A stretch of DNA of 64,000 nt from Acidilobaceae archaeon (lineage in GTDB: Archaea; Thermoproteota; Thermoprotei_A; Sulfolobales; Acidilobaceae), in assembly GCA_027046245.1 (NCBI GenBank), contig JALTZJ010000015.1:1-64000 (forward strand). Direction: 5' to 3'. The notes beneath the pieces are model-generated. The model had not been told where the DNA came from. It did no database searches and was given only the letters and a program-made list of their open reading frames with translations. Every line of letters begins with the position of its first letter. Positions within the stretch are counted from its first letter, which is position 1. Positions 1 through 64,000 of this stretch are shown in pieces. The position numbers and the translations under genes are program-made.

Positions 1-163
1 TATTCACATCTTTCTCTCCGAGAAGCTCCGCCACCTCGTAGAGGGCGTCCCTAGCCTCCTTGTCGACGACTATCTTCACGCCTTTGCTAGCGGCGTAGCG
101 GAGGAACTCGCGCGGTGAGATAGCTTCTCCGGGCGCTGGGTTGTAGTGTTCTTTTTGTTTGTC
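1..163 (-). pseudogene. Partial open frame entering from the left edge, no start codon
   Basis: Reading the minus strand from about 163 down to the window edge gives an open frame with protein-like composition. It begins with residues DKQKEHYNP, and the first eight of these are encoded inside the 24-bp repeat at 140-163. It then carries stretches such as EFLRYAASKGVKIVVDKEA. A TGA lies 18 nt upstream of the repeat-encoded part, and no ATG, GTG or TTG occurs between that stop and the repeat. The first in-frame GTG is deep inside (GVKIVV). The frame is therefore either a gene that lost its 5' end at the repeat or a gene starting internally. The family is not recognised, and the frame runs out of the window. 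Confidence 0.35.
140..163. repeat. 24-bp direct repeat, copy A
   Basis: GTTGTAGTGTTCTTTTTGTTTGTC. It matches the copy at 2333-2356 at 23 of 24 positions, in the same orientation. Both copies are followed on the minus strand by open frames starting DKQKE-H/N-YN. Copy A also sits exactly at the junction with the plus-strand frame that begins at 146. The length would suit a solitary CRISPR repeat, a target or att site, or a recombination site inside coding DNA. The sequence alone does not decide between these. Confidence 0.7.
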
Positions 164-385
164 GCAACCACCCCAACATCAACTACCTCAACAACTATTA
201 GCACGCCCGGTCCGGGGCCCGAGCCTTGGATCCTCGAGCCCACTGCCGAGCCCGAGACCCTTCAGAGGCTTGAGGTCTCCCTTGACGCCGGGGGCCCCGG
301 GCTCCCCCCAGCCGCCTCGCTGGGCCTCGGAGCCGTAGCCGCGATCCTGCTAATCTGGCTCCTAGCTGTGGTGAGGAGGAGTTGA
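146..385 (+). CDS. C-terminal fragment of a membrane-anchored secreted protein
   Basis: The GTG at 146 lies inside repeat copy A, so the first six residues come from repeat sequence. The rest has the layout of a surface-protein tail. A Thr/Ser/Pro-rich stretch (about residues 8-30) is of the kind that is often glycosylated. A short acidic region follows, then one hydrophobic segment (about residues 58-76) and a terminal basic RRS that would stay in the cytoplasm. There is no signal peptide and no globular domain. I read it as the 3' end of a larger surface protein gene joined to the repeat by rearrangement. Expression is doubtful. Confidence 0.4.
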   Translation: MFFLFVATTPTSTTSTTISTPGPGPEPWILEPTAEPETLQRLEVSLDAGGPGLPPAASLGLGAVAAILLIWLLAVVRRS

Positions 386-739
386 GTTTTCGTTGGCGGC
401 GTAGACCTTTATAAGTGGGGTAAAAGGTCGGCTGAGCGTCTAGTCTATGCGCTCAAGGACGCTCTGTGCTGCCCAGGGGAGGGTAGAGGGTGTAGGGATC
501 TAGTCGCCGGGCTGGCCCCGTACCTGCACGGGGTCGCTAGCTGCGGAGAGCTGTCCGAGGCTCTGGAGCCCTACTTAGCCTGGCTGGGCCTACGCTGGGC
601 CTACAAGCCCTGCGGGCCCCCTCCAAGCACTAAGAAGCAGCTAGTAGTCATGGCCCTATGCAGCAGGGGCCTACCGCTAGACGAGGACATCATAAGGGAG
701 ATCGCGGGGGAGAGGTTTGAGTTCGAGGAGGAGGCGTAG
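386..739 (+). CDS. Unknown Cys-containing protein upstream of RelE, start unresolved
   Basis: This is an open frame with convincing protein character (RSAERLVYALKD..., ending ERFEFEEEA), five cysteines in about 110 residues, and a TAG at 737-739. It overlaps the RelE gene that follows by 23 nt, the usual position of an antitoxin. No ATG, GTG or TTG is in frame before the ATG at 650. A TATA-like CCTTTATAAG (406-415) would place transcription start near 440, so a non-canonical start or a lost 5' end is possible. The sequence resembles no antitoxin family I know. The role is inferred from position only. Confidence 0.4.
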   Translation, partial: VFVGGVDLYKWGKRSAERLVYALKDALCCPGEGRGCRDLVAGLAPYLHGVASCGELSEALEPYLAWLGLRWAYKPCGPPPSTKKQLVVMALCSRGLPLDEDIIREIAGERFEFEEEA

Positions 740-1058
740 AACCCCGCTGGAGGAGTGCTACGGTAGATGGAGGGTCACCCTCTCCGAGGGCCTTGCAGAG
801 GAGCTAGACCCTCATGTACTCCAGCGCCTACTCCGAGCAGTCGAGGAGCTGGAAGAGAGCCTCAACGACGATAGGAGGTTTATATTCACCCTGCTGAGGG
901 AGCCCATAGTGCACGAGGAGCTACGCATAAGGAGGATGAGGCTCGGGGACTACAGAGTACTCTTCGAGATCATCCTAGTGGATAGATGCCTAGTCAGGAT
1001 ACTAGTTGTAGAGCATAGGAGCAGGGTCTACAGGAACCTCCGGCGGCGCTGGACCTAG
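717..1058 (+). CDS. RelE/ParE-family toxin-like protein
   Basis: This 113-residue protein has the RelE-superfamily C-terminal signature: RLGDYRVLFEI, then a hydrophobic strand and VEHRSRVYRNL, matching the family pattern GdYRVlyei...V.HR..vY. RelE toxins are small ribosome-dependent or related ribonucleases held in check by a cognate antitoxin. The TTG start at 717 follows a GGGGGAGAGG stretch and lies inside the preceding frame, suggesting translational coupling. The N-terminus is Arg-rich. The stop codon overlaps the stop codon of the convergent small gene on the minus strand. It is typical of mobile or accessory DNA. Confidence 0.72.
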   Translation: MSSRRRRRTPLEECYGRWRVTLSEGLAEELDPHVLQRLLRAVEELEESLNDDRRFIFTLLREPIVHEELRIRRMRLGDYRVLFEIILVDRCLVRILVVEHRSRVYRNLRRRWT

Positions 1059-1228
1059 ACCCTTATCCCCTTTTTCGCTGCACGTCTAAGCGCCTTAAGC
1101 AGGTCCTCCTTGAGAACCCTAGCCCTTATAGTGTGCCTCTCCCCATTAACAATATACACTCCAGGCTCCAGCACCTCGGGGATCTCGCTCCAGCTCTCAA
1201 CCCTAACGACTCTAACCTTCCTCTCCAC
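1055..1228 (-). CDS. Small basic protein, 57 residues, possible antitoxin
   Basis: The GTG start at 1228 opens a 57-codon frame (MERKVRVVRVESW... to KKGIRV) with two likely beta strands followed by a basic helix, EDLLKALRRAAKKG. Its stop overlaps the stop codon of the convergent RelE gene. It lies 37 nt downstream of the broken ATPase gene on the same strand, so it may end that operon. The size and charge would suit an antitoxin or a small DNA-binding protein, but no family motif is clear. The lack of wasted sequence on either side supports it being a real gene. Confidence 0.45.
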   Translation of the reverse strand: MERKVRVVRVESWSEIPEVLEPGVYIVNGERHTIRARVLKEDLLKALRRAAKKGIRV

Positions 1229-1264
1229 GCTAGGCCCCCAACTATAATACCTCCTCTCCCCCTC

Positions 1265-2061
1265 TTAAGCCTGCATCAACACCTTGCGCCTTTCGCCAGG
1301 GGATCTCGATCCTATCTTTGTGCCTCTGTATAACCTCTTTGAGCCTCTCCCTAGCGCCGACGCTGTAACTCTTCCTTTAATGTTGTAGTATTGATAGACT
1401 GGGGTGGGGAGCCATACTGTGAAGTAGTCCCTATACACCTCTTCCCGGTATGTTCTGTCTGTGAATAGGGGTTCTATGTTCCTGGCCGCTCTCGCCAGGC
1501 TAATCTTAACCTTCCCTATGGCCGGGATTTCCTTGTAGCCGTTCCTTCTCACCCTTACCAGCAACGACTCCGGGTCGTCACGTATTACCGGGGGTAGTTT
1601 GCGCTTGCTGGGCGTGTTCATTATCAATACTTTGAGTTCCGTCCTGGCGACATCGTACCAGTCAGCCAGGGCCCGCAGGTACTCCTGCCCCTCCCCCATG
1701 AACCACAGGTATATGGAGCCGTGGACGCCCGCGTCATCCCATATTATGAAGTCGCTGTATCTCTCGAGCTTCTCGAGCAGCTCGCTAGCTGTAAATGCTA
1801 GCCTATCCAGCGCCTCCAGGTAAGCCTCCCCGCACGGCAGCCCCTCGTAATACATGTAGTAGTATGCCACCGTCTTTATCGAGTACGTTGACTTTCCGTG
1901 ACCCTTCCCCCGATTAGTATAAACGCTTGGAACCCGTCATCCTCTACCGCCTGCCTAGCTATCTTCGCGCTCGAGTACTTGGAAGGCTTGCAGCCGTAAG
2001 CGCTCCTCAACGCCTGTATTTCGTCCCTAAGCCTCTCCAGCCTCTCGAGGTCCACACTCAC
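1265..2061 (-). pseudogene. P-loop ATPase, frameshifted inside Walker A
   Basis: Two frames on the minus strand make one protein of about 265 residues if a single G is added to the five-G run at 1907-1911. The upstream part (GTG at 2061) ends ...GFQAFILIG. The downstream part resumes as KGHGKSTYSIK and continues to 1265. Joined, they give an intact Walker A (GGKGHGKST) and a Walker B-like FIIWDDAG. ATPases of this size are frequent in crenarchaeal viruses and plasmids, though I cannot name the family. As written, the gene is broken within its nucleotide-binding loop. The cause could be real decay, a base-calling error in the homopolymer, or frameshifting on the G run. Confidence 0.65.
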
Positions 2062-2314
2062 TCCTTCGCGACCCCCATCAGCTCCTTCCTCCTAATGAGT
2101 AGGCCGCGCCTATCAAGGTCACTTAGGATCACCCCCAGCGCCCTAACCAGCAATCTATAAGCAGCCAGAGGGGCCTCCCCTGCCTGAGCTGCCTGTCAGC
2201 CTCAGCAAGGTACTCGGAAACTCGTTCACCCACGAATGGCTGCGAGATTGCGTATAGCGCCTCCACAGCGTAGAAGGCCCGCCTAACCCCGGGGCCCGGA
2301 GCCGTATAGTCCAC
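2058..2314 (-). pseudogene. PaREP1-like helical protein, frameshifted
   Basis: A GTG at 2314 starts a frame containing VSEYLAEADRQLRQG, then terminates early near 2129. Adding one G to the four-G run at 2177-2180 restores a second frame (EAPLAAYRLLVRALGVIL... to GVAKE). That frame stops at TGA 2058-2060, overlapping the GTG start of the ATPase gene in a GTGA arrangement typical of coupled genes. The restored pattern EYL.EA...L..G....A...L..A resembles PaREP1-type archaeal proteins, a weak match. The frame stays open upstream into repeat copy B (DKQKENYN). The restored coupling is the best evidence that the frameshift is secondary. Confidence 0.5.
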
Positions 2315-2332
2315 ACTCGCTAAGGCCTCAGC

Positions 2333-2356
2333 GTTGTAGTTTTCTTTTTGTTTGTC
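2333..2356. repeat. 24-bp direct repeat, copy B
   Basis: GTTGTAGTTTTCTTTTTGTTTGTC, one mismatch from the copy at 140-163 and in the same orientation, 2193 bp apart. It lies between the promoter at 2405-2414 and the broken minus-strand genes. On the minus strand it would encode DKQKENYN in frame with the PaREP1-like product. Confidence 0.7.
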
Positions 2357-2404
2357 CGCCTGGTTTTTTGCCGGTTTCCTGGTTATCCCGTGGGCTAGTC
2401 TATC

Positions 2405-2414
2405 CTTTTAAGGG
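2405..2414. promoter_or_regulatory. Near-palindromic TATA element, possibly bidirectional
   Basis: CTTTTAAGGG reads as a good archaeal TATA box on both strands (CCTTAAAAGG on the minus strand). On the minus strand it would drive the PaREP1-like/ATPase pair. On the plus strand its centre is about 28 nt before the ATG at 2437, the spacing expected for a leaderless start. Confidence 0.4.
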
Positions 2415-2436
2415 CTATGCAGGGGCCCGGAGCACC

Positions 2437-2514
2437 ATGAGCCAAACCATGATACAAAACACGGTTCACATATATGTATATATTATGATTAGGCTATTGT
2501 CTGCAGGCTATTAG
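2437..2514 (+). CDS. Possible 25-residue leaderless peptide
   Basis: The ATG at 2437 opens MSQTMIQNTVHIYVYIMIRLL..., stopping at 2514. The spacing from the TATA element at 2405-2414 fits leaderless transcription. The middle is hydrophobic and could span a membrane. The surrounding DNA is AT-rich, so it may be chance. Its end overlaps the last codons of the convergent BtuF-like gene by 4 nt. Confidence 0.2.
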   Translation: MSQTMIQNTVHIYVYIMIRLLSAGY

Positions 2515-3320
2515 GTTATTTTCTTGATTTCGCTGATTAGTTTTGGTGTTATTGTTGTTAGGAGGCTGGGTCCGTAGTGTGCTAGGCTGTCGGGCTCAAG
2601 TACGAGAAGTCTGCCCTCTCTCAGGGCTCTCAAGTCGCTTAGGCCCCTCTTGGCCAGCTCCTCCTCCGGCTTGACCTTGGCGTAGGGGCTGGGCTCGTAG
2701 ATTACGACTTCGGGGTCGAACTCCTTGATTCTCTCAATGGGCGGGTCTATGACCCAAGTGGTCCTGTCTCGCTGGAAGGGCGTCGCGGCGCCCATGAGGT
2801 GGAATAGGTCTGCTAGGTAGGTGTGGGCGCCGAAGGATACGGGGCCGCCGAGGAAGACCTCGTAGTAGGCCTTGAGCCCCGTGAGGGCGCCTCTGAGCCT
2901 CTCAGCTGCTGAGACCAGCTCGGCTTCTAGTTTTCTAGCCTCTTCGAGCGCGCCAGTCACTATGCCGACCTGTACTACCTGGTCCATGATGCCTGAGACG
3001 CTTACGGGGAGGGGCACTGGGTAGACGGTGTATCTTGAGGCTAGCTCGTCCAGTATCTTCCTCTGGGCCCCTGTAGTCACTAGCACCAGGTCAGGCTTTA
3101 GCTCGTCCAGCTTGCTGTAGCTGACGCTCCAGTAGCTCCCAACCCGGGGCTTACTCCTGGCCTCCGGGGGCTTGTCGCAGTAGTAGCTTACTCCTGCTAC
3201 TCTATCGGCGAGTCCCAGGAGGAAGAGGGTCTCGGTGAGGGCTGGGCTCAGGCTCACTATTCTCTTGGGCTCCTCCGGCACCTCGACTTCCCTGCCGAGT
3301 ACCTCGCTGTATACTTTCAC
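2511..3320 (-). CDS. BtuF-like periplasmic-binding-protein fold, no signal peptide
   Basis: The protein carries features of the cobalamin/ferric-siderophore binding family (class III binding proteins). It opens with a strand and RIVSLSPALTETLFLLGLADRVAGVS, then has LDELKPDLVLVTTG, a long bridging helix and a second lobe with FDPEVVIYEPS. I prefer the GTG at 3320 (KVYSEVLG), which follows GGAGG by about five bases. A longer form from ATG 3374 adds 18 residues. Neither form has a signal peptide or lipobox, so it would act in the cytoplasm or be exported unusually. It is divergent from methylmalonyl-CoA mutase, a B12 enzyme, which makes a role in corrinoid handling plausible. Confidence 0.72.
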   Translation of the reverse strand: MKVYSEVLGREVEVPEEPKRIVSLSPALTETLFLLGLADRVAGVSYYCDKPPEARSKPRVGSYWSVSYSKLDELKPDLVLVTTGAQRKILDELASRYTVYPVPLPVSVSGIMDQVVQVGIVTGALEEARKLEAELVSAAERLRGALTGLKAYYEVFLGGPVSFGAHTYLADLFHLMGAATPFQRDRTTWVIDPPIERIKEFDPEVVIYEPSPYAKVKPEEELAKRGLSDLRALREGRLLVLEPDSLAHYGPSLLTTITPKLISEIKKIT

Positions 3321-3511
3321 GGTGCCTCCACCCACTGGATACCCCCTCCACAACCTGTTATGAATCCCACTCATGGAACCCGTTACCCCGCGGCATGGAT
3401 AAACCTGGGAAGCAGGGGGCTACTGGCGCCCCGCCACACCTAAGGCAAGCCATCTGGGAGGGCTAGGGCCCATCCCGGGCCGCCTCTGGGGTCTTGGAGG
3501 TGCGTCTCTCC

Positions 3512-5209
3512 GTGGGCGTATTCAGGGATGAGGAGCTTGAGAGGATAGCTAGGGAGTACGAGAAGTGGGAGCGGGAGGTAGTGCCTGAGTGGCTCAAGAA
3601 GCTCCCTGAGAGGATGAAGGAGTTCACCACTATAAGCGGTATTCCACTGAAAAGAGTGTATACCCCCCTAGACTTGAAAGACTGGGACTACATGGAGAAG
3701 CTTGGACTCCCCGGAGAGTACCCCTTCACCAGGGGAATCCACGCCACCATGTACAGGGCCAGGATCTGGACCATGAGGATGTTCTCGGGCTACGGCGGCC
3801 CCGAGGAGACGAATCAGAGGCTCAAATTCCTGATAAAGCATGGCGAGACGGGGCTGAGCCTTGCCTTCGACGACCCAACGCTCGTAGGCATAGACCCTGA
3901 CGATCCCCTCGCTGAGGGGCAAGTGGGTATAGTAGGCGTCAGCGTACCCACCCTGAAGGACATGGAGATAATATTCGACGGTATAAACATGGGGGAAGTG
4001 ACCACCAATATGACCATAAACCCGCCCGCCCCGGTCCTCCTAAGCTTCTACGTTGCAGTGGCGGAGAAGCAGGGGGTGCCTTACCACAGGATAGGGGGAA
4101 CAACGCAGAACGACCCTCTGAAGGAGTTCATGGCGCAGAAGACCTACGTGTTCCCTCCCGAGGCGGCAGTCAAGGTTGCGATGGACCTGGTTGAGTGGAG
4201 CGTGAAGCACCTGCCAAAGTGGAACCCGATTAGCATAAGCGGGTACCACATAAGGGAGGCGGGCGCCACTGCTGTGCAGGAGCTGGCATTTACCCTCGCC
4301 GACGGCATTGAGTACGTGAGGCAGCTCATAGCACGCGGGTTAGACGTGGACGAGTTCGCCCCGAGGCTTAGCTTCTTCTTCAACTCTCACATCAACTTCT
4401 TCGAGGAGATAGCGAAGTTCAGGGCTGCCAGGAGGATGTGGGCCAAGATAATGAGGGACTGGTTCGGAGCCAAGAAGAGGAGGAGCCTCTGGCTGAGGTT
4501 CCACACGCAGACTAGTGGCGTTAGCCTAGTAGCCCAGGAGCCCTGGAATAATATAATAAGGACGACTATAGAGGCTCTAGCGGCAGTGCTCGGCGGCACG
4601 CAGAGCCTCCACACCAACAGCTTCGACGAGCCCTTCAGGGTGCCCAGTGAGTTCGCGGCAAAGATAGCGCTGAGGACCCAGCAGATCATAGCCTATGAGA
4701 CCGGTGTGGCCGACGTTGTGGACCCGCTGGGCGGTAGCTACTTCATAGAGTGGCTCACCGACGAGATAGAGGAGCGGGCGTGGCGCTACATAGATAGGAT
4801 AGAGGCGATGGGCGGCATGCTCGAGGCCATCAAGAAGGGATATCCACAGAGGGAGATAACGGATAGCGCGTACAAGTTCCAGAGAGAAGTAGAGGAGGGT
4901 AAGCGACTCATAGTAGGCGTTAACATCCTGAGGAGCGACGAGGTGGAGGAGATAAGGAAGGTGCCACTCCTGGAGTTCGACCAGGCGGAGATAGAGGAGA
5001 GGCAGAAGAGGAGGGTGAAGTGGGTCAGGAGCATGAGGAACCAGGAGAGGTGGAAGAGGGCTATAAGCGACCTGAGGAGAGCGGCTGAGAGAGGCGACAA
5101 TATAATGCCCTACGTCCTCCAGGCGGCTAGGAGCTATGCAACGATAGGAGAAATAATGGGGACCCTCAAGGAGGTGTACGGCACCTATGTCGAGCCTCCA
5201 GAGTACTAG
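3512..5209 (+). CDS. mcmA1: Methylmalonyl-CoA mutase, catalytic (large) subunit
   Basis: It catalyses the B12-dependent interconversion of methylmalonyl-CoA and succinyl-CoA. The 565-residue chain is the TIM-barrel part only, without the C-terminal B12 domain, which the next gene encodes. Family blocks are clear: [42 protein letters not shown], then [20 protein letters not shown] and [13 protein letters not shown] prefer the GTG at 3512 because GGAGGTG ends nine bases before it. An upstream TTG at 3494 lies inside that ribosome-binding sequence. It is first in an operon with the B12 subunit (23-nt overlap) and the MeaB GTPase. Confidence 0.95.
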
Positions 5210-5660
5210 GGAGGCAGGCGATCTAAGCCCCGGGCCCAGGCGCCGGTACAAGGTGCTAGTAGCTAAGATGGGTCTCGACGGCCACGATAGAGGCGCTAAG
5301 GTAGTAGCCAGAGCGCTAAGGGATGCAGGCTTCGAGGTCATCTACACCGGGTTAAGGCAGACGCCCCAACAGGTGGCCATAGCCGCGGTCCAAGAGGACG
5401 TAGACGTGATTGGAGTGAGCATACTTAACGGGGCCCACTTCCACCTAATGGAGAAGCTGCTGCGCCACCTGAAGGAGCTGGGAGCAGAGGATATACCGGT
5501 GGTTCTGGGAGGCACGATACCCGTATTGGATGTCGAGCCTTTGAAGAAGCTGGGAGTCAGAGCAGTCTTCCTCCCCGGCACGAGCCTCCGCGATATAGTG
5601 GAAACCGTTAGGAGCCTGGCGGAGGAGAAGAGGAGGAGGGAGGAGGGTGAGGAGCCGTAA
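5187..5660 (+). CDS. mcmA2: Methylmalonyl-CoA mutase, B12-binding (small) subunit
   Basis: This 157-residue cobalamin-binding domain partners with the preceding large subunit. It has the base-off/His-on signature D-x-H-x-x-G at D31-G-H33-D-R-G36, then [15 protein letters not shown] and [11 protein letters not shown], which line the nucleotide-tail pocket. The ATG lies 23 nt inside the mcmA1 reading frame, so the two subunits are translationally coupled. The split alpha/B12 arrangement is usual in archaea. The C-terminus is highly charged ([11 protein letters not shown]). Confidence 0.93.
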
Positions 5661-5713
5661 CAGCCCTGACGCCGAGGGTTGAGAGGCTAGCTGAGAGGGC
5701 GTTCAAGGGTGAC

Positions 5714-6649
5714 ATGAGGGCTCTAGCAAGGCTCCTCACAATAGCAGAGACCCCTGGCAGCGAGAGCGCGGCAATCCTGGACCTGGCCTCTAAGAAGGCC
5801 GGCAGGGCTCATGTCATAGGCTTCACCGGCATACCGGGAGCCGGGAAGAGCACGCTAGTGGGTAAAGTAGTGAGGAGCCTCAGGAAGAGGGGCTACAGGG
5901 TTGCCGTGATAGCAGTGGATCCCTCAAGCCCCTTCAGTGGAGGCAGCATAATGGGTGACAGGCTCAGGATGCAGGACTTAGCAGGCGACCCCGGAGTATT
6001 CATCAGGAGCATACCGACGAGGGGGCTCAAGGGCGGCCTGAGCATGGCAGCCCTGAGCATGATAGAGGTCTTCGACGCCGCCGGCTACGATAAGATAATA
6101 GTGGAGACCGTCGGCGTTGGACAGAGCGAGGTAGACATAGTGAATGCAGCTCACACAATAGTAGTAGTCACTATGCCAGGAGCCGGCGACGACATACAAG
6201 CACTAAAAGCCGGCGTCATGGAGATAGGAGACATCTACGTTGTAAACAAGAGTGACAAGCCAGAGGCAGGCAAGACAGCAGCCTACATACAATTCGCCCT
6301 AGAAAAAGAGGACATCGTAGGCAGATGGCAAGAATGGAAGCCCCTGCTAGTAAGGACAAGCGCCGTCCTAGGCCAGGGCATAGAGGACCTCGTAGATGCA
6401 ATAGAGAAGCACTGGAGCTACATAAAACGCAGTGGAAGGCACCTAGAAATGGTCAAGGCCCGAAGGCTCCTACTAGCACGTATGCATGCAGAGGCAATAC
6501 TCTCAAGCATGGCCGCTGAAGCCTTCGAGGAGATGAGGAGCACCCTAGAAGAGATGGCGTCTCAGGGGTCCTCACTCAGCCCCGTCAGCGTGGAGATAGC
6601 CAGAAGGGCTGCAGAGAAGACGCTGAAAAAGCTTGGTACCAGTATTTAA
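5714..6649 (+). CDS. meaB: MeaB/ArgK-type GTPase, mutase chaperone
   Basis: A G3E-family GTPase that guards and reloads methylmalonyl-CoA mutase with adenosylcobalamin. Motifs: Walker A GFTGIPGAGKST, the switch region SPFSGGSIMGDRLRMQDL, ETVGVGQSE, and the NKSD base-recognition motif. The canonical start available is ATG 5714. However, the 16 codons upstream (TPRVERLAERAFKGD) continue the helix expected at the N-terminus of this family. The frame there has no ATG, GTG or TTG before a stop, only CTG at 5666 or GTA at 5657. A CTG start or an uncommon codon is possible. It is third in the mutase operon. Confidence 0.9.
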   Translation: MRALARLLTIAETPGSESAAILDLASKKAGRAHVIGFTGIPGAGKSTLVGKVVRSLRKRGYRVAVIAVDPSSPFSGGSIMGDRLRMQDLAGDPGVFIRSIPTRGLKGGLSMAALSMIEVFDAAGYDKIIVETVGVGQSEVDIVNAAHTIVVVTMPGAGDDIQALKAGVMEIGDIYVVNKSDKPEAGKTAAYIQFALEKEDIVGRWQEWKPLLVRTSAVLGQGIEDLVDAIEKHWSYIKRSGRHLEMVKARRLLLARMHAEAILSSMAAEAFEEMRSTLEEMASQGSSLSPVSVEIARRAAEKTLKKLGTSI

Positions 6650-6681
6650 GGGGTAAGACTCGGAATACCCGGGGGAACACC

Positions 6682-6715
6682 AGGATTAGTCCCCATCCCA
6701 TGAGATTCTAATCCT
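6682..6715. other. Inverted repeat in the meaB/beta-CASP gap
   Basis: AGGATTAG (6682-6689) and CTAATCCT (6708-6715) are perfect 8-bp arms around an 18-nt loop. A second, imperfect pairing is possible between GTCCCCAT (6689-6696) and ATGGGGGAC (6721-6729), overlapping the first. No T-run follows. It could be a terminator-like structure or a leader of the next gene. Confidence 0.4.
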
Positions 6716-6760
6716 AACCCATGGGGGACCCCCTCACGGCGCCCCCCGGGCTGGTATCCC

Positions 6761-7777
6761 TTGCAGTGCAGCGCTAGAGTGGCCAGTAACGGGGCAATCC
6801 TGCTGGGCTGCAATGTGGCTGCCGACGGAGCCGCCAAAAGGCCTCTAAGGGTAGTCACTCATGCCCACCAGGATCATACTAGGGGGCTAGCGAGGAGCGT
6901 GAAGGAGAGCCTGTTCATAGTTGCCACCAACTATACATTCGAAGTAATGGATGTGCTCGGCCTCAAGGTACCAGTCGAGAAGAGGATGCCCCTCTCATAC
7001 GGCCAACCCTTCCATTTCGACGGGGAAACTATTACTCTGGTAAAGGCTAGGCATATCATAGGTAGCGCCCAGGTAGTCGTGGAGAGTAGAAAGGGCTACT
7101 ACGGCTACACCGGCGATTTCAAGATGCCCGGCACCAAACCACTCCAAGGGCTGGACGTTCTAGTGATAGACGCCACCTATGGAAGCCCGAGGCTACAGCG
7201 GCGCTGGGGAGAATGGGACGCTATAGCGGCACTCATGGAGATAATAGAGAGATTCATAGGCGAGGGGCCCGTCTGGATATATGGATACCACGGCAAACTG
7301 CAAGAGGTAATGGCGGAGCTCAGGGTTAGGGGTATCAGCTACGAGTTCCTAGCGGAGCCCGTAACGGTGGAACTGGCTAGGATAGCATCGAGGTTCTACG
7401 GAGTCGACGTGGAGCCGCTACGTGTCTACACAGGCGGCGTGGTAAAGGACCCCGTAGTAGTATTCGTGCACATGAGTAGGAAGAAGCATTACAGGAGGCT
7501 TCCAGGGATACATGTAGTGCTTACAGGCTGGGAGCTTAGAGCCCCCGCAGTACTCGCCGGTAAAAGGCTTATAAATGTGAGCTTCAGCGACCACGCTTCC
7601 TTCAAGGAGATAATAGAGTACGTAGACGCGGCGAGGCCCCGTAAAGTAGTAGTAGATGCTACACGGGGCAAGGATGCATGGTTCACCGCAAAATACATAG
7701 AGAGAATCCTAGGGATACCTGCAGAGGCTCAACCCCGAGACAGGGAATCAGGGAACAAGGAGGACGCAGACAGGTAG
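6761..7777 (+). CDS. Metallo-beta-lactamase-fold RNA/DNA hydrolase, CPSF/beta-CASP-like
   Basis: The 338-residue protein has the zinc-binding HAHQDH of metallo-beta-lactamases (in VVTHAHQDHTRG), followed by ARHIIGSAQVVVE, YTGDFK and VIDATYGSP. The order matches proteins related to mRNA 3'-end processing factors and DNA-ligase-associated exonucleases. Near the C-terminus, SFSDHASFKEI supplies the last histidine. It most likely cleaves nucleic acid. The length fits the short exonuclease-like branch rather than full archaeal CPSF, which has KH domains. The TTG at 6761 is used here; GTG 6779 is an alternative. The C-terminal 25 residues are charged and probably disordered. Confidence 0.72.
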   Translation: MQCSARVASNGAILLGCNVAADGAAKRPLRVVTHAHQDHTRGLARSVKESLFIVATNYTFEVMDVLGLKVPVEKRMPLSYGQPFHFDGETITLVKARHIIGSAQVVVESRKGYYGYTGDFKMPGTKPLQGLDVLVIDATYGSPRLQRRWGEWDAIAALMEIIERFIGEGPVWIYGYHGKLQEVMAELRVRGISYEFLAEPVTVELARIASRFYGVDVEPLRVYTGGVVKDPVVVFVHMSRKKHYRRLPGIHVVLTGWELRAPAVLAGKRLINVSFSDHASFKEIIEYVDAARPRKVVVDATRGKDAWFTAKYIERILGIPAEAQPRDRESGNKEDADR

Positions 7778-7812
7778 GGGAGTGATGAATGGAGGCCTTG
7801 GGGGGCCATGAC

Positions 7813-7859
7813 AGGCCGCGTCATCCCAGCCGTGGGACCCCACGGGAGTCCCGCGGCCC
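7813..7859. other. Nested GC-rich stem-loop in the 7778-8030 gap
   Basis: Outer arms GGCCGCG (7814-7820) and CGCGGCC (7852-7858) enclose an inner hairpin, CCGTGG (7830-7835), GACC loop, CCACGG (7840-7845). The 253-nt gap otherwise holds a run of AT-rich sequence toward the ctaA start, with a weak TATA-like stretch near 7936-7946. No coding frame is convincing. The structure may terminate the upstream operon or be a small RNA. Confidence 0.4.
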
Positions 7860-8030
7860 CATTACACTAGCTCTACTATAAGTGTATTGTATAAAGCGTA
7901 CAGTGCTGTTAGGAGCATAAGCTGAATAAGCCTCTAATTTAAACAGATGGGACCGGCAGAATACTGTTGCATGTCGCAGCGTAAGCCCCTTTAGTAGGCG
8001 ATGGGGGTAGCTACCAGCTCGGCGTAGGGG

Positions 8031-8498
8031 GTGGCTCTATTCGTGGGCTGCGTTGAACGCCGTGTGTGGCTCGCCAGCTTCTGGGGAGTTGTGATTCTCT
8101 TCATAGCGGTGGCTGTGGGTAGCTTCACTAGGGCTTACGGTGCCGGCCTCGGCTGTGGCGACGAGTGGCCTACCTGCCTCGGAGAGCTGGTACCAGAGTT
8201 CTACAACTATGCAGTAGCGCTAGAGTACTTCCACAGGGTATTCGCGGGCATAGGCTTCATACTAATCATCTATGCAGCATTCATATCGCTCAAGAGCCTA
8301 GATACGGGGTTGAGGAGATTAGCACTATTGACTTCGCTGGTGATAGCGGTTCAAGTAATCCTAGGGGCTGTAGTAGTATGGGAGGTCTTGAACCCTCTCT
8401 ACAGCGCCCTTCATAACACGGTAGCAATTCTAGTAATGGCGCTAGCCACGGGGCTAGCAGTTAGGGCTAAGCTCTCTCCAACTGCAGAGTGCAGCTAG
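8031..8498 (+). CDS. ctaA: Heme A synthase, half-size (CtaA/Cox15 family)
   Basis: An integral membrane protein of 155 residues with four hydrophobic segments, half the length of bacterial CtaA. Half-size, presumably dimeric forms are known from Aeropyrum. Family features are visible: SFTRAYGAGLGCGDEWPTC with a loop Cys pair (C42, C49), the heme-ligand histidine in EYFHRVFAG (H68) and another in LYSALHNTV (H128). It oxidises heme O to heme A for heme-copper oxidases, fitting the oxidase assembly genes at 59-64 kb. It starts with GTG. There is no protoheme farnesyltransferase next to it. Confidence 0.9.
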   Translation: MALFVGCVERRVWLASFWGVVILFIAVAVGSFTRAYGAGLGCGDEWPTCLGELVPEFYNYAVALEYFHRVFAGIGFILIIYAAFISLKSLDTGLRRLALLTSLVIAVQVILGAVVVWEVLNPLYSALHNTVAILVMALATGLAVRAKLSPTAECS

Positions 8499-8584
8499 AA
8501 TATCCGCGATGATACAGCATGTACTAGATTATGGCGTCTACGTTTTTCCGTGCAATGTTATATTAGACTGATGGTCTTGGTGGC

Positions 8585-9427
8585 GTGGAGGCGATATCGA
8601 TAGTGGCTTCAGAGATAGTCGAGGGGATAAGCAGGTTATTCCTGGAATTCTCCGGGGGCGACCCGCTCAGGACGGCCCTAGTAATGACGCTCTACGCCGC
8701 CCTCATGACTACCCTTGGGGCCCTCCTAGTGGTGCCCCTACGTATCACAGGCAGGCTAAAGGAGGAGGGTCTATCATTCTGGCTCGACGTAGGCATGGGC
8801 TTCAGCAGCGGCGTCATGATAGTGGCTAGCTTTACAAGCCTCCTACTTCCGGCCCTAGAAATATCGCGGCCGGGGATCGTGCTCCCCTCATTCGTGGCAG
8901 GTGCCCTAGCTATACACTTACTCAACGCTGTTATACCGCATGAGCATATGGTGAAGGGGTACGAGGGGCCTCCCGGCTTCGCTAGGAAGCTGAAGGCTGC
9001 CTGGCTAGTAGCCATGGCCATAATACTGCATAACCTGCCTGAGGGGATGGCTATAGGAGCCTCGAGTATTTATGACCCTGCGGAGGGGGTGCTAGTCGGG
9101 ATAGCCATAGGAACGCAGGACTTCCCCGAGGGCCTTGCAGTAGCGCTGCCCGTCCTAGCATCCACAGGCAACATAGTGACAGCGCTTCTAGTAGCGGCCT
9201 TCAGCGGCTTCAGCGAGGTCCTCTCAGGGCTGCTAGTAGCTCTGCTGGCTCTAGCAGTGCCAGGCATACTGGCCGCTAGCCTCTCCTTCGCTGCAGGCGC
9301 CATGGTGTACGTGGTGAGCCACGAGGCTCTCCCAGAGAGTCATAGGAGCGGGCACGAAAAGCCGGCAACCCTAGGCTTCTTCCTAGGCTTCCTAGTTATG
9401 CTGTACCTTGACACGCAGCTAGGCTAG
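8585..9427 (+). CDS. ZIP-family divalent metal transporter
   Basis: About eight hydrophobic segments in 280 residues, with the two ZIP signature helices intact: HNLPEGMAIGASS and GTQDFPEGLAVALP, whose His, Asn/Asp and Glu residues form the metal site. ZIP proteins of this ZupT/GufA type bring zinc, iron or manganese into the cytoplasm. A short His-containing loop (PHEHMVKGYEG) precedes the first signature. The start is GTG 8585. Its stop overlaps the stop of the convergent kinase-like gene by four bases. It forms no operon with ctaA, which is 86 nt upstream. Confidence 0.85.
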   Translation: MEAISIVASEIVEGISRLFLEFSGGDPLRTALVMTLYAALMTTLGALLVVPLRITGRLKEEGLSFWLDVGMGFSSGVMIVASFTSLLLPALEISRPGIVLPSFVAGALAIHLLNAVIPHEHMVKGYEGPPGFARKLKAAWLVAMAIILHNLPEGMAIGASSIYDPAEGVLVGIAIGTQDFPEGLAVALPVLASTGNIVTALLVAAFSGFSEVLSGLLVALLALAVPGILAASLSFAAGAMVYVVSHEALPESHRSGHEKPATLGFFLGFLVMLYLDTQLG

Positions 9428-10560
9428 ACAACCTTAATCAGGCGCCACCTCCCATAGCCGGTGAGAGCCCTGAGATAGCCGCGTAGCATAGTATCAACCT
9501 CTCGATCGCCAGTGTCAACCCTCAGAGCATCTAGGCTGCGTAGCTTTTCCTCAGAGGCGACCACGACTACACCTTCTCTACCCACAAGCCGCAGGATCCT
9601 AGGGCTAATCTGCTGGTTCCCCCTGCCGAATATGAAGCCCTGGCCCCCCACGGGACTCACCACTATCAGCACTCTACCGCCCCGCTCCAAGTGCTCCTTA
9701 ACAAGCTTGTACAGAGTCTCCTCGTTAGCATCACTAGCGATGATATTACCATTATGATAAACATCTACGCCGAGTAGGGTCTTCCTAACACCCAGCCTTT
9801 CAGCTATCCTGGCCACAGTCTCGCCGGGGCCTAGCACCAGGAGGGTGCATGGTTCTACGATCTCCTCCGCGAAGAACTCAGCTATCTCTTCAACGCCCGA
9901 ATAGCCGGAGACCGCTTTGGAGGAGGGCACCATGCCTTCGCCGCCGGGCACTAGCATGTAGCCATAGACTCTGAGGACAAGTTTACCCCTCCGATACTCG
10001 TCTTCATCTATATCTACAACGGGCCTCTCCTCAAGCCCGCGACTGCCTTCGAGGAACTCTGCCGCCACCAGAGCTGCCTCCTCAGGGTTGACGGCGAAGA
10101 CAGCGCTATACACCTTAACACCTGCGGGCACGCCTAGAACTGGCAACCTCTTATCTACACTCTCGTAAACGTCCCTGGCAGTTCCGTCGCCACCCACGAA
10201 TACTAGTAGGTCGACGCCAGCCTTCTCCATGTACCGTGCGCACCGCCGCGTGTCGTGGGCGGTAGTAGGCCAAACCCCCCTGGGGAGGCAGGAGGCCTCA
10301 GATACATCTAGTATCCCTGCAGCCCTAGAGGCCTCGTCGTAGCCCATAACACCTGGAGGGGCAAGCACCTCAACCTGTAGTCCCCTCCTCCTGGCTTCGG
10401 AGGAGAATGACTCTATGAAGGCCTCAGCCCTAGCAGGGCTCACCAGGCGGGCCCCCATCATGAGGGCTCTTATAGCGTAGGCGCCATCGCTACCCTTGAA
10501 GCCCAGGGGCCCTCCAATGCCGGCTAGAGGATTAACTATGAAGCCTAAGAGCCTCCTCAC
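9424..10560 (-). CDS. ATP-NAD/AcoX-type kinase
   Basis: The protein belongs to the NAD-kinase/diacylglycerol-kinase fold, AcoX branch (COG3199). It begins LLGFIVNPLAGIGG, and the nucleotide site VFVGGDGTARDVYE carries the GGDGT motif, followed by PVLGVPAGVK. The middle holds a beta-rich domain, and the C-terminus has SPVGGQGFIFGRGNQQ, characteristic of this branch. The exact substrate is unknown; an NAD or related small-molecule kinase is likely. It overlaps the upstream DUF763 gene by four bases, so the two are co-transcribed. Confidence 0.85.
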   Translation of the reverse strand: MRRLLGFIVNPLAGIGGPLGFKGSDGAYAIRALMMGARLVSPARAEAFIESFSSEARRRGLQVEVLAPPGVMGYDEASRAAGILDVSEASCLPRGVWPTTAHDTRRCARYMEKAGVDLLVFVGGDGTARDVYESVDKRLPVLGVPAGVKVYSAVFAVNPEEAALVAAEFLEGSRGLEERPVVDIDEDEYRRGKLVLRVYGYMLVPGGEGMVPSSKAVSGYSGVEEIAEFFAEEIVEPCTLLVLGPGETVARIAERLGVRKTLLGVDVYHNGNIIASDANEETLYKLVKEHLERGGRVLIVVSPVGGQGFIFGRGNQQISPRILRLVGREGVVVVASEEKLRSLDALRVDTGDREVDTMLRGYLRALTGYGRWRLIKVV

Positions 10561-11735
10561 CTCGGCAGCCCCCTAATGCCGCTCCTCTCAAGTAGACGCC
10601 TAAGCCTTAGCAGGGCTCTCATCTTCTCCTTGTCGCCCAACTTTGCAGCCTCCACAGCCTCCTCAAGGGTAATGGTGACTCGCTCCACAACGCGTCTATC
10701 ATATCGGTAGGGGACTCCATCCTTTCCGCCCACAGCGTATGCGTAGGCGAACGGGTTCAAGGGCGCTGTAACAGGGTCCCTAGTGCTGGTAGGCACGCTG
10801 AGTATTAGATCGGCGACTAGTGCTAGAGCCCTGACGACTCTCGGCGTAACTCCCTCCTTGAAAGGCAGCTCCTCCTCCCTAACAGGCGGGTCATCCTCTA
10901 GCTTCTTCAATGCCGCCTCAAGGCGCGGGTCTATCCTCACGGGTCTATAGTAGGGCTTGGCCCCGGCTAGCCGCCTAGTTCTGCCTCCAGCGGCTCCCGG
11001 GTTAGTGTAGTCTATAAGGCTCGGCCGCCCCTCTAGGAGCCTGTTTGCCTCCCCTATCATGTGTATCAACCTCCGGCTACCCTCCTGTATGAGGTCCAGG
11101 TAGGCCTTCCTGGCTTCACCGCTCTCCCTGTCTAAGGCGTTGAGGGCCTCCCCGGGGACACCGGCCACCCCGCTGTGGGGGTCGACAACTGAAATCTTGT
11201 CTATATGGTACCTGCGCGCCATTCTGGCCTCGGGATTCATGCCCTGCTGAATCACTAGCAAGCCGCTGCTCCACGCTATCACGGCGTGGTGATAGAGGCT
11301 GTAGCCGTCCTGGAGGAGGCTAGAGTCGAGCCTAGCAGCGGCCCTACTGAAGGATTCAACGCGGCTCTTCTCAACGCCTAGCCTCCTCTCCGCCTCTGCG
11401 GCCTCCTCCGGGACTCTAAGCATTCTATCGCCCTTACCGCCTAGGATCAGCAGGGGCCAGTCACTGCGTCTCCACGACACGCTCTTGAGGATGCCGGTAA
11501 GTACCGTGGTGCTTCCACTGCTGTCCCAGTCCATGCCGATAATGTTGTTGAAGGCCTGGAACCATATCGGGTCGGCTAGCCCACTAACTAGCCCTTCAAC
11601 GCCGTGAATCTCGATCACGGCGTCCGCTATGGCCTCTGCCATCCTTTCCATGCGTACTAGCATCCAGCGAGGCACATGGCCCCCGTGAAGCGGTAGATCA
11701 GCTACTCCAGGCACAGCACCTACTCCCACTCCCAC
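10557..11735 (-). CDS. DUF763 family protein
   Basis: The N-terminus matches DUF763 (COG1415): GVADLPLHGGHVPRWMLVRM, then WFQAFNNIIGMDWDSSGSTT and a long helical C-terminal half. The function is unknown. The invariant Asp, Asn and Ser cluster suggests a catalytic or ligand-binding site, and some members have been linked to nucleic-acid metabolism. It is first gene of a two-gene unit with the AcoX-like kinase. GTG 11735 is used; the repetitive GVGVGAVPG start leaves several GTGs open, but the conserved GVADLP block limits the uncertainty to about ten residues. It is divergent from alba. Confidence 0.85.
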   Translation of the reverse strand: MGVGVGAVPGVADLPLHGGHVPRWMLVRMERMAEAIADAVIEIHGVEGLVSGLADPIWFQAFNNIIGMDWDSSGSTTVLTGILKSVSWRRSDWPLLILGGKGDRMLRVPEEAAEAERRLGVEKSRVESFSRAAARLDSSLLQDGYSLYHHAVIAWSSGLLVIQQGMNPEARMARRYHIDKISVVDPHSGVAGVPGEALNALDRESGEARKAYLDLIQEGSRRLIHMIGEANRLLEGRPSLIDYTNPGAAGGRTRRLAGAKPYYRPVRIDPRLEAALKKLEDDPPVREEELPFKEGVTPRVVRALALVADLILSVPTSTRDPVTAPLNPFAYAYAVGGKDGVPYRYDRRVVERVTITLEEAVEAAKLGDKEKMRALLRLRRLLERSGIRGLPR

Positions 11736-11836
11736 TCTAAGACCCCCGCTGCGGGGTTAAGCGTTGAACTGTGTATCCACAGGAGCTTCGCACGGTATTA
11801 TCTTCCCAGCGAAGCATCAGGTAAACCAGGCAAAAC

Positions 11837-11846
11837 ACTTATATAG
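11837..11846 (+). promoter_or_regulatory. alba promoter (TATA box)
   Basis: ACTTATATAG preceded by the A-rich BRE-like CAAAAC. Transcription should start near 11868, giving a leader of about 43 nt that ends in GGGGAAGAGGA before the alba ATG. Confidence 0.65.
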
Positions 11847-11910
11847 ACGGGGTGCGGCTCTAGAGACACGACTAACCAAAGCGCCGTGCAGAGACCGGAG
11901 GGGAAGAGGA

Positions 11911-12216
11911 ATGGCGTGCGAGGGCGCCCCTGAGGTCAGGATCGGTAAGAAGCCCGTAATGAACTATGTACTAGCCATACTCACCACCCTCATGGAGGAG
12001 GGCGTCAAAAACGTAGTAGTCAAGGCTAGGGGCAGGAACATAAACAAGGCCGTAGACGCCGTAGAGATCGTCAGGAAGAGGTTCGCCAAGAACGTTGACA
12101 TAGCTGCCATAAAGATCGACAGCCAGGAGATCACCGTACAGACCCCCGAGGGCGGCGAGAGGACCAGGAGGATAAGCAGCATCGAGATCTGTCTCGAGAA
12201 GAAGGCCGAGGCCTAA
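11911..12216 (+). CDS. albA: Alba chromatin protein
   Basis: A 101-residue DNA/RNA-binding protein of archaeal chromatin. The family core is clear: VRIGKKPVMNYVLAILTTL (the Lys pair contacts DNA and is the site of acetylation in Sulfolobus), VVVKARGRNINKAVDAVEIVR, and a C-terminal RRISSIEICLEKK. I choose ATG 11911 because GGGGAAGAGGA lies just upstream, the family starts here, and the longer open frame from 11764 is poor in conserved sequence and crosses the promoter. It is a single gene with its own TATA box. Confidence 0.95.
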   Translation: MACEGAPEVRIGKKPVMNYVLAILTTLMEEGVKNVVVKARGRNINKAVDAVEIVRKRFAKNVDIAAIKIDSQEITVQTPEGGERTRRISSIEICLEKKAEA

Positions 12217-12551
12217 CCAGCCCACAATCAAGGTAAGCCAGAGCCGCCTACAATAGGATAATACAACAGCAGTACCGACGTTTTTTCCGAGAAAGCGGAG
12301 ACACGCATGGCAAAATTGCAGCTCTCTTCCCAAGAGCAAGGGAAGGCCTCCCTACACGCAACCCCTAAACCCCTTATCCGTCTAAGCTACCTTTCATGTA
12401 CTCAGGGAATCCTAAGGTGTTATTCTTCTCTCTACGGGCTCAGAACTCCTTGAGCGCCTTCAAGGGAGATCTTCGCTAGTGCCGTGCAGAGGCTCGGTTT
12501 AACTCCTCTAGTGATGCTATCTTAAGTGGCGCGGAGCTTGAACTGGAGGGG
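12217..12551. other. 335-nt gap between alba and deoC
   Basis: No convincing gene is seen. A GTTTTTT run at 12279-12285 may terminate alba. A TATA-like GGTTTAACT near 12497 could serve deoC. GTGATGC near 12511 resembles a C box but lacks the final A and has no D box. Confidence 0.35.
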
Positions 12552-13271
12552 GTGCCCAGAAGAGTGGATGCTAGGAAGCTGTTAGAGGAGGCCGTTTCAG
12601 CCGTTAGCGGTGTAGACGAGTTAGCTGCGAGGGTAGATTCCACGCTTCTATCACCAGTAGCTAGCCTAGAGGAGTACTTGGCCCTAGTTAGGGAAGCTGG
12701 CACGCTAGGCTTTAGAGCCGTTGTGGTGCCCAGCGTCGTGGTAGGAGCGGTCTCGGGCGAGGCAGAGAAGCTAGGGGTAGCGGTTGCTGCCGTCATAGGC
12801 TTCCCTCTGGGAGCTGTGCCCCTAAGGTCTAAGCTGGCCGAGATAGAGGAGGTAGCCGAGGCTGGAGCCTCCGAGGTCGACATGGTTCCGTGGCTATCTC
12901 AGGGAGAAGAGGGATTGAAAGCTGAGATCGAGAGCATTGTATCCGCCGCTAAAGCCCGAGGGTTAAAAGTTAAGGTTATAGTGGAGGCTCCCCTTCTAAC
13001 TGACGAAAAACTGGCGGTCGTAGTCAAGGCTGCTGCTGCCGCTGGAGCTGAGTTTGTGAAGACCAGCACTGGTGTCTATAGTAAAGGTGGAGACCCGGTT
13101 ACGGTTAGCAGGCTAGCGCGGGAAGCCAAGCCACTGGGCCTCAACGTTAAGGCAGCTGGCGGGATAAGAACTGCTGTAGACGCTCTCCTAGCGATCGCCG
13201 CCGGGGCTGACGTAATAGGTACTAGTAGCGCCAAGAGAATCCTAGACACTTATAGTAGTATAATAGGATGA
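12552..13271 (+). CDS. deoC: Deoxyribose-phosphate aldolase
   Basis: A class I aldolase that splits 2-deoxyribose 5-phosphate into glyceraldehyde 3-phosphate and acetaldehyde. The TIM-barrel motifs are intact: SEVDMV with D110, KVKVIVEAPLL with K141, and EFVKTSTGV, where K170 is the Schiff-base lysine. Phosphate binding is by AAGGIRT and GTSS near the end. The length (239) is normal. Start GTG 12552 overlaps GGAGGGGG; GTG 12564 would be better spaced, so the first four residues are uncertain. It stands alone between two short gaps. Confidence 0.93.
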   Translation: MPRRVDARKLLEEAVSAVSGVDELAARVDSTLLSPVASLEEYLALVREAGTLGFRAVVVPSVVVGAVSGEAEKLGVAVAAVIGFPLGAVPLRSKLAEIEEVAEAGASEVDMVPWLSQGEEGLKAEIESIVSAAKARGLKVKVIVEAPLLTDEKLAVVVKAAAAAGAEFVKTSTGVYSKGGDPVTVSRLAREAKPLGLNVKAAGGIRTAVDALLAIAAGADVIGTSSAKRILDTYSSIIG

Positions 13272-13366
13272 GGCGTGTGGAGGCGCTACCGCGTCCTCTA
13301 TCGGCACTATGGATCCTGTGCAGGGCCAAGGGGGAAGGTGCTTGCCGTAGGGGAGGGGTCTAGGCT

Positions 13367-14980
13367 GTGGGGGAGGCCTCTAGGGCTGTAAGGGGCAAGA
13401 TGAGGATCGCTGTGCTGACGAGTTACACAGCTAGGCCGATAATAGAGGATGTGCTGCGGGGCGTGGGCGGCGTCGATATAGTCGCTCTACCTGTACACGC
13501 CATCTCGTTCCTAGACGCCGAGGCTCTTGCCAGAATGCTTGAAAGGGAGGGCAGCCTGCTTTCACGCCTCCGGAGTGCCGACGTTATCCTGGTCCCGGGT
13601 AGTGTGAGGGGCGATGTTAGCAGGATAGAGAAGATCGTGGGGAAGCCCGTGTTCAAGGCGTCTAAGAGCCCGGCTCTACTGCCGAGTATAATAAGTTATA
13701 TAGGTAGGGGTGGCTCGCTTAGTCATGTCGAGCCGGCAGAGAGCTTTGTATCCCTTCATGGCTCCTCGTGGGAGTTTAGAGAGGCGTTTAGCTTAGGAAG
13801 CGTTAGAGTCCCTCTCAGGCCTCCCCCCGTGGTTCTAGCGGCTGAGGTGCCTCCAGGTAGGAGTGTCGGTGAAGCTGTTGCAGAGGCGTCTAGGCTAGCC
13901 GGGGACGGAGCCGACATTATAGTGATTGGGGTCGGCTTCGGTGAGGATCCCGGGGGTGTGAGGGCGAAGGTCGAGGCGGTAAGGGATTCCCTAGAAGGTG
14001 TTCCGGTTATCAGTGAGGCCCCGAGTAGGGTTCACGGAGAAGCGGCTATCCAGGGCGGGGCCATGGGCTTGGTCGTCTCTTCCTCCTCTGTCGAGTGGGC
14101 GGTAGAGGTGTTGCCTAGTAGGGGGATGCTAGTAGTGGGCTCTAGCGATCTAGAAGAGCTGGGAGCCGCTGTTGAGAGGGCGCTAGAGGCCGGTGTAGAG
14201 CGCGTGGTCGCTGATCCCGTGGTGGGTCTGCCGCTCATAGGCTTCCTGGAAAGCCTCGAGAGGGTTAGGAGTGCCTCCTCTAAGCTGTCAGTGCCGATAG
14301 TGTTTACTGCTGCTAACTTCGTGGAGGAGATGGAGGCTGACACCCACGGGATCCACGCTGTCTTGGCTATAGCTGCTGTCGAGGCCGGCGCCAGCCTGTA
14401 CTATGTCGTGGAGGACTCGTACAAGTCGTATAGGGGGACAGCGGAGGCTAGGGAGGCGTTAAGGCTGGCGTCGGAAGCGGCGAGGCTCCGCTCGACGCCT
14501 AAGGGGCTGCCCAGCAGGCTCTACGTGGTTAAGGAGCCGGTTAGGCCCCCCCAGGAGGATCCCGGAGTTTCAGCGGAGCCCGTCGGCTACATAGAGCCCC
14601 GCTGGGACCGAAGGGGCTACATCAGGGTTTTCGTCGACCACAAGCGTGGAGTAATAGTTGCTGTGTACAGGCTGTACACGGGGGAGACCGTGGCTGCCGT
14701 TGAGGGCCGCCACGCGCCTAGCGTGGCTAGAGCCCTAGTCAGGGCGGCCCGGCTAGACCCCGAGCATGCGGTCTACCTGGGCTACGAGCTCGCCAAGGCG
14801 GAGATAGCGTTGAACCTGGGTAAATCCTATACCCAGGACGAGCCCGTTATAGTACCGGTGTGGGGCGGAGTTGCCGAGGAGGGCGGCGGCGTCGGCGCCG
14901 GGCAAAGTCATAGTGGTGGGAGAGCACTTCGTGGTGAGGGGGGCGCGGGCACTAGTAACAGCGGTAAACCTCAGGCTTAG
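13367..14980 (+). CDS. Dihydropteroate-synthase-like protein (TIGR00284 type)
   Basis: A 537-residue archaeal protein whose middle resembles the DHPS TIM barrel: DGADIIVIGVGFGEDPGG, VISEAPSRVHGEAAIQGG, VVADPVVGLPLIGFLES. It is flanked by an N-terminal Rossmann-like domain (MRIAVLTSYTARPIIEDVL) and a C-terminal DUF4346-like domain ending near GLYELAK-type helices. Related proteins have been linked to pterin synthesis, but activity is unproven. GTG 13367 follows GGGGAGGGG. ATG 13400 (MRIAVL) is equally close to the conserved start. Its last 110 nt overlap mevalonate kinase in another frame; the tail there is low-complexity Gly/Ser and probably unconserved. Confidence 0.82.
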   Translation: MGEASRAVRGKMRIAVLTSYTARPIIEDVLRGVGGVDIVALPVHAISFLDAEALARMLEREGSLLSRLRSADVILVPGSVRGDVSRIEKIVGKPVFKASKSPALLPSIISYIGRGGSLSHVEPAESFVSLHGSSWEFREAFSLGSVRVPLRPPPVVLAAEVPPGRSVGEAVAEASRLAGDGADIIVIGVGFGEDPGGVRAKVEAVRDSLEGVPVISEAPSRVHGEAAIQGGAMGLVVSSSSVEWAVEVLPSRGMLVVGSSDLEELGAAVERALEAGVERVVADPVVGLPLIGFLESLERVRSASSKLSVPIVFTAANFVEEMEADTHGIHAVLAIAAVEAGASLYYVVEDSYKSYRGTAEAREALRLASEAARLRSTPKGLPSRLYVVKEPVRPPQEDPGVSAEPVGYIEPRWDRRGYIRVFVDHKRGVIVAVYRLYTGETVAAVEGRHAPSVARALVRAARLDPEHAVYLGYELAKAEIALNLGKSYTQDEPVIVPVWGGVAEEGGGVGAGQSHSGGRALRGEGGAGTSNSGKPQA

Positions 14981-15842
14981 GGTTCACGTGGAGGAGGCGC
15001 TACAAGAGAATTCCATAATAGTGGAGAGCGACAGGCTAGGGAGGGGCATTGTAGAGCTGGGCTCCTGGAAAGCATCTTCAGGCTTTGAGCCTGTAGCGGC
15101 GGTGGCTGCAAGGCTATCTTCGATGGACTACAGTATACCGCCACACAAGGTTAGGATCGAGTCCATGATACCCTCGGGTGCAGGGCTGGGGAGCAGTGCT
15201 AGTCTGGGAGTGGCGTATGCCCTGGCTCTCTCAAGCCTGCTGGGAGACGAGTTGAGAGGGGATAGACTGGTAGAGGCTGGGATGGCCGCTGACGAGGCCG
15301 CGCACGGCAGGCCCAGCGGGGTAGACGTTGTTATAGCGGTGTACGGGGGCTTCCTAGCCTATAAGAGGGGGGCTAAGCCAGCGCCGGTTTCGTCGCGGCT
15401 GCAAGGTTATAGTCTCATAGTGGCCGATTCAGGCGTGCCCAGGCGGACTGGCGACGTGGTAGAGTTCGTGTTAAGACGCGCTGAGACCCTTGGCGCAGCA
15501 GCTGAGAGGATCTACCAGGCAGCTGACGAGGCCGTGGGAATGGCTGTTAAAGCCGTGGAGAGGGGTGATGCAGCGCTTCTGGGAGTAATTATGGACTTCA
15601 TGCACGGCCTCCTGGCAGCTATGGGGGCTAGCGGGCCCGAGCTGGACAGGCTGGTTTGGGCTGCAAGGAGGGGTGGAGCTGTAGGAGCCAAGCTAACGGG
15701 GGCCGGTTGGGGCGGCTCGGTTATAGCGTTGGCCGAGAGTGGGGAAGCAGCGGGCCGGGTGGTCGATGCTCTACGCTCTGCTGGCGCCAAATGGGCTGTG
15801 AAGGCCCGGCCGGGCGCTGAGGGGGCGCGGTTAGAGGAGTGA
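14871..15842 (+). CDS. mvk: Mevalonate kinase
   Basis: A GHMP-family kinase that phosphorylates mevalonate in isoprenoid (ether-lipid) synthesis. Motif 1 is APGKVIVVGEHFVV. The nucleotide loop is PSGAGLGSSASLGVAYA. HGRPSGVD holds the catalytic Asp, and motif 3 is AKLTGAGWGGSVIAL. Length 323 is normal. The TTG at 14871 lies 110 nt inside the preceding gene and is the only start that keeps the essential N-terminal strand. The overlap suggests coupling to the DHPS-like gene. Confidence 0.93.
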   Translation: MPRRAAASAPGKVIVVGEHFVVRGARALVTAVNLRLRVHVEEALQENSIIVESDRLGRGIVELGSWKASSGFEPVAAVAARLSSMDYSIPPHKVRIESMIPSGAGLGSSASLGVAYALALSSLLGDELRGDRLVEAGMAADEAAHGRPSGVDVVIAVYGGFLAYKRGAKPAPVSSRLQGYSLIVADSGVPRRTGDVVEFVLRRAETLGAAAERIYQAADEAVGMAVKAVERGDAALLGVIMDFMHGLLAAMGASGPELDRLVWAARRGGAVGAKLTGAGWGGSVIALAESGEAAGRVVDALRSAGAKWAVKARPGAEGARLEE

Positions 15843-15889
15843 GGGGGGATTTAAGCCTAGAGAAACGTTTATTAGGGTTGAGAAGGGAG

Positions 15890-15898
15890 ATTTTTAAG
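15890..15898 (+). promoter_or_regulatory. tfb promoter (TATA box)
   Basis: ATTTTTAAG preceded by GGGAG. Transcription would start near 15920, leaving about 26 nt of leader before the TFB ATG at 15947. Confidence 0.55.
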
Positions 15899-15946
15899 TG
15901 TAATGGCGGGTAACCCTGGACTAAGCGCTTTAATGGGGTGTCCGTG

Positions 15947-16909
15947 ATGGCTCATATCCCCTTTGATGAGGATTATATTGAGGAGGAGATTCAGTGTTCT
16001 AAGATAACCTATGATCCTTCGAGGGGCGTGAAGGTATGTGAAGACACGGGTGAAGTCATAGAGGAGGGCGTCATAGGCGATGAGAGCGATGTGAAGGCGT
16101 TCACCCCGGAGGAGAAGATGCAGAAGGCGCATCATGGAGGCCCTCTTCAGTTTAGTCGGCAGCATATGGGTATTGAGGCCCACATAGTAGCGCCTAAGGA
16201 GTCCGGGCCTAAAGGCCTTAAACCCGTGAGAAGGGAGACCCTGAAACGCTTCCCCCGGGGCGGCAGGGCCAGTAGTAGTACCGACAAGAACCTCCAGCAG
16301 GCCCTCTCCATAATAAATGACGTGGCGGCTAAGCTAGAGCTGCCCGACATAGTAAGGGAGGAGGCGAGCAAGATCTACAGGGACGCCATGCAGAAGGGCC
16401 TAACGAGGGGCAGGAGTGTGGAAAGCGTAGTCGCGGCAGTCATATACGCCGCGACGAGGATACACGACCTACACCACGGCCTCAACGACATAATAAAGGC
16501 GATCAAGGGCAACGTAGACCCCAACATAAGAAGGGAAGTCGCGAGGAGCTACAGGCTGCTAGTAAGGGATCTAGGAATAAGGATCCCCGTAAGGAGACCC
16601 GAGAACTTCGTCTGGAGGATAACACACCAGCTCCAGCTACCCGAGAAGGTAGCCCTAGACGCTATCAAGATAATAAACGACGCCAGGAAGAAAGGGCTAA
16701 CAGCAGGCAAGGACCCGAGCGGCCTAGCAGGAGCAGCAGTATACCTAGCAGCCCTGAAGCACGGATACAGGAAGACGCAGAAGGAGATAGCACAGGTAGC
16801 GGGAGTAACAGAGGTAACAATAAGGAACAGGTACAAGGAGATAACAAGGTTCCTAGGAATAGAGGAGGAAGCCCTAGAAGCCTCCCAAAGGCAACAGGGA
16901 AGCAGCTAG
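15947..16909 (+). CDS. tfb: Transcription initiation factor TFB
   Basis: Archaeal TFIIB homologue that recruits RNA polymerase to TBP-bound promoters. The N-terminal ribbon is IQCSKITYD...VKVCEDTGEVIEEG, with two cysteines only. The B-reader/linker follows (FTPEEKMQ, GGPLQFSRQHMG). Two cyclin repeats begin near NLQQALSIINDVAAKL and ITHQLQLPEKVALDA. The second carries the BRE-reading helix-turn-helix QKEIAQVAGVTEVTIRNRYKE. The reduced ribbon also occurs in other crenarchaeal TFBs (for example Sulfolobus TFB1), so it is not damage. ATG 15947 is chosen over GTG 15938 because it starts MAHIPF just after GGGGTG. Confidence 0.95.
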   Translation: MAHIPFDEDYIEEEIQCSKITYDPSRGVKVCEDTGEVIEEGVIGDESDVKAFTPEEKMQKAHHGGPLQFSRQHMGIEAHIVAPKESGPKGLKPVRRETLKRFPRGGRASSSTDKNLQQALSIINDVAAKLELPDIVREEASKIYRDAMQKGLTRGRSVESVVAAVIYAATRIHDLHHGLNDIIKAIKGNVDPNIRREVARSYRLLVRDLGIRIPVRRPENFVWRITHQLQLPEKVALDAIKIINDARKKGLTAGKDPSGLAGAAVYLAALKHGYRKTQKEIAQVAGVTEVTIRNRYKEITRFLGIEEEALEASQRQQGSS

Positions 16910-16950
16910 GTCACTCAACCCAGGCATAGTTTACTTATACATTAATTAGG

Positions 16951-16981
16951 GGAAGCCAGAAGCTTCCTCTAGCCCGTTTTT
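16951..16981 (+). terminator. Terminator after tfb
   Basis: GGAAGC (16951-16956), loop CAGAA, GCTTCC (16962-16967), followed by TCTAGCCCG and a five-T run. It is well placed about 40 nt after the TFB stop. Archaeal termination relies mainly on the T-run. Confidence 0.55.
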
Positions 16982-17122
16982 ACCACTAGAAATTCTCTAT
17001 CTCTACTTCAATTCTTTCCCGATATTTTTAAGGTGGGGCTTCAAACGTTTTCGTTATAGCTATCGAGGAATCCAGTTAGTCCTTGTTCCCTAAAAACGAT
17101 CTTATGCTAGTGGTTTCTATTA

Positions 17123-18175
17123 TTAGTAGCCTTCGAAAACGGGGCATTCCACGGGTGCTCCGACTTCTGCCTTGTATGCCTTGGCTATCTCCTCAGGTTT
17201 AGGCGTCTTGGGTGAGTGATAGGGGTAGACTTCCTCTACTACGCCTCCTTCCTCCCTTATTATCCTGAAGACTGCGTGTACGGCGTCGCCGCCGAAGGCC
17301 TGGACTAGCACGGCTGAGCGGCCTTCTTCGTCCTCTATAACGTCAGCCGCTGCCACGGGTGGAAGCACCGGGAGAGCGTAGGCTAGCCTCTCGGGGTCGT
17401 GATGCCTGACTAGCGCTATTATGCCTGTCTTACTATAGTAGGGCGCGCATTTGACCCTATAGCCTATGACGGCCCTCCTCTTCCAGAGCCTGTAGTACTT
17501 GCGCTGCGCCTTGATCGGGTTTATCCCGTACTCCTTGGCCAGGCTCGCTATGCTCCTAAGGGCATCCCTACTCATCTCCATGAGCATTAGCACGGTCAGC
17601 CTGTCAGTCGGGTACCTGCGGCCCTCGAGCCCCCGGGGCCCCTCCCTGTAGACCTCCTTGAATACGCGTCTCATACCCTCAACAGTAGTCCGGTCAAGTT
17701 CGACGTCAGGATCTGCGTAAAGGAAGGGGATGCTAGTCAGTGCAGGCCTACTCCCCCAGCTAATCCTTGCCAGGTAAATCTTGTCACCAGGAGCCTTGGC
17801 TCTGAACTCGTCTATGCATCTATCGGGAACATAGAAGCTGTAGACGTAGCGACCGTCTAGCAGCTTAGCCCAGCTCTTAGGAGGCACATTAGCCACTACG
17901 GGGGAGCCATTTATGATTATGCCGAGTCTCATGCCTATACGGTCATAGTTTATTGATATGCCGAAGCTGAAGCCGCTCTTCCTAGCCCTCTGAACAAGCT
18001 TATACAGATTCCTCTCACCCACGTCAAGGTACTTAGCATAGACTTTCAGGGCAGGGCTGTGCTCCTTCTCCGTACTCATACGAGTGATAACCTCGACGAC
18101 TCGCGCAATCCTATAGTCTAAAGTCTCTGTTTCACCGTGCACGCTGCCCCCGCCCTCAACCCGTAGAGACACCAT
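17123..18175 (-). CDS. Putative HTH transcription regulator, unknown family
   Basis: A 350-residue protein with two likely helix-turn-helix units. One is near the N-terminus (YLDVGERNLYKLVQRARKSG). One is in the middle (DALRSIASLAKEYGINPIKA, then YRLWKRRAVIGYRV), a layout seen in winged-helix regulators. Between and after them are mixed alpha/beta stretches, including RSAVLVQAFGGDAVHAVFRI, which resembles the effector half of Lrp-like proteins, with ends PVECPVFEG. I do not recognise a named family. It faces the TFB gene tail to tail and has its own upstream region with possible TATA sequences around 18205-18215. Confidence 0.5.
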   Translation of the reverse strand: MVSLRVEGGGSVHGETETLDYRIARVVEVITRMSTEKEHSPALKVYAKYLDVGERNLYKLVQRARKSGFSFGISINYDRIGMRLGIIINGSPVVANVPPKSWAKLLDGRYVYSFYVPDRCIDEFRAKAPGDKIYLARISWGSRPALTSIPFLYADPDVELDRTTVEGMRRVFKEVYREGPRGLEGRRYPTDRLTVLMLMEMSRDALRSIASLAKEYGINPIKAQRKYYRLWKRRAVIGYRVKCAPYYSKTGIIALVRHHDPERLAYALPVLPPVAAADVIEDEEGRSAVLVQAFGGDAVHAVFRIIREEGGVVEEVYPYHSPKTPKPEEIAKAYKAEVGAPVECPVFEGY

Positions 18176-18435
18176 TTACACCAGTTGTAGCCATGTATAA
18201 GGTTAGGATATAAAATATTGCTTTGCCTGTGCTAGTAGATATAAGGAAGGATAGACGGTCTTTTAGAAAAGTAGAGATGAGGTCTCCAGTTAAAGGTGAA
18301 GGAGCTACAGACGCATCATTAATATTCTAAGGAGTACACCGTAGGGTATTAATGGCTCTACAAATACGGTATACGTGTAATATCGACTTCTGAAGACGAG
18401 CATTGGAGTGCAGGAAGGGTTCCGGCCGCAAGGCA

Positions 18436-18480
18436 CCCGCCATCATCGTAGCCGCGTGACAACGCGGACCTACGGCGGGC
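18436..18480. other. Stable stem-loop in the 18179-18553 gap, possible small RNA
   Basis: CCCGCC (18436-18441) can pair with GGCGGG (18474-18479), GTAG (18448-18451) with CTAC (18470-18473), and CCGCGT (18452-18457) with ACGCGG (18462-18467) closing a GACA loop. ATCATC is left unpaired on the 5' side. The surrounding 18405-18500 is much more GC-rich than the rest of this 375-nt gap. No coding frame fits. It could be a guide RNA or a leader of the FAH-family gene. Confidence 0.4.
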
Positions 18481-18553
18481 ACGGGTCCCGAGGGCTAAAT
18501 AACCTAGGTTCAAGCCCTAATTAACCCCTCCCAACATCAGCAAGCCTCTTCAC

Positions 18554-19453
18554 ATGGCTGGGGTGGCAGGCGTGCACTCCTCCAGGATACTAGTGGGTAC
18601 CTACAGGGATCGGGGCGGCTACACGCTAGTCGTTTACCACGGCGGCGCCTTGAGGCCCCTTCCAGACTATGCGCAGGAGTTCTTCCGCGACTTCAACGGG
18701 TTCGCGGCGTACTTCGCATTGCACAGGTTCAACTCGTTCCTAGATAGAGTGCTAGACGACGCAGCCGGTGAGGCGCCCGTGGCTACACTAGACGAGCCGC
18801 TCCCCCCAGTTAACCCCTCGCCCAGGCTCGTAGTCGGCTTCGGCAGGAGCTTCGAGGCCCACGCGAAGGAGATGGGAGGCGGCAGGGTAGCATTCTTCCT
18901 AAAAGCCCCTAGCAGCCTCACAGGGCACCGCAGCTTCATAGAAGTGCCTCAATGGGTAGAAAAGCCAGACTACGAGGGAGAGGTAGTAATAGTATTAGGG
19001 TCGAGGCTGCGGGGAGCCAGTAAGGGCGAGGCCAGCAACGCGATAATAGGGTACACAGCGGGCAACGACGTTACCGCCCGAGACGTGCAGGAGGCGGGCT
19101 ACCCGTGGAGCATGGCCAAGAGCATACCATCCTTCGGCCCGGTAGGCCCGCTAGTAGCATTAATAGATGACGCCAGAGAACTCGAGAACATCTGCCTAGA
19201 GACGCTTGTAAACGGGGAAAGAATGCAGGAGGGATGCCTCTCCGAGCTAGTAAAGCCACTACCCGAGCTGGTAGCAGATGCAACTAGATACTTCCAGGTA
19301 AGCCCCGGCGACCTCATCTTCACGGGGACGCCGCCAGGCGTGGGGCACGCTAAGAAGCCGCCGCGATACCTAAAGCCCGGCGACAGGGTAGAGGTAGCAG
19401 TAAAGGGGGTAAGCCCCTTAGTAAACACGGTAACCCGGCTAGGTAGCGAGTGA
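18554..19453 (+). CDS. Fumarylacetoacetate hydrolase (FAH) family protein
   Basis: The C-terminal 210 residues form the FAH fold: FGRSFEAHAKEM, FFLKAPSSLTGH, then the metal site YEGEVVIVLG (Glu-Gly-Glu), YTAGNDVTARDVQ, and FTGTPPGVGHA. These magnesium enzymes act on acylpyruvates, oxaloacetate or aromatic-catabolism intermediates, and the substrate cannot be read from sequence. An N-terminal region of about 90 residues is the usual short cap. ATG 18554 is used. No pathway partner is next to it; the aminopeptidase follows after 78 nt. Confidence 0.87.
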   Translation: MAGVAGVHSSRILVGTYRDRGGYTLVVYHGGALRPLPDYAQEFFRDFNGFAAYFALHRFNSFLDRVLDDAAGEAPVATLDEPLPPVNPSPRLVVGFGRSFEAHAKEMGGGRVAFFLKAPSSLTGHRSFIEVPQWVEKPDYEGEVVIVLGSRLRGASKGEASNAIIGYTAGNDVTARDVQEAGYPWSMAKSIPSFGPVGPLVALIDDARELENICLETLVNGERMQEGCLSELVKPLPELVADATRYFQVSPGDLIFTGTPPGVGHAKKPPRYLKPGDRVEVAVKGVSPLVNTVTRLGSE

Positions 19454-19531
19454 CGGCTAAACTTGAAAGGAACCCGAAGACCCCACATCCTCCAGGGAGA
19501 GCTACCCTAAAGGAGAGGAGGGTGGTTAGTA

Positions 19532-21013
19532 GTGGTCCTCTACACTAAGCCGCCTAAAGTTAGGATCGTTGAGGCCGTGAGCCTCGCGGGGCTGAGCGAC
19601 GCCATTGCTGTTCCAGTAGTTAAAGATGGAGAAGAGCCTCGGCTGTTGACTAGTGAGGGGATCCCGAGCCAGTTAGGGAACGCGGTGAAGGAGGCCGCCG
19701 CGGCGGAGGTGTTCAAGGGAGACGCTGAGACCCTTTACACTGTTGCTGTAGAGGGCAAGCCCTATATACTAGTCGGGTGCGGCGATGAGAAAGACGTTGA
19801 CGCCGAGAGGATAAGGAGGTGCTTCGGCGTCCTAGGGAGGAGCGTGGCAGCGAAGTACAGAAGCATAGGTCTAGCGCTAACCGGTCTCTCAGAGGAGCTG
19901 GCGGGAGAGGCTGTGATAGCCACAGCCCTAGGCGCTTATATGCTAGAGGAGTTCAAGGTTACAAAGAACCGGAAGCTAGAGGAGATAGTAGTAGCAGGCT
20001 CCCTGGAGGAGGGCTATGTAGAGGCAGTAATAGAGGGAGTATACCTGGCTAGGGACGTGGCGAACGCTCCCCCCCACATGCTGAGCCCTCCAAAGCTTGC
20101 CGAAGCCGTGAGAAGGCTCTTCCAAGGATTGAGTAATGTCGAGGTAGAGGTGTTCAGCTATGAGATGCTAGTTAGGGAGGGCTTCGGAGGCATAGTAAAT
20201 GTGGGCAGGGGGAGCGCGGAGAAGCCGGTCCTAATAATTATCAAGTATAGGGGTGGAGAGGGAGACCCCATAGCCTTCGTGGGCAAGACAATAGTATTCG
20301 ACAGTGGAGGGATAAACCTGAAGCCTAGCCAGGGAATCACCCTCATGAGAGCTGACAAGGCGGGCGGCGCAGCAGTTCTAGGCGCCATGTGGGCTATAGC
20401 CAGGATGGGCCTCAAGGCCAACGTCTACGGGCTCCTACCCGCAGCGATAAACGTGCCCAGCGGGGAGAGCTACCTGCCAAGCGACGTCATAAAGATGTGG
20501 GACGGCACGACGGTCGAGGTAGGCAACACAGACGCCGAGGGCAGGCTAGTCCTGGCAGACGCCATAGCCTATGCAGCGAAGGCGCTAGGAGCAAAGACGA
20601 TAGTCGACCTAGCAACCCTCACAGGAGCAATAGTAGTAGCTCTAGGCCCGCTGCTAGCGGGCCTCTTCACCAGGAGCGACTCCCTAGCCAGCGAGATAGA
20701 AGAGGCAGCCAGGGCCACGGGAGAAAGGCTATGGAGGATGCCCCTGGTCGACGACTACAAGGCCTTAATGACGAAGAACAGCCCCGTGGGCGAGATAATA
20801 AACGTGGCCGGAAGATACGGAGGCGCCATCTACGGTGCACTATTCCTAGAGAGATTCGCCCACGAAGCCGAATGGGCACACCTAGACATAGCAGGGCCAG
20901 GCATAGGAATGGAGGCAGGCCAAGTGGCACCACCCTACTGGCCCTCCCAGCTAGCCCCAGGCTACGGAGTAAGAATCCTAGTAGAGCTGGCCAGGAAGAG
21001 GTCACAGGGTTGA
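19532..21013 (+). CDS. pepA: Leucyl aminopeptidase, M17 family
   Basis: A cytosolic dinuclear-metal aminopeptidase that finishes peptide breakdown. The catalytic domain has GKTIVFDSGGINLKPS, MRADKAGGAAVLG, and the signature NTDAEGRLVLADAI, which supplies metal-binding Asp/Glu and the catalytic Arg. DLATLTGAIVVALG follows. The N-terminal 170 residues are the usual macro-like domain. Length 493 is normal. The GTG/TTG region near 19532 offers alternatives of one or two codons. The stop overlaps the TTG start of the BtpA gene. Confidence 0.93.
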   Translation: MVLYTKPPKVRIVEAVSLAGLSDAIAVPVVKDGEEPRLLTSEGIPSQLGNAVKEAAAAEVFKGDAETLYTVAVEGKPYILVGCGDEKDVDAERIRRCFGVLGRSVAAKYRSIGLALTGLSEELAGEAVIATALGAYMLEEFKVTKNRKLEEIVVAGSLEEGYVEAVIEGVYLARDVANAPPHMLSPPKLAEAVRRLFQGLSNVEVEVFSYEMLVREGFGGIVNVGRGSAEKPVLIIIKYRGGEGDPIAFVGKTIVFDSGGINLKPSQGITLMRADKAGGAAVLGAMWAIARMGLKANVYGLLPAAINVPSGESYLPSDVIKMWDGTTVEVGNTDAEGRLVLADAIAYAAKALGAKTIVDLATLTGAIVVALGPLLAGLFTRSDSLASEIEEAARATGERLWRMPLVDDYKALMTKNSPVGEIINVAGRYGGAIYGALFLERFAHEAEWAHLDIAGPGIGMEAGQVAPPYWPSQLAPGYGVRILVELARKRSQG

Positions 21014-21837
21014 AACCGCTAATAGTGGAGATCGAGGCAGAGAAACCATTTTTAATAGCAGTAATCCACCTCCCACCCCTACCAGGCAGTCCAGGCTACC
21101 CGGCAGGAGGCAACCGCCCCTTCCTATTCGAAGATACAGTAAGCTACGCCGTCTCGGAAGCCCGTAAAGCCGAGGAGGCAGGGTTCAACGCCGTTATAAT
21201 CGAGAACTACGGAGATAAGCCGTACGCCGTGGAGCCGGGATTAAGCGAAGCAGTAGCCATGACTGTTATAGCGAGGGAGGCAGTAGCGGCTGTTTCAATC
21301 CCAGTAGGCATCAACATGCTCAGGAACGGGGGTGTTCAGGCTCTAGTGGCTGCAAGGCACGCGGGAGCATCATTCATAAGAGTCAACGCCCTCTGCGAGA
21401 CGAGAATAGCCCCCGAGGGCCTTCTACAACCCATAGCCAGGAGGCTGGCCGAGACGGCGGCTAGAATAGGAGCCCTAAGCATAGCCGTCCTAGCAGATAT
21501 TGATGTAAAGCATAGCTATCCAGTACCGGGCTATGATCCCATAGAGTCGGCTAGAGACTGCATAGAGCGGGGCGGGGCAGACGTCCTAGTGGCCACAGGG
21601 AAGCGCACAGGAGAGCCACCAAGCCACGACCTAGTGGCAGCCCTAGCAGCAACGGGGGCTCCAGTACTAGTGGGGAGCGGCCTGACAAGGGAGAACGCGG
21701 CTACGCTACTAAGGGTAGCCGCGGGAGCGATAGTAGGGTCAAGCATAAAGATAGGGGGAAGGCCTGAGAACCCTATAGACCCTGAGAAGGCGAGGAGCCT
21801 AGTGGAGGCCGTTAGGGGGGCGGGGCTGACGAGGTAA
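21010..21837 (+). CDS. BtpA family TIM-barrel protein
   Basis: This family was named for a cyanobacterial photosystem I factor, but in archaea its role is unknown. Family blocks: IAVIHLPPLPGSPGY, AGFNAVIIENYGDKPY, IPVGINMLRNG, ADIDVKHSYPVPGYD, ADVLVATGKRTGEPP and the phosphate-binding end AGAIVGSSIKIGG. The fold suggests a phosphorylated small-molecule substrate. The TTG at 21010 overlaps the pepA stop (TTGA). A much longer open frame through pepA is a shadow. Confidence 0.88.
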   Translation: MKPLIVEIEAEKPFLIAVIHLPPLPGSPGYPAGGNRPFLFEDTVSYAVSEARKAEEAGFNAVIIENYGDKPYAVEPGLSEAVAMTVIAREAVAAVSIPVGINMLRNGGVQALVAARHAGASFIRVNALCETRIAPEGLLQPIARRLAETAARIGALSIAVLADIDVKHSYPVPGYDPIESARDCIERGGADVLVATGKRTGEPPSHDLVAALAATGAPVLVGSGLTRENAATLLRVAAGAIVGSSIKIGGRPENPIDPEKARSLVEAVRGAGLTR

Positions 21838-21966
21838 ACCCGGACCGAGGCGGCCCCCATCCGTGGGGAGATGAGGAATCCTAGTCCAGAGGACCCGAGG
21901 CCCCCCTAACGGCGGGCACCCGCTATTCTCTAACGCTATTACCCGGCATGCATCGACTCCCAGACT
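21838..21966. other. Gap with small hairpins after the btpA-like gene
   Basis: CCCC (21855-21858), loop ATCCGT, GGGG (21865-21868), then GTCC-AGA-GGAC further on. The region is C/G-rich without a T-run. No gene is seen. Confidence 0.3.
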
Positions 21967-23076
21967 ATGGTGGCTGGCGCGGTGGCGGCCGGATTCACTA
22001 TTAGAGCCCTGGTTCTCCACCTGCCGGTAGACGCCGCTGATACTGTTGAGGATGAGGGCTTCAAGCTGATGGAGGCCAAGGACCGGGTTGAGGGGGAACT
22101 GGGGGTTAAAATCGACAGTGCACGGGTGACGATAAACGTTGGTGGCACTCCTGAGCGGCTCGCTGAGGAGGCGCGGGCAGCGGCTAAGGCCTCCATGGAT
22201 GGCGGCTTCTTCGTTAACCTAGGCCCCACGGTTCTCAGGGGGGAGGACGACGTTGACACGCTGGCATCGATAGCCGAGGAGGGTGTATTCTTCAGCGTGC
22301 TGCTATCAAGCCTCACATGGGACTCAGCGCTCCTCGCCTCCAAGCTCTTCCACGAGGCAGCAAGAAGGGGCGTAGATTACCCTGTGTACTTCGGGGTTAA
22401 CGCTCTAGGCAAGCCTATAGTTACACCCTACTACCCTCTCTCATCATCAGATCCCCAGACTAGAATAGTGACGGCGGCGTTGACGTATCCAAACTACCTG
22501 ACAGAGGCCTATAGATCCGGGGGCCTCGAGGCACTGAGGGACGCGGCTGTCAAGGCCGGGAGGGTGGCCCTCAGGGCCGCTGAGAGCGTGGCCGAGCGGC
22601 TGGGCGCTGAGCGGGTAGGCGTGGATCTGAGCGTGGCTCCCTGGATGCAGGAGACCGGCCTGGGACTGGTGGAGCTAGTGGCGGGAGTCAGGATGCCGGA
22701 GCCCGGGTTCGCTGCTGGAGTGAGGCTAGTAAATGAGGCGGTTGCCGAGGCAGCTGAGGCCCTAGGCGCTGCTACAGGCTTCAACGAGGTCCAACTACCC
22801 GTTGCTGAGGATTTGAAGCTGAAGGCGAGGGTAAGCGAGGGCGACACCACCGCGAGGGACCTGGCGAGGCTTAGCGGCGTCTGCCTAGCAGGACTAGACA
22901 TGGTAGTGGTGCCCGCCGGCGTCAAGGAGGTGGCAGGTCTCATACTGGAGGTAGCGGCTTATGCTAGAGCGAAGAGGAGGCCTCTAGGTGTTAGGCTGGT
23001 GCCAGTAGAGGATGTAGAGCCCGGGGACAAGGTCTACCTGGAGAGGTTCGGTGAAGTACCGGTGATAAGCATTTGA
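21967..23076 (+). CDS. DUF711/UPF0210 family protein
   Basis: The 369-residue protein matches the UPF0210 (DUF711) family related in fold to glycyl radical enzymes. It has FTIRALVLHLPV at the start, SMDGGFFVNLGPTVL, VDYPVYFGVNALGKP, GVDLSVAPWMQETGLG, TGFNEVQLPVAED and LAGLDMVVVPAGV. The family has been proposed to be non-radical PFL-like proteins of unknown substrate. Most family members are near 450 residues, so this is a short archaeal form. ATG 21967 seems right because the conserved FTIR block follows within ten residues. Confidence 0.8.
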   Translation: MVAGAVAAGFTIRALVLHLPVDAADTVEDEGFKLMEAKDRVEGELGVKIDSARVTINVGGTPERLAEEARAAAKASMDGGFFVNLGPTVLRGEDDVDTLASIAEEGVFFSVLLSSLTWDSALLASKLFHEAARRGVDYPVYFGVNALGKPIVTPYYPLSSSDPQTRIVTAALTYPNYLTEAYRSGGLEALRDAAVKAGRVALRAAESVAERLGAERVGVDLSVAPWMQETGLGLVELVAGVRMPEPGFAAGVRLVNEAVAEAAEALGAATGFNEVQLPVAEDLKLKARVSEGDTTARDLARLSGVCLAGLDMVVVPAGVKEVAGLILEVAAYARAKRRPLGVRLVPVEDVEPGDKVYLERFGEVPVISI

Positions 23077-23092
23077 AGGCCGGGAGAGGCCC

Positions 23093-23160
23093 GGTCATCC
23101 CTAGCGCCCGGGCTTTACTCAAGGCCCCCGGCGGCGTCGCCGGGCCTACCCAGGGATACC
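23093..23160. terminator. Branched stem-loop between convergent genes
   Basis: GGT-c-ATCCCT (23093-23102) pairs with AGGGATACC (23152-23160) with one bulge. Inside lie the palindrome GCCCGGGC (23106-23113) and a perfect 7-bp hairpin CCCGGCG-GCGT-CGCCGGG (23127-23144). It fills the gap between the DUF711 gene and pyrI, which end toward each other. A bidirectional terminator is the simplest reading, though there is no T-run. Confidence 0.45.
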
Positions 23161-23172
23161 ATAGCTTACCAC

Positions 23173-23667
23173 CTAGACTCTTATAAGCCTGGGGACGTCG
23201 CTGGCCCTCACCAGCGTGCCACAGTACCCACACCTATACACAGGACCCTCCTCGTCCACCAGGAGCATGACAGGCTCGACGGGCTCCCTCTCCTTCCTAG
23301 ATATGCAAGTCGGGTTAGGGCACGATATAATTCCAATAACCCTCCTAGGAGGCCTAACCCTCCTCTTCTCGACGACCCTCCCACTCCTAACTATGTTTAC
23401 TGTAGCCCTAGGACTCACGACGGCCACTATACCCTCCTCTTCCTCCCCGATGAAGTAGCCTTCAATCTTAACTATGTCCTTCCTACCCATCTTCCTACTT
23501 TCAGCATTGACCACCACGCTGATACGCCTCTCACCGGGCTCGTCGAGGAAGCCGAGAACCTTGAGTATAACAAAGCTCTTCCCGGGCTCAACATGGTCTA
23601 TAACTGTTCCCTCCCGTATACGCCTAACCAGTAATCCCTCGCCCGCATCCACTACTCGCCACCTCAC
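23173..23667 (-). CDS. pyrI: Aspartate carbamoyltransferase regulatory subunit
   Basis: It binds nucleotides and controls PyrB. The N-terminal allosteric domain has [19 protein letters not shown] and the strand [10 protein letters not shown]. The C-terminal zinc domain carries all four cysteines, CPNPTC and CGYC, in [18 protein letters not shown] and YRCGYCGT. Length 164 is a little longer than usual. It overlaps the pyrB stop by four bases and is the second gene of the pyrBI operon. Confidence 0.95.
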
Positions 23668-24596
23668 CCGAGGATGCCTGCTAGGAGGGCCATCCTAACC
23701 CTCACCCCGAGCCTGGCCTGGATAAAATAGGCTTGATAGGGGCTGTTATCGACGTCGAAGGAGATCTCGTCGACCCTGGGCAGGGGATGTAATATCTTGA
23801 GGCCCGGCTTCGCCCTCCCATGGAGATCCCTAAGGGTCACTCTATAGCTACCCTTTATCCTCTCATACTCGCCAGGATCGGGGATCCGCTCTCGCTGGAT
23901 CCTAGTAACGTAGAGCACGTCGAGCTCGGGCAATACGCCCCTATAATCCTCTACCTCTTCGTAGCCGAGGCCAGTCTTGTCCAGCTGCATCAGAACCTCC
24001 TCTCGCACCCTGAGCGGAGGAGGAGAGATCAAGTATACCTTAGCAGGCTTGAACCTAGTGAGGCCCAATATGAAGCTAGAGGCAGCCCTTCCATAACGCA
24101 GGTCACCGAGAACCCCTACGACGAGGCCGTCCACTCCGCCCTTCAAGGTGCGTATAGTGTAGAGGTCTAGCATTGCCTGAGTGGGATGGTGCTGCCTGCC
24201 GTCGCCGCCATTAACAACAGGTGACTCCGCTATCTCGGCAGCGTACAGCGCCACACCCTCATACCGATGCCTAATAACTATAGCGTCGCTATAGGAGTCG
24301 AGCATCCTAACAGTGTCAGCCAGGTTCTCGCCCTTAGCAACGCTAATAGCGTCCTCGCCGCTTACAACCAAGGTGTCACCGCCCAGCCGCTTAACAGCGG
24401 ACTCGAAGCTAAGCCTAGTCCTGGTACTGGGCTCGAAGAAGGCAAGCGCCACTATCTTGCCCTTGAGTGGCGCCTGAGATGTGAGCTTGTCAACGCTATC
24501 GGCAGCCTCAAAGAGGGATTCAAGGTCGCTGCGCGTGAAGTCGAGTATCGAGATCACGTCCCTACCTCTAAACGCCTCCAAGCCGGGTACAGGCAC
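23664..24596 (-). CDS. pyrB: Aspartate carbamoyltransferase catalytic subunit
   Basis: Makes N-carbamoyl-aspartate in pyrimidine synthesis. Family motifs are intact: the carbamoyl-phosphate loop [15 protein letters not shown], then [43 protein letters not shown] and [13 protein letters not shown] place the start at GTG 24596 ([15 protein letters not shown]), giving 310 residues as in other archaea. The frame stays open back to 24689, but that would run into the preceding HD-domain gene and adds unconserved sequence. Confidence 0.95.
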
Positions 24597-24627
24597 CGCA
24601 ACCCTACATGTAACACCAGTTAACAGG

Positions 24628-25434
24628 TCAGGGGTAAATAGGTGTGAGGGGCTGGAGTTTCCCGTCTCTACCAACAAGGTACGGCACAACCTCCACTTGA
24701 TCGGCTAACATGCTATTCTCTATCTTCGGCAGCAGCACCTGCTCCACCTGGAAGAAGCCAGCATAGCTTGTCATTACCACCTTGATCCTCACAGGCCTCT
24801 GGCTTCCAGGCTCCAGCTCGACCCTCTTGATGCTGAGGGCCGAGAGGCTGTGCATATCAAGCTTCCCCTTACTATACGGGATCCTCGCCCTCCCCTCAGC
24901 CATGTCGGTGGCGTCGGCCACCTTGACACTGCTAGCCTCAAGGGTTAGCGCCTTCACAGGCGGGTTAGTAGAGTAGATGGCATGCTTTATCTCACTCTTT
25001 ATCTTCACACGCTTGGAGACGGTAGCGTCACTCATAACCTCGTCCAGCAGCCTGTCCAGGATAGGATCACTCATGACAGCCCCTATCAGCTCGTGCTGGT
25101 GGCGGTGGACACTATTCCCTATATCGTGTAGGTACGCCCCCACTAGGACAACAAGCTTCGCCTCATCTATGTCGTCAACCGTGTGATGCTGGAGAGTAGT
25201 AGGCACGAAGCCGCTCTCAACAAGCATATCGAAGATCTGAAGAGCGCTACCAGCTACTATAGTAGCGTGCACAGGCCCGTGATCATTATAGAGCAGCCTA
25301 TCGACAGTCATAACATTACTCATTCTAAGGAGGGACTGAACCTCTTCATCACCCCGAAGAAACCTATAAGCCCTCTCAAGCAGCTCAACGCCTCTAACCT
25401 TCTCCTCCACCAGAGCCGGGCTCACCTGAACCAC
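24628..25434 (-). CDS. HD-domain phosphohydrolase
   Basis: A 268-residue HD-superfamily protein, with H52 in NDHGPVHA, the H103-D104 pair in [15 protein letters not shown] and the later Asp in [13 protein letters not shown]. These residues bind two metal ions, and members hydrolyse phosphate esters such as nucleotides. A C-terminal domain of about 80 residues, beta-rich and starting near [12 protein letters not shown], is separate. The substrate is unknown. It overlaps cutA by 41 nt and precedes pyrBI by 31 nt on the same strand, so it may belong to that operon. Confidence 0.8.
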
Positions 25435-25795
25435 TAGTCTTCACCTCGTCCTCAACCCACTTCAAGTAGTCAGGATTACCCTCGACCACGTCAAGGGCAA
25501 TGATCTCCGGTACAGTATAGGGATGAACCCTCTTAACCTCGCTTATAAGCGAGGGCAGAGCATCCCTAGTAGTCTTAACTACCAGCAGATCCTCATCGTC
25601 GCGCACAAGCTCCCCCTTCCACCAGTAGAAACTCCTTATACCGCCGACAACATTGACACACGCAGCAAGCCTCCTCGACACTATGAACTCCGCGAGTTCC
25701 TCACCCTTACCTTTAGGGGCAGTTATGAGGACCACAACCTTGCCCGTCAACCCAGGCACACCCCTTCTATCTACCAGTCTAGAGTGGCGCAGCAT
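25394..25795 (-). CDS. cutA: CutA1-like divalent cation tolerance protein
   Basis: A small trimeric protein. The family core is easy to see: VLITAPKGKGEELAEFIV, LAACVNVVGGIRSFYWWKG, DDEDLLVVKTTRDAL and VHPYTVPEIIALDVVEGNPDYLKWV. It was linked to copper tolerance in bacteria, but the true role is uncertain. The first 15 residues (MLRHSRLVDRRGVPG) may not be translated; a GTG closer to GLTGKVVVL is a good alternative. The C-terminus is Gly/Ser/Glu-rich. Confidence 0.92.
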   Translation of the reverse strand: MLRHSRLVDRRGVPGLTGKVVVLITAPKGKGEELAEFIVSRRLAACVNVVGGIRSFYWWKGELVRDDEDLLVVKTTRDALPSLISEVKRVHPYTVPEIIALDVVEGNPDYLKWVEDEVKTSGSGEPGSGGGEG

Positions 25796-25801
25796 CCGCG
25801 G

Positions 25802-27115
25802 CTACAAGGGTTTAACTATGCCTTTCAGCCTTGAAGCGGAGTACCTAGCGGAGCCCGAGAGAATTGCCTCTATCTCGAGTAGCCTGTTGTACTTAGCCGT
25901 CCTCTCGCTCCTCGCCGGAGCTCCGGTCTTTATCATGATGGCTGACGTGGCTACGGCTAGATCCGCTATGAAGGGGTCCTCGGTGTCCCCGCTTCTATGG
26001 CTTATAATGTATGCCATGCCGTGGTCTCTAGCAGCTGTTATGGTCTCCAGGGCTTCGGTGAGTGTACCCACCTGGTTGACTTTTATCAGTACCCCAGTAG
26101 CTAAGCCCTTCTCTGCCCCCTCAAGCACTAGATCAGCCCTAGTAACGAAGAGGTCGTCACCTACTACTATGGTCCTACCCTTAAGCCTCCTAGTAACCAC
26201 TGAGAAACCATCAGGATCGTCCTCGGCAAAGGGATCCTCGAGATATACTAGGGGGTACCTGCTCGCGAGATCTACGTATAGCTCGGTCAAGGCGCCGCGA
26301 TCGAGGAGGCGCCCCTCGACACGATAGCCATCGCCCTCCTTTAGCTGGCTAGCAGCAGCATCTATCCCAAGATAGAAGTCAGGGCCTAGCTCGTAGCCAG
26401 CGCCGCGTATGGCCTTCGAGAGGGCCTCAAGGGCCTCCTCAGCACTCCGCATAGGCGGGGCGAAGCCGCCCTCATCGCCCACGTTAACAGCCGAAGCCCC
26501 ATACCTGTCCTTCAGCATGCCCCTCAGCACCTTGTATACCTCTACCGAGGCGCGTAACGCCTCGGCAATGGAGTCGAATCCGACGGGCACAAGCATGAAC
26601 TCCTGGAAGTCCAGCTCGTTGCCCGCGTGCACCCCACCATTGATAACGTTTAGCAGCGGTACAGGAAGGAAGCGGGCACCAGGACCCCCTAGGTACTCGA
26701 ACAACTCCAAGCCGCTCTCAGCAGCTGCCGCCCTCGCAGTAGCCAGGCTCACAGCCGTCGTCACGTTACCACCTATCCTAGACTTATTCTGTGTACCGTC
26801 CAGGGCTAGGAGCAGCCTGTCCACAGCTGCCTGCATGCGCGAGTCGAGGCCCACGAGCCTGGGGGCTACAACCTCGTTCAGCTTGGCGAGGGCGAGGCCC
26901 ACACCCTTACCGCCCCACCTGGAACCGCCGTCACGCAGCTCTACAGCCTCCCTAGCCCCCTTGCTAGCGCCGCTAGGCGAGAGAGCCCAGCCCCGAGAGC
27001 CGCCCTTAGTCTCTACCACCGCCTTAACAGTGGGATTACCCCTAGAGTCTAACGCCAGCAAGCCCCTGACACGAGCTATTGTGAATTGATCCTCCGCAGC
27101 CACGGCGCCGAGCAC
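25802..27115 (-). CDS. eno: Enolase
   Basis: Converts 2-phosphoglycerate to phosphoenolpyruvate in glycolysis and gluconeogenesis. Motifs: ALDSRGNPTVKAVVET, PSGASKGAREAVELRDG, LLNVINGGVHAGNELDFQEFM, NVGDEGGFAPP, YLEDPFAEDD, DDLFVTR, the catalytic Lys in IKVNQVGTLTEAL and ISHRSGDTEDPFIADL. Length 437 is normal. GTG/ATG 27115 is followed by ten unconserved residues before QFTIARVRG. It lies 6 nt upstream of cutA and is divergent from trkA. Confidence 0.96.
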   Translation of the reverse strand: MLGAVAAEDQFTIARVRGLLALDSRGNPTVKAVVETKGGSRGWALSPSGASKGAREAVELRDGGSRWGGKGVGLALAKLNEVVAPRLVGLDSRMQAAVDRLLLALDGTQNKSRIGGNVTTAVSLATARAAAAESGLELFEYLGGPGARFLPVPLLNVINGGVHAGNELDFQEFMLVPVGFDSIAEALRASVEVYKVLRGMLKDRYGASAVNVGDEGGFAPPMRSAEEALEALSKAIRGAGYELGPDFYLGIDAAASQLKEGDGYRVEGRLLDRGALTELYVDLASRYPLVYLEDPFAEDDPDGFSVVTRRLKGRTIVVGDDLFVTRADLVLEGAEKGLATGVLIKVNQVGTLTEALETITAARDHGMAYIISHRSGDTEDPFIADLAVATSAIMIKTGAPARSERTAKYNRLLEIEAILSGSARYSASRLKGIVKPL

Positions 27116-27177
27116 CCCCCGGGGAGGAAGGGCCTGTGAAGCCTTGAGTCGGTCCAGGGGCTATTAACGGTGGACAA

Positions 27178-27190
27178 GGCCTACTAGGCC
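27178..27190. promoter_or_regulatory. 13-bp palindrome at the trkA start region
   Basis: GGCCTA-C-TAGGCC is a perfect palindrome. A TATA-like GCTATTAAC lies at 27160-27168, so the predicted transcription start (about 27189) falls in the palindrome. It is a candidate operator for the TrkA gene. Confidence 0.35.
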
Positions 27191-27211
27191 GAGGGCGAGG
27201 CGTGGCTGGCG

Positions 27212-27874
27212 TTGAAGGTGCTTATAATAGGTGCAGGCGGCGTCGGGAGTCACCTAGCTAAGATGCTGAGTCAGGTGGGCCACAGCGTAACAATAATAGA
27301 TAAGGATGAGTACAAGGTCACTGTGCTGAGCGAGGAGGCAGACGTAGAGAGCAGGGTAGGCGACGTCACAGATCCGCGGTTCTATCAGGACTTCGACCTC
27401 TCCGAATACGATGTAATAGTGAGCGTGACGGACAAGGACGAGGTGAACGTGTTCGTAGCGGCCCTAGCCAGGGTATACGGGGTAGAGAGGATATACGTTA
27501 GAGTCCGCGACGTCGGCACCATGAGAGTCCTGAACCTAATAGGAGTTACAGGCGTGGTAGTAGAGCCCAGGATAATAGCTAACATGCTCTACTCAATGAT
27601 AGAAGGAGCATCGACCCCGGTAATCCTAGCAAGCCTACTCACGGGGGAATACGTCGTAGCATCATTCACCGTTAAGAGGCTGAGCAGCGTGAGGGGCCGC
27701 AGGCTAAGGGACCTCATAGAAGCAGAGGACCTAGAAGGGAAAATATACCCGATAGCGGTATACGACGGAGAGAAATTCATAGATCCCGACTCGGCGGGAC
27801 CCCTAGAGGAAGGCCTAGTGGTAGTGGCGCTGGTGCATAAGGACTACATAAGCGAGATAGCAAAGTACTTCTAA
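27212..27874 (+). CDS. trkA: TrkA-type potassium uptake regulator
   Basis: A cytosolic NAD-binding protein that gates Trk/Ktr potassium channels. The RCK N-domain opens MKVLIIGAGGVGSHLAKML with the GxGxxG dinucleotide site and the acidic residue at the end of strand 2 (VTIIDKD). The C-domain (TrkA-C) spans about residues 140-220 with SSVRGRRLRDL. No membrane subunit is next to it, but an MscS-like channel follows 84 nt downstream, so a general role in ion homeostasis for the locus is reasonable. The start is TTG 27212. Confidence 0.9.
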   Translation: MKVLIIGAGGVGSHLAKMLSQVGHSVTIIDKDEYKVTVLSEEADVESRVGDVTDPRFYQDFDLSEYDVIVSVTDKDEVNVFVAALARVYGVERIYVRVRDVGTMRVLNLIGVTGVVVEPRIIANMLYSMIEGASTPVILASLLTGEYVVASFTVKRLSSVRGRRLRDLIEAEDLEGKIYPIAVYDGEKFIDPDSAGPLEEGLVVVALVHKDYISEIAKYF

Positions 27875-27958
27875 CGGCCCCAGAGGAAACATAGGCCAGG
27901 CTTAGATGAGCGTCGAGATCAAGGGGGACAGAGGAAGAGTTAAAAAGGGAGATAAGGG

Positions 27959-28813
27959 ATGGTCCAGGTCGACGTTACGGAGATAATGGACTTTGTCGTG
28001 AAAGAGGCGTCGCAGGGCGACATAGCGTGGCGGCTGGTTCTAAGCTTCTCCGTTGTGATAGGTGGCCTGATAGCGCTGAGACTATTCCAAGGCATGCTCT
28101 CAGGGCTGGTACAGGCCAGGGTTATAGATAGGAGTAGCAAGGACACGATATACAGGATAACGAAGGCTGCAGTCTACATGGCAATAATACTAACGATTAT
28201 ATTCATCTTCACGGGCAGCACATTCGTAATGGCCCTGCTCCTCGTAGGCTTCTTCGGCGTAATAATAGCGAGCTGGGACATAATAGCTAACCTGGCAAGC
28301 TACTACATCATCATAGGCCTAAGACTCGTAGGCCAAGGAGAGTACCTGGTACTCCCAAACGGCGTCCACGGCAAGGTAAGGGACATAAAGCCGCTGCACA
28401 TAATACTGGAGAGCCCCCACGGCCTCTACTCGATCCCAAACATAACGATAATAAGGGATGGAGTGCTGCAGAGGAGGGAGACCTTCTCCTTCAGGGTAAC
28501 AGTTAGGGTGTGGGGGCTGCAAGACGTACACCATATAGAGAATGTGAAGGAGATAGTCAGGAGCGTCGTATCAATGAGGGCAAAGGAGCTACTAGAAAGC
28601 ATGACGAAGCCCGGGCTCTTCATAGACGAGATAAGCGACGACAGCATAACAGTGAAGATCGTTATAAACACGCCAGGCGCCAGGCCGAGGCTAGAGAAGC
28701 TAAGCCAATTAATAGTAGAGCTGTCCAAGAGACTAAGGGAATCTGGTTATAGCCACACCATAACCTTTGAGACACCAGAAGGCTACGGCCAGAGGTGGCG
28801 CACAGTTGAGTAG
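27959..28813 (+). CDS. MscS-like mechanosensitive channel protein
   Basis: Membrane protein with three hydrophobic segments in its first 120 residues, then the MscS beta domain: GQGEYLVLPNGVHGKVRDIKPLHIIL, SIPNITIIRDGVLQRRETF. The C-terminal alpha/beta region (ENVKEIVRSVVSM... to HTITFETPEG) matches the cage domain. The Gly-rich pore helix is less typical than in E. coli MscS (FFGVIIASWDIIANL). It would open under membrane tension. It is followed by the zinc-ribbon gene, whose TTG start overlaps its last codons. Confidence 0.85.
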   Translation: MVQVDVTEIMDFVVKEASQGDIAWRLVLSFSVVIGGLIALRLFQGMLSGLVQARVIDRSSKDTIYRITKAAVYMAIILTIIFIFTGSTFVMALLLVGFFGVIIASWDIIANLASYYIIIGLRLVGQGEYLVLPNGVHGKVRDIKPLHIILESPHGLYSIPNITIIRDGVLQRRETFSFRVTVRVWGLQDVHHIENVKEIVRSVVSMRAKELLESMTKPGLFIDEISDDSITVKIVINTPGARPRLEKLSQLIVELSKRLRESGYSHTITFETPEGYGQRWRTVE

Positions 28814-29126
28814 ACGGGGGAGAGGCGGGGGGAGAAGGAAGAAGAGTGACCCATTCATCTGCCCCCAATGCGGCACCCGAGTCGAGGAGCCAACCAAGAC
28901 CTGGACCCTCGTAAGCCCGTTGCCAGACAAGTACGGCAGAATAACAGTGACGGTAATGGGCAGCTTCGAGTGTCCCAACTGCGGCTACAAGTGGAGAGCG
29001 GTGGTGAAGAAGCTGAAGGTCGGCGGTGAGGAGCAGCCCGAGAGGGCTAGAAGAGAGAAGGAGGAGAAGAGGCAGGGCGAGATAATAGAGATAGACCTAG
29101 ACGAGCTCGACAAGGAGGAGCTGTGA
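28806..29126 (+). CDS. Zinc-ribbon protein with a Cren7-like core
   Basis: 107 residues: a basic N-terminus (RRGRGGGRRKKS), a CPQCG and CPNCG pair that form a zinc ribbon, and between them TKTWTLVSPLPDKYGRITV. The P-x-K-x-W-x-L pattern and spacing recall the DNA-binding beta barrel of Cren7, the crenarchaeal chromatin protein. The last 40 residues are strongly charged and end acidic (IIEIDLDELDKEEL). Function is inferred: nucleic-acid binding, possibly chromatin or transcription. The TTG at 28806 overlaps the stop region of the upstream gene; a longer frame from 28767 lies inside that gene. Confidence 0.6.
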   Translation: MSRRGRGGGRRKKSDPFICPQCGTRVEEPTKTWTLVSPLPDKYGRITVTVMGSFECPNCGYKWRAVVKKLKVGGEEQPERARREKEEKRQGEIIEIDLDELDKEEL

Positions 29127-29158
29127 GGGGGCTTTCTCAGGGTTATCACCGCGAGGGG

Positions 29159-30688
29159 CTACTCCCATTCTATGGTAGCCGGGGGTTTACTCGTTATATC
29201 ATAGACGACCCTAACCACGCCAGGAACCTCGCTTGTTATTCTATGCGCTATCCTCTCCAGCAACTCCCATGGCAGCCTAGCGGGCCTAGCAGTCATGGCG
29301 TCAACGCTGTGGACGGCTCGTACAGCAACGACATAGCCGTAACTCCTAGCGTCGCCCTTAACGCCTGTGGCCTTGCTAGCAGTCAGAACTGCGAAATACT
29401 GCCACAGCGCCTCGCCGAGCCCCGCAGCCTCTATCTCCTCTCTTACAATTCTATCCGCCATCCTCGCTACGGCTAGCTTCTCGAGGGTCACCTCGCCTTC
29501 TACCCTGACTGCGAGTCCCGGGCCTGGCACTGGTTGCTTCTTAATGATCTCCTCCGGCACCCCTAACTGTCTAGCTATCCGCCTGACCTCATCCTTGTAG
29601 AGGTAGCGGAGGGGCTCTACTATCTTCAATCCCAGATCTGGCAAGCCGCCAACGTTGTGGTGGGTCTTTATAGTATCGGCGCCGGGCCTCGCACCACTCT
29701 CTATCACGTCAGGGTAGATAGTACCCTGAACCAGGGCCGTGGCACCTAGCCGCTTCGCCTCGCGGAGCAGGATCTCGCCGTAGATCTTGCCGACGATCCT
29801 CCTCTTCTCCTCCGGATCCACAACTCCCCTCAAGGCGCCTAGGAACTCGTGCGAGGCATCAACTACTATAGGGTCTAGCCCGACGCTAGCCAGGAGCCTA
29901 GTTACCCTCTCAACCTCTCCAGAAGGGTGAAGGCCGTGATCTATGAATACAGGCTTTAGCCTCTCCCCGAGGGCCCTCCTTGCTATCAATGCAGCGACAG
30001 TACTATCAATACCCCCGCTGACAGCTGCGACGGCGACCCCCTCACCCACTTCACGCCTCACGTACTCTGCCAGCACGTCTATGAGGCCCTCAGGCCTCCA
30101 CCCCCTAACAGCGCCCCACGAATCCAGCCAGTTACCCAGCAGCTCAAAGCCATACTCGCTGTGACTAACCTCGGGATGCCACTGCACCCCCACTGCCGGG
30201 CCGAGACGCATCGCAGCCACAGGGCTTCCACGGCTCCTAGCTAGAACCCTCCACCCGCGGGGAGGCTCTAGGACTGCATCGTTGTGGCTCATCCATACTG
30301 TGAATCGTTGTGGCATGCCACGGAATAGGGGGTCGCCCGGCTCTAGGATCTCAACCTCAGTGGGTCCAAACTCGGGGTAGGGACTGCGGCTCACAAGGCC
30401 TCCAGCCACCTTACCTAGGAGCTGGTGGCCGTAGCAAATGCCCAGCACGGGCTTCCCGGAGGAGAGAGCCTTCAACGCTATATCATCGTGGCCAGCCTCC
30501 CACACGCTCTGAGGACCCCCGCTCAGCACCACAGCATCGTACCTATCCACGGCCTCCAATGCATCTCCACGAGCAGCGGCGGGTACTAGCTCTGAGTAGA
30601 CGCCCAGCTCCCTGAGGCGCCTCGCTATCAGGTGAGCATACTGGCCCCCGAAGTCGATCACAGCAACTCTGCTGTAGCCCGACTCCAA
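29159..30688 (-). CDS. guaA: GMP synthase (glutamine-hydrolysing)
   Basis: Makes GMP from XMP. It has both halves in one chain, whereas many archaea split them. The glutaminase half has VAVIDFGGQYAHLIARRL, the nucleophile in GICYGHQLLG and WHPEVSHSEYG. The ATP-pyrophosphatase half has AVSGGIDSTVAALI, and the C-terminal dimer domain has KKQPVPGPGLAVRV. Length 509. The last residues (YDITSKPPATIEWE) are the family end that binds XMP. It is a single gene facing the zinc-ribbon gene tail to tail. Confidence 0.96.
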   Translation of the reverse strand: MESGYSRVAVIDFGGQYAHLIARRLRELGVYSELVPAAARGDALEAVDRYDAVVLSGGPQSVWEAGHDDIALKALSSGKPVLGICYGHQLLGKVAGGLVSRSPYPEFGPTEVEILEPGDPLFRGMPQRFTVWMSHNDAVLEPPRGWRVLARSRGSPVAAMRLGPAVGVQWHPEVSHSEYGFELLGNWLDSWGAVRGWRPEGLIDVLAEYVRREVGEGVAVAAVSGGIDSTVAALIARRALGERLKPVFIDHGLHPSGEVERVTRLLASVGLDPIVVDASHEFLGALRGVVDPEEKRRIVGKIYGEILLREAKRLGATALVQGTIYPDVIESGARPGADTIKTHHNVGGLPDLGLKIVEPLRYLYKDEVRRIARQLGVPEEIIKKQPVPGPGLAVRVEGEVTLEKLAVARMADRIVREEIEAAGLGEALWQYFAVLTASKATGVKGDARSYGYVVAVRAVHSVDAMTARPARLPWELLERIAHRITSEVPGVVRVVYDITSKPPATIEWE

Positions 30689-30920
30689 GGCTCCAGCCGG
30701 GCCCTCCTATCCTTCAATGAGCAACAACATTGCAGACTGGAAACTATTAACCCGCGTCACACGCCAAGCCGCACGGCATCCTCCATACATGCCGGGTTGA
30801 GGGGAGCAGAGGTTCGGCTACAGACGATGAGGGCCCCAGGCTCAGGCCTTAGATCCGTGGTCATCGCCCCTCTATATCCCCCTCACTGGGACGAGTTGTA
30901 TAGTATGGAGGAGTCCCTTC
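30689..30920. other. 232-nt divergent gap, guaA / E1 alpha
   Basis: Contains a TATA-like CTCTATATCC near 30872, which would suit the E1 alpha gene. No coding frame or clear structure is seen. Confidence 0.35.
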
Positions 30921-32111
30921 ATGGAGAAGGGGGTTACCTTCCACCGTTTCCCCTTCGCTCCTGCACCCCGCGACGTGAGGGAGGAGTACCAGAGGCTGCT
31001 GGACGAGGCGCTGGGTTTCAAGAGGGTATTAGATGAGGATGGCGAAGTAGTAGACGAACAGTTGCACCCCAAGTTGAGCCCCGACGAGCTGCTGGAATTG
31101 TACACGCTAATGGTGAGGGCCAGGGTAATTGATGCATGGCTTCTAAGACTCCAGAGAATGGGGAAGGTAGCTCTCCATGCTCCAAACAAGGGCCAGGAAG
31201 CCACAGCTGTTGGAGTAGCGAAGGCCATGAAGCCCGAGGACTGGCTCTTCCCCAGCTACAGGGAGCTGGGAGCATACATAGCAAGGGGCATGAGCGAGGA
31301 GGAAATCCTGGACAGGGCCCTCAACACAAAGGATGATCCCTTGAAGGGCAGCGACTTCGCCATCTACGGTAACAGGAAGTATAATATTGTTCCAGCCCCC
31401 GTACCCGTGGGGAACCAGATACCCCACGCCGTAGGGGCCGCGATGGCGGCCAAGATACTAGGCGACAAGATCGTGACGGTCACCTTCTTCGGCGACGGCT
31501 CAACAAGCAGGGGAGACTTCCACGCAGGCCTAAACTTCGCGGGCGTATTCAAGTCGCCAGTGGTATTCGTGATACAGAACAACCAGTACGCGATAAGTGT
31601 GCCTGTGACAAGGCAGACGGCAGCGCCCACCCTAGCGGTTAAGGCTCTAGCCTACGGAGTCCCCGGGAAGAGGATAGACGGTAACGACATACTAGTAGTA
31701 TACAGTGTAGCAAAGGAAGCCGTAGAGAGGGCCAGGAACGGTGGAGGCCCTACACTAATAGAGACGGTAACCTACAGGATGGGGCCTCACACGACAGCAG
31801 ACGATCCATCAAGGTATAGGAACGAGGAGGAGGTCAAGGCATTTGAGAGGCTCGACCCCCTGAGGAGGTTCAAGTTATACCTAGACAAGCAGGGTGTGCT
31901 AACCCTCAGGGAGGCTGAGGAGATAGAGAAGGCGTGGGACAGTAAGGTAGAGGAGATAATTAGGAGGGTACTAGAGAAGCCGGGGCTGCCTAGGGACGTC
32001 TTCTTCCACAACGTCTACTCAAGGATGCCGTGGCACCTAGAAGAGGAGTACAAGGAGTTCGAGGAGCAGTTCGAGGTAGCAGAGGAGCTGGGCTTACAAC
32101 TAGAGGAGTAA
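30921..32111 (+). CDS. 2-oxoacid dehydrogenase E1, alpha subunit
   Basis: Thiamine-diphosphate-binding subunit of a pyruvate/branched-chain type 2-oxoacid dehydrogenase. The TPP motif is FFGDGSTSRGDFHAGLNFAG followed by VIQNNQYAISVP. The phosphorylation-loop region YRMGPHTTADDPSRYR resembles branched-chain E1 enzymes. The N-terminus PRDVREEYQRLLDEA is typical of that group. Length 396. It is first of a four-gene set (E1a, E1b, E2, E3). The oxoacid used cannot be told by sequence. Most anaerobic archaea use ferredoxin oxidoreductases instead, so a full complex fits an aerobic life style. Confidence 0.93.
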   Translation: MEKGVTFHRFPFAPAPRDVREEYQRLLDEALGFKRVLDEDGEVVDEQLHPKLSPDELLELYTLMVRARVIDAWLLRLQRMGKVALHAPNKGQEATAVGVAKAMKPEDWLFPSYRELGAYIARGMSEEEILDRALNTKDDPLKGSDFAIYGNRKYNIVPAPVPVGNQIPHAVGAAMAAKILGDKIVTVTFFGDGSTSRGDFHAGLNFAGVFKSPVVFVIQNNQYAISVPVTRQTAAPTLAVKALAYGVPGKRIDGNDILVVYSVAKEAVERARNGGGPTLIETVTYRMGPHTTADDPSRYRNEEEVKAFERLDPLRRFKLYLDKQGVLTLREAEEIEKAWDSKVEEIIRRVLEKPGLPRDVFFHNVYSRMPWHLEEEYKEFEEQFEVAEELGLQLEE

Positions 32112-32134
32112 ACCCGGAGAGGGAGGTGGTGGCG

Positions 32135-33109
32135 GTGCCCGTCATGAACATGGTTCAGGCGCTGAACCAGGCCCTCAGGGAGGAGATGAGAAGGGACGAG
32201 AGGGTAGTAGTGCTGGGCGAGGACGTGGGCAGGAGGGGTGGGGTCTTCCTAGTCACCGAGGGGTTGATAGACGAGTTCGGCCCCGACAGGGTGATAGATA
32301 CTCCACTCACAGAGATGGGCATAGTGGGAGTAGCCGTAGGCATGGCTATGTACGGTCTCAGGCCGGTAGCCGAAATACAGTTCATAGACTTCGTGTACGA
32401 AGCATTCGACCAGATAGTGAACAATGTTGCCTGGGTCAGATTCAGGAGCGCCGGCATGTATAAGACGCCGATGGTGATTAGAGGGCCCTGCTGTGGCGGC
32501 ATAAGAGGCGGTATGCACCACAGCCAGAGCCCCGAGACCTACTTCATGCACACCCCAGGCCTCTACGTGGTCATGCCGAGCACCCCCAAGGACGCTAAGG
32601 GGCTGCTAAAGGCCAGCATAAGAAGCGACGACCCAGTGATATTCCTCGAGCCAAAGGTGATCTACAGGAGGATAAGAGAGGAGGTGCCGGAAGGCGACTA
32701 CATAGTACCCCTAGGCAAGGGCAGGCTAGTGAAGGAGGGAAGCGACGTCACACTAGTAACATGGGGTGCCATGGTGTATCAAGCGCTCGAGGCGGCGAAG
32801 CACGCCGAGAAGAGGGGGTGGAGCATCGAGATAATAGACCTGAGAACACTCCTCCCCTGGGACAAAGACCTAGTCCTCGAGAGCCTCGAGAAGACCAACA
32901 GGCTAGTCATAGTCCACGAGGCACGCCGCACCCTCGGACCAGCAGCGGAGATCTCTGCATACGTGAGCGAGAACCACATAGACATGCTAAGAGGCCCCGT
33001 AATGAGGGTAGCCAGCTACGACACCCCATTCCCGCTAGCACACGAGAAGCTCTACATGCCCAACGTAGCCAGGATCTACAGGGCGATAAGAGAAGTGATG
33101 CAGTGGTAG
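32135..33109 (+). CDS. 2-oxoacid dehydrogenase E1, beta subunit
   Basis: Partner of the E1 alpha subunit. Core motifs: NQALREEMRRDERVVVLGEDVG, GVFLVTEGL, EIQFIDFVYEAFDQIVN, GGMHHSQSPETYFMH and VTLVTWGAMVYQAL. I choose GTG 32135, because AGGTGG lies at 32123-32128 at the right distance. ATG 32144 is also possible. The open frame further upstream overlaps E1 alpha and is not conserved. Intergenic distance to E1 alpha is about 20 nt. Confidence 0.93.
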   Translation: MPVMNMVQALNQALREEMRRDERVVVLGEDVGRRGGVFLVTEGLIDEFGPDRVIDTPLTEMGIVGVAVGMAMYGLRPVAEIQFIDFVYEAFDQIVNNVAWVRFRSAGMYKTPMVIRGPCCGGIRGGMHHSQSPETYFMHTPGLYVVMPSTPKDAKGLLKASIRSDDPVIFLEPKVIYRRIREEVPEGDYIVPLGKGRLVKEGSDVTLVTWGAMVYQALEAAKHAEKRGWSIEIIDLRTLLPWDKDLVLESLEKTNRLVIVHEARRTLGPAAEISAYVSENHIDMLRGPVMRVASYDTPFPLAHEKLYMPNVARIYRAIREVMQW

Positions 33110-33145
33110 AAACCGCCGGCAGAGCACGGGAGGCGCTCGAGGGGG

Positions 33146-34459
33146 GTGAATAGAGCGGTGGACAAGATAGTCAAGATCAAGCTCCCGGATATAGGAGAGG
33201 GAATAGCGGAAGGAGAGATAGTAGAGTGGCTGGTAAAGGAAGGAGACTCTGTGAAGCAGTTCCAGCCCGTAGTTAAGGTGTTGACAGCCAAGGCAACAGT
33301 AGAGATCCCGAGCCCCGTTACTGGAGTAGTGAGGAGGCTCCTAGCGAAGCCGGGCGACGTCGTGCAGGTGGGAGAACCGATAATGGAGATAGAGGTGGGA
33401 GGCGCCCCCGGTAAGAAAGCAGAGGAGAAGCCGGCGGAGGCCGAGAAGACCGTGGAGGAGAAGCAAGCAGCGGCCGAAGAAGCTGGGGGAACAGCGCAGC
33501 CCCAGCCCGTAGAGGCCCGCGAGCCGGTTGAGAAGCCCAGGATCCTAGTAAGGGCGCCGCCCAGGGTTAGGAGGCTAGCCAGACAGCTCGGAGTAGACTT
33601 AGCGCTAGTCAAGGGTACGGGGCCGCGTGGAGCAATAACAGAGGATGACGTAAGGAGAGCGGCTGAAGAGCTGAAGGCCAAGGTAGCCCCGGCGCCGCCC
33701 AAGCCTGCTCAGCCCCTGCAGCAGCCTTCAGCGGTCGAGGCCGTTGCCGAGGAGGAGAGGGTGCCGCTGAGGGGAGTACGCAGGGTAATGGCTCAGACAA
33801 TGAGTCTGTCCAAGAGCAAAATACCGCATGCATACCTTATAGAGGAGGTTGACTTCACAGAGCTAGCGAAACTCAGGGAGAGCCTTAAGCCGCTAGCAAA
33901 AGAGAAGGGCGTAAAACTAACATACCTGCCCTTCATTATAAAAGCGGTGGTGAAGGCCCTCAAGGCCTATCCATGGCTAAACGCCAGCCTAGACGATGAG
34001 AAGATGGAACTAGTAGTAAAGAAGTACTACCATATAGGGATAGCCGTCGACACGCCCCACGGCCTGATGGTGCCTGTTATCAGGGATGCCGACAAACTCG
34101 GGCTCTTCGCTCTGGCTAGAGAGATAAGTAGGCTTGCTGAGAAGGCTAGGAGCCAGAACCTGAGCCTCGAAGAGGCGACGGGAGCGACCTTCACGGTAAC
34201 CAATGTGGGCAGCGTGGGCAGCATAATGGGCTTACCAGTAATCTATCCGCCCAACGTAGCAATACTAGGAGTCCACAGGATGGTAGAGAGGCCCATGTTT
34301 GTAGGCGACGAGATAAAGCCAAGGAAGATAGTGTATCTGAGCCTGAGCTTCGACCACAGAGCGATAGAGGGGGCCTACGCAGCCAGATTCCTCACCGAAC
34401 TCAAAAGGCTACTAGAGAACCCTGCACTGATATTCGCCGCAGATGACGAGTTCCAGTAG
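33146..34459 (+). CDS. 2-oxoacid dehydrogenase E2, lipoyl acyltransferase
   Basis: It has one lipoyl domain (residues about 8-83) with the lipoyl lysine K49 in LTAKATVEIPSP, where most E2s have TDKA. A long Ala/Glu/Pro linker follows, then the E1/E3-binding domain RVRRLARQLGVDLALVKGTGPRGAIT, a second linker and the catalytic domain. The active-site histidine H404 lies in SFDHRAIEGA, with Glu408 where Asp is usual. Single-domain E2 is normal in archaea. Start near 33146 follows GAGGGGG; GTG (VDKIVKIKLP) is an alternative. Confidence 0.92.
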   Translation: MNRAVDKIVKIKLPDIGEGIAEGEIVEWLVKEGDSVKQFQPVVKVLTAKATVEIPSPVTGVVRRLLAKPGDVVQVGEPIMEIEVGGAPGKKAEEKPAEAEKTVEEKQAAAEEAGGTAQPQPVEAREPVEKPRILVRAPPRVRRLARQLGVDLALVKGTGPRGAITEDDVRRAAEELKAKVAPAPPKPAQPLQQPSAVEAVAEEERVPLRGVRRVMAQTMSLSKSKIPHAYLIEEVDFTELAKLRESLKPLAKEKGVKLTYLPFIIKAVVKALKAYPWLNASLDDEKMELVVKKYYHIGIAVDTPHGLMVPVIRDADKLGLFALAREISRLAEKARSQNLSLEEATGATFTVTNVGSVGSIMGLPVIYPPNVAILGVHRMVERPMFVGDEIKPRKIVYLSLSFDHRAIEGAYAARFLTELKRLLENPALIFAADDEFQ

Positions 34460-34514
34460 CGTAAACAACGGTTTAATGCTCGCCGGAGTAAAGGAAGTGG
34501 AGGTGGCGTTAGGG

Positions 34515-35894
34515 ATGGCCGAGAAGTTCGACCTAGTCGTTGTAGGCGGCGGCCCCGGAGGCTACCCGGCGGCCATCAGAGCAGCGCAACTCGGACTCAA
34601 CGTAGCCTTAGTGGAGGCCGACAAACTGGGGGGTGAATGCACTAACTACGGCTGCATACCGACAAAGGCCATGATAAAGGCTGCCGAAGCAGTAACGGCA
34701 GCAGCGCTCCTCCCCTTCATAAAGGGGAGGCCCGACTACGACTTCAAGGATCTAATGGAATGGGTAACAGACTTCTCAAAGAGGATATCCCAAGGGGTAG
34801 AGTACCTGCTCAAGGGCTATGGAGTCGAGCTTGTCAGGGGTAGGGCTAGGATAGAGGCTCCAGGCTTCCTAAGCGTTGATGGCGATAGACTAAGATACGA
34901 GAAGCTCGTGGTCAGCGTGGGCACCAGTCCTGCATTCCCCCGAGGTCTGGAGCCCGATGGCAGCGTTGTACATGATAACAGGAGCATACTAGGGCTTAGG
35001 AGGAAGCCTGGCTCCATGCTAATAATAGGCGGCGGCTATATTGGCGTAGAGTATGCAGCCGCCATGGCTAGATTAGGGGTAGAGGTGCATCTAGTCGAGG
35101 CTCTCGACAGAATACTACCGTTGATGGACAAGGACTTCTCAAGGATCGTAGAAAGACACTTGAAGAAGCTAGGCGTGAAGATCTACACTGGAACAATAGT
35201 TGAGGAGATGAAGCGAGGAGAGGCAAGCATAGCTGCAACACTAAAGGGGGGCAATAGCATCGAAGCCGACATAGCCCTTGTTGCTACAGGCAGAAGGCCG
35301 AACACCGCAGGACTAGGGCTCGAGAGAATCGGCGTGAGGCTAAACGGGAAAGGCTACATCACAGTGAACGATGGAATGGAGACAAGCGCTCCCGGGGTAT
35401 ACGCTGCCGGCGACGTCGCAGGCCCGCCCCTACTAGCTCACAAAGCATTCCTCCAGGCAGTAGTAGCAGCAGAGAGGGCTGCCGGCGACGAGTCGGCAGC
35501 CTACGACGCCAAGGCAGTACCTCAAGTAGTATACACAGAGCCGGAAATAGCTAGTACGGGCTTCACCCTGGAGGAGGCCAGAAAACAGGGGATAGACGCT
35601 GAGGAGAAGAGGCTCCCGCTAGGGAGTCTAGCCAGGGTATCCATGGAGGGATGCAGTGACTGTTTCGCTAAGATAGTTTATGAGAGGAGTAGCAAGGCGG
35701 TACTAGGCTTCCACATAGCGGCACCCCACGCAAGCGAGATCATAGCAGCAGCAACCCTAGCGATAGAGATGGGCGCCACTCTAGAGGACATAGCGCTAAC
35801 CATACACCCGCACCCCACAGTATCCGAGGCTCTAAAAGAGGCGGCGGAGCTAGCCCTAGAGAGGCCGATTCACTTCCTACTCAAGAGAAAGTAA
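34515..35894 (+). CDS. lpdA: Dihydrolipoamide dehydrogenase (E3)
   Basis: FAD enzyme that reoxidises the E2 lipoyl arm. FAD-binding GGGPGGYPAAIRAAQLG, the redox disulfide GGECTNYGCIPTK, NAD-binding IIGGGYIGVEYAAAMARLG, the second FAD motif YAAGDVAGPPLLAHKA and the C-terminal His-Glu pair in LTIHPHPTVSEALKEA are all present. ATG 34515 is chosen for MAEKFDLVVVGGG, eight bases after GGAGGTGG. A longer frame from 34443 overlaps E2. It is last in the complex operon. Confidence 0.95.
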   Translation: MAEKFDLVVVGGGPGGYPAAIRAAQLGLNVALVEADKLGGECTNYGCIPTKAMIKAAEAVTAAALLPFIKGRPDYDFKDLMEWVTDFSKRISQGVEYLLKGYGVELVRGRARIEAPGFLSVDGDRLRYEKLVVSVGTSPAFPRGLEPDGSVVHDNRSILGLRRKPGSMLIIGGGYIGVEYAAAMARLGVEVHLVEALDRILPLMDKDFSRIVERHLKKLGVKIYTGTIVEEMKRGEASIAATLKGGNSIEADIALVATGRRPNTAGLGLERIGVRLNGKGYITVNDGMETSAPGVYAAGDVAGPPLLAHKAFLQAVVAAERAAGDESAAYDAKAVPQVVYTEPEIASTGFTLEEARKQGIDAEEKRLPLGSLARVSMEGCSDCFAKIVYERSSKAVLGFHIAAPHASEIIAAATLAIEMGATLEDIALTIHPHPTVSEALKEAAELALERPIHFLLKRK

Positions 35895-35967
35895 TAGTAA
35901 AGTAAATGCTACTTCTTAAACCAGGCCCACGCTATACACACTATTTTACCGGGGTGTAGAGGAGGCC

Positions 35968-36294
35968 TTGGTCCTAGGCAGGATAAAGAAGCTACTCGAG
36001 CCCAGCGAGAAGGCGGTATTAGTAGTAGTCGAGGATGCCCCGGTTGATGCAGAGCTGCAGAGAGCTGCGGCAGCGAGCTACGCAGTTTCCCGCGGCATAA
36101 GGATAGTAGAGACTATGAAGGGCCCCAGAGAGGAGGTAGCAAGGAGACTTCTAGAATCAAACATAGAGGGTAAAATCCTGGTCTTCGATCCCTCGCTTCT
36201 CGGCGAGGAGACTGTTAGGAAGCTCGAAGAGCGGGGCAACAAGGTCGTGAAGGCTCGGATAGAGGCGCAGGAAGGGCCTAAACTTGGATGCTGA
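35968..36294 (+). CDS. Conserved-looking 108-residue protein, unknown
   Basis: The small alpha/beta protein has strands AVLVVVEDAPVDAEL, IRIVETMKGP and KILVFDPSLLG separated by helices, which would suit a small Rossmann- or flavodoxin-like domain. No catalytic motif or Cys pair; a single Cys ends the chain. It overlaps dph5 tail to tail by 17 nt. TTG 35968 is the start. I do not recognise a family. Confidence 0.5.
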   Translation: MVLGRIKKLLEPSEKAVLVVVEDAPVDAELQRAAAASYAVSRGIRIVETMKGPREEVARRLLESNIEGKILVFDPSLLGEETVRKLEERGNKVVKARIEAQEGPKLGC

Positions 36295-37150
36295 CCCCAC
36301 GGGCGCTAAAGCGGAGGAGACCACAGACCCTCTCAGCCGACCTATAAACGGTTTTATCGTACCCTTCGAAGCCGTAGACCTCTCTGAGAGCCCACTCCTC
36401 GCTTTCATGCAGCTCTGCCGGCACCACTAAACTGTAAATCCTGCCCTCCGTGTGTTCCAGCTTCTCTGCAGCTATCATCTTTTCATGGATCGATATGAAA
36501 TGGCTCCCGTTGGGACCGGCCGAGACTACAAGGAGGGGGAGCCTACCAAGGAAGGGTTCGTACCCGGCTTCCATGGAGAGCTCTGCCTCGTGGCTTAGCA
36601 GTATAGATACCGCCTCTCCCGGGCCTAGCTGCCCGGCACCGCCTTCCTCAACATCTAGGAGGAGCATAGTGTGGAGTCCCACGCATATATTGCCATAGAT
36701 AGCCTCGACAACGCTGTAAGCCTTAACGCCTCTCCAGGGCCCGGGTACCGTGATAGTGCGGCCGAAGCGGTAGTAGTGGAGGAGGCTAAGGCTCTTGGCA
36801 GCGCACACTCCAGAGACGCCGGGGAGCAGCCTGATCGTGGCGCCGGCTCTCGCGGCTTCCGCGATGAGTGTGGCGTGCGTGGTTGCTATAAGCGGGTCCC
36901 CCGGTACGAGCACTACTACATTGCTATCAAGAGCTTCTCTCGCTATAGACGAGGACCCCTCTTCGAGCACTTTTCTCTCGGCCGCAACTACACTACCGCT
37001 TGCATAGCTCCTTGCGAGGTCGAGCAGCCACCTTGCTCCGGGCATCGTATAGGTATCTACGTATACCTTGTTGGCGTTCTTTAGGGATTCAAGCACCTCC
37101 ACTGTCTGGAGACCGGGCGCGTATCCTCCACCCGCGAGTATGAGGCCCAA
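36278..37150 (-). CDS. dph5: Diphthine synthase
   Basis: SAM-dependent methyltransferase that modifies a histidine of elongation factor 2 in archaea and eukaryotes. Family motifs of the tetrapyrrole-methylase fold: the beginning LGLILAGGGYAPG, VVVLVPGDPLIATTHATL, LLPGVSGVCAAKSLSLLHYYRFG, and later TMLLLDVEE and LLVVSAGPNGSHFIS. The usual opening is GLGLY; here GLILAGGG is a small deviation. Length 290 is a little longer than usual. It is a single minus-strand gene. Confidence 0.92.
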   Translation of the reverse strand: MGLILAGGGYAPGLQTVEVLESLKNANKVYVDTYTMPGARWLLDLARSYASGSVVAAERKVLEEGSSSIAREALDSNVVVLVPGDPLIATTHATLIAEAARAGATIRLLPGVSGVCAAKSLSLLHYYRFGRTITVPGPWRGVKAYSVVEAIYGNICVGLHTMLLLDVEEGGAGQLGPGEAVSILLSHEAELSMEAGYEPFLGRLPLLVVSAGPNGSHFISIHEKMIAAEKLEHTEGRIYSLVVPAELHESEEWALREVYGFEGYDKTVYRSAERVCGLLRFSARGVSIQV

Positions 37151-37223
37151 GACTCCCAGCCCTTGTCATTAGCCTCTATGAGGCGCGTCTAGGGACTAGA
37201 GCTTGGGAGTGGTGCCGTAGCAG

Positions 37224-38846
37224 TTGGCCGGGGAGGAGGAATGTAGGGCTCTTGTTATCCCTTTATCTCCTGGGCCTTATTCTCTGGATAGCCTAATATC
37301 TAGTATCCTTAGGGGCGTGGAGGAGTACAGGGCTAACGTCGTCTACCTAGTCTATACTAGGCGGGTGGCCAGCGAGGCGAAGAGACTCGCAGAGGCCGTG
37401 AGGGGCATCGTTGACTGCGTGGAGTTCGTTGAACGCGAGATTTGTGACTGGATCGAGGGAAGCAGTGAGGGGTGCAACACCACCCAGAAGCTGCGCAAGA
37501 TAATAGTTGACGAAGCGATGGCTAGGTGCGGAGAAAGGAATGTCGTGGTTACAATAAGCCCTGCTAGTAGGAGGCTCGCCGCAGCCGCCAGCCTAGCAAG
37601 CCTACCCCAGAGCCCCAAGGACACTACCGCCTCTACAGCGACTGAGGCTGAAGTGGCTCACGTGGACTTCTACTGGGGCCCATGGACGGGGAGCACGTAC
37701 CCCTTCGTGCCCAGAGGCCTGGAGCCAGTGATCAGGATACACCCAGCTAACGCCATATCGCAAAGCCCCGCTGTCCTGGGCAAGACGTGCGGCAAGGCCG
37801 TGGCCGAGCCTCAAAGCGATAAGGCTGGGGGGGCTTGTACCCTCCCCAACGGCTACAAGCTGCCTCCTATAGCATGCGGCGTAGCCAGGCTAGCTAGACT
37901 ACTGAACCTGCAGGGGGGTCGCTACTACGTTGACCCCGGCGGCGGCGTGGTGGCGGAGTGCCGGGGAAGAGACGGCGGGCCAGCACTAGATGTTAAGATA
38001 GCTGTGACGAGGGGAGGGTTCAACGCTAAGCCAAGTTATAGTGACTGCTTCAGGGTGCAGAACCTCTGCGACGCAGACTCGGTTAAGCGAGCCGTCGAGG
38101 CGGCGGTGAGATGCATCTACAATGAGATAGCACTGCCTGTGGAGTCCGAGAAGGAACCTGACAAGAGTAAGGTGTGGCAGATGGTCATGTACACGGGTCT
38201 CGTGCCACCGATAGTGGAGGAGCCGGAGAGCCTCAAGGGGTTGAGGCTCAGCGACGCCCTCAACGGAGGCAGCGTACTCATAGACACTAACATGGCCTAT
38301 GCCGGGATACACGTTGAGACCCGAAGAGGCCTGAAAACATTGGTACCCAGCTGCGCGGTAACAGAGGTGGCGGGCAGGCTAAGCGAGAAACTCAAATCAC
38401 CACCCTCACTATGGACATTCATAGACCTCCTCGCATTCGCCGCTCTAGAGGAGCTAAGACTCTCAGGATCACCGATAATAGAGACGCCCGGCGCCGTTAA
38501 GTGCGAGGCAGGAATAATGGCCCTCGAAGGAAGGGAAGTCCCTCTAGCTACAAGGGACTGGGGCGCCCTTAAGCTATGGGAGCTAGCAACAAGGATAAAG
38601 GGGGGAAGCCGGAGGGAGTCGTTGATTTTCATCAAAACACCAGGGCTCAAGGAGGCGCTGAGCCTGGCCAGAAGCCTGTCACTAGCAGACGCGTACTACG
38701 CTTTGCTACAGATGCTCATAGTCCTCAAGGCGGCCTCTAAATATCTTCAGGGCAGGAGGGAGCATAGCCTAGCTTTCAAGGTGGAGGGAGTAGTTGACGA
38801 AGGCAAGATACCGGTGCCGCGCACCCTACAGTCTCAGACCGCCTAG
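37224..38846 (+). CDS. Putative CARF-like/PIN-domain nuclease, 540 residues
   Basis: Unknown as a whole. The C-terminal part (about 348-465) reads as a PIN-type RNase: D354 in SVLIDTNMAYAG, E381 in PSCAVTEVAG and D445 in VPLATRDWGALKL make the standard acidic triad. The N-terminal 130 residues form an alternating Rossmann-like domain: ALVIPLSPGPYSLDSLI, NVVYLVYTRRVASEAKRLAE, then NVVVTISPASRRLAAAASL. This resembles CARF domains that sense cyclic oligoadenylates. A Cys-rich middle region of about 200 residues separates them. No cas genes are near, so the CRISPR link is inference. The tail overlaps the convergent ATPase gene by four bases. Confidence 0.5.
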   Translation: MAGEEECRALVIPLSPGPYSLDSLISSILRGVEEYRANVVYLVYTRRVASEAKRLAEAVRGIVDCVEFVEREICDWIEGSSEGCNTTQKLRKIIVDEAMARCGERNVVVTISPASRRLAAAASLASLPQSPKDTTASTATEAEVAHVDFYWGPWTGSTYPFVPRGLEPVIRIHPANAISQSPAVLGKTCGKAVAEPQSDKAGGACTLPNGYKLPPIACGVARLARLLNLQGGRYYVDPGGGVVAECRGRDGGPALDVKIAVTRGGFNAKPSYSDCFRVQNLCDADSVKRAVEAAVRCIYNEIALPVESEKEPDKSKVWQMVMYTGLVPPIVEEPESLKGLRLSDALNGGSVLIDTNMAYAGIHVETRRGLKTLVPSCAVTEVAGRLSEKLKSPPSLWTFIDLLAFAALEELRLSGSPIIETPGAVKCEAGIMALEGREVPLATRDWGALKLWELATRIKGGSRRESLIFIKTPGLKEALSLARSLSLADAYYALLQMLIVLKAASKYLQGRREHSLAFKVEGVVDEGKIPVPRTLQSQTA

Positions 38847-40516
38847 CCGCCTAGAGCCTCCATGGCTAGGCCTGGGAGCCTGTTGACGACGAACATTATA
38901 TCTAGGGGCCTGACATATGATAGGTCGGGCCCTGGCTCGGCGCTGAGCCAGGAGTAGTCCCAGGTCCATAGCATGGTGCTAATCCTCCTAGCTTCTTCAA
39001 CCGCCACTACACCCCTCCTAGAGGCTATCCTGAGGGCGGCAACGACGGAGGTGACGAGCTGCATCTCCTCCTCAAGCTGCTTATTGCTCGACAAGTCGAT
39101 GTAGGGCTGCGGGGCACCCTTTAACTCTAGCCTGGCTCCCTTCACCCTGCTCTTCTCGTAGATGACGGGCCTTGACACCCTGCGGGGCACGGGCTTCTCG
39201 TAGGGTACACCACCGGGTTTATAGCCCGAGGCCTCCAGGGCCATTGCAGCCTTCTCCTTGTAGCCGCTGGCGTCCCTAGCCTTATACTCATCCATGACGA
39301 TTACTGCATCGGCCCTGGCTATCAACTGGGGGCTGCCGCTAACAACGGCGACCACTCCTATACCGCTCTTAGCCATCTCGGGCGCCTCCTCGCTAAGGGG
39401 ATTCAAGGTGCGTTTCCCGGTAACCTCCTCGGCCCAGAAGTCCCTGTGAATGAAGTTCGTGGCCGCCGTATCCTCGTCTACAACTATAACCTCTGCCCCG
39501 GCCTCTACGGCCTCTTGCACGCTGGCAGCAATGCTGGTAGCCCCACTGGCGTCGCGGGTTGAGAAGCAGCGTAGGCTCTCTCTGGCGCCTGGCAGGCTGA
39601 GCACGAAGGGGGATAGGTCGACACAGTTAACCCACCGACCGTTCTCGCTTTCAACGTAGAAGAGTTCCTCCCTAGAGACTACTAGCTCCCTGCCATCGCC
39701 CGGCACGTGATTCCAGACTCCATGGTATATGGCTTCGGCTAGGGTAGTCTTCCCGTGGAAGGCGGGCCCTGAGACGAGGGCAAGGCCCAGAGGCACTCCC
39801 ATGCCAGTAATGCTTCTCCCCGTGGGAAGCTCGACCTCAACCCTAAGGCTAGCGGGGCTCTCAAATGGTATAGCACCCTTCAGGGGCTTCCAGCACCCCC
39901 CACAAGCCCGGGGCAAAACGCTGCCGTCACCCACGAAAGCGGCTAGCCTCCGCCTCCGGAGCTCGCCCCTAATATACTCCTGCTCCAGCCAGGCCCTAGC
40001 ATACTCCAGGAGCCCCCTACTCCTTGAAGCCCTCATAAGCGACCTGGTAAAAGCGCCGGGGGCCCTAGTTAGGAGAAGCTCGTGAGCCTCCCGAGCCATA
40101 ACCCTGCGGCGCCTACTAGGCAAGCCGACCCAGAGCCTAGCCACAACCCTGAAGCCCATCCCCTGGGGCCTAGCCTCGACGGCGCTGCGAGGCACCATTA
40201 TGGGAGCAGGCCTCGGCAGCGATAAGAGGCCGCTGCGCCCCTCGCCCACCCCCCTCATGGATGCCCTCTTAGCCTCATCGAGGAGAATCCTATGAATGTA
40301 GTCAGCCACAGCTATAGGAGCTTTCAAAGTCAGCCTCTCAGAGACGCGCATCCATGCTTCAAGCCTGACAACGCTCGGCGGAGCGAAGGGGTCACCTTGA
40401 ACCCTGACAACGGCTACCTTTACCCCGTCCACCTCTTCGCTGGCCCTGGCGAGATCCTTATACGCCTTATACCCCCTACCGTCTATCCTGCGGAGCACCT
40501 CACTAATGCTCGGCAA
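38843..40516 (-). CDS. ABC-class ATPase (COG3044 type)
   Basis: 557-residue predicted ATPase of the ABC class. The Walker A is LALVSGPAFHGKTTLAEAI, Walker B EVIVVDEDTAATNFI, and RWVNCVDLSPFVLSLPG and DASGATSIAASVQEAVEAG fit the family, where the latter replaces the ABC signature. The N-terminal 230 residues are unique to the family. The role is unknown. It is the last gene of a tightly packed minus-strand operon (7-nt gap to the next gene upstream). Confidence 0.83.
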   Translation of the reverse strand: MPSISEVLRRIDGRGYKAYKDLARASEEVDGVKVAVVRVQGDPFAPPSVVRLEAWMRVSERLTLKAPIAVADYIHRILLDEAKRASMRGVGEGRSGLLSLPRPAPIMVPRSAVEARPQGMGFRVVARLWVGLPSRRRRVMAREAHELLLTRAPGAFTRSLMRASRSRGLLEYARAWLEQEYIRGELRRRRLAAFVGDGSVLPRACGGCWKPLKGAIPFESPASLRVEVELPTGRSITGMGVPLGLALVSGPAFHGKTTLAEAIYHGVWNHVPGDGRELVVSREELFYVESENGRWVNCVDLSPFVLSLPGARESLRCFSTRDASGATSIAASVQEAVEAGAEVIVVDEDTAATNFIHRDFWAEEVTGKRTLNPLSEEAPEMAKSGIGVVAVVSGSPQLIARADAVIVMDEYKARDASGYKEKAAMALEASGYKPGGVPYEKPVPRRVSRPVIYEKSRVKGARLELKGAPQPYIDLSSNKQLEEEMQLVTSVVAALRIASRRGVVAVEEARRISTMLWTWDYSWLSAEPGPDLSYVRPLDIMFVVNRLPGLAMEALGG

Positions 40517-40523
40517 GGCTATC

Positions 40524-40967
40524 CTAGCCCTCCCTAGCGTAGGGTGGCAAACACTCGAAGCCGGCAGGGGCCAGCCTCGTGGGCCCGCCTAGGCTCCACG
40601 CAAAGCCGCTAGGCAGCACGAGAGGACCCTCAAGTAGTTTCAGGGCCTCGCCGCCCTTCAAGGAGGCAGCAGCCCAGGCCCTTAGAATAGATCTATCGCT
40701 CTTCGCCTCAGCGCGGCGGCTCGGGGCTCCTGTAAATGTGAAGGAGAGGGGGAGATAGAGGCGTGACACTAGACCCCACTCACCGTTGCAGGTGTAGACG
40801 AGTGTAAGGCCTCCGAGTGCGTATGCAGTCCTAAGCCACTCTTCTTCAAGCTCCCTCGTCTCTAGCCCTACGGGAGATGAAGATTCGACGACGGCAGTCA
40901 GCTTTAGGCATTCACCTCTCGCCAATACCACTAGCTTGTTATGCCTCTCCTCACATGTATCCCTCAT
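40524..40967 (-). CDS. Unknown 147-residue protein in the ATPase operon
   Basis: No family recognised. The chain has an acidic/basic first third (ARGECLKLTAVVESSSP), a region GGLTLVYTCNGEWGLVSRLYLPLSF, and a Gly/Pro-rich end. Its start lies 17 nt inside the DUF2299-like gene and its stop is 7 nt before the ABC-class ATPase, so it is coupled to both. Confidence 0.45.
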   Translation of the reverse strand: MRDTCEERHNKLVVLARGECLKLTAVVESSSPVGLETRELEEEWLRTAYALGGLTLVYTCNGEWGLVSRLYLPLSFTFTGAPSRRAEAKSDRSILRAWAAASLKGGEALKLLEGPLVLPSGFAWSLGGPTRLAPAGFECLPPYAREG

Positions 40968-41457
40968 GGCTCCTGCTCCTCTCGCCTGGCTGCGCGGCCT
41001 TGCCGAGCCTCGCTATCATCGCCCCCGATACTAGCGGTACAACGTTTACCACCGTCTTCACGGTGTCCATTAGCTCCTGCCTGTTCAGCGACTCTATGTA
41101 GAGGATCCTAGTTACCAGCACGTTCATCAGTACGTCATCGTTGGCCTGAACAACTACTATGCAGTTAGGGCATAGATGCAGAACGCCTCGGTGAACCTCG
41201 TATATTAACTGTAGCCGCTCCTCCCTGCTCACCTCCCTCATACGGGACTTGTGGAACTCGCTGACGCTGACTCCCAGCGTGACAGCTATAGAGTCCTTCC
41301 CCTTCGCCTTCTGGACGACGGCAGAGATCCTAGTTGGGCCCCTAGTGGTCACCCTGAGCGCCCACTCTAGGGGAAGGTTAGGCGGTACAGGCTCGCTCGT
41401 TACATCGAATTCCTCGGCTAGCCAGGCTAGCACCCTGGACTTCAGATCCTCATCCAC
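40951..41457 (-). CDS. DUF2299-like protein
   Basis: 168 residues. The first 110 resemble archaeal DUF2299 (type III secretion chaperone-like fold): RVLAWLAEEFDVTSEPVPPN, ALRVTTRGPTRISAVVQKAKG, KDSIAVTLGVSVSE, then EVHRGVLHLCPNCIVVVQ. The C-terminal 50 residues carry a hydrophobic stretch, VVNVVPLVSGAMIARLG. Function unknown. It overlaps the genes on both sides (16 and 17 nt). Confidence 0.6.
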   Translation of the reverse strand: MDEDLKSRVLAWLAEEFDVTSEPVPPNLPLEWALRVTTRGPTRISAVVQKAKGKDSIAVTLGVSVSEFHKSRMREVSREERLQLIYEVHRGVLHLCPNCIVVVQANDDVLMNVLVTRILYIESLNRQELMDTVKTVVNVVPLVSGAMIARLGKAAQPGERSRSHEGYM

Positions 41458-42266
41458 TCCTGGTCACCGAGCACCTCTTCTTGCTCCCTCGCTACTCTTC
41501 TAATCAGCGCCGGCGCCGCCTTAACTATGAAGTCCTCGGCCTCCGCTATCCTCGGGTTCTCTGCTAGATCCCGGGGATCGCCTGGGAGGCCTAGGCGGCC
41601 CACGCTGGCCTTACCAAGGAGCCAGGTCTTGAAGCCGCCGCTCTCCACTAGCTTCGTAAGGGAGGAAGCGTTTATGGCGCCGCCGCTGGCCCACCACGAC
41701 TCCCTGACAAAGCTTATCGCTACGGCTCTCGATAGCTTGCCAAGCCACGCCTCCAACAGCTCCTGCTCCCTCTCGGCTATGGCCCTGGCTGCTTCGGAGG
41801 GCTCCACACCGGTTAGGGGCGAGTGGAGCGCTGCAGACACGAAGCCCTCGTCGAGCACGGGCCTCAAGGAGCCGTTAACCACCACTATGCTAGCCGCTAG
41901 AGCGCTGTGAAGGACGGCCTCCATAAAGACCTCGCCTACGTCCCGTGGAGCCTCGACGCGTTCACCCGCTATAGCAGCCTTCACCACCTCGAAGCTTAAT
42001 GGGTCGGTGCCAGCGGGTGCGCCATCTACTAGTAGCCACGGCACGCTCCATATCAAGCGGCCGGTTTCATCGACAGGAGCTATCGTGGGCCTCAGCTCCA
42101 CCCTCTCTAGGAGCCTCCGGGAGGCTAGCTCCCTGTAGAGGCCGTAACTGGAGGCGCAGGTCTTGTGAACATATATCACGGGCCTGCCGGGCAACGGAGC
42201 CCTCCACCCTCCTCTGAGGCCCGGAAGAAGGGTTCGGGCATTGTTAAATATATTCCGGGGTACCAC
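41442..42266 (-). CDS. Thioredoxin-fold protein with a single active-site Cys
   Basis: 274 residues. The N-terminal 100 look like a thioredoxin/glutaredoxin fold: VIYVHKTCASSYGLYRELA (C37, CASS in place of CxxC), strand RVELRPTIAP and the cis-proline region SVPWLLVDGAP. The remaining 170 residues are helical and unassigned. A monothiol site next to the suf genes could mean Fe-S cluster transfer or a redox role, but this is inference. It starts a four-gene operon and is divergent from sufC. TATA-like AATATATTTAA lies near 42247 on the minus strand. Confidence 0.5.
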   Translation of the reverse strand: MVPRNIFNNARTLLPGLRGGWRAPLPGRPVIYVHKTCASSYGLYRELASRRLLERVELRPTIAPVDETGRLIWSVPWLLVDGAPAGTDPLSFEVVKAAIAGERVEAPRDVGEVFMEAVLHSALAASIVVVNGSLRPVLDEGFVSAALHSPLTGVEPSEAARAIAEREQELLEAWLGKLSRAVAISFVRESWWASGGAINASSLTKLVESGGFKTWLLGKASVGRLGLPGDPRDLAENPRIAEAEDFIVKAAPALIRRVAREQEEVLGDQEWMRI

Positions 42267-42298
42267 TCAGAGTTTAACAGCCCCCGCCAGAACACTGT

Positions 42299-42314
42299 TT
42301 AACACAGGTTAAAG
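42299..42314 (+). promoter_or_regulatory. Palindrome overlapping the sufC TATA box
   Basis: TTTAAC-ACAG-GTTAAA, a perfect 6-bp inverted repeat. Its right arm (GGTTAAAG) is the only good TATA box before sufC, and its centre is about 26 nt from the ATG at 42337, so the transcript would be leaderless. A protein bound here would block TBP. A related palindrome precedes sufB. Confidence 0.5.
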
Positions 42315-42336
42315 TGCGGATAGTGGGGTGCACTCG

Positions 42337-43110
42337 ATGGGCTTAGAAGTAGTAAACCTGACCGCTAGGATAGGCGAGAAGACCGTGCTCAAAAACGTGA
42401 GCCTCAACGTGAACTACGGAGAGGTACACGCCATAATGGGGCCTAACGGTAGCGGCAAGAGCAGTCTAGCTTATGTCATAATGGGTAGAGAGATCTACGA
42501 GGTTGTAGACGGCGACATACTGCTAGACGGGGAGAGCATAAAGGACCTGCCCCCAGAGGAGAGGGCTATCAAGGGCATATTCCTGGCTATGCAGGACCCG
42601 CCTCAGGTGCCGGGCGTCAGGCTGAGCAGCCTGATAATAGCAGCGGCCAACAAGAAGCTGGGCGGCGAGGGGGAACTCGGCAGGCCCCGCGACCCGAGGA
42701 TACTCAAGCGCATGATGGAGCTAGCGAAGGAGATAGGACTAGATCCCTCGATACTCCAGAGAGAGGTAAACGTGGGCTTCAGCGGCGGCGAGAGAAAGAG
42801 GAGTGAGATACTCCAGGCACTACTCCTCGACCCCAAGATAGTGATTCTAGATGAGCCCGACAGCGGGCTAGACATAGACGGTATAAAGATAGTGGCTCAA
42901 TACATAAACAAGCTCAGGGAGCAGGGCAAGGGCGTTATGCTGATAACCCACTACGCCAGGCTACTCCAGTACGTGAAGCCCGACAGGGTCACAGTCCTGA
43001 TAGGTGGCGAAGTCGTTGCTACGGACGGATACGAGTTAGCGCGGCTAGTAGAGGAGAAGGGATACGCCTACGTGAAGCAGGCCTTCAGAAAAGGTAGTGC
43101 GCAGGGTTAA
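42337..43110 (+). CDS. sufC: SufC, Fe-S cluster assembly ATPase
   Basis: ABC-type ATPase that works with SufB and SufD to build Fe-S clusters. Walker A IMGPNGSGKSSLA, Q-loop AMQDPPQVPG, signature VGFSGGERKRSEIL, Walker B IVILDEPDSGLDID and the switch His in LITHYARLL are all present. Length 257 is normal. ATG 42337 is preferred over GTG 42328, both for the family start GLEVVNLTARIG and for the leaderless promoter spacing. Confidence 0.95.
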   Translation: MGLEVVNLTARIGEKTVLKNVSLNVNYGEVHAIMGPNGSGKSSLAYVIMGREIYEVVDGDILLDGESIKDLPPEERAIKGIFLAMQDPPQVPGVRLSSLIIAAANKKLGGEGELGRPRDPRILKRMMELAKEIGLDPSILQREVNVGFSGGERKRSEILQALLLDPKIVILDEPDSGLDIDGIKIVAQYINKLREQGKGVMLITHYARLLQYVKPDRVTVLIGGEVVATDGYELARLVEEKGYAYVKQAFRKGSAQG

Positions 43111-43128
43111 ACCCCCAACCAGGCTATT

Positions 43129-43141
43129 TTAACAGTGTTAA
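43129..43141 (+). promoter_or_regulatory. Palindrome overlapping the sufB TATA box
   Basis: TTAAC-AGT-GTTAA. The left part is within the TATA-like CTATTTTAAC, whose centre is about 26 nt before the sufB ATG at 43157. It has the same half-site as the sufC palindrome, with spacer 3 in place of 4. Confidence 0.5.
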
Positions 43142-43156
43142 TGTGGGGTGTGAGTA

Positions 43157-44590
43157 ATGGGTGAGATGGTAGAGCTAAAGAAAGAGCTGCTTGGAGGCGT
43201 AGACCTGGCAGAGCAGCTGCTCGGCAGGGAGAAGCCCGTAAAGGTCGAGGTTGAGATCAAGGGTAAGATAACCAAAGACATGATAGAGGAGATAAGCAGG
43301 ATAAAGAAGGAGCCCGAGTGGATGAAGAGGCTCAGGCTCAGGAGCCTAGAGCTATTCTACAAGCTGCCTTGGCCGAAGTGGCTCACCGGCATAGAGAGCA
43401 TCAATCTAGAGGAGATGGTGCTCTACAGCAGGCCAGAGGTTCAGGGCCCCGCTAAGAGCTGGGACGAGCTACCTAAGGAAATAAGGGAGTACTACGAGAA
43501 GCTCGGCCTCCCAGAGCTAGAAGCCAGGTTCCTCAGCGGCCTCAGCACAGTCTTCGACAGCGAGACGGTATATGCCAGGGTGAAGAAGTATCTAGAGGAG
43601 AAGGGAGTCATAGTACTGCCCATGGAGGAAGCCGTGAGGAAGTACCCCGACCTGGTTAAACAGTACTTCATGAGGATATTCCCGCCAAGCGACCACAAGT
43701 TCGCAGCCCTCCACGGCGCCCTCTGGAGCGGCGGCACATTCATCTACGTCCCTAAGGGCGTCAAGATAAGGGAGCCCATAGAGAGCTTCTTCCTGATAGG
43801 CAGGAGCGGTGAGGGACAGTTCGAGCACAGTCTGATAGTGGCGGATGAGGGCGCCTATGTCGAGTGGATAGAGGGCTGCAGCGCCCCCAGGCTCTCCAGG
43901 TTCAGCTTCCACGACGGCATGGTAGAGGCCTACGCCCACAGGAACGCAACGATAAAGATAATCACCGTGCAGAACTGGAGCAAGGACGTGATAAACCTTA
44001 ATAACAAGAGGGGCATCGCAGAGGACGGGGCCAGGATAGACTGGATAGAGGGCAGCATAGGCAGCAAGATAACCTACGTGTACCCAAGCACGGTACTCAA
44101 GGGAGACAACAGCGCCACAAGGAACACTGTAGTAACAATAGCCAAGGGGCCCCACATAAAGGACAGCGGCAGCAAAGTCATACACGTGGGCAAGAACACC
44201 AGGAGCCAGATAATAAACAAGACTATCAGCGCCGACGGCGGCATAAACATCTACAGGGGCATAGTAAGGGTGCTAAGAGGAGCAAAGAACGCCACAGCTA
44301 ATGTAGAGTGTGAAAGCCTAATACTAGACGATAAGAGTAAGGCCCACACATACCCGCACAACCAGGTAGACGAGCCGACGGCCAGCGTAAACCACGAAGC
44401 CACCACTGGCAGGCTAACCGAGCAGCAGCTATTCTACCTAACAAGCAGAGGGCTAGACGAGGACGAAGCAAAGAGCCTGGTAGTTCTAGGCTTCCTAGAC
44501 GAGATCCTAGGAGAGTTGCCATTCGAGTACGCACAGGTGCTAACCAGGGTAGTACAGCTAGAGTTCAGCAAGTACGGAGCCTTCGGCTAA
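43157..44590 (+). CDS. sufB: SufB, Fe-S cluster scaffold subunit
   Basis: Scaffold protein of the SUF machine. The 477-residue protein carries the family blocks: FYKLPWPKWLTGIESINL, FPPSDHKFAALHGALWSGGTFIYVPKGVKI, VEWIEGCSAPR with the conserved Cys, and the beta-helix core ending CESLILDDKSKAHTYPHNQVDEPTASVNHEATTGR-type sequence, where the HEA motif is typical. It lies 46 nt after sufC but has its own promoter-like sequence. Confidence 0.95.
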   Translation: MGEMVELKKELLGGVDLAEQLLGREKPVKVEVEIKGKITKDMIEEISRIKKEPEWMKRLRLRSLELFYKLPWPKWLTGIESINLEEMVLYSRPEVQGPAKSWDELPKEIREYYEKLGLPELEARFLSGLSTVFDSETVYARVKKYLEEKGVIVLPMEEAVRKYPDLVKQYFMRIFPPSDHKFAALHGALWSGGTFIYVPKGVKIREPIESFFLIGRSGEGQFEHSLIVADEGAYVEWIEGCSAPRLSRFSFHDGMVEAYAHRNATIKIITVQNWSKDVINLNNKRGIAEDGARIDWIEGSIGSKITYVYPSTVLKGDNSATRNTVVTIAKGPHIKDSGSKVIHVGKNTRSQIINKTISADGGINIYRGIVRVLRGAKNATANVECESLILDDKSKAHTYPHNQVDEPTASVNHEATTGRLTEQQLFYLTSRGLDEDEAKSLVVLGFLDEILGELPFEYAQVLTRVVQLEFSKYGAFG

Positions 44591-44596
44591 ACTAGG

Positions 44597-44606
44597 ATAT
44601 AAATAA
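44597..44606 (+). promoter_or_regulatory. Promoter for sufD (TATA box)
   Basis: GATATAAATA preceded by ACTAG. Transcription from here (near 44628) would give a leader of about 130 nt holding the hairpins at 44636-44720. Confidence 0.5.
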
Positions 44607-44635
44607 GAAGGAAGAAAGAGAGAGGTGTATTATAG

Positions 44636-44720
44636 GCATGAACAGTTTGAAGACCCACTCTTTTATCATCCCTAGAGATTCATGCTTGAATCACTTATCC
44701 TTGATTCCCCCCTCCCGGGG
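44636..44720 (+). promoter_or_regulatory. Leader with mutually exclusive hairpins upstream of sufD
   Basis: TTCATGC (44679-44685) can pair with GCATGAA (44636-44642). Overlapping GATTCA (44677-44682) can pair instead with TGAATC (44687-44692). GAATCA (44688-44693) can also pair with TGATTC (44702-44707). A C6-TCCC-G6 hairpin (about 44708-44722) follows, before the ribosome-binding GAGGGGTGA. Overlapping arms are the hallmark of switching leaders. Confidence 0.4.
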
Positions 44721-44757
44721 GGCCTAAAGAGGTGAGTGTTGAGAGGGGTGAAGCGGT

Positions 44758-45912
44758 GTGAGTGGAAGCAGGGAAAAGTACCTTGAATTGCTCCGTAAGC
44801 TTCCCTTCCAGGCCATAGCTGACACGCCTACGGTGAGATACTACACTGATTGGAAGGAGTATGAGGCCCGGCTTGATAGCGAGTACGCCGATGAACCCGA
44901 TGAAGTAGCAGAGTTCCTGAGGGATTTACGCAGCGAGGCCAATGTTGTGCTAGATGTTGACGTATCGATTACGGGGCTGCCGAAGGGGGTAGCGGCTGAG
45001 AGGATAGAAGACTATGTGGATGGAGAGGGCTTGAAGCCTTTCACGCTGATAGAAGTCGCCAATAAAATGACGGCGTACCACGCCTACAGGTGGAGGGAGG
45101 GAGTCAAGATAACAGTGGAGGAGGGCGCCGACTTCGGCAGGATAGTACTATTCAGTGGTAGCGGGCGCGACGGATACGTGGGCCACCATATACTATTGGA
45201 TGTGGGTGAAGGAGCCAAGGGAGAGATAGTCTTCGTGGATTACGCTGGTGAATCGGGAGGCCTCAAGACCCTGCTAGCGGAGATAAGAGTGAACCCGAAA
45301 GCCGAGGTCAATTTAGTGACCCTAGTACACCATGGTAAGAACAAGCCGGTCTACGCCCTCAGAGCGGTAGAGGTACTGGCGCAGGCCAGCGTTGAGAGCC
45401 TATTCTTCGCCGCAGGAGGCAAAATGACCAGGTTCCAGGACGACAACCTGATAAACGGCCGCCTGGCACGCTTCGAAATGAAGGCAAGCAACGTGGCGAG
45501 ACCGGCAACAAAGAGCGACATAATACTAAGCACGCTACACAAAGGCCCGGAGAGCGAGGGCGTAGTAAAGGCTAGGGGCATTGTAATAGGAGACGGCTAC
45601 CTAGCCCAGAGGGGAGCAGCGGTACTATACGATGAAGCATCGCTAGCTGCAAGCGAAGTAGAGAGCTACGTAACACTGCTAAGCGAGAAGGGCAAGGGAT
45701 ACGCAGTACCAGTACTAGAGATACACACCGGCGAGATAACCAGGGCAGGGCACAGCGCGGCAGTGGCAAGCCTAGGAGAAGAATTCACGTTCTACCTAAA
45801 AACAAGAGGGCTTAGTGAAGACGAGATAACAGGACTATTAATAGAGGGAGTAGCAAGCTTCAGTGGAGTCGCGGAGAAGCTAGCAATACCATTCACAGAA
45901 CTAATAAAGTAG
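44758..45912 (+). CDS. sufD: SufD, Fe-S cluster assembly subunit
   Basis: SufB paralogue that completes the SufBC2D complex. The 384-residue chain has the SufBD beta-helix core (VGHHILLDVGEGAKGEIVFVDYAG, MKASNVARPATKSDIILSTLH) and the C-terminal helical motif HAGEIT-type VLEIHTGEITRAGHSAAVAS. The N-terminal region begins LLRKLPFQAIADTPTVRYYTDW. GTG 44758 is preceded by GAGGGGTGAAG. It is separated from sufB by 167 nt that hold a promoter and leader. Confidence 0.9.
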   Translation: MSGSREKYLELLRKLPFQAIADTPTVRYYTDWKEYEARLDSEYADEPDEVAEFLRDLRSEANVVLDVDVSITGLPKGVAAERIEDYVDGEGLKPFTLIEVANKMTAYHAYRWREGVKITVEEGADFGRIVLFSGSGRDGYVGHHILLDVGEGAKGEIVFVDYAGESGGLKTLLAEIRVNPKAEVNLVTLVHHGKNKPVYALRAVEVLAQASVESLFFAAGGKMTRFQDDNLINGRLARFEMKASNVARPATKSDIILSTLHKGPESEGVVKARGIVIGDGYLAQRGAAVLYDEASLAASEVESYVTLLSEKGKGYAVPVLEIHTGEITRAGHSAAVASLGEEFTFYLKTRGLSEDEITGLLIEGVASFSGVAEKLAIPFTELIK

Positions 45913-46212
45913 TGCGGAGCGAATGAAACCTTCCACAACTACTTACTCTTTAAATTATTATTTCTATTATTCTCGTGATTCAAGAAAGCATATAAGTAAT
46001 ATTAATGAATTACATATTATTATTTTAATATATAGTCGAGACGGAAGCTAAATTGTATTTTAATGAGGAACTCATTTAAAATGCTAATGAAAAATATCCT
46101 AATTAAAGATGAAGTAATTATAGGAGTATTAGTTAAAACGTATTGATATAATGCATGCTAGTATCTATAATTAGATATTAAAAGGTTGGATTAACATAGT
46201 TCGTTTGTATGC
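45913..46212. other. AT-rich 300-nt gap between convergent genes
   Basis: By eye it is mostly A and T, in sharp contrast to the GC-rich genes beside it. It is full of TTAAT and ATTAT runs. sufD and the stalk gene end toward it, so no promoter is needed. No coding frame, origin-recognition box or long repeat was recognised. It may act in termination or as a bent, melted or boundary region. Confidence 0.5.
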
Positions 46213-49200
46213 TCAGCGGCTTGCCGCTATTCTCGCTACGAACACGTTGTTCTCTCCCTGGGAGTTGCTTTCGAGTAGCTCTCTAGCAGCATCTATGTAT
46301 TGCCTTGCGGCTTCTAGTGCTCTTTCAAGCGCGTACTCGTGGTAGCCATTGTCGTCGCCTACTGCTTTGGCTGCAGCTTCGTGTAGGGTCATTACTGCCT
46401 TTAGTATGTACTTGGCGGCCTCGCCAGCCTTCCTAGCATTGTCGCTGCCCGGCTCGCTATTGTTAAGGGCGTCTAGAGCTCTCCGCCAGAGATTTAGTGC
46501 TTCAGCTAGTAGCTGCGAGGCCTCGCTTACATAGCCGCCTAGTCCTTCACCGGTTAAGACCTCCTTAGCCTGTGACGCGCTGGCCATAGCGTCTGCTAGT
46601 TTACTCCATGCATCGTCTGCAGCGCTCGTAGCATTGTCTATGTTGCCCTCAGCTAGTGCTACCATTGCATCCACTAGCTCCTCTAGGGCGCTGTATACAT
46701 CGTAGTATGCGTTGAGGACAGCGTCTACATTGTCGCTGTTTAGGGCGTCGTGGTTACCGACCACTAGCCAGTCAAGCGCTTCTAGATACTCGTTGCTGAT
46801 CTCAATTAAAGTCATCACTCTGGCAGTCTCGGCGGCCGCCGGCATGATCCCTCCTCTCCCCTCATCGTCGCCGTGCCTGGAGTACGTGGAATCCCAGCCT
46901 TCGTCTTCCCACTCACGATCGCCTGCCTCTTTTACTCCTTCTAGCAGCTTCTCTCTAGCCTTCCCGAGAGCTTCGTAAGCGTTAAGGATGCTTGAGAATG
47001 CTGCATTTGTGTCTCCGTTTGCAGCGGCTTCGCGCGCCCTCTCGATGGCAGTCTCGGCGGCCTCAATGTAGTCTAGGGCTTTCCTGATATTCTCGCTGTT
47101 GAATGCGTTAGCGTTGTTCATCTTCTCTGCTAGGTTCCTGAGAGCTGTTGTCTGTGTCTCGGCAACCAGCAGTAGGGGCTCTATGCTGCTCAGGCTCTCC
47201 TCAGCCCTCTCCAGGATTCTGCGTGCCTCCTCTATGAGGGTCCTGGCCTCTTCCATTAGATCCTCCGCTTCTATTAGAAGCTCTCTAGCGTCGTCTACAT
47301 CGCCGTCCTCGGCAGCATCCTTCGCCTCATCGAGCAGCTCCTTTGCCTCTTCTAACAGAGTCATAGCCTCTTCTAGCTTACTGGTAGCTTCATCACTGTT
47401 CATCTGCACAGCCTTTTCCAGAAGCGTCTCTGCCTCGTCTCTAAGCGCCTCTACCCTCTCCATCTTCTCCTCAATCTCCCTTAGAATAGCATTCGCCTCC
47501 TCATGACTCTTAAGCATATGCTTTGCCTCCTCAACGTACTCCTCGGCATCATCTAGGAGCTGCATAGCATTTTCGAGATGCTCCCTGGCTCCCTCGATGT
47601 CTCCCTGGTCTAGGGCCTCCTCTGCTTGGTCTAGCTGCCTCTGCGCCTCCTCTACTAGGGCCTCTGCCTGATCCAGCAGTTCTATCACATCGCTAGCGTC
47701 CAGCTCTTCCGCCTTAGCCCTTAGCTCGCCTATCTTCTCCAGCATAACCTCGGCCTTCGCTCTTACCTCAGCTATCTCGCCTCTTACCTCCTCCATCTCG
47801 CCCTCCAGATACTCGTCTATTATTTCCTTAGCCTTCTCCACGAGCCTGGCCGCCTCCTTATAGAGGCTCCTTGCCTCCTCGAGCTTCTCCCAAGCAGACT
47901 CTATATCGCCATTATCTGCATCACTAACTGCTTCCTCTACAAGGCTTGCAGCGTTCTCGAGCAGGCTCTCGGCCTCCTCAGCCATGTCCTTAGCCTCCTC
48001 TACGCCTAGCTCCTCAGCCTTCGCCGCGACACTCCTTGCTTCGTCAAGCTTCTCCTCTATCTTCTCCCTTAGCTTCTCGGCCTCCTTCCCTATCTTGTCT
48101 GCCTCTTCCTTTACACGCTCCATCTCCTTCTTAGCCTGCTCCAGCATAGCTCTAGCCTGCTCGATTAGACCTCTCGCCTCGCCTACAAGCCTTCTAGCCT
48201 CAGCTACGTTGCCGTCCTCTAGCTCGTCTTCAGCCTCATCCAGTAGATTTAAGGCGCTCTCAGCTAGGTCTAGGGCTGCCATGGCCTTCTCCTTCACCCT
48301 CTCAGGCGCTCCACTCTCCGCTAGCTTCCTCGCCTCTCCAGCTATCTTGGCTGCCTCCACCTGTAGCGTTGCTATCTCCCTGGCTATGTCGGCGGTGTCT
48401 CCGCCTATGCTCTCCGCTAGCTTCCTCGCAGCCTCAAGTACCAGGCTCCTAGCCTGGTCTAGTAGCTGCCTAGCTTCACCGTAGTACTGCTCTGCCTCTT
48501 CGTTATCACCTCTAAATAGCGCCGCCTTGGCTTTGTCAAGCTTCTTCTGAGCTTCGTCTATAAGATCGTCGGCTTCTTCAAGCATCTGCTCGGCCTCCTC
48601 ATCGCCGACCCTCTCGGCCTTCTTCTCTAGTATCTTAACCGCCACCTCGAGCTTCCTCGCCTCAACATCGGTCACTAGGATCTTAGCCTCTAGCGGTAGG
48701 GACTCGCTCATCACGCCAGCGACGAGAGCTTCAGCCTGGTCTAGTAGCTGCCTAGCCTCCTCCACTAGGCTCCTGGCATCCTCTATCCTATCCTCCTCTA
48801 AGGCCTGCTCGGCCTGGTCAAGTCTCTCCATCGCCTGAGCAACCTGGTCTTCAGCAGTTGCAAGGTCTTCGCTGTTAACAAATGCCTTGGCAGCTTCTAT
48901 TACAACTGATAGTATCTCCGCTCTTAGTCTCTCCACGGCTATCTCAGCTCTAACACTTGCAGTCTCAGCCTGATGCCTAGCAGCTAGCTCCATGGCCTCA
49001 GCGGCTAGCCTGGCGGCCTCGCCGGCTAGCTCCATGGCCTCCATAGCCTTCTCCTGTGCCTCTTCGTAGTCGCCATTTTCAAGTGCAGCTATGGCCTCCT
49101 CAAGCTTAGCTAGAGCTTCTTCCAGCTTCTGCTTAGCCTCCTCCAGCTTCTGCCTAGCCTCTCCCGGCAGGCCTGCGGCCTCTGCCCTCGTGACGGCTTC

Positions 49201-50712
49201 TCTAGCAGCGTCGATAGCTTCCCTCGCCGCCTCTATCGCCTCCTCAGCTGTCTCCCTAGCCTCCTCCATGGCCTCCCTCAGGGCCTCGGCCCTGTCGAGG
49301 GCTTCTTCTGCAAGATCGAGGGCTTCCTCCGCCTGCTCTAACAGCTGTTCAGCCTCTTCGAGCCTCCCCTCGTCTATAGCCGTTAATGCTCTCTCTGCCA
49401 GCCTCTGGGCCTCTCTAGCAAGCTCTAGGGCCCTCTGGGCCTCTTCGGCCGGGCTACCTCCTTCGGCCGCGAGCTTTTCTGCCTTCCTAGCTAGCTCCTC
49501 CGCGTCGTTTATGAGGTTCTTGGCCTTCTCAGCAAGCTCTCTAGCCCTGCGGTCCTCCTCGTCTCCAGTAGCCTTGCCTGCGTCAAGCGACGCGGCGACG
49601 GCCTCAATAGTGCCCTCCGCCTCCTCGACTAGAACTCTGGCTTCTCCTATGAGTAGGGCCGCCTCCGCTGCGTCACCCGAGTCTAGCCTTGCCAGTGCAT
49701 CCTCAAGCTTCTGCCTGGCCTCTCCCAGCCTCTCCAGGGCTTCCTCAAGCGTTTCAGCATTGTCACTGCCCGCGAGTTCTAGGAGAGCCTCAGCTCTAAT
49801 CTGGAGATCGTCTATCTTAGCCAGGAGCCTCTCGGCGGTAACCCTAAGTCCCCTGGCAACACCATCCCTTGCATCTTCTCCGGCGGTCTCCGAGAGCTGC
49901 ATAGCTGTTTCAATGGCACTTCTAGCTCTCTCCAGGCTCTCAAGGGCTATCCTTAGTGCAGCCTGAGCCTCTTCATCTTGCACGCGTTCAGCAACCCTCT
50001 GTAGAACCTCGATAGCTCTCTCTACGCCGCTGAGTGCCTCATCCAAGGGAGAACCGGCCTCGACGGACGACATGGCGGCCTTTACAGCCCTGACTCCCGT
50101 CTCGGAGGCTGCAACAGCCTCTACCTTGACATTAACAGTGGCTAGTATAGTGAGAGCTTCCTCTATCCTGCCTTCGGCAGCGCTCCTTAAGGCGCTCGCG
50201 AGGCTTAGAAGATCGGGCCTGCCTAGCTCCTCCGCTATAACCTCAAGTCTGTCAGCGACTTCGACAGCGATCGCTGCTAAGACGGACTCGCCGGCCCTCT
50301 CACTAGCAGCCTCGGCAACAAGGGAGCCCACCTTAGTTATCATTCTGTCAAGCTCGACTACTAGAGCCTCAAGCTCGCTAGCTTCGAGTGATTCTAAGTT
50401 CTCGTCCGCAAGTCCCAGTAGCTCCTCTACCCTCTCCCTCTCGCCAGTGCCAAGCTCGTCAAGAACCCAGGGATTCTCTTCCACTATCTTCTGTAGAATT
50501 AAGAGTCTCACCTTTACCTGAGCAGAAAGCTCCTCCCTAAGCCTGGCAGTTTCGCCGCCCTGCTGGGCTAGAGCAACTACGCCAGTGGCAGCGTAGTACA
50601 CGCTATTGAATATCATCAGCGCTGTTAGTAGTACGGCAAATAGCCTCACAGCCTGGAGCCTCAAGGTGCATCCACCCTCCGGTGCCCCCGGAGGCTCTAA
50701 ACTGGGTTCCAT
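46213..50712 (-). CDS. Secreted giant helical-repeat surface protein (1499 residues)
   Basis: An N-terminal hydrophobic segment (about 20-50, LFAVLLTALMIFNSVYYAATG) acts as signal peptide or anchor. The rest is almost entirely helical and rich in A, E, L, R and K. A helix-turn pattern recurs about twelve times, each near an Asn/Asp/Gly-containing turn (for example AIAALENGDYEEAQEKAMEA), at spacings of about 95-103 residues. There is no C-terminal anchor. The layout recalls the stalk of S-layer proteins such as tetrabrachion, which is of similar length, but homology is not shown. ATG 50712 follows AGGAGGT. It is divergent from a membrane regulator. Confidence 0.75.
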   Translation of the reverse strand: MEPSLEPPGAPEGGCTLRLQAVRLFAVLLTALMIFNSVYYAATGVVALAQQGGETARLREELSAQVKVRLLILQKIVEENPWVLDELGTGERERVEELLGLADENLESLEASELEALVVELDRMITKVGSLVAEAASERAGESVLAAIAVEVADRLEVIAEELGRPDLLSLASALRSAAEGRIEEALTILATVNVKVEAVAASETGVRAVKAAMSSVEAGSPLDEALSGVERAIEVLQRVAERVQDEEAQAALRIALESLERARSAIETAMQLSETAGEDARDGVARGLRVTAERLLAKIDDLQIRAEALLELAGSDNAETLEEALERLGEARQKLEDALARLDSGDAAEAALLIGEARVLVEEAEGTIEAVAASLDAGKATGDEEDRRARELAEKAKNLINDAEELARKAEKLAAEGGSPAEEAQRALELAREAQRLAERALTAIDEGRLEEAEQLLEQAEEALDLAEEALDRAEALREAMEEARETAEEAIEAAREAIDAAREAVTRAEAAGLPGEARQKLEEAKQKLEEALAKLEEAIAALENGDYEEAQEKAMEAMELAGEAARLAAEAMELAARHQAETASVRAEIAVERLRAEILSVVIEAAKAFVNSEDLATAEDQVAQAMERLDQAEQALEEDRIEDARSLVEEARQLLDQAEALVAGVMSESLPLEAKILVTDVEARKLEVAVKILEKKAERVGDEEAEQMLEEADDLIDEAQKKLDKAKAALFRGDNEEAEQYYGEARQLLDQARSLVLEAARKLAESIGGDTADIAREIATLQVEAAKIAGEARKLAESGAPERVKEKAMAALDLAESALNLLDEAEDELEDGNVAEARRLVGEARGLIEQARAMLEQAKKEMERVKEEADKIGKEAEKLREKIEEKLDEARSVAAKAEELGVEEAKDMAEEAESLLENAASLVEEAVSDADNGDIESAWEKLEEARSLYKEAARLVEKAKEIIDEYLEGEMEEVRGEIAEVRAKAEVMLEKIGELRAKAEELDASDVIELLDQAEALVEEAQRQLDQAEEALDQGDIEGAREHLENAMQLLDDAEEYVEEAKHMLKSHEEANAILREIEEKMERVEALRDEAETLLEKAVQMNSDEATSKLEEAMTLLEEAKELLDEAKDAAEDGDVDDARELLIEAEDLMEEARTLIEEARRILERAEESLSSIEPLLLVAETQTTALRNLAEKMNNANAFNSENIRKALDYIEAAETAIERAREAAANGDTNAAFSSILNAYEALGKAREKLLEGVKEAGDREWEDEGWDSTYSRHGDDEGRGGIMPAAAETARVMTLIEISNEYLEALDWLVVGNHDALNSDNVDAVLNAYYDVYSALEELVDAMVALAEGNIDNATSAADDAWSKLADAMASASQAKEVLTGEGLGGYVSEASQLLAEALNLWRRALDALNNSEPGSDNARKAGEAAKYILKAVMTLHEAAAKAVGDDNGYHEYALERALEAARQYIDAARELLESNSQGENNVFVARIAASR

Positions 50713-50758
50713 TCAGCTTAAGGACCTCCTAGTGGAACGGTTCCGCTCTCTGTTCCAC
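50705..50758. promoter_or_regulatory. Clustered GGAAC/GTTCC half-sites in the divergent gap
   Basis: GGTTCC (50705-50710), the palindrome GGAACGGTTCC (50734-50744) and the inverted pair GTGGAAC (50732-50738) / GTTCCAC (50752-50758). They sit between the stalk gene and the membrane winged-helix gene. They fall around the predicted start of the minus-strand transcript if its TATA is GCATAAACC near 50784. Confidence 0.4.
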
Positions 50759-50847
50759 GCCTTGGTTGACTAGTTTCAGGTTTATGCCGTGTTTGCGTGT
50801 AAGAGTTAAGGGTGGAGGCGGTACCGGCTAGTCAAGGGTATTGAGCC

Positions 50848-51948
50848 GTGAGCGGCATTAGTGCGGTGTCATCCGTTTTCGTAGCTATACTTGTATTATC
50901 CATATTAGGATTAGTATTTGCCTGGCCGGCCATGGCGGCTCAGGTAGTGAGCGAGAAGCTAGTGATAGCAGGTGACGGGGCCGCGAGGGTTGTGCTCGAG
51001 GTCCAGCTGGATGCCGGTGTAAACGAGGTCCTCTTGCCGGCCCCACCGATACCGGCTAGTATAGTAGTCGAGTTCCAGGGCGAGGTTCTACCCGCTATCT
51101 ACGAGCCAGACCCCGAGCCTGGAATGCTGATAATAGCCGTTGAGGCTCCGGGAGTAGCCAGCATAAACTACCTAGCATCGGTGACCGTCGATAACGGGGT
51201 TGTAACTGTAACGTACAAACCCGTGACGGGAGAGGCGCAGCTGATCGTTGAGCCTGGGGTAGTGCTGCTCAACGCCCCCGCATCTGCAGTTGAATACGGA
51301 GTCGAAGGAGGCAACCTGGTAATCGTGTTTACCGGGGAGGAAATAATAAAGTACACACTAAGCGTAGAGCCGCCGCCTCAAGAGACGCAGACAGCAACAG
51401 GAACGACAACCACCACTACAGAGACGGTAACCGAGGAGCAGACCCAAGCAGAGACGACAACCGAAGCCGCCGGGCAGGAAGAGGCACCTGCTCAGGAGGC
51501 AGAGGCCGAAGAGCCTGGAGAGGGGGAGCCTCGAGATGAGGGCCTCCCGGTAGCTGCTTTCTTGCTGGCTGCTATCGTCATAGGAGGACTGCTGGCTGCA
51601 TTGTTCTTCCTTAGGAGCCGTGGGGGCCAGGTAGGCGGCAGGAGCGCCCCGACCCCTCCGCCTTCTACAGGCTCTCAGAGCATGGCACCGGAGGAGTCTG
51701 GGGAGGCGGTGGAGGCGTCAATAGACTACAGTGCGGATCTTGACGATGTCGACAGGAGAATAATTGAGGTGCTCCGGAGCGCCGGGGGAGAGCTTTACCA
51801 GAGCGATATTCAGAGGCTGACGGGCCTCCCTAAGACGACGGTGTGGAGGCATATAAGGAAGCTGGTGGAGGCTGGCATCCTAGAAGTTATCAAGGAGGGT
51901 AAGGCTAACAGGGTTAGACTGATAAGGGACCCCATACAGGGGGGTTAG
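50848..51948 (+). CDS. Membrane-spanning winged-helix transcription regulator
   Basis: Signal peptide (about 1-30), a beta-rich outer domain (35-175), a Thr/Glu/Gln-rich linker (180-230, probably glycosylated), one membrane segment (VAAFLLAAIVIGGLLAALFF) and a cytoplasmic end with a winged helix: DRRIIEVLRSAGGELYQSDI, GLPKTTVWRHIRKLVEAG. The topology is that of archaeal one-component sensors with outside input and inside DNA binding (haloarchaeal DUF7345/DUF7343-type proteins are similar). It is divergent from the giant surface protein, so control of that gene is plausible. GTG 50848. Confidence 0.75.
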   Translation: MSGISAVSSVFVAILVLSILGLVFAWPAMAAQVVSEKLVIAGDGAARVVLEVQLDAGVNEVLLPAPPIPASIVVEFQGEVLPAIYEPDPEPGMLIIAVEAPGVASINYLASVTVDNGVVTVTYKPVTGEAQLIVEPGVVLLNAPASAVEYGVEGGNLVIVFTGEEIIKYTLSVEPPPQETQTATGTTTTTTETVTEEQTQAETTTEAAGQEEAPAQEAEAEEPGEGEPRDEGLPVAAFLLAAIVIGGLLAALFFLRSRGGQVGGRSAPTPPPSTGSQSMAPEESGEAVEASIDYSADLDDVDRRIIEVLRSAGGELYQSDIQRLTGLPKTTVWRHIRKLVEAGILEVIKEGKANRVRLIRDPIQGG

Positions 51949-51987
51949 CTCCCACATAATCTCCTCATATATACTACTGCTTCTTCA

Positions 51988-52006
51988 CATTAGAATTATG
52001 CTAATG
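51988..52006 (+). promoter_or_regulatory. Inverted repeat at the citrate synthase promoter
   Basis: CATTAG-AATTATG-CTAATG, 6-bp perfect arms. A TATA box CATATATAC lies at 51967-51975, so the predicted start site (about 51996) falls inside the repeat. It is a candidate operator. Confidence 0.4.
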
Positions 52007-52046
52007 CCCCACACTTTCTCCTTGGAAGTTACGGGGTGTATGAGGC

Positions 52047-53237
52047 TTGGCCGCGAAGCAGCAAGTAGAGTGCGTCAAGGAGGGCAATTATATCAGAGTC
52101 CCTAAGGGCCTTGTGAACGTTATAGTGGATGAGACTAAGATTAGCGGCGTCGACCCCAAGGGCGAGGCAACAATATACAGGGGCTACACGATAGAGGATA
52201 TAGGGGAGCACGCTAGCTTCTACGAGGCGACGCACCTAATCCTCTATGGCCGCCTGCCCTGCGATGAAGAGTTGAAGGAGATTAAGGCTAAGATAGACAA
52301 GTATAGGGGCATGGTCCCCGAGAAGATCTTCGACGCGCTGAAATACGTGCCAGCTACTCACCCAATGTACTATGGAATCTATGGAGTAAGCCTCCTAGGT
52401 CAGTACTATGCTCCCGACTGGCGCTTCGACGAGGACTTCCTCTACGACCACGCCCTCAGGGTGACGGCGCAGCTCCCAGTAATATTCGCTGCAGGCTGGC
52501 ACCTAGCAAGGAACGGCACCTTCTACAGGCCCGACCCCACCAAGGACCACGCATGGGACGTACTACGCATGATCATAGGCAGGGAGCCCAGCGAGATCGA
52601 GGCGAGAGCCTTCGAGTCAACCCTAGTACTATACATGGACCACGGCTTCAACGCCTCAACCTTCACGGTTAGGGTAATAGCCAGCACCCTGAGCGACCTA
52701 TACAGCGCCATAGCAGGCGGCATAGCAGCGCTCAAGGGCCCGCTACACGGCGGCGCCAACGAGAAGGCCATGGAAATGTTCCTAGAGGCCCAGCAGAAGG
52801 CCGAGGCCAAGGGCGTACCGCTATACGAGTACATAGAGGAGTACATCAAGGAGAAGCTAGCCAAGAAGGAGAAGATCATGGGCTTCGGCCACCGCATCTA
52901 CAAGCTCCACGACCCGAGAACAGACGTCGCGAAGAAATACGTAGAGAAGCTGAAGAACGGCGACTACTGGATGAAGGTTATCAAGAAGGCCGAGGAGGTC
53001 ATGTGGAACGAGAAGAAGATACCGGCCAACATAGACCTGTACACCGGCGTACTCTACTACCAGCTAGACATACCGATACCAATGTACACCCCGATCTTCG
53101 CGATGGGCAGGGTAGTCGGGTGGAGCGCCCACTACATAGAGCAGGTACTCAACAACAAGCTAATAAGGCCCACGGAGAAGTACGTAGGCCCTACCGGCCT
53201 CAAGTACGTGCCGCTAGAGGAGCGCTGCAAGAAGTAA
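52047..53237 (+). CDS. gltA: Citrate synthase
   Basis: Condenses oxaloacetate and acetyl-CoA. Catalytic His/Asp residues lie in DHGFNASTFTVR, LKGPLHGGANEKAMEM, MGFGHRIYK and IPANIDLYTGVLYYQL, with the arginine-containing FAMGRVVGWSAHYIEQ. Length 396. The N-terminal block GLVNVIVDETKISGVDP is the archaeal form. Start TTG 52047 lies after GGGGTG. It could also serve as methylcitrate synthase together with the methylmalonyl-CoA pathway. Confidence 0.95.
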   Translation: MAAKQQVECVKEGNYIRVPKGLVNVIVDETKISGVDPKGEATIYRGYTIEDIGEHASFYEATHLILYGRLPCDEELKEIKAKIDKYRGMVPEKIFDALKYVPATHPMYYGIYGVSLLGQYYAPDWRFDEDFLYDHALRVTAQLPVIFAAGWHLARNGTFYRPDPTKDHAWDVLRMIIGREPSEIEARAFESTLVLYMDHGFNASTFTVRVIASTLSDLYSAIAGGIAALKGPLHGGANEKAMEMFLEAQQKAEAKGVPLYEYIEEYIKEKLAKKEKIMGFGHRIYKLHDPRTDVAKKYVEKLKNGDYWMKVIKKAEEVMWNEKKIPANIDLYTGVLYYQLDIPIPMYTPIFAMGRVVGWSAHYIEQVLNNKLIRPTEKYVGPTGLKYVPLEERCKK

Positions 53238-53354
53238 GCTCAAGAAGTAAGACAAAGATTAAGCGGGGGAGGGGCGTAGGGCCCCAGCACATCCCCCACA
53301 ATTTTATTTAAGTATGATACTCTCTATCCCAGTCAAAAACTGTTTCCTTGGTGT

Positions 53355-53804
53355 TTAACCCTTTTTCTTTTCGGCCTCCTCCATGCTGTTAAGGCAGGCG
53401 CCTAGGTTCTTTGCTAGCATTAACAGGAATCCTAGGCCCTTCTGGACGTCCTTGTCGCCCATCATCCTCATGGCGCCGAACATGCCTACCCGCGGGGCCT
53501 TGGCAGGGTCTGTCTGGCTTAGCCCCTTGAAGGTGCAGTACATGGCTTTCTCAGTGTTCATCCTCGCATCAACGAACTCACCTACCTCTAGTTTACCGAT
53601 GCCGCCTGCCACTGCTTGGAGAAGCGCTAGCTGCCTGAAGAGCGTGTAGTCGCTGGTGAACAGCTCTACTAGCTTGTCCCCGCTCTCGGCTATGGCTTTC
53701 AGCCAGCCTAGTAGGCCGCTCTTCTTTAGCATGACGGCTACTTCAATTAGCTCTGCCAGGGCCTCGGCCTCAGCCTCACTTATCCTCTTAGCCGCCTCCG
53801 CCAT
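53355..53804 (-). CDS. DUF1641 protein
   Basis: A 149-residue helical protein with the DUF1641 pattern (ELIEVAVMLKKSGLLGWLKAIAE, RQLALLQAVAGGIGKLEVGEF, GLGFLLMLAKNLGACL). The family is usually found beside sulfide:quinone-oxidoreductase-like flavoproteins or formate dehydrogenases, as here. Its role is unproven; it may help assembly or membrane attachment. It follows the flavoprotein gene by about 24 nt. Confidence 0.82.
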   Translation of the reverse strand: MAEAAKRISEAEAEALAELIEVAVMLKKSGLLGWLKAIAESGDKLVELFTSDYTLFRQLALLQAVAGGIGKLEVGEFVDARMNTEKAMYCTFKGLSQTDPAKAPRVGMFGAMRMMGDKDVQKGLGFLLMLAKNLGACLNSMEEAEKKKG

Positions 53805-53827
53805 CCCATTTCACCCCCTCCACTCCT

Positions 53828-55000
53828 TCACCTCAGGCTGTCAAGCCAGCTCTTGTAGAAGCCCATCTTAAAGAGCCTTGCCAGGCTACTTATAGGTCCT
53901 AGGTAGCACCTGTTGCCCCACTCGTACTTCCCTGTCTCGGGGTTGTAGCGGATCTCGCAGTGGCCCATGAATCCCTTGTCCTTCAAGTAGCCTGCGCAGG
54001 TGGCCGTGGGCATGCTGTACCTCGGGTAGAAGCCTATGAGCTCTGCTAGCAGGTTATTAGTTGCTACTAGGCTGGCGTTGTGGACGAAGACTCCTGCGAG
54101 GCTTATTCCTGCGGGCATCATGCTGTGCTCCCCCACCATATACACATTGTCGTAGTCTGGATGCTGGAATGTTGGCGCCTTTGCCGGGGCGAACCTGGGG
54201 TCCTGCTTCCAGACGAAGCCCTCACTCTTCTTCAGGGGCTCGGGCAGGCCTGGCGGCGGGATCTTTATTAGCAGGTCGAACTTTTCCTCCACGTTGGCGG
54301 TTCTCACGACATTGTTGGCCACGTCGACCTCCTGGGTGCCCTTGTGTACCACGTACTCGACGCCTAGCTCGTCAAAGGCGTCGAACCACATCTTATGGAG
54401 GTCCTTGCCCAGCGGGGTCACGGGCTTGGGGTCGGGCGTCAACACGGTTACCTCCGCCTTTATCCCGGCATTCCTGAAGCTCGTCGCCAGCACGGTGGCG
54501 GCCTCGTAGGGGTAGATGCCGCATCGGTATGGGGCCTCGGGTATGAATATCACGAGCTTGCCTCCCTTGAAGCGGCGCAGCGCCTCCCTCAGCTTCACAG
54601 CTCCCTCTAGATCGTAGTTGTGATAGCCGGCCTCGGCCAGGCCAGGGTACTTGTTCCACTCATAGCTGGTGCCTAGCGCCACTATTAGGTAGTCGTAGTC
54701 TAGTCTCCTGCCGCTGGCGGTTATCACAGTGTGATTCGCCGCATCTATCCTATCGACCGGATCTACCAGGACGTTGACTCCGTAGTATTTGCCTAGGTTC
54801 TCTATAGGGGCGTAGGTCTCCTCGGGAGCTGCCTCCCCCATGGCTACGTCGAAGAAGAGCGGGGGCATGTAGTGGCGGCTCTCCTTCGTTACAAGAGTTA
54901 CCTCTACGTCGAGCCCATTCTTCTGCGCCTCGCTCGATATTATCTTCGCTGATGCTACTCCGCCGACGCCGCCACCGATTATGACTACCTTCTTGGCCAA
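53828..55000 (-). CDS. sqr: Sulfide:quinone oxidoreductase-like flavoprotein
   Basis: FAD protein with an N-terminal dinucleotide site VVIIGGGVGGVASAKII and the second motif DYLIVALGTSYEW. SQR-type cysteines are in PYRCGIYPYEAATV and, in the C-terminal part, TATCAGYLKDKGFMGHCEIRY. The FAD-binding end has VYMVGEHSMMPAGISLAGVF. It probably oxidises sulfide and reduces membrane quinone on the cytoplasmic face; the C-terminal RLFKMGFYKSWLDSL helix would attach to the membrane. Minus-strand TATA-like sequence lies near 55050-55060. Confidence 0.87.
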   Translation of the reverse strand: MAKKVVIIGGGVGGVASAKIISSEAQKNGLDVEVTLVTKESRHYMPPLFFDVAMGEAAPEETYAPIENLGKYYGVNVLVDPVDRIDAANHTVITASGRRLDYDYLIVALGTSYEWNKYPGLAEAGYHNYDLEGAVKLREALRRFKGGKLVIFIPEAPYRCGIYPYEAATVLATSFRNAGIKAEVTVLTPDPKPVTPLGKDLHKMWFDAFDELGVEYVVHKGTQEVDVANNVVRTANVEEKFDLLIKIPPPGLPEPLKKSEGFVWKQDPRFAPAKAPTFQHPDYDNVYMVGEHSMMPAGISLAGVFVHNASLVATNNLLAELIGFYPRYSMPTATCAGYLKDKGFMGHCEIRYNPETGKYEWGNRCYLGPISSLARLFKMGFYKSWLDSLR

Positions 55001-55103
55001 AATTTATCACCCCGGCACGAAACCTACTCAATAGCTTTTCAAGTGCCTATATACTTTTAAAAAGTTCAAAGTTAATATGGCATAAATACAGATTATTCCA
55101 ATA

Positions 55104-55991
55104 TTAGAATATATATGAATAAATATTGTCGTGGTACGCTAGTAGGCCTAAGGCAGCCGCTATAACATCTAGAACAGAACCGGGATTCCAGCCCCGAGGC
55201 CTCCACAAGCTGTCGAGCCACTCAACAGCCTCCCTAACCCCCCTATCCCGGGCAAGCTCGAGGGCCCTGCTGGCCTCAGCGATGCTCTGAAGATACGCCC
55301 TCCCGCCATACTTTTGATATATCAGCGTGTCGCCCCACTCGGCCAGCCCTTTGAGTATAGCCCAGAGAACAGCCTCCTCGAATCCCTCCCCTTCACCTAG
55401 CTTCCCCTTTATAATGCTTGCAGCCTCGAGGGTCCGCGGGTAGCCCCCAGCAATCTCCCCGTGAACAACATCCCAGTCGGCGCCGCGGAGCAGCGAGGCG
55501 AGGTCAATGCTAGCCTCTCCCGGCCTTGACGCGTCGGGGAGCGGCCCCTCGTAACGACCCAGATGGCTAGGCCCTAGCACGGATAGCACCTCAAGATAGA
55601 GCCTAGCCTCCTCGACGCCGCTACACTTCAAGGCAAACCTAGTAGCTTCAAGAGCATGCTCAACCCTGCCCCGTGGAGCGCTAGCGGAGGCTGCAGCGAG
55701 GGGGAGGACCAGCATGAAGCTTCCAAGAGCCACATTAGACTTGAGCCTAGGAGCAACCATACTCTTATAGAGGCTCAGCCCCCTAAGGAGGGGCCTCCCG
55801 CTGCAGCCCTTCAGGGCAGCATTACAAGCCTCTACTAGTATCGGCGTCACCAGGGTAGCATGGGCAGCGAAGGAGAACACGTTCTTATCGCTATGACTAG
55901 CAAGCCTGGTTACTGCACCAGGCTTAGGGTGCACTAGGGGTTCTAAGTGGAGGCCTGTCGCTAGCAGAGCAGCTCTACTGCACTCGTCCAT
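55104..55991 (-). CDS. CitG/MdcB-like triphosphoribosyl-dephospho-CoA synthase family
   Basis: The family (COG1767) makes the prosthetic-group precursor of citrate or malonate lyases in bacteria. Matching blocks are LEPLVHPKPGAVTRLASHSDK, NVALGSFMLVLPLAAA and GGYPRTLEAASII. No citrate lyase gene is nearby, so the archaeal role may differ. The gene is single, with ATG 55991 in front of an ACGGTGCAC-type region. Family length is normal (295). Confidence 0.75.
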   Translation of the reverse strand: MDECSRAALLATGLHLEPLVHPKPGAVTRLASHSDKNVFSFAAHATLVTPILVEACNAALKGCSGRPLLRGLSLYKSMVAPRLKSNVALGSFMLVLPLAAASASAPRGRVEHALEATRFALKCSGVEEARLYLEVLSVLGPSHLGRYEGPLPDASRPGEASIDLASLLRGADWDVVHGEIAGGYPRTLEAASIIKGKLGEGEGFEEAVLWAILKGLAEWGDTLIYQKYGGRAYLQSIAEASRALELARDRGVREAVEWLDSLWRPRGWNPGSVLDVIAAALGLLAYHDNIYSYIF

Positions 55992-56162
55992 GACCCGTTA
56001 ACCCTTCAACACGGTGCACTACTAGGCCTAGACTCAACGAGGTTACTAGGGCCCGTCTAGGCCTTAAAGCGATGAAAACTCTCCCGTGAGGGCCCCTTAG
56101 ATTAACACTAACCTGCGCACCGCTACTCTCTCCCTGGGAAACTAGGGCTGGTGTAAGGGACC

Positions 56163-56459
56163 TTGAACGAGGATTGGTGCAGTACCGTGGATAAGCTCTC
56201 AGCTCTTGCCCGTCTAGAGCTGGGCGGCGATGAAAGGGAGAGGATGTGCAGGGAGGTAAAGGTTATAGCAGAGTATTTGAGGGGCGTGGGCGAAGCCCTC
56301 AAGGGCGTCGAGGCCGAGCCACTCTACCACGTGTGGGAGGAGGAGAGCTGGCTCAGGCCCGGAGGAGAGCGTGAGCCTGTTGATCTAGCCTGGGTTGTAG
56401 GCAGTGATAGGGTCGACGAGGAGGGCCGCTTGAAGGTGCCATGGAGGGAGGTGAAGTAG
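56163..56459 (+). CDS. gatC: Asp/Glu-tRNA amidotransferase subunit C
   Basis: Small subunit of the transamidase that makes Gln- or Asn-tRNA. Pattern VDKLSALARLELGGDERER, LRGVGEALKGVEAEPLYHV and a C-terminal end that would wrap the amidase. TTG 56163. It is 3 nt before gatA in a gatC-gatA-gatB operon. Confidence 0.9.
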   Translation: MNEDWCSTVDKLSALARLELGGDERERMCREVKVIAEYLRGVGEALKGVEAEPLYHVWEEESWLRPGGEREPVDLAWVVGSDRVDEEGRLKVPWREVK

Positions 56460-56462
56460 GCG

Positions 56463-57905
56463 GTGCACAGGACCCCAGGAATAGCGGATCTCCTATACGC
56501 CTACGCTAATGGCGACATGGATCCGGTGGAGCACGCAGCTAGGGTGCTAGAGGAGATAAGGCGCTGGGAGCCTAAGGTTAACGCCTTCATATCCCTAGAG
56601 GATCCGGAGCTAGTGCTTGAGGCCGCAGAGGATGCCGGAAAGAGGTGGAAGAGGGGGGAGGCGAGGCCCCTAGAGGGAATACTAGTAGGAGTAAAGGACA
56701 ACATATCCACAAGCTTCCTACCTACAACCGCTGCCTCTAGAATGCTAGACCCCTACGTGCCACCCTACAACGCCACAGTAGTAGACCGCCTCCTAGAGAG
56801 GGGCGCCATAATCCATGGAAAACTAAACCTAGACGAGTTCGCCATGGGCAGCACAGGCGAGTTCAGCGCCTTCGGCCCCACAAGGAACCCTTGGAGCCTT
56901 GATAGGGTGCCCGGCGGGAGCAGCAGCGGCAGCGGGGCATGCCTGGCATACGCGGGCTGCGACGGAGCCCTGGGGAGCGATACAGGCGGGAGCGTCAGGC
57001 TACCAGCAGCCTACACTGCAACAGTGGGGCTAAAGCCCACATACGGCCTCGTCTCTAGAAGGGGCCTTATACCCTACGGGAACAGTCTCGAGCAGATAAG
57101 CCCCATGGCGAGGAGCGTGCGCGATGTAGCACTGCTACTTGAAGCAATAGCGGGCTGGGATCCCGGCGACGCCACTAGCCTAAGAACCGAAGCCCCTAGC
57201 CTCTCGGGCCTCAAGCCGGCGGAGCCAGGCGAGGTTAGGGTCTGCGTGCCGCGCGGGCTGCCAGAGCTCGCCGAGGAGCCTGTCAGAAAGGCGTTCTACT
57301 CGCTCCTCGAGAGGCTTGAATCCGAGGGAGCCAGTGTTGGCGAGGTCGAGATGCGCGGTGTGGAGAGAGCGCTGCCCGCATACTATACTATAGCTCTTGC
57401 AGAGGCCGCTAGCAACCTAGCAAGGTATGACGGCACCCTGTACCCTATGAGGGGCGAGAGCGGCGAGTACTGGCGCTACATAGCCCAGGCTAGGGGCAGG
57501 GGCTTCGGATTCGAGGTAAAGAAGAGAATACTAATGGGCGTCTACGTTCTTAGTGAGGGCTACAGGGATGAGTACTACGTAGCAGCCACTAGGCTCAGGA
57601 GGCTCGTTAGAGACGAGGTACTCAGGGCTACTAGGGGTTGTATACTGGCTACGCCTGCGAGCCCCGTGATGCCGCCCAGACTGGGGGAGAGGATAGGGGA
57701 CCCACTCAAGCTCTACGCTATGGACGCTTACACCGTTATAGCAAACCTAGCCGGGGTGCCGGCTCTAGTGCAGCCAGCGGGCTTCCACGAAGGGCTGCCC
57801 ATAGGGGTTCAGTTCATGGCTGGAAGGCTAGGCGAGCCCCAGCTCATCAGGCTAGGGCTCCTAGTTGAGGAGCTTACAGGTCTAGCGGAGGTGGTAGCGG
57901 GATGA
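56463..57905 (+). CDS. gatA: Asp/Glu-tRNA amidotransferase subunit A
   Basis: Amidase that releases ammonia from glutamine or asparagine. Catalytic Lys in [15 protein letters not shown], the cis-Ser/Ser pair in [10 protein letters not shown] and [12 protein letters not shown], the nucleophile region. The C-terminal end is [16 protein letters not shown] and [16 protein letters not shown] 56463. It overlaps gatB by four bases. Confidence 0.95.
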
Positions 57906-59347
57906 AGGCTAGGATAGGCCTAGAGATACACGTGCAGCTCAGCGAGGCAGGCACGAAGCTCTTCTGCAACTGTGACAGCGAGTACAGGCGGTACAGGCCC
58001 AACGAGAACGTGTGCCCAGTGTGCCTCGGCCTCCCAGGCGCCCTTCCCGTGCCGGGTAAGAGGCCAGTGGAGCTAGCCCTAGCAGCCGCTCTAGCCCTGA
58101 ACTGCGAGCCCCCACGGGCCCTCGTATTCACGAGAAAGCACTACTTCTACCCCGACCTGCCGAAGAACTACCAGATAACACAGTTCGAGAAGGTAGGCGG
58201 CTCCCCAGTCTGCACCGGGGGCTACCTGGATTACCTGAGTCCCGACGACTGGGAGTGGAGGCGTGTAAGGATACGCAGGATAAACCTCGAGGAGGACCCA
58301 GGGAGGACTAGCTATGAGGGCAGCATACTCTCTAGTAGATACGCCTATGTAGACTATAACAGGAGCGGCGTACCGCTACTGGAGATAGTGACTGAGCCCG
58401 ACCTAAAGAGCCCCAGGGACGCCAGAGTCATGGTGGAGTACCTGCTCCTCACCCTAGAATACCTAGGCGCCACTAATCCTAGGCTCGAGGGCGTCTTCCG
58501 GGTAGACGCCAACGTTAGCCTCGAAGGCGGGGAGAGGGTCGAGATCAAGAATATAGGCTCCACTCTAGACGTAGAAAGGGCGCTACGCTACGAGATAAAC
58601 AGACAGAGGCTCGTGCTTGAAAGAGGGGGCAAGGTCGAGAGGGAGACGAGGCACTGGGACGCCGAGAGAGGAGTTACAAAGCCCCTACGCTACAAGGAGG
58701 AGGAAGAAGAGTACCTCTACTTCCCGGACCCGGATCTGCCACCAGTACTTATAACGAGGGACCTCCTGGAGGCCGCGAGAGAGAAGGTCGCAGAGTGGAG
58801 CCCCCGCAGGGTCTACGAGGAGATACTAGGCCTCGGCGTTAAGAGGGAAGTGGCTTGGAGCATAACTAGTGTGCCAGCAGCAGCTAGAACTTACCTAGCA
58901 GGCGTGAAGTCAGGCGGAGACCCAGGAATACTAGCAAGAATAGTAGGGGTGGATCTGAAGGGCGAGCTGAGAGAGCAGGGCCGCGACCCGTATAACCCGG
59001 GTAACTGGCCCGAGCCGGGCAAGCTAGCAGAGCTGAGCAGGCTAGTGGCGAAAGGCGAGTATACATACGATGCTGTGAAGGGGCTAGTACTGCCAAAACT
59101 AGCAGCGAACCCCGAAGCACCACTAGAGGAGCTTCTACCAGAGAAGGTGGAGGATCTTGAACCACTGGTAGAGGAGGTATTAAAGGAGGAGGAGAAAGCA
59201 GTGAAAGACTACCTAGGCGGTAAGAAGAAGGCTCTAAACTACCTGGTAGGCGCCGTTATGAGGAAAGCCAGAAAGAGAGCCCTGGATCCGAGGAGAGCCA
59301 GAGAACTGCTCCTCAAGAGACTAGAAGCAATGAAAACGGGCGCCTAA
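57902..59347 (+). CDS. gatB: Asp/Glu-tRNA amidotransferase subunit B
   Basis: tRNA-binding and kinase subunit. N-terminal catalytic domain: [67 protein letters not shown]-type sequence, LEIVTEPDL and RVDANVSL. The Cys pairs CNC and CPVC bind zinc. The tail domain ends [23 protein letters not shown] 57902 overlaps gatA (ATGA). Confidence 0.95.
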
Positions 59348-59440
59348 CAAAGGGGAATTAGGTGTTTAAAGGGCTAGTATTTATTAGAGACTGAAATACC
59401 TGTTTTATACGTGAACCGGTATTCAGAAGCACAGGCGGCC

Positions 59441-59504
59441 CAGATAGACCCACACCCTTGGGGGAGGGGATAAATGCTCCCCCATAGGGGGCTGGGTCTA
59501 TCTG
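59441..59504 (+). promoter_or_regulatory. Large nested hairpin in the cytochrome c leader
   Basis: Outer arms CAGATAGACCCA (59441-59452) and TGGGTCTATCTG (59493-59504) are a perfect 12-bp pair. Inside, GGGGGAG (59460-59466) pairs with CTCCCCC (59477-59483). A TATA-like GTTTTATAC (59402-59410) would start the RNA near 59432, so the hairpin would open the leader of the cytochrome gene (start 59532). Confidence 0.55.
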
Positions 59505-59531
59505 TGTAGGTGCATGGGGGTGGCTTAGGCC

Positions 59532-60137
59532 GTGAAGAGGCAAACTGCAGGCTTGGTCGCGGCGGTCTTGATCCTAGGTGTCGCTGTAGCCTTCAGTCAG
59601 CTAGTGGCCACGGCTCAGGTAAGCGAGCAGGAGGCCATGCAGATATTCCAACAAATAGGTTGTGTCAGTTGTCACAATGGTGCAGTAGCTCCTGACTGGA
59701 ACGGCACGCTAGAGATGCTGCAGAAGGTGCAGACCGATTATGGAGGCGACATAGATGCATTCGCCAGGGATGTCAACTACTTCGGCAGGAAAGGAGCCTT
59801 CAACAGCTGGAACGAGCTAATGGCCGTGATGGCGCAGAACGTTGGTAAAACCCTAGACGACCCTGACATACAGAAGCTAAACGAGTTCTTCCTAGCCTAT
59901 GCTGGTGTCCAGGCTGGTGAAGGTCAACAGGCGGAGCAGCCCGCTGAGACCCAGACACAGCCACAACAGGAGCAGCCACAAGAGCAGCAACCAACCGAGG
60001 CACCAGCTCAGGAGCAGCCCGCCCAGGAGCAGCCGGCAGAGGAGGGTAAGGGCATACCTTTCGGCCTAGCAGTAGCTATCGCAGTAATCATAACACTCGT
60101 TGTAGTAGGAGCAGCATACTTCTTCACCAGGAAGTAG
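59532..60137 (+). CDS. Membrane-anchored monoheme c-type cytochrome
   Basis: 201 residues: a signal peptide (about 1-28), one heme motif CVSCH (C44, C47, H48), a small helical heme domain to about residue 125, a Gln/Glu/Pro/Ala-rich spacer (126-172) and a C-terminal membrane helix (176-198) ending TRK. It is exposed outside the cell and tethered. c-type cytochromes are uncommon in Crenarchaeota. Its place before CuA subunit II suggests it donates electrons to the oxidase. Start GTG 59532 after GGGGGTGG. Confidence 0.88.
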   Translation: MKRQTAGLVAAVLILGVAVAFSQLVATAQVSEQEAMQIFQQIGCVSCHNGAVAPDWNGTLEMLQKVQTDYGGDIDAFARDVNYFGRKGAFNSWNELMAVMAQNVGKTLDDPDIQKLNEFFLAYAGVQAGEGQQAEQPAETQTQPQQEQPQEQQPTEAPAQEQPAQEQPAEEGKGIPFGLAVAIAVIITLVVVGAAYFFTRK

Positions 60138-60531
60138 ATAACTAGATGCCTGGAGAGAGGGGCAGGGACACTGTTAGCGGGACTCGGAAGGACTAATCCT
60201 AGTTTTTATCTATCAGAGCAACATGGTTATAGTTTAGAATTCATGCTTCCCCATATAAACTATTAACTTTCATGTTTCTATGATGTAGGTGTTTTCCCTG
60301 AGAGCAGCTAGTACGGTATAGAAGTATAGAATTATTTAGGTATGTGTCTTTTAGGATAAGAGGAGGGTAGTACCTTCTGTATTATCAGCGGAGGTGGTGG
60401 CGGTAATCACTGTCTTGGGCTTAAGTAGTGGTATGTATTTGCTGCGGGGCTAAAGCAAAATTTATAGTCAAACACTGTAAAACCAGGATTTCCGGGGTGG
60501 GCTCTCCAGGTAAGTGGGGTGAAGTAAAGCG
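60138..60531. other. 394-nt gap with terminator-like hairpin and oxidase promoter
   Basis: ACTA-ATCC-TAGT then a five-T run (about 60194-60208) looks like a terminator after cytochrome c. A TATA-like AAATTTATAG (60457-60466) lies upstream of the oxidase genes, with start near 60490. Elsewhere, only an unlikely 19-codon frame at about 60395 is seen. Confidence 0.4.
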
Positions 60532-60669
60532 TTGGCCGGGAAGAGTGAGAAGCCTATCAGTGGGAGGGCTGCACTCACACTTATGACTCTCTGGGCGTTC
60601 GTCCTCGTAGCTGCGTGGATCACTGTAGCCATTATTATGGCTAAGAGGGGATGGTTCTATGGCGCATGA
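60532..60669 (+). CDS. Small single-span oxidase-associated protein (45 residues)
   Basis: TTG 60532 opens AGKSEKPISGRAALTLMTLW..., with one membrane helix (about 14-36) and a C-terminal AKRGWFYGA. Small subunit IIa-type proteins like this are encoded just before subunit II in ba3-type oxidases, such as that of Thermus. Its last codons overlap the ATG of subunit II by 11 nt, so the two are coupled. Ribosome-binding GGGGTGAAG lies about 12 nt upstream. Confidence 0.65.
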   Translation: MAGKSEKPISGRAALTLMTLWAFVLVAAWITVAIIMAKRGWFYGA

Positions 60670-61240
60670 ACGCGAAATGGTATATGAGTATGCATGGATT
60701 ATGATAATCATAGCGGTCATAGCAGGGTTCATAGCAAGCCTAGCATACTACAGCTTTGCTTTAAATGTTAACCCGGCGTGTAAAGCCACTTTAGCCACGC
60801 CGGACCAGCTAGAGGACTTCAAGAAGAAGGCCTTCGAGAACCCAGTAGTAGAAGTAGCGCCAGGAGTCTACGAGGTCTATATACTCGCTAGGCAATACAC
60901 ATTTATACCCAATCAGATAGTGCTGCAGGATCCGAAGCTCATTAAGTTCTACATTGTGAGTGAGGACGTGATCCATGGCTTCGAAGTGGTAGGAACCAAT
61001 GTTAACGTAATGGTATTCCCAGGATACATAGCGGAGTTAGCTTGGGAGCCGCCGAAGAACGCGCAGGGAGAGTATCTGATCGTGTGCAATGAGTACTGCG
61101 GCGTTGGTCACCAGTTCATGAAGGCCAAGCTAGTAATAGAGAAAAGTGGAGAAGCCCTACAGGCAGATGAGGATCAAAGCATAATAGAGAAGATAGTAGA
61201 CATCGTAGCCCTAGGAACCACAGCTTATTCTATACCATAA
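60659..61240 (+). CDS. coxB: Heme-copper oxidase subunit II with CuA site (ba3-like)
   Basis: Receives electrons from cytochrome c into the binuclear CuA centre. One N-terminal membrane helix (about 10-32), then a cupredoxin domain with all CuA ligands: H106 in VIHGFEV, C143 and C147 in CNEYCG, H151 and M154 in GHQFM. Single-helix topology and 193 residues fit ba3-type subunit II. The C-terminal extension of about 30 residues is unusual but poorly structured. Subunit I is not in the window. Confidence 0.93.
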   Translation: MAHEREMVYEYAWIMIIIAVIAGFIASLAYYSFALNVNPACKATLATPDQLEDFKKKAFENPVVEVAPGVYEVYILARQYTFIPNQIVLQDPKLIKFYIVSEDVIHGFEVVGTNVNVMVFPGYIAELAWEPPKNAQGEYLIVCNEYCGVGHQFMKAKLVIEKSGEALQADEDQSIIEKIVDIVALGTTAYSIP

Positions 61241-61310
61241 CGTATCTCTTCAACTCTAACATTAAATTAGTTTTAATTATTATTATCTAGGTTAAATAAA
61301 CCGTGCCGCG

Positions 61311-61320
61311 CTATATAAAT
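61311..61320 (+). promoter_or_regulatory. Promoter for the 32-codon frame and sco
   Basis: CTATATAAAT. The expected start is near 61341, only 8 nt before the ATG at 61349. Confidence 0.5.
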
Positions 61321-61348
61321 ACAGCAATTCTAGTATTAAGCGATCCGC

Positions 61349-61447
61349 ATGAAGATACTGTATTTAACCGTTCTAATTACTAATGGATATATGTATGGGC
61401 CTGTTAGGCTCTATGCTTGTGCTAAATTAGTGCGGCTTACCGGGTGA
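61349..61447 (+). CDS. Possible 32-residue leader peptide before sco
   Basis: ATG 61349 opens MKILYLTVLITNGYMYGPVR... with a hydrophobic first half and a basic end. The TGA at 61445-61447 overlaps the GTG of sco (GTGA at 61444-61447), a typical coupling junction. The promoter lies right before it with nearly leaderless spacing. It may be a real peptide or only a coupling device. No family is recognised. Confidence 0.4.
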   Translation: MKILYLTVLITNGYMYGPVRLYACAKLVRLTG

Positions 61448-62280
61448 ATTGGAGGGGGAACAGAGTTAAACGTGTGAGGTGGATCGGCGACTTGCAAGTC
61501 AAGTATTTGGTCTTCCTTGGCGTCGTAGTGATTTTTGCATTGGTTGCCAGTGTTGGTCTAGGGCTCTTAGTAGGACAGAAGATCCTCGGAGAGGCTAAGA
61601 AGGAGAGTTCTGTCCCCGTGGGTAATACGTACGTTACTATAATTCAGTATAATAAGCCGTTATCCGAGTTCACAGTCCAGAGTACATTCGGAGAGGTGAC
61701 TATACCTGTTAAGGGTAAGGTCAATATTGTTACACCACAGTATGTGAACTGCCCCGATGTATGCCACTGGGAGACAGGGATTATCTTATACGCTGTAGAG
61801 GTGCTCAAGGAGAAAGGATATCTCGACGATATAGTAATTATCACCGTAGGTACTAATCCCTTCTATGAGACTCTGGATCAGGGCCGCGAATACCAGCTTA
61901 GCAAGATGGGCGACTATATAGAGCAGGGCTTGAAATGGTACTGGGTCCTGGAGCCATATGAGAAGCAGAAGCAGATCTGGGACGCCTTCGGAATAGGAGT
62001 AGTACCGTACTGTATACTAGAGAACGAAGGTGGCGGAGAAGAGGCTGATGACGGTTACGTTGAGCTTAGCCCAGAGGAATTCCTTCAGTGGATAGAAGAA
62101 GGTAAAGTGGATCCTGTACTCCAATGTGGGGTAAATCATACTGCAGGATTTTTCCTGGTAGACTCACAAGGCAACTTGCGTTACTTCGTGGCTCCTACTC
62201 AGGATGGCTGGGTTAAGGGTCAGAAGTACGTGGCCGAAGCTCTTGTAGAGTACGTTGTCAAACTCCTAGAAGAGGGGTGA
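61444..62280 (+). CDS. sco: Sco1/SenC-like copper chaperone
   Basis: Delivers copper to the CuA site or reduces its cysteines. An N-terminal membrane anchor (about 20-45), then a thioredoxin-fold domain with the copper-binding CPDVC (C103, C107) and the distant histidine H232 in VNHTAGFFLVD. An insertion around residues 185-220 (acidic, with an extra Cys pair) is unusual. It sits between subunit II and the Trx-CcdA fusion, 4 nt from the latter. Confidence 0.88.
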   Translation: MNWRGNRVKRVRWIGDLQVKYLVFLGVVVIFALVASVGLGLLVGQKILGEAKKESSVPVGNTYVTIIQYNKPLSEFTVQSTFGEVTIPVKGKVNIVTPQYVNCPDVCHWETGIILYAVEVLKEKGYLDDIVIITVGTNPFYETLDQGREYQLSKMGDYIEQGLKWYWVLEPYEKQKQIWDAFGIGVVPYCILENEGGGEEADDGYVELSPEEFLQWIEEGKVDPVLQCGVNHTAGFFLVDSQGNLRYFVAPTQDGWVKGQKYVAEALVEYVVKLLEEG

Positions 62281-62284
62281 GACT

Positions 62285-63466
62285 TTGAAAACAGGCATCG
62301 GTCGGTTGAGGATAAAGCGTGGCGAGGAAAGGAGGGCTAGGAGTAGACTTCTTTTATTAACCGGTATCGTATTAATATTATTCCTGATTATACCTACAGT
62401 TGCTAGAAGCGCTGCAGAGGCTACATGGATAATAATAGACGATCCTAACGAGTATTTCGACTATATACCGAATAAGGGGGCTGTCCTAGTTTACTGGAAG
62501 CAGGAGGCGTGCCCCGGCTGCAAGAAGGTTGAGCCCGCCGTTATACGATTCAGCGTTGAAAGACAGGACGTGCAAGTACTAGTAGCTCACATAGATAAGA
62601 TGCTGAGGAACGACCCAGAAGCCACGCTACAGTTGCTTTCACAGCTAGGAGTCTACGGCACCCCCACATTCATAGTATACAAGGATGGAGTTGAAATGGG
62701 TAGACATGTCTCTACCTTTGGAAGCGGTGACCAATACGAGCCTTTGGTTGAGTTCGTTGACAGCTCTCTCAAGGGTGAGAGCCCCGAGCTCAGGCCCCTA
62801 ACAGGCAGTGTAACAGCAGTGGTGCCCAAGGAAAGCGTTGACCCTGAAACTGTAGTAATGTACCTGGGTTACGCCTTTGCTCTGGGTCTTATAGCGGCAA
62901 TAAGCCCTTGCAGCCTACCAGTACTTGCGGTTTTCACCGCCAGTAGTACCCGCAATGGCTCCGAGGACGAGTCTAAGAGATTTAAGTCATTCCTAACTAA
63001 CACCCTGGGTATTGCAGCGGCTGCAGTTGGCTTCGGCAGCCTCCTAAGCCTCCTATATCTGATGGGTGTCTTTCTTCCGATAAACCCATACGTGATACTA
63101 GTATTCGCTGCGGCTGCATTCATAGTAGCATGGGGCCTAGAAAACCTGATAGGCAGGGATCCGTTAATACAGTTTTCAAGAAGATGGAGTAAGCTGCTCC
63201 CAGTGCTAGGCCTTCAGTGCAGCCTTCCCTTCCTCCTGGCAATGATAAGCCTTGTAGCAATAGCACCGCACTTAGTATTCGGCGCTAGCATGATGTTCGC
63301 TGCAGGCTACAGCCTACCTTATGCCCTTGCAGCAGTAATGGGCAAGGGCTTCTCATCATTCCTGGTAAGGATTATGAATAGCAAGCTATTCCTCAGAGCA
63401 CAAGGCCTGCTGTTAGTCGCAGCAGGACTCTATATCTACTATCTAAATTATGACGCACTACTTTAA
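62285..63466 (+). CDS. Thioredoxin-CcdA/DsbD-like fusion
   Basis: An N-terminal signal anchor (about 20-40), an extracytoplasmic thioredoxin domain with CPGC (C76, C79) and cis-Pro in YGTPTF, a linker, then a multi-span CcdA-like domain. The latter carries the two buried cysteines in ISPCSLPVL (C209) and LQCSLPFLL (C312). CcdA/DsbD proteins carry reducing power across the membrane, here probably to keep CuA and heme cysteines reduced for Sco and cytochrome c. The order thioredoxin first is opposite to that of E. coli DsbD's C-terminal thioredoxin domain. Length 393. Confidence 0.87.
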   Translation: MKTGIGRLRIKRGEERRARSRLLLLTGIVLILFLIIPTVARSAAEATWIIIDDPNEYFDYIPNKGAVLVYWKQEACPGCKKVEPAVIRFSVERQDVQVLVAHIDKMLRNDPEATLQLLSQLGVYGTPTFIVYKDGVEMGRHVSTFGSGDQYEPLVEFVDSSLKGESPELRPLTGSVTAVVPKESVDPETVVMYLGYAFALGLIAAISPCSLPVLAVFTASSTRNGSEDESKRFKSFLTNTLGIAAAAVGFGSLLSLLYLMGVFLPINPYVILVFAAAAFIVAWGLENLIGRDPLIQFSRRWSKLLPVLGLQCSLPFLLAMISLVAIAPHLVFGASMMFAAGYSLPYALAAVMGKGFSSFLVRIMNSKLFLRAQGLLLVAAGLYIYYLNYDALL

Positions 63467-63570
63467 GTTAACGTATCCACGTATCAGTTTTTAAGCTTGT
63501 TCTATACTTTTAAATACTAACAAAGATCGGCGTTTGAAGCGTGGGACTTGATAAAAGGGGGTTACACCTC

Positions 63571-64000
63571 TTGACGGACTTTCAGGACAAGAGAATGCTT
63601 GCTGCGCTTGCAGGAGGAATAGTCATTGTCATAATAATAGCCGCGGTCTTCCTCCTGCAAGGAGGCTCCGTGGAGGTATTAGATGCTAAAGCGAGAGCAA
63701 CGCCTGCAGTGATAGGAGTATTCGTTACTATAAAGAACGGGACTGGAAGCGAGGTGTGCCTTATAGGTGCAGAGCTACGAGAGCAAGTAAATGGTAACGT
63801 TAAGGTTGATATACACGCCACGAGCGAGGAGCAGGGCCTCTATAAGATGTACCCCGTTGAAGAGGTATGCATTCCACCCGGAGAAACCTTGGAGATGAGG
63901 AGCGGCCCCGGAAGCTACCATATAATGATAGCAGGTGACGCAGAAGCTTTGAGCCAAATAAAAAGCGATGGCATCGTACAAATAACACTATTACTTAATA
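63571..64000 (+). CDS. PCuAC-type copper chaperone, truncated by the window
   Basis: TTG 63571 opens a frame running off the right edge (143 codons seen). An N-terminal membrane helix (about 10-33), then the cupredoxin-like PCuAC domain, with the copper-binding pattern His-Met and His-Met: VDIHATSEEQGLYKMYPVEE, IPPGETLEMRSGPGSYHIMI. These proteins bring Cu(I) to the CuA site with Sco. A TATA box CTTTTAAATA (63507-63516) would start the RNA near 63538. Confidence 0.82.
   Translation, partial: MTDFQDKRMLAALAGGIVIVIIIAAVFLLQGGSVEVLDAKARATPAVIGVFVTIKNGTGSEVCLIGAELREQVNGNVKVDIHATSEEQGLYKMYPVEEVCIPPGETLEMRSGPGSYHIMIAGDAEALSQIKSDGIVQITLLLN

Follow-up and report, generated by a model that had tools for sequence, protein, structure and literature searches.

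The 64 kb stretch of DNA analysed here (the window) lies on contig C15 of an archaeal genome assembled to 76% completeness in 73 contigs, and carries a gene for a protein in which a CARF sensor domain is followed by a PIN nuclease domain. This protein is probably a CARF_m3-type CARF-PIN effector, that is, a trans-acting RNase activated by cyclic oligoadenylate (cOA) which serves the type III-B system of the same genome. The proposal is built on the architecture of the protein, its invariant acids, its membership in a catalogued family and the HD and GGDD motifs of the Cas10 encoded in the same genome.

The gene and its neighbours

The gene encodes a protein of 540 amino acids from a TTG start codon and is flanked by two genes on the opposite strand:

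37224-38846, plus strand: CARF-PIN protein gene (ORF, stop codon included; match to PADLOC CARF_m3--CARF_PIN, E=7.6e-56)
36278-37150, minus strand: divergent neighbour, TP_methylase family protein, earlier called dph5 (Pfam PF00590, E=4.6e-15)
38843-40516, minus strand: convergent neighbour, ABC-class ATPase, overlapping the CARF-PIN gene by 4 nt (Pfam PF09818, E=5.8e-95)

The first-pass annotation had placed the gene between dph5 and an ABC-class ATPase operon. Because the CARF-PIN gene is divergent from the former and convergent with the latter, it probably has its own transcript. The gene order around it is not common to any relative examined, and the 115 proteins flanking the CARF-PIN genes of relatives include a few cas genes (Cas1, Cas4), present in a minority of the flanks. 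The earlier statement that there are no CRISPR genes nearby is right for the window, where the other 55 ORFs contain no cas gene, but is misleading for the genome, which has a type III-B cmr operon on contig C73. A CRISPR array was seen neither in the window nor near that operon.

Other features of the window were noted. The ATPase (PF09818/PF20446) belongs to a minus-strand gene group at 38843-42266, together with genes for a 147-aa unknown protein, a DUF2299 protein and a 274-aa unknown protein. A 1499-aa protein is encoded at 46213-50712 with weak matches to Laminin_I and DUF1771, and a 27-nt sequence is repeated within its gene at 48451, 48733, 49135 and 49330. The gene at 50848-51945 encodes a predicted membrane protein, in which an N-terminal signal and a TM segment are visible by eye and the winged helix at the C-terminus is Csa3-like; its identification as a Csa3/CARF3-like gene was rejected, as the match covers this winged helix only, without a CARF domain.

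Domain architecture of the CARF-PIN protein

Search of the protein against Pfam and NCBIfam gave no match above cut-off, and no relative emerged when its sequence was searched against the PDB. An AlphaFold2 model (12 sequences in the input; pLDDT 74.9, pTM 0.81), Foldseek and alignments divide the protein as follows, all on the plus strand:

37224-37748: CARF (Rossmann-like) sensor domain, residues 1-175 (model, Foldseek, alignment)
37749-38258: linker and small alpha/beta middle domain, residues 176-345, with C205/C218 and C246/C282 (model, cysteine co-occurrence)
38259-38759: PIN nuclease domain, residues 346-512 (domain model, Foldseek matches to PIN structures)
38283-38285: D354, PIN motif I acid (VLIDTN), invariant (alignments)
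38364-38366: E381, PIN motif II acid, invariant (alignments)
38556-38558: D445, PIN motif III acid (LATRDWGA), invariant (alignments)
38352-38354: C377, present in 23 of 24 sequences, paired with C427 (cysteine co-occurrence)
38502-38504: C427, present in 23 of 24 sequences, missing only where C377 is missing (cysteine co-occurrence)

The modelled N-terminus alternates between strands (E) and helices (H), running E9-14, H21-35, E39-44, H46-62, E67-72, H86-102, E107-110 and H116-125, and matches known CARF structures. The strand-loop-helix rhythm read from the letters for residues 1-180 is thus reproduced as a Rossmann-type fold, and the opposite outcome, a fold that is not Rossmann-like, did not occur. 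The best PDB match of the model is SiRe_0806 of Sulfolobus islandicus with bound cA4 (9jxx, E=5.8e-8, probability 1.00), followed by Cad1, Csm6 and Can2 with cA4; Card1 and the ring nuclease Sis0455 are matched as well, and the matches to Can2 span about 145 columns at 3.2-3.7 A. The small-residue motif following strand 4, which the first-pass annotation had pointed out, is confirmed by the model, in the loop ISPASRR. At this loop the window protein reads ISPASRRLAAAASL, where the majority of relatives have S-x-[AG]-[GS]-R. In the divergent relative L080, the common CARF motif LTGGTK is aligned to the ISPASR column, and TGGTK is also present at this loop in the distant proteins L091 and L092. 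The motif of small residues is thereby linked with the loop usual in CARF domains, from whose TGGTK-like form the window protein departs. A second motif of the domain, FYWGPW..YPF, contains the invariant residues W154, Y159 and P160.

The C-terminal region is predicted to be a PIN RNase, in accordance with the earlier reading of its acidic triad. Modelled alone, residues 346-512 (pLDDT 80.7) match the PIN domains of 3ix7, 3i8o, PINA, PAE2754, AF0591 and SMG6 in Foldseek, and no HEPN model in Pfam or PADLOC matches the protein. Residues invariant in the 24 aligned sequences are W154, Y159, P160, N228, D354, P375, E381, T443, D445 and Y492; in an alignment with ten Sulfolobaceae proteins the invariant residues are Y159, P160, P163, D354, T355, N356, C377, E381, C427 and D445. 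The three acids are therefore kept among orthologues, a point on which the PIN assignment could have failed.

The region between the two domains had been described as an unexplained Cys-rich middle of 200 residues. It is indeed rich in cysteine, but its length is about 160 residues and it is modelled as an alpha/beta linker domain, with helices at 215-230, 284-306 and 314-323 and strands at 254-261, 271-278, 330-333 and 336-341. C205 and C218 always go together, 13 of the 24 sequences having the two and the other 11 neither, while C246 and C282 occur together in 16 sequences, C246 alone in three, C282 alone in none and neither in five (these counts, like those for C377 and C427, are without correction for phylogeny). 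Such gain and loss in pairs, as read from the alignment, suggests structural disulfides, which are common in hyperthermophilic crenarchaea. A zinc ribbon in the middle region was considered and rejected, as the cysteines are separated, co-occur in pairs and show no CxxC pattern.

A divergent member of a catalogued family

The PADLOC-DB model PDLC01984 (CARF_m3--CARF_PIN, a name that covers PDLC01984, PDLC01983 and PDLC01982) matches the window protein over residues 9-511, and CARF_m3--CARF_PIN matches all 24 members of the alignment, the best of them with E=3.2e-222. Names of the CARF_m3 type reportedly come from a 2020 classification of CARF domains. The architecture is therefore not new, and the window protein belongs, as a divergent member, to the catalogued CARF_PIN family. 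It shares with CARF_m3--CARF_PIN the order of CARF then PIN and the invariant acids, but differs from its relatives in its low identity (19-31% to the 23 others in the alignment), its longer middle region and its location away from cas genes. Even against relatives of the same genus, BLAST identity is 25-29%. Two PIN-associated CARF families were already present in the CARF survey of 2014 (PMC4012209).

A search with the single protein found relatives of similar length in 28 of 98 related genomes, whereas the family profile had matches in 35 of these 98 and in 47 of 398 genomes across the phylum. A search of contigs gave no match from the single protein and 11 named loci from an alignment of closer relatives. 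Among the copies found, that of the complete genome G072 (L013) is split over two frames and is apparently decaying. Two distant proteins that resemble CARF-PIN, one of 574 aa (L091:1032-2753) and one of 568 aa (L092:1006-2709), have the canonical TGGTK loop; these are second copies, in genomes which also have CARF_m3.

Cas10 in the same genome and among relatives

A search of the genome for type III loci outside the window found a complete-looking type III-B operon on contig C73 (L052:5494-14337) with the gene order cmr4-cmr5-cmr1-cmr6-cas10/cmr2-cmr3. Its Cas10 was negative with the Csm1_B probe and was then found with PF22335. In a motif check, HD is located at residue 19 and GGDD at 839; both motifs are apparently intact, and by motif this Cas10 would be capable of cOA synthesis. 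No CARF domain was found in the 526-aa upstream ORF and the two downstream ORFs tested beside the operon, and the other neighbours show no CARF-like motif. The same genome thus has a cmr operon with no CARF found beside it, which makes the CARF-PIN protein a candidate effector. The CARF-PIN gene is neither in nor beside the type III locus, the operon being on another contig of a fragmented assembly, and the genome may have further effectors, at other loci or in the part absent from the assembly.

Across a sample of 98 relatives plus selected genomes, Cas10 was detected in 17 of 30 genomes with a strong CARF_m3 match and in 22 of the 68 negative ones (Fisher P=0.027, without correction for the tree; P=0.09 in genomes at least 90% complete), a weak co-occurrence. 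In the remaining 13 of the 30 positive relatives Cas10 was undetected with PF22335, the Cas10 protein of the window genome and PDLC01422. Among these 13 are all five other genomes of the genus, on which the three probes agree, and in four of these five, including the two single-contig genomes, RAMP proteins were undetected as well. Between the two single-contig genomes of the genus, dN/dS of the CARF-PIN gene is 0.106, within the range of 13 neighbouring genes (0.02-0.17), from which we infer that the gene has been kept functional in that Cas10-less pair. A sister protein is present in a family of the same order, presumably Desulfurococcaceae; the three copies tested match PADLOC CARF_m12--CARF_PIN, and 9 of the 12 genomes with copies of this type (L085, L086, L087, L088, L089 and L090 among the loci) are without Cas10.

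Proposed function and alternatives

In the mechanism that we favour, the type III-B complex would recognise invader RNA, whereupon its Cas10 would make a cOA, probably cA4. This cOA would be bound by the CARF domain, which is probably dimeric, and the middle domain would pass the signal on to the PIN domain, where D354, E381 and D445 would hold the metal ions for RNA cleavage. The lack of a conserved chromosomal context fits a mobile defence gene acting in trans. Against this mechanism count the distance of the gene from any cas locus, the scarcity of cas genes in the flanks of relatives, the weak co-occurrence with Cas10, the retention of the gene throughout the genus where Cas10 was undetected, and the unusual CARF loop. 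A VapC-like toxin or a plain RNA-processing PIN protein, with an N-terminal domain of other purpose, would share the PIN fold and the invariant acids, which are common to VapC and processing nucleases; however, there is no adjacent small antitoxin gene, the neighbours being the divergent TP_methylase and the convergent ATPase, and the N-terminal domain matches CARF models and structures, so that we regard this explanation as very improbable.

Two further explanations turn on the relatives in which Cas10 was undetected. The CARF domain might sense another nucleotide or an RNA-end signal, from host or invader, with the PIN domain acting in stress or defence independently of Cas10. The 13 Cas10-less relatives, including two single-contig genomes also without RAMP proteins, argue for this, as do the dN/dS value typical of a constrained gene and the persistence of CARF_m12 in Desulfurococcaceae-like genomes mostly without Cas10, and RtcR already provides an example of a divergent CARF domain that is not part of CRISPR (PMC7790460). 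However, the window genome itself has type III-B, genomes with CARF-PIN have Cas10 somewhat more often than chance would give, and type III systems are often gained and lost, so that effectors may for a time outlive them; we consider such a role unlikely for the window protein. The first-pass idea of a host-encoded RNase unconnected with CRISPR is accordingly not supported in this genome, in view of the operon on C73 and of the family being already catalogued. The gene could also be a retained, currently unemployed effector, carried as defence-island cargo and working only when a type III system or a plasmid-borne Cas10 is present. This would agree with the patchy spread, the neighbourhoods that are not conserved, the low identity to relatives of the same genus and the broken copy in G072, but not with purifying selection in the Cas10-less pair and the long retention of CARF_m12, and we consider it improbable.

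Relation to known effectors and significance

Like the window protein, Csm6/Csx1, Can2 and Card1 of type III immunity join a CARF sensor to a nuclease, but their effector is HEPN or restriction-endonuclease-like whereas that of the window protein is PIN. CARF_m12--CARF_PIN (PDLC01979) has a related middle and PIN region with the same acids and cysteines, but belongs to a different CARF subfamily and matches 9 of the 24 alignment members weakly. SiRe_0806 (PDB 9jxw; 9jxx with cA4) gives the best structural match, one that continues past the CARF domain, although identity is about 12%, with no match at the sequence level. It is absent from the top 50 Foldseek matches of the PIN-only model and its effector domain may therefore differ. 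A search of Sulfolobaceae with CARF_m12 and PDLC01182 to place SiRe_0806 gave no match.

The literature search found no paper that deals with SiRe_0806 or names CARF-PIN; within the literature searched, CARF-PIN effectors are predicted and apparently hardly studied. As the window protein itself is of a catalogued kind, the interest now lies in the persistence of CARF-PIN in genomes without Cas10, where it may have a Cas10-independent role. We see a modest chance that in Thermoproteota the CARF-PIN proteins are a signalling RNase system which is kept by the host, does not depend on Cas10 and responds to a ligand other than type III cOA. Complete genomes with a conserved CARF-PIN gene and without Cas10 offer a clean test of CARF nucleases outside type III CRISPR. 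If CARF nucleases act without type III systems, cyclic-nucleotide alarm signalling in archaea would be broader than CRISPR.
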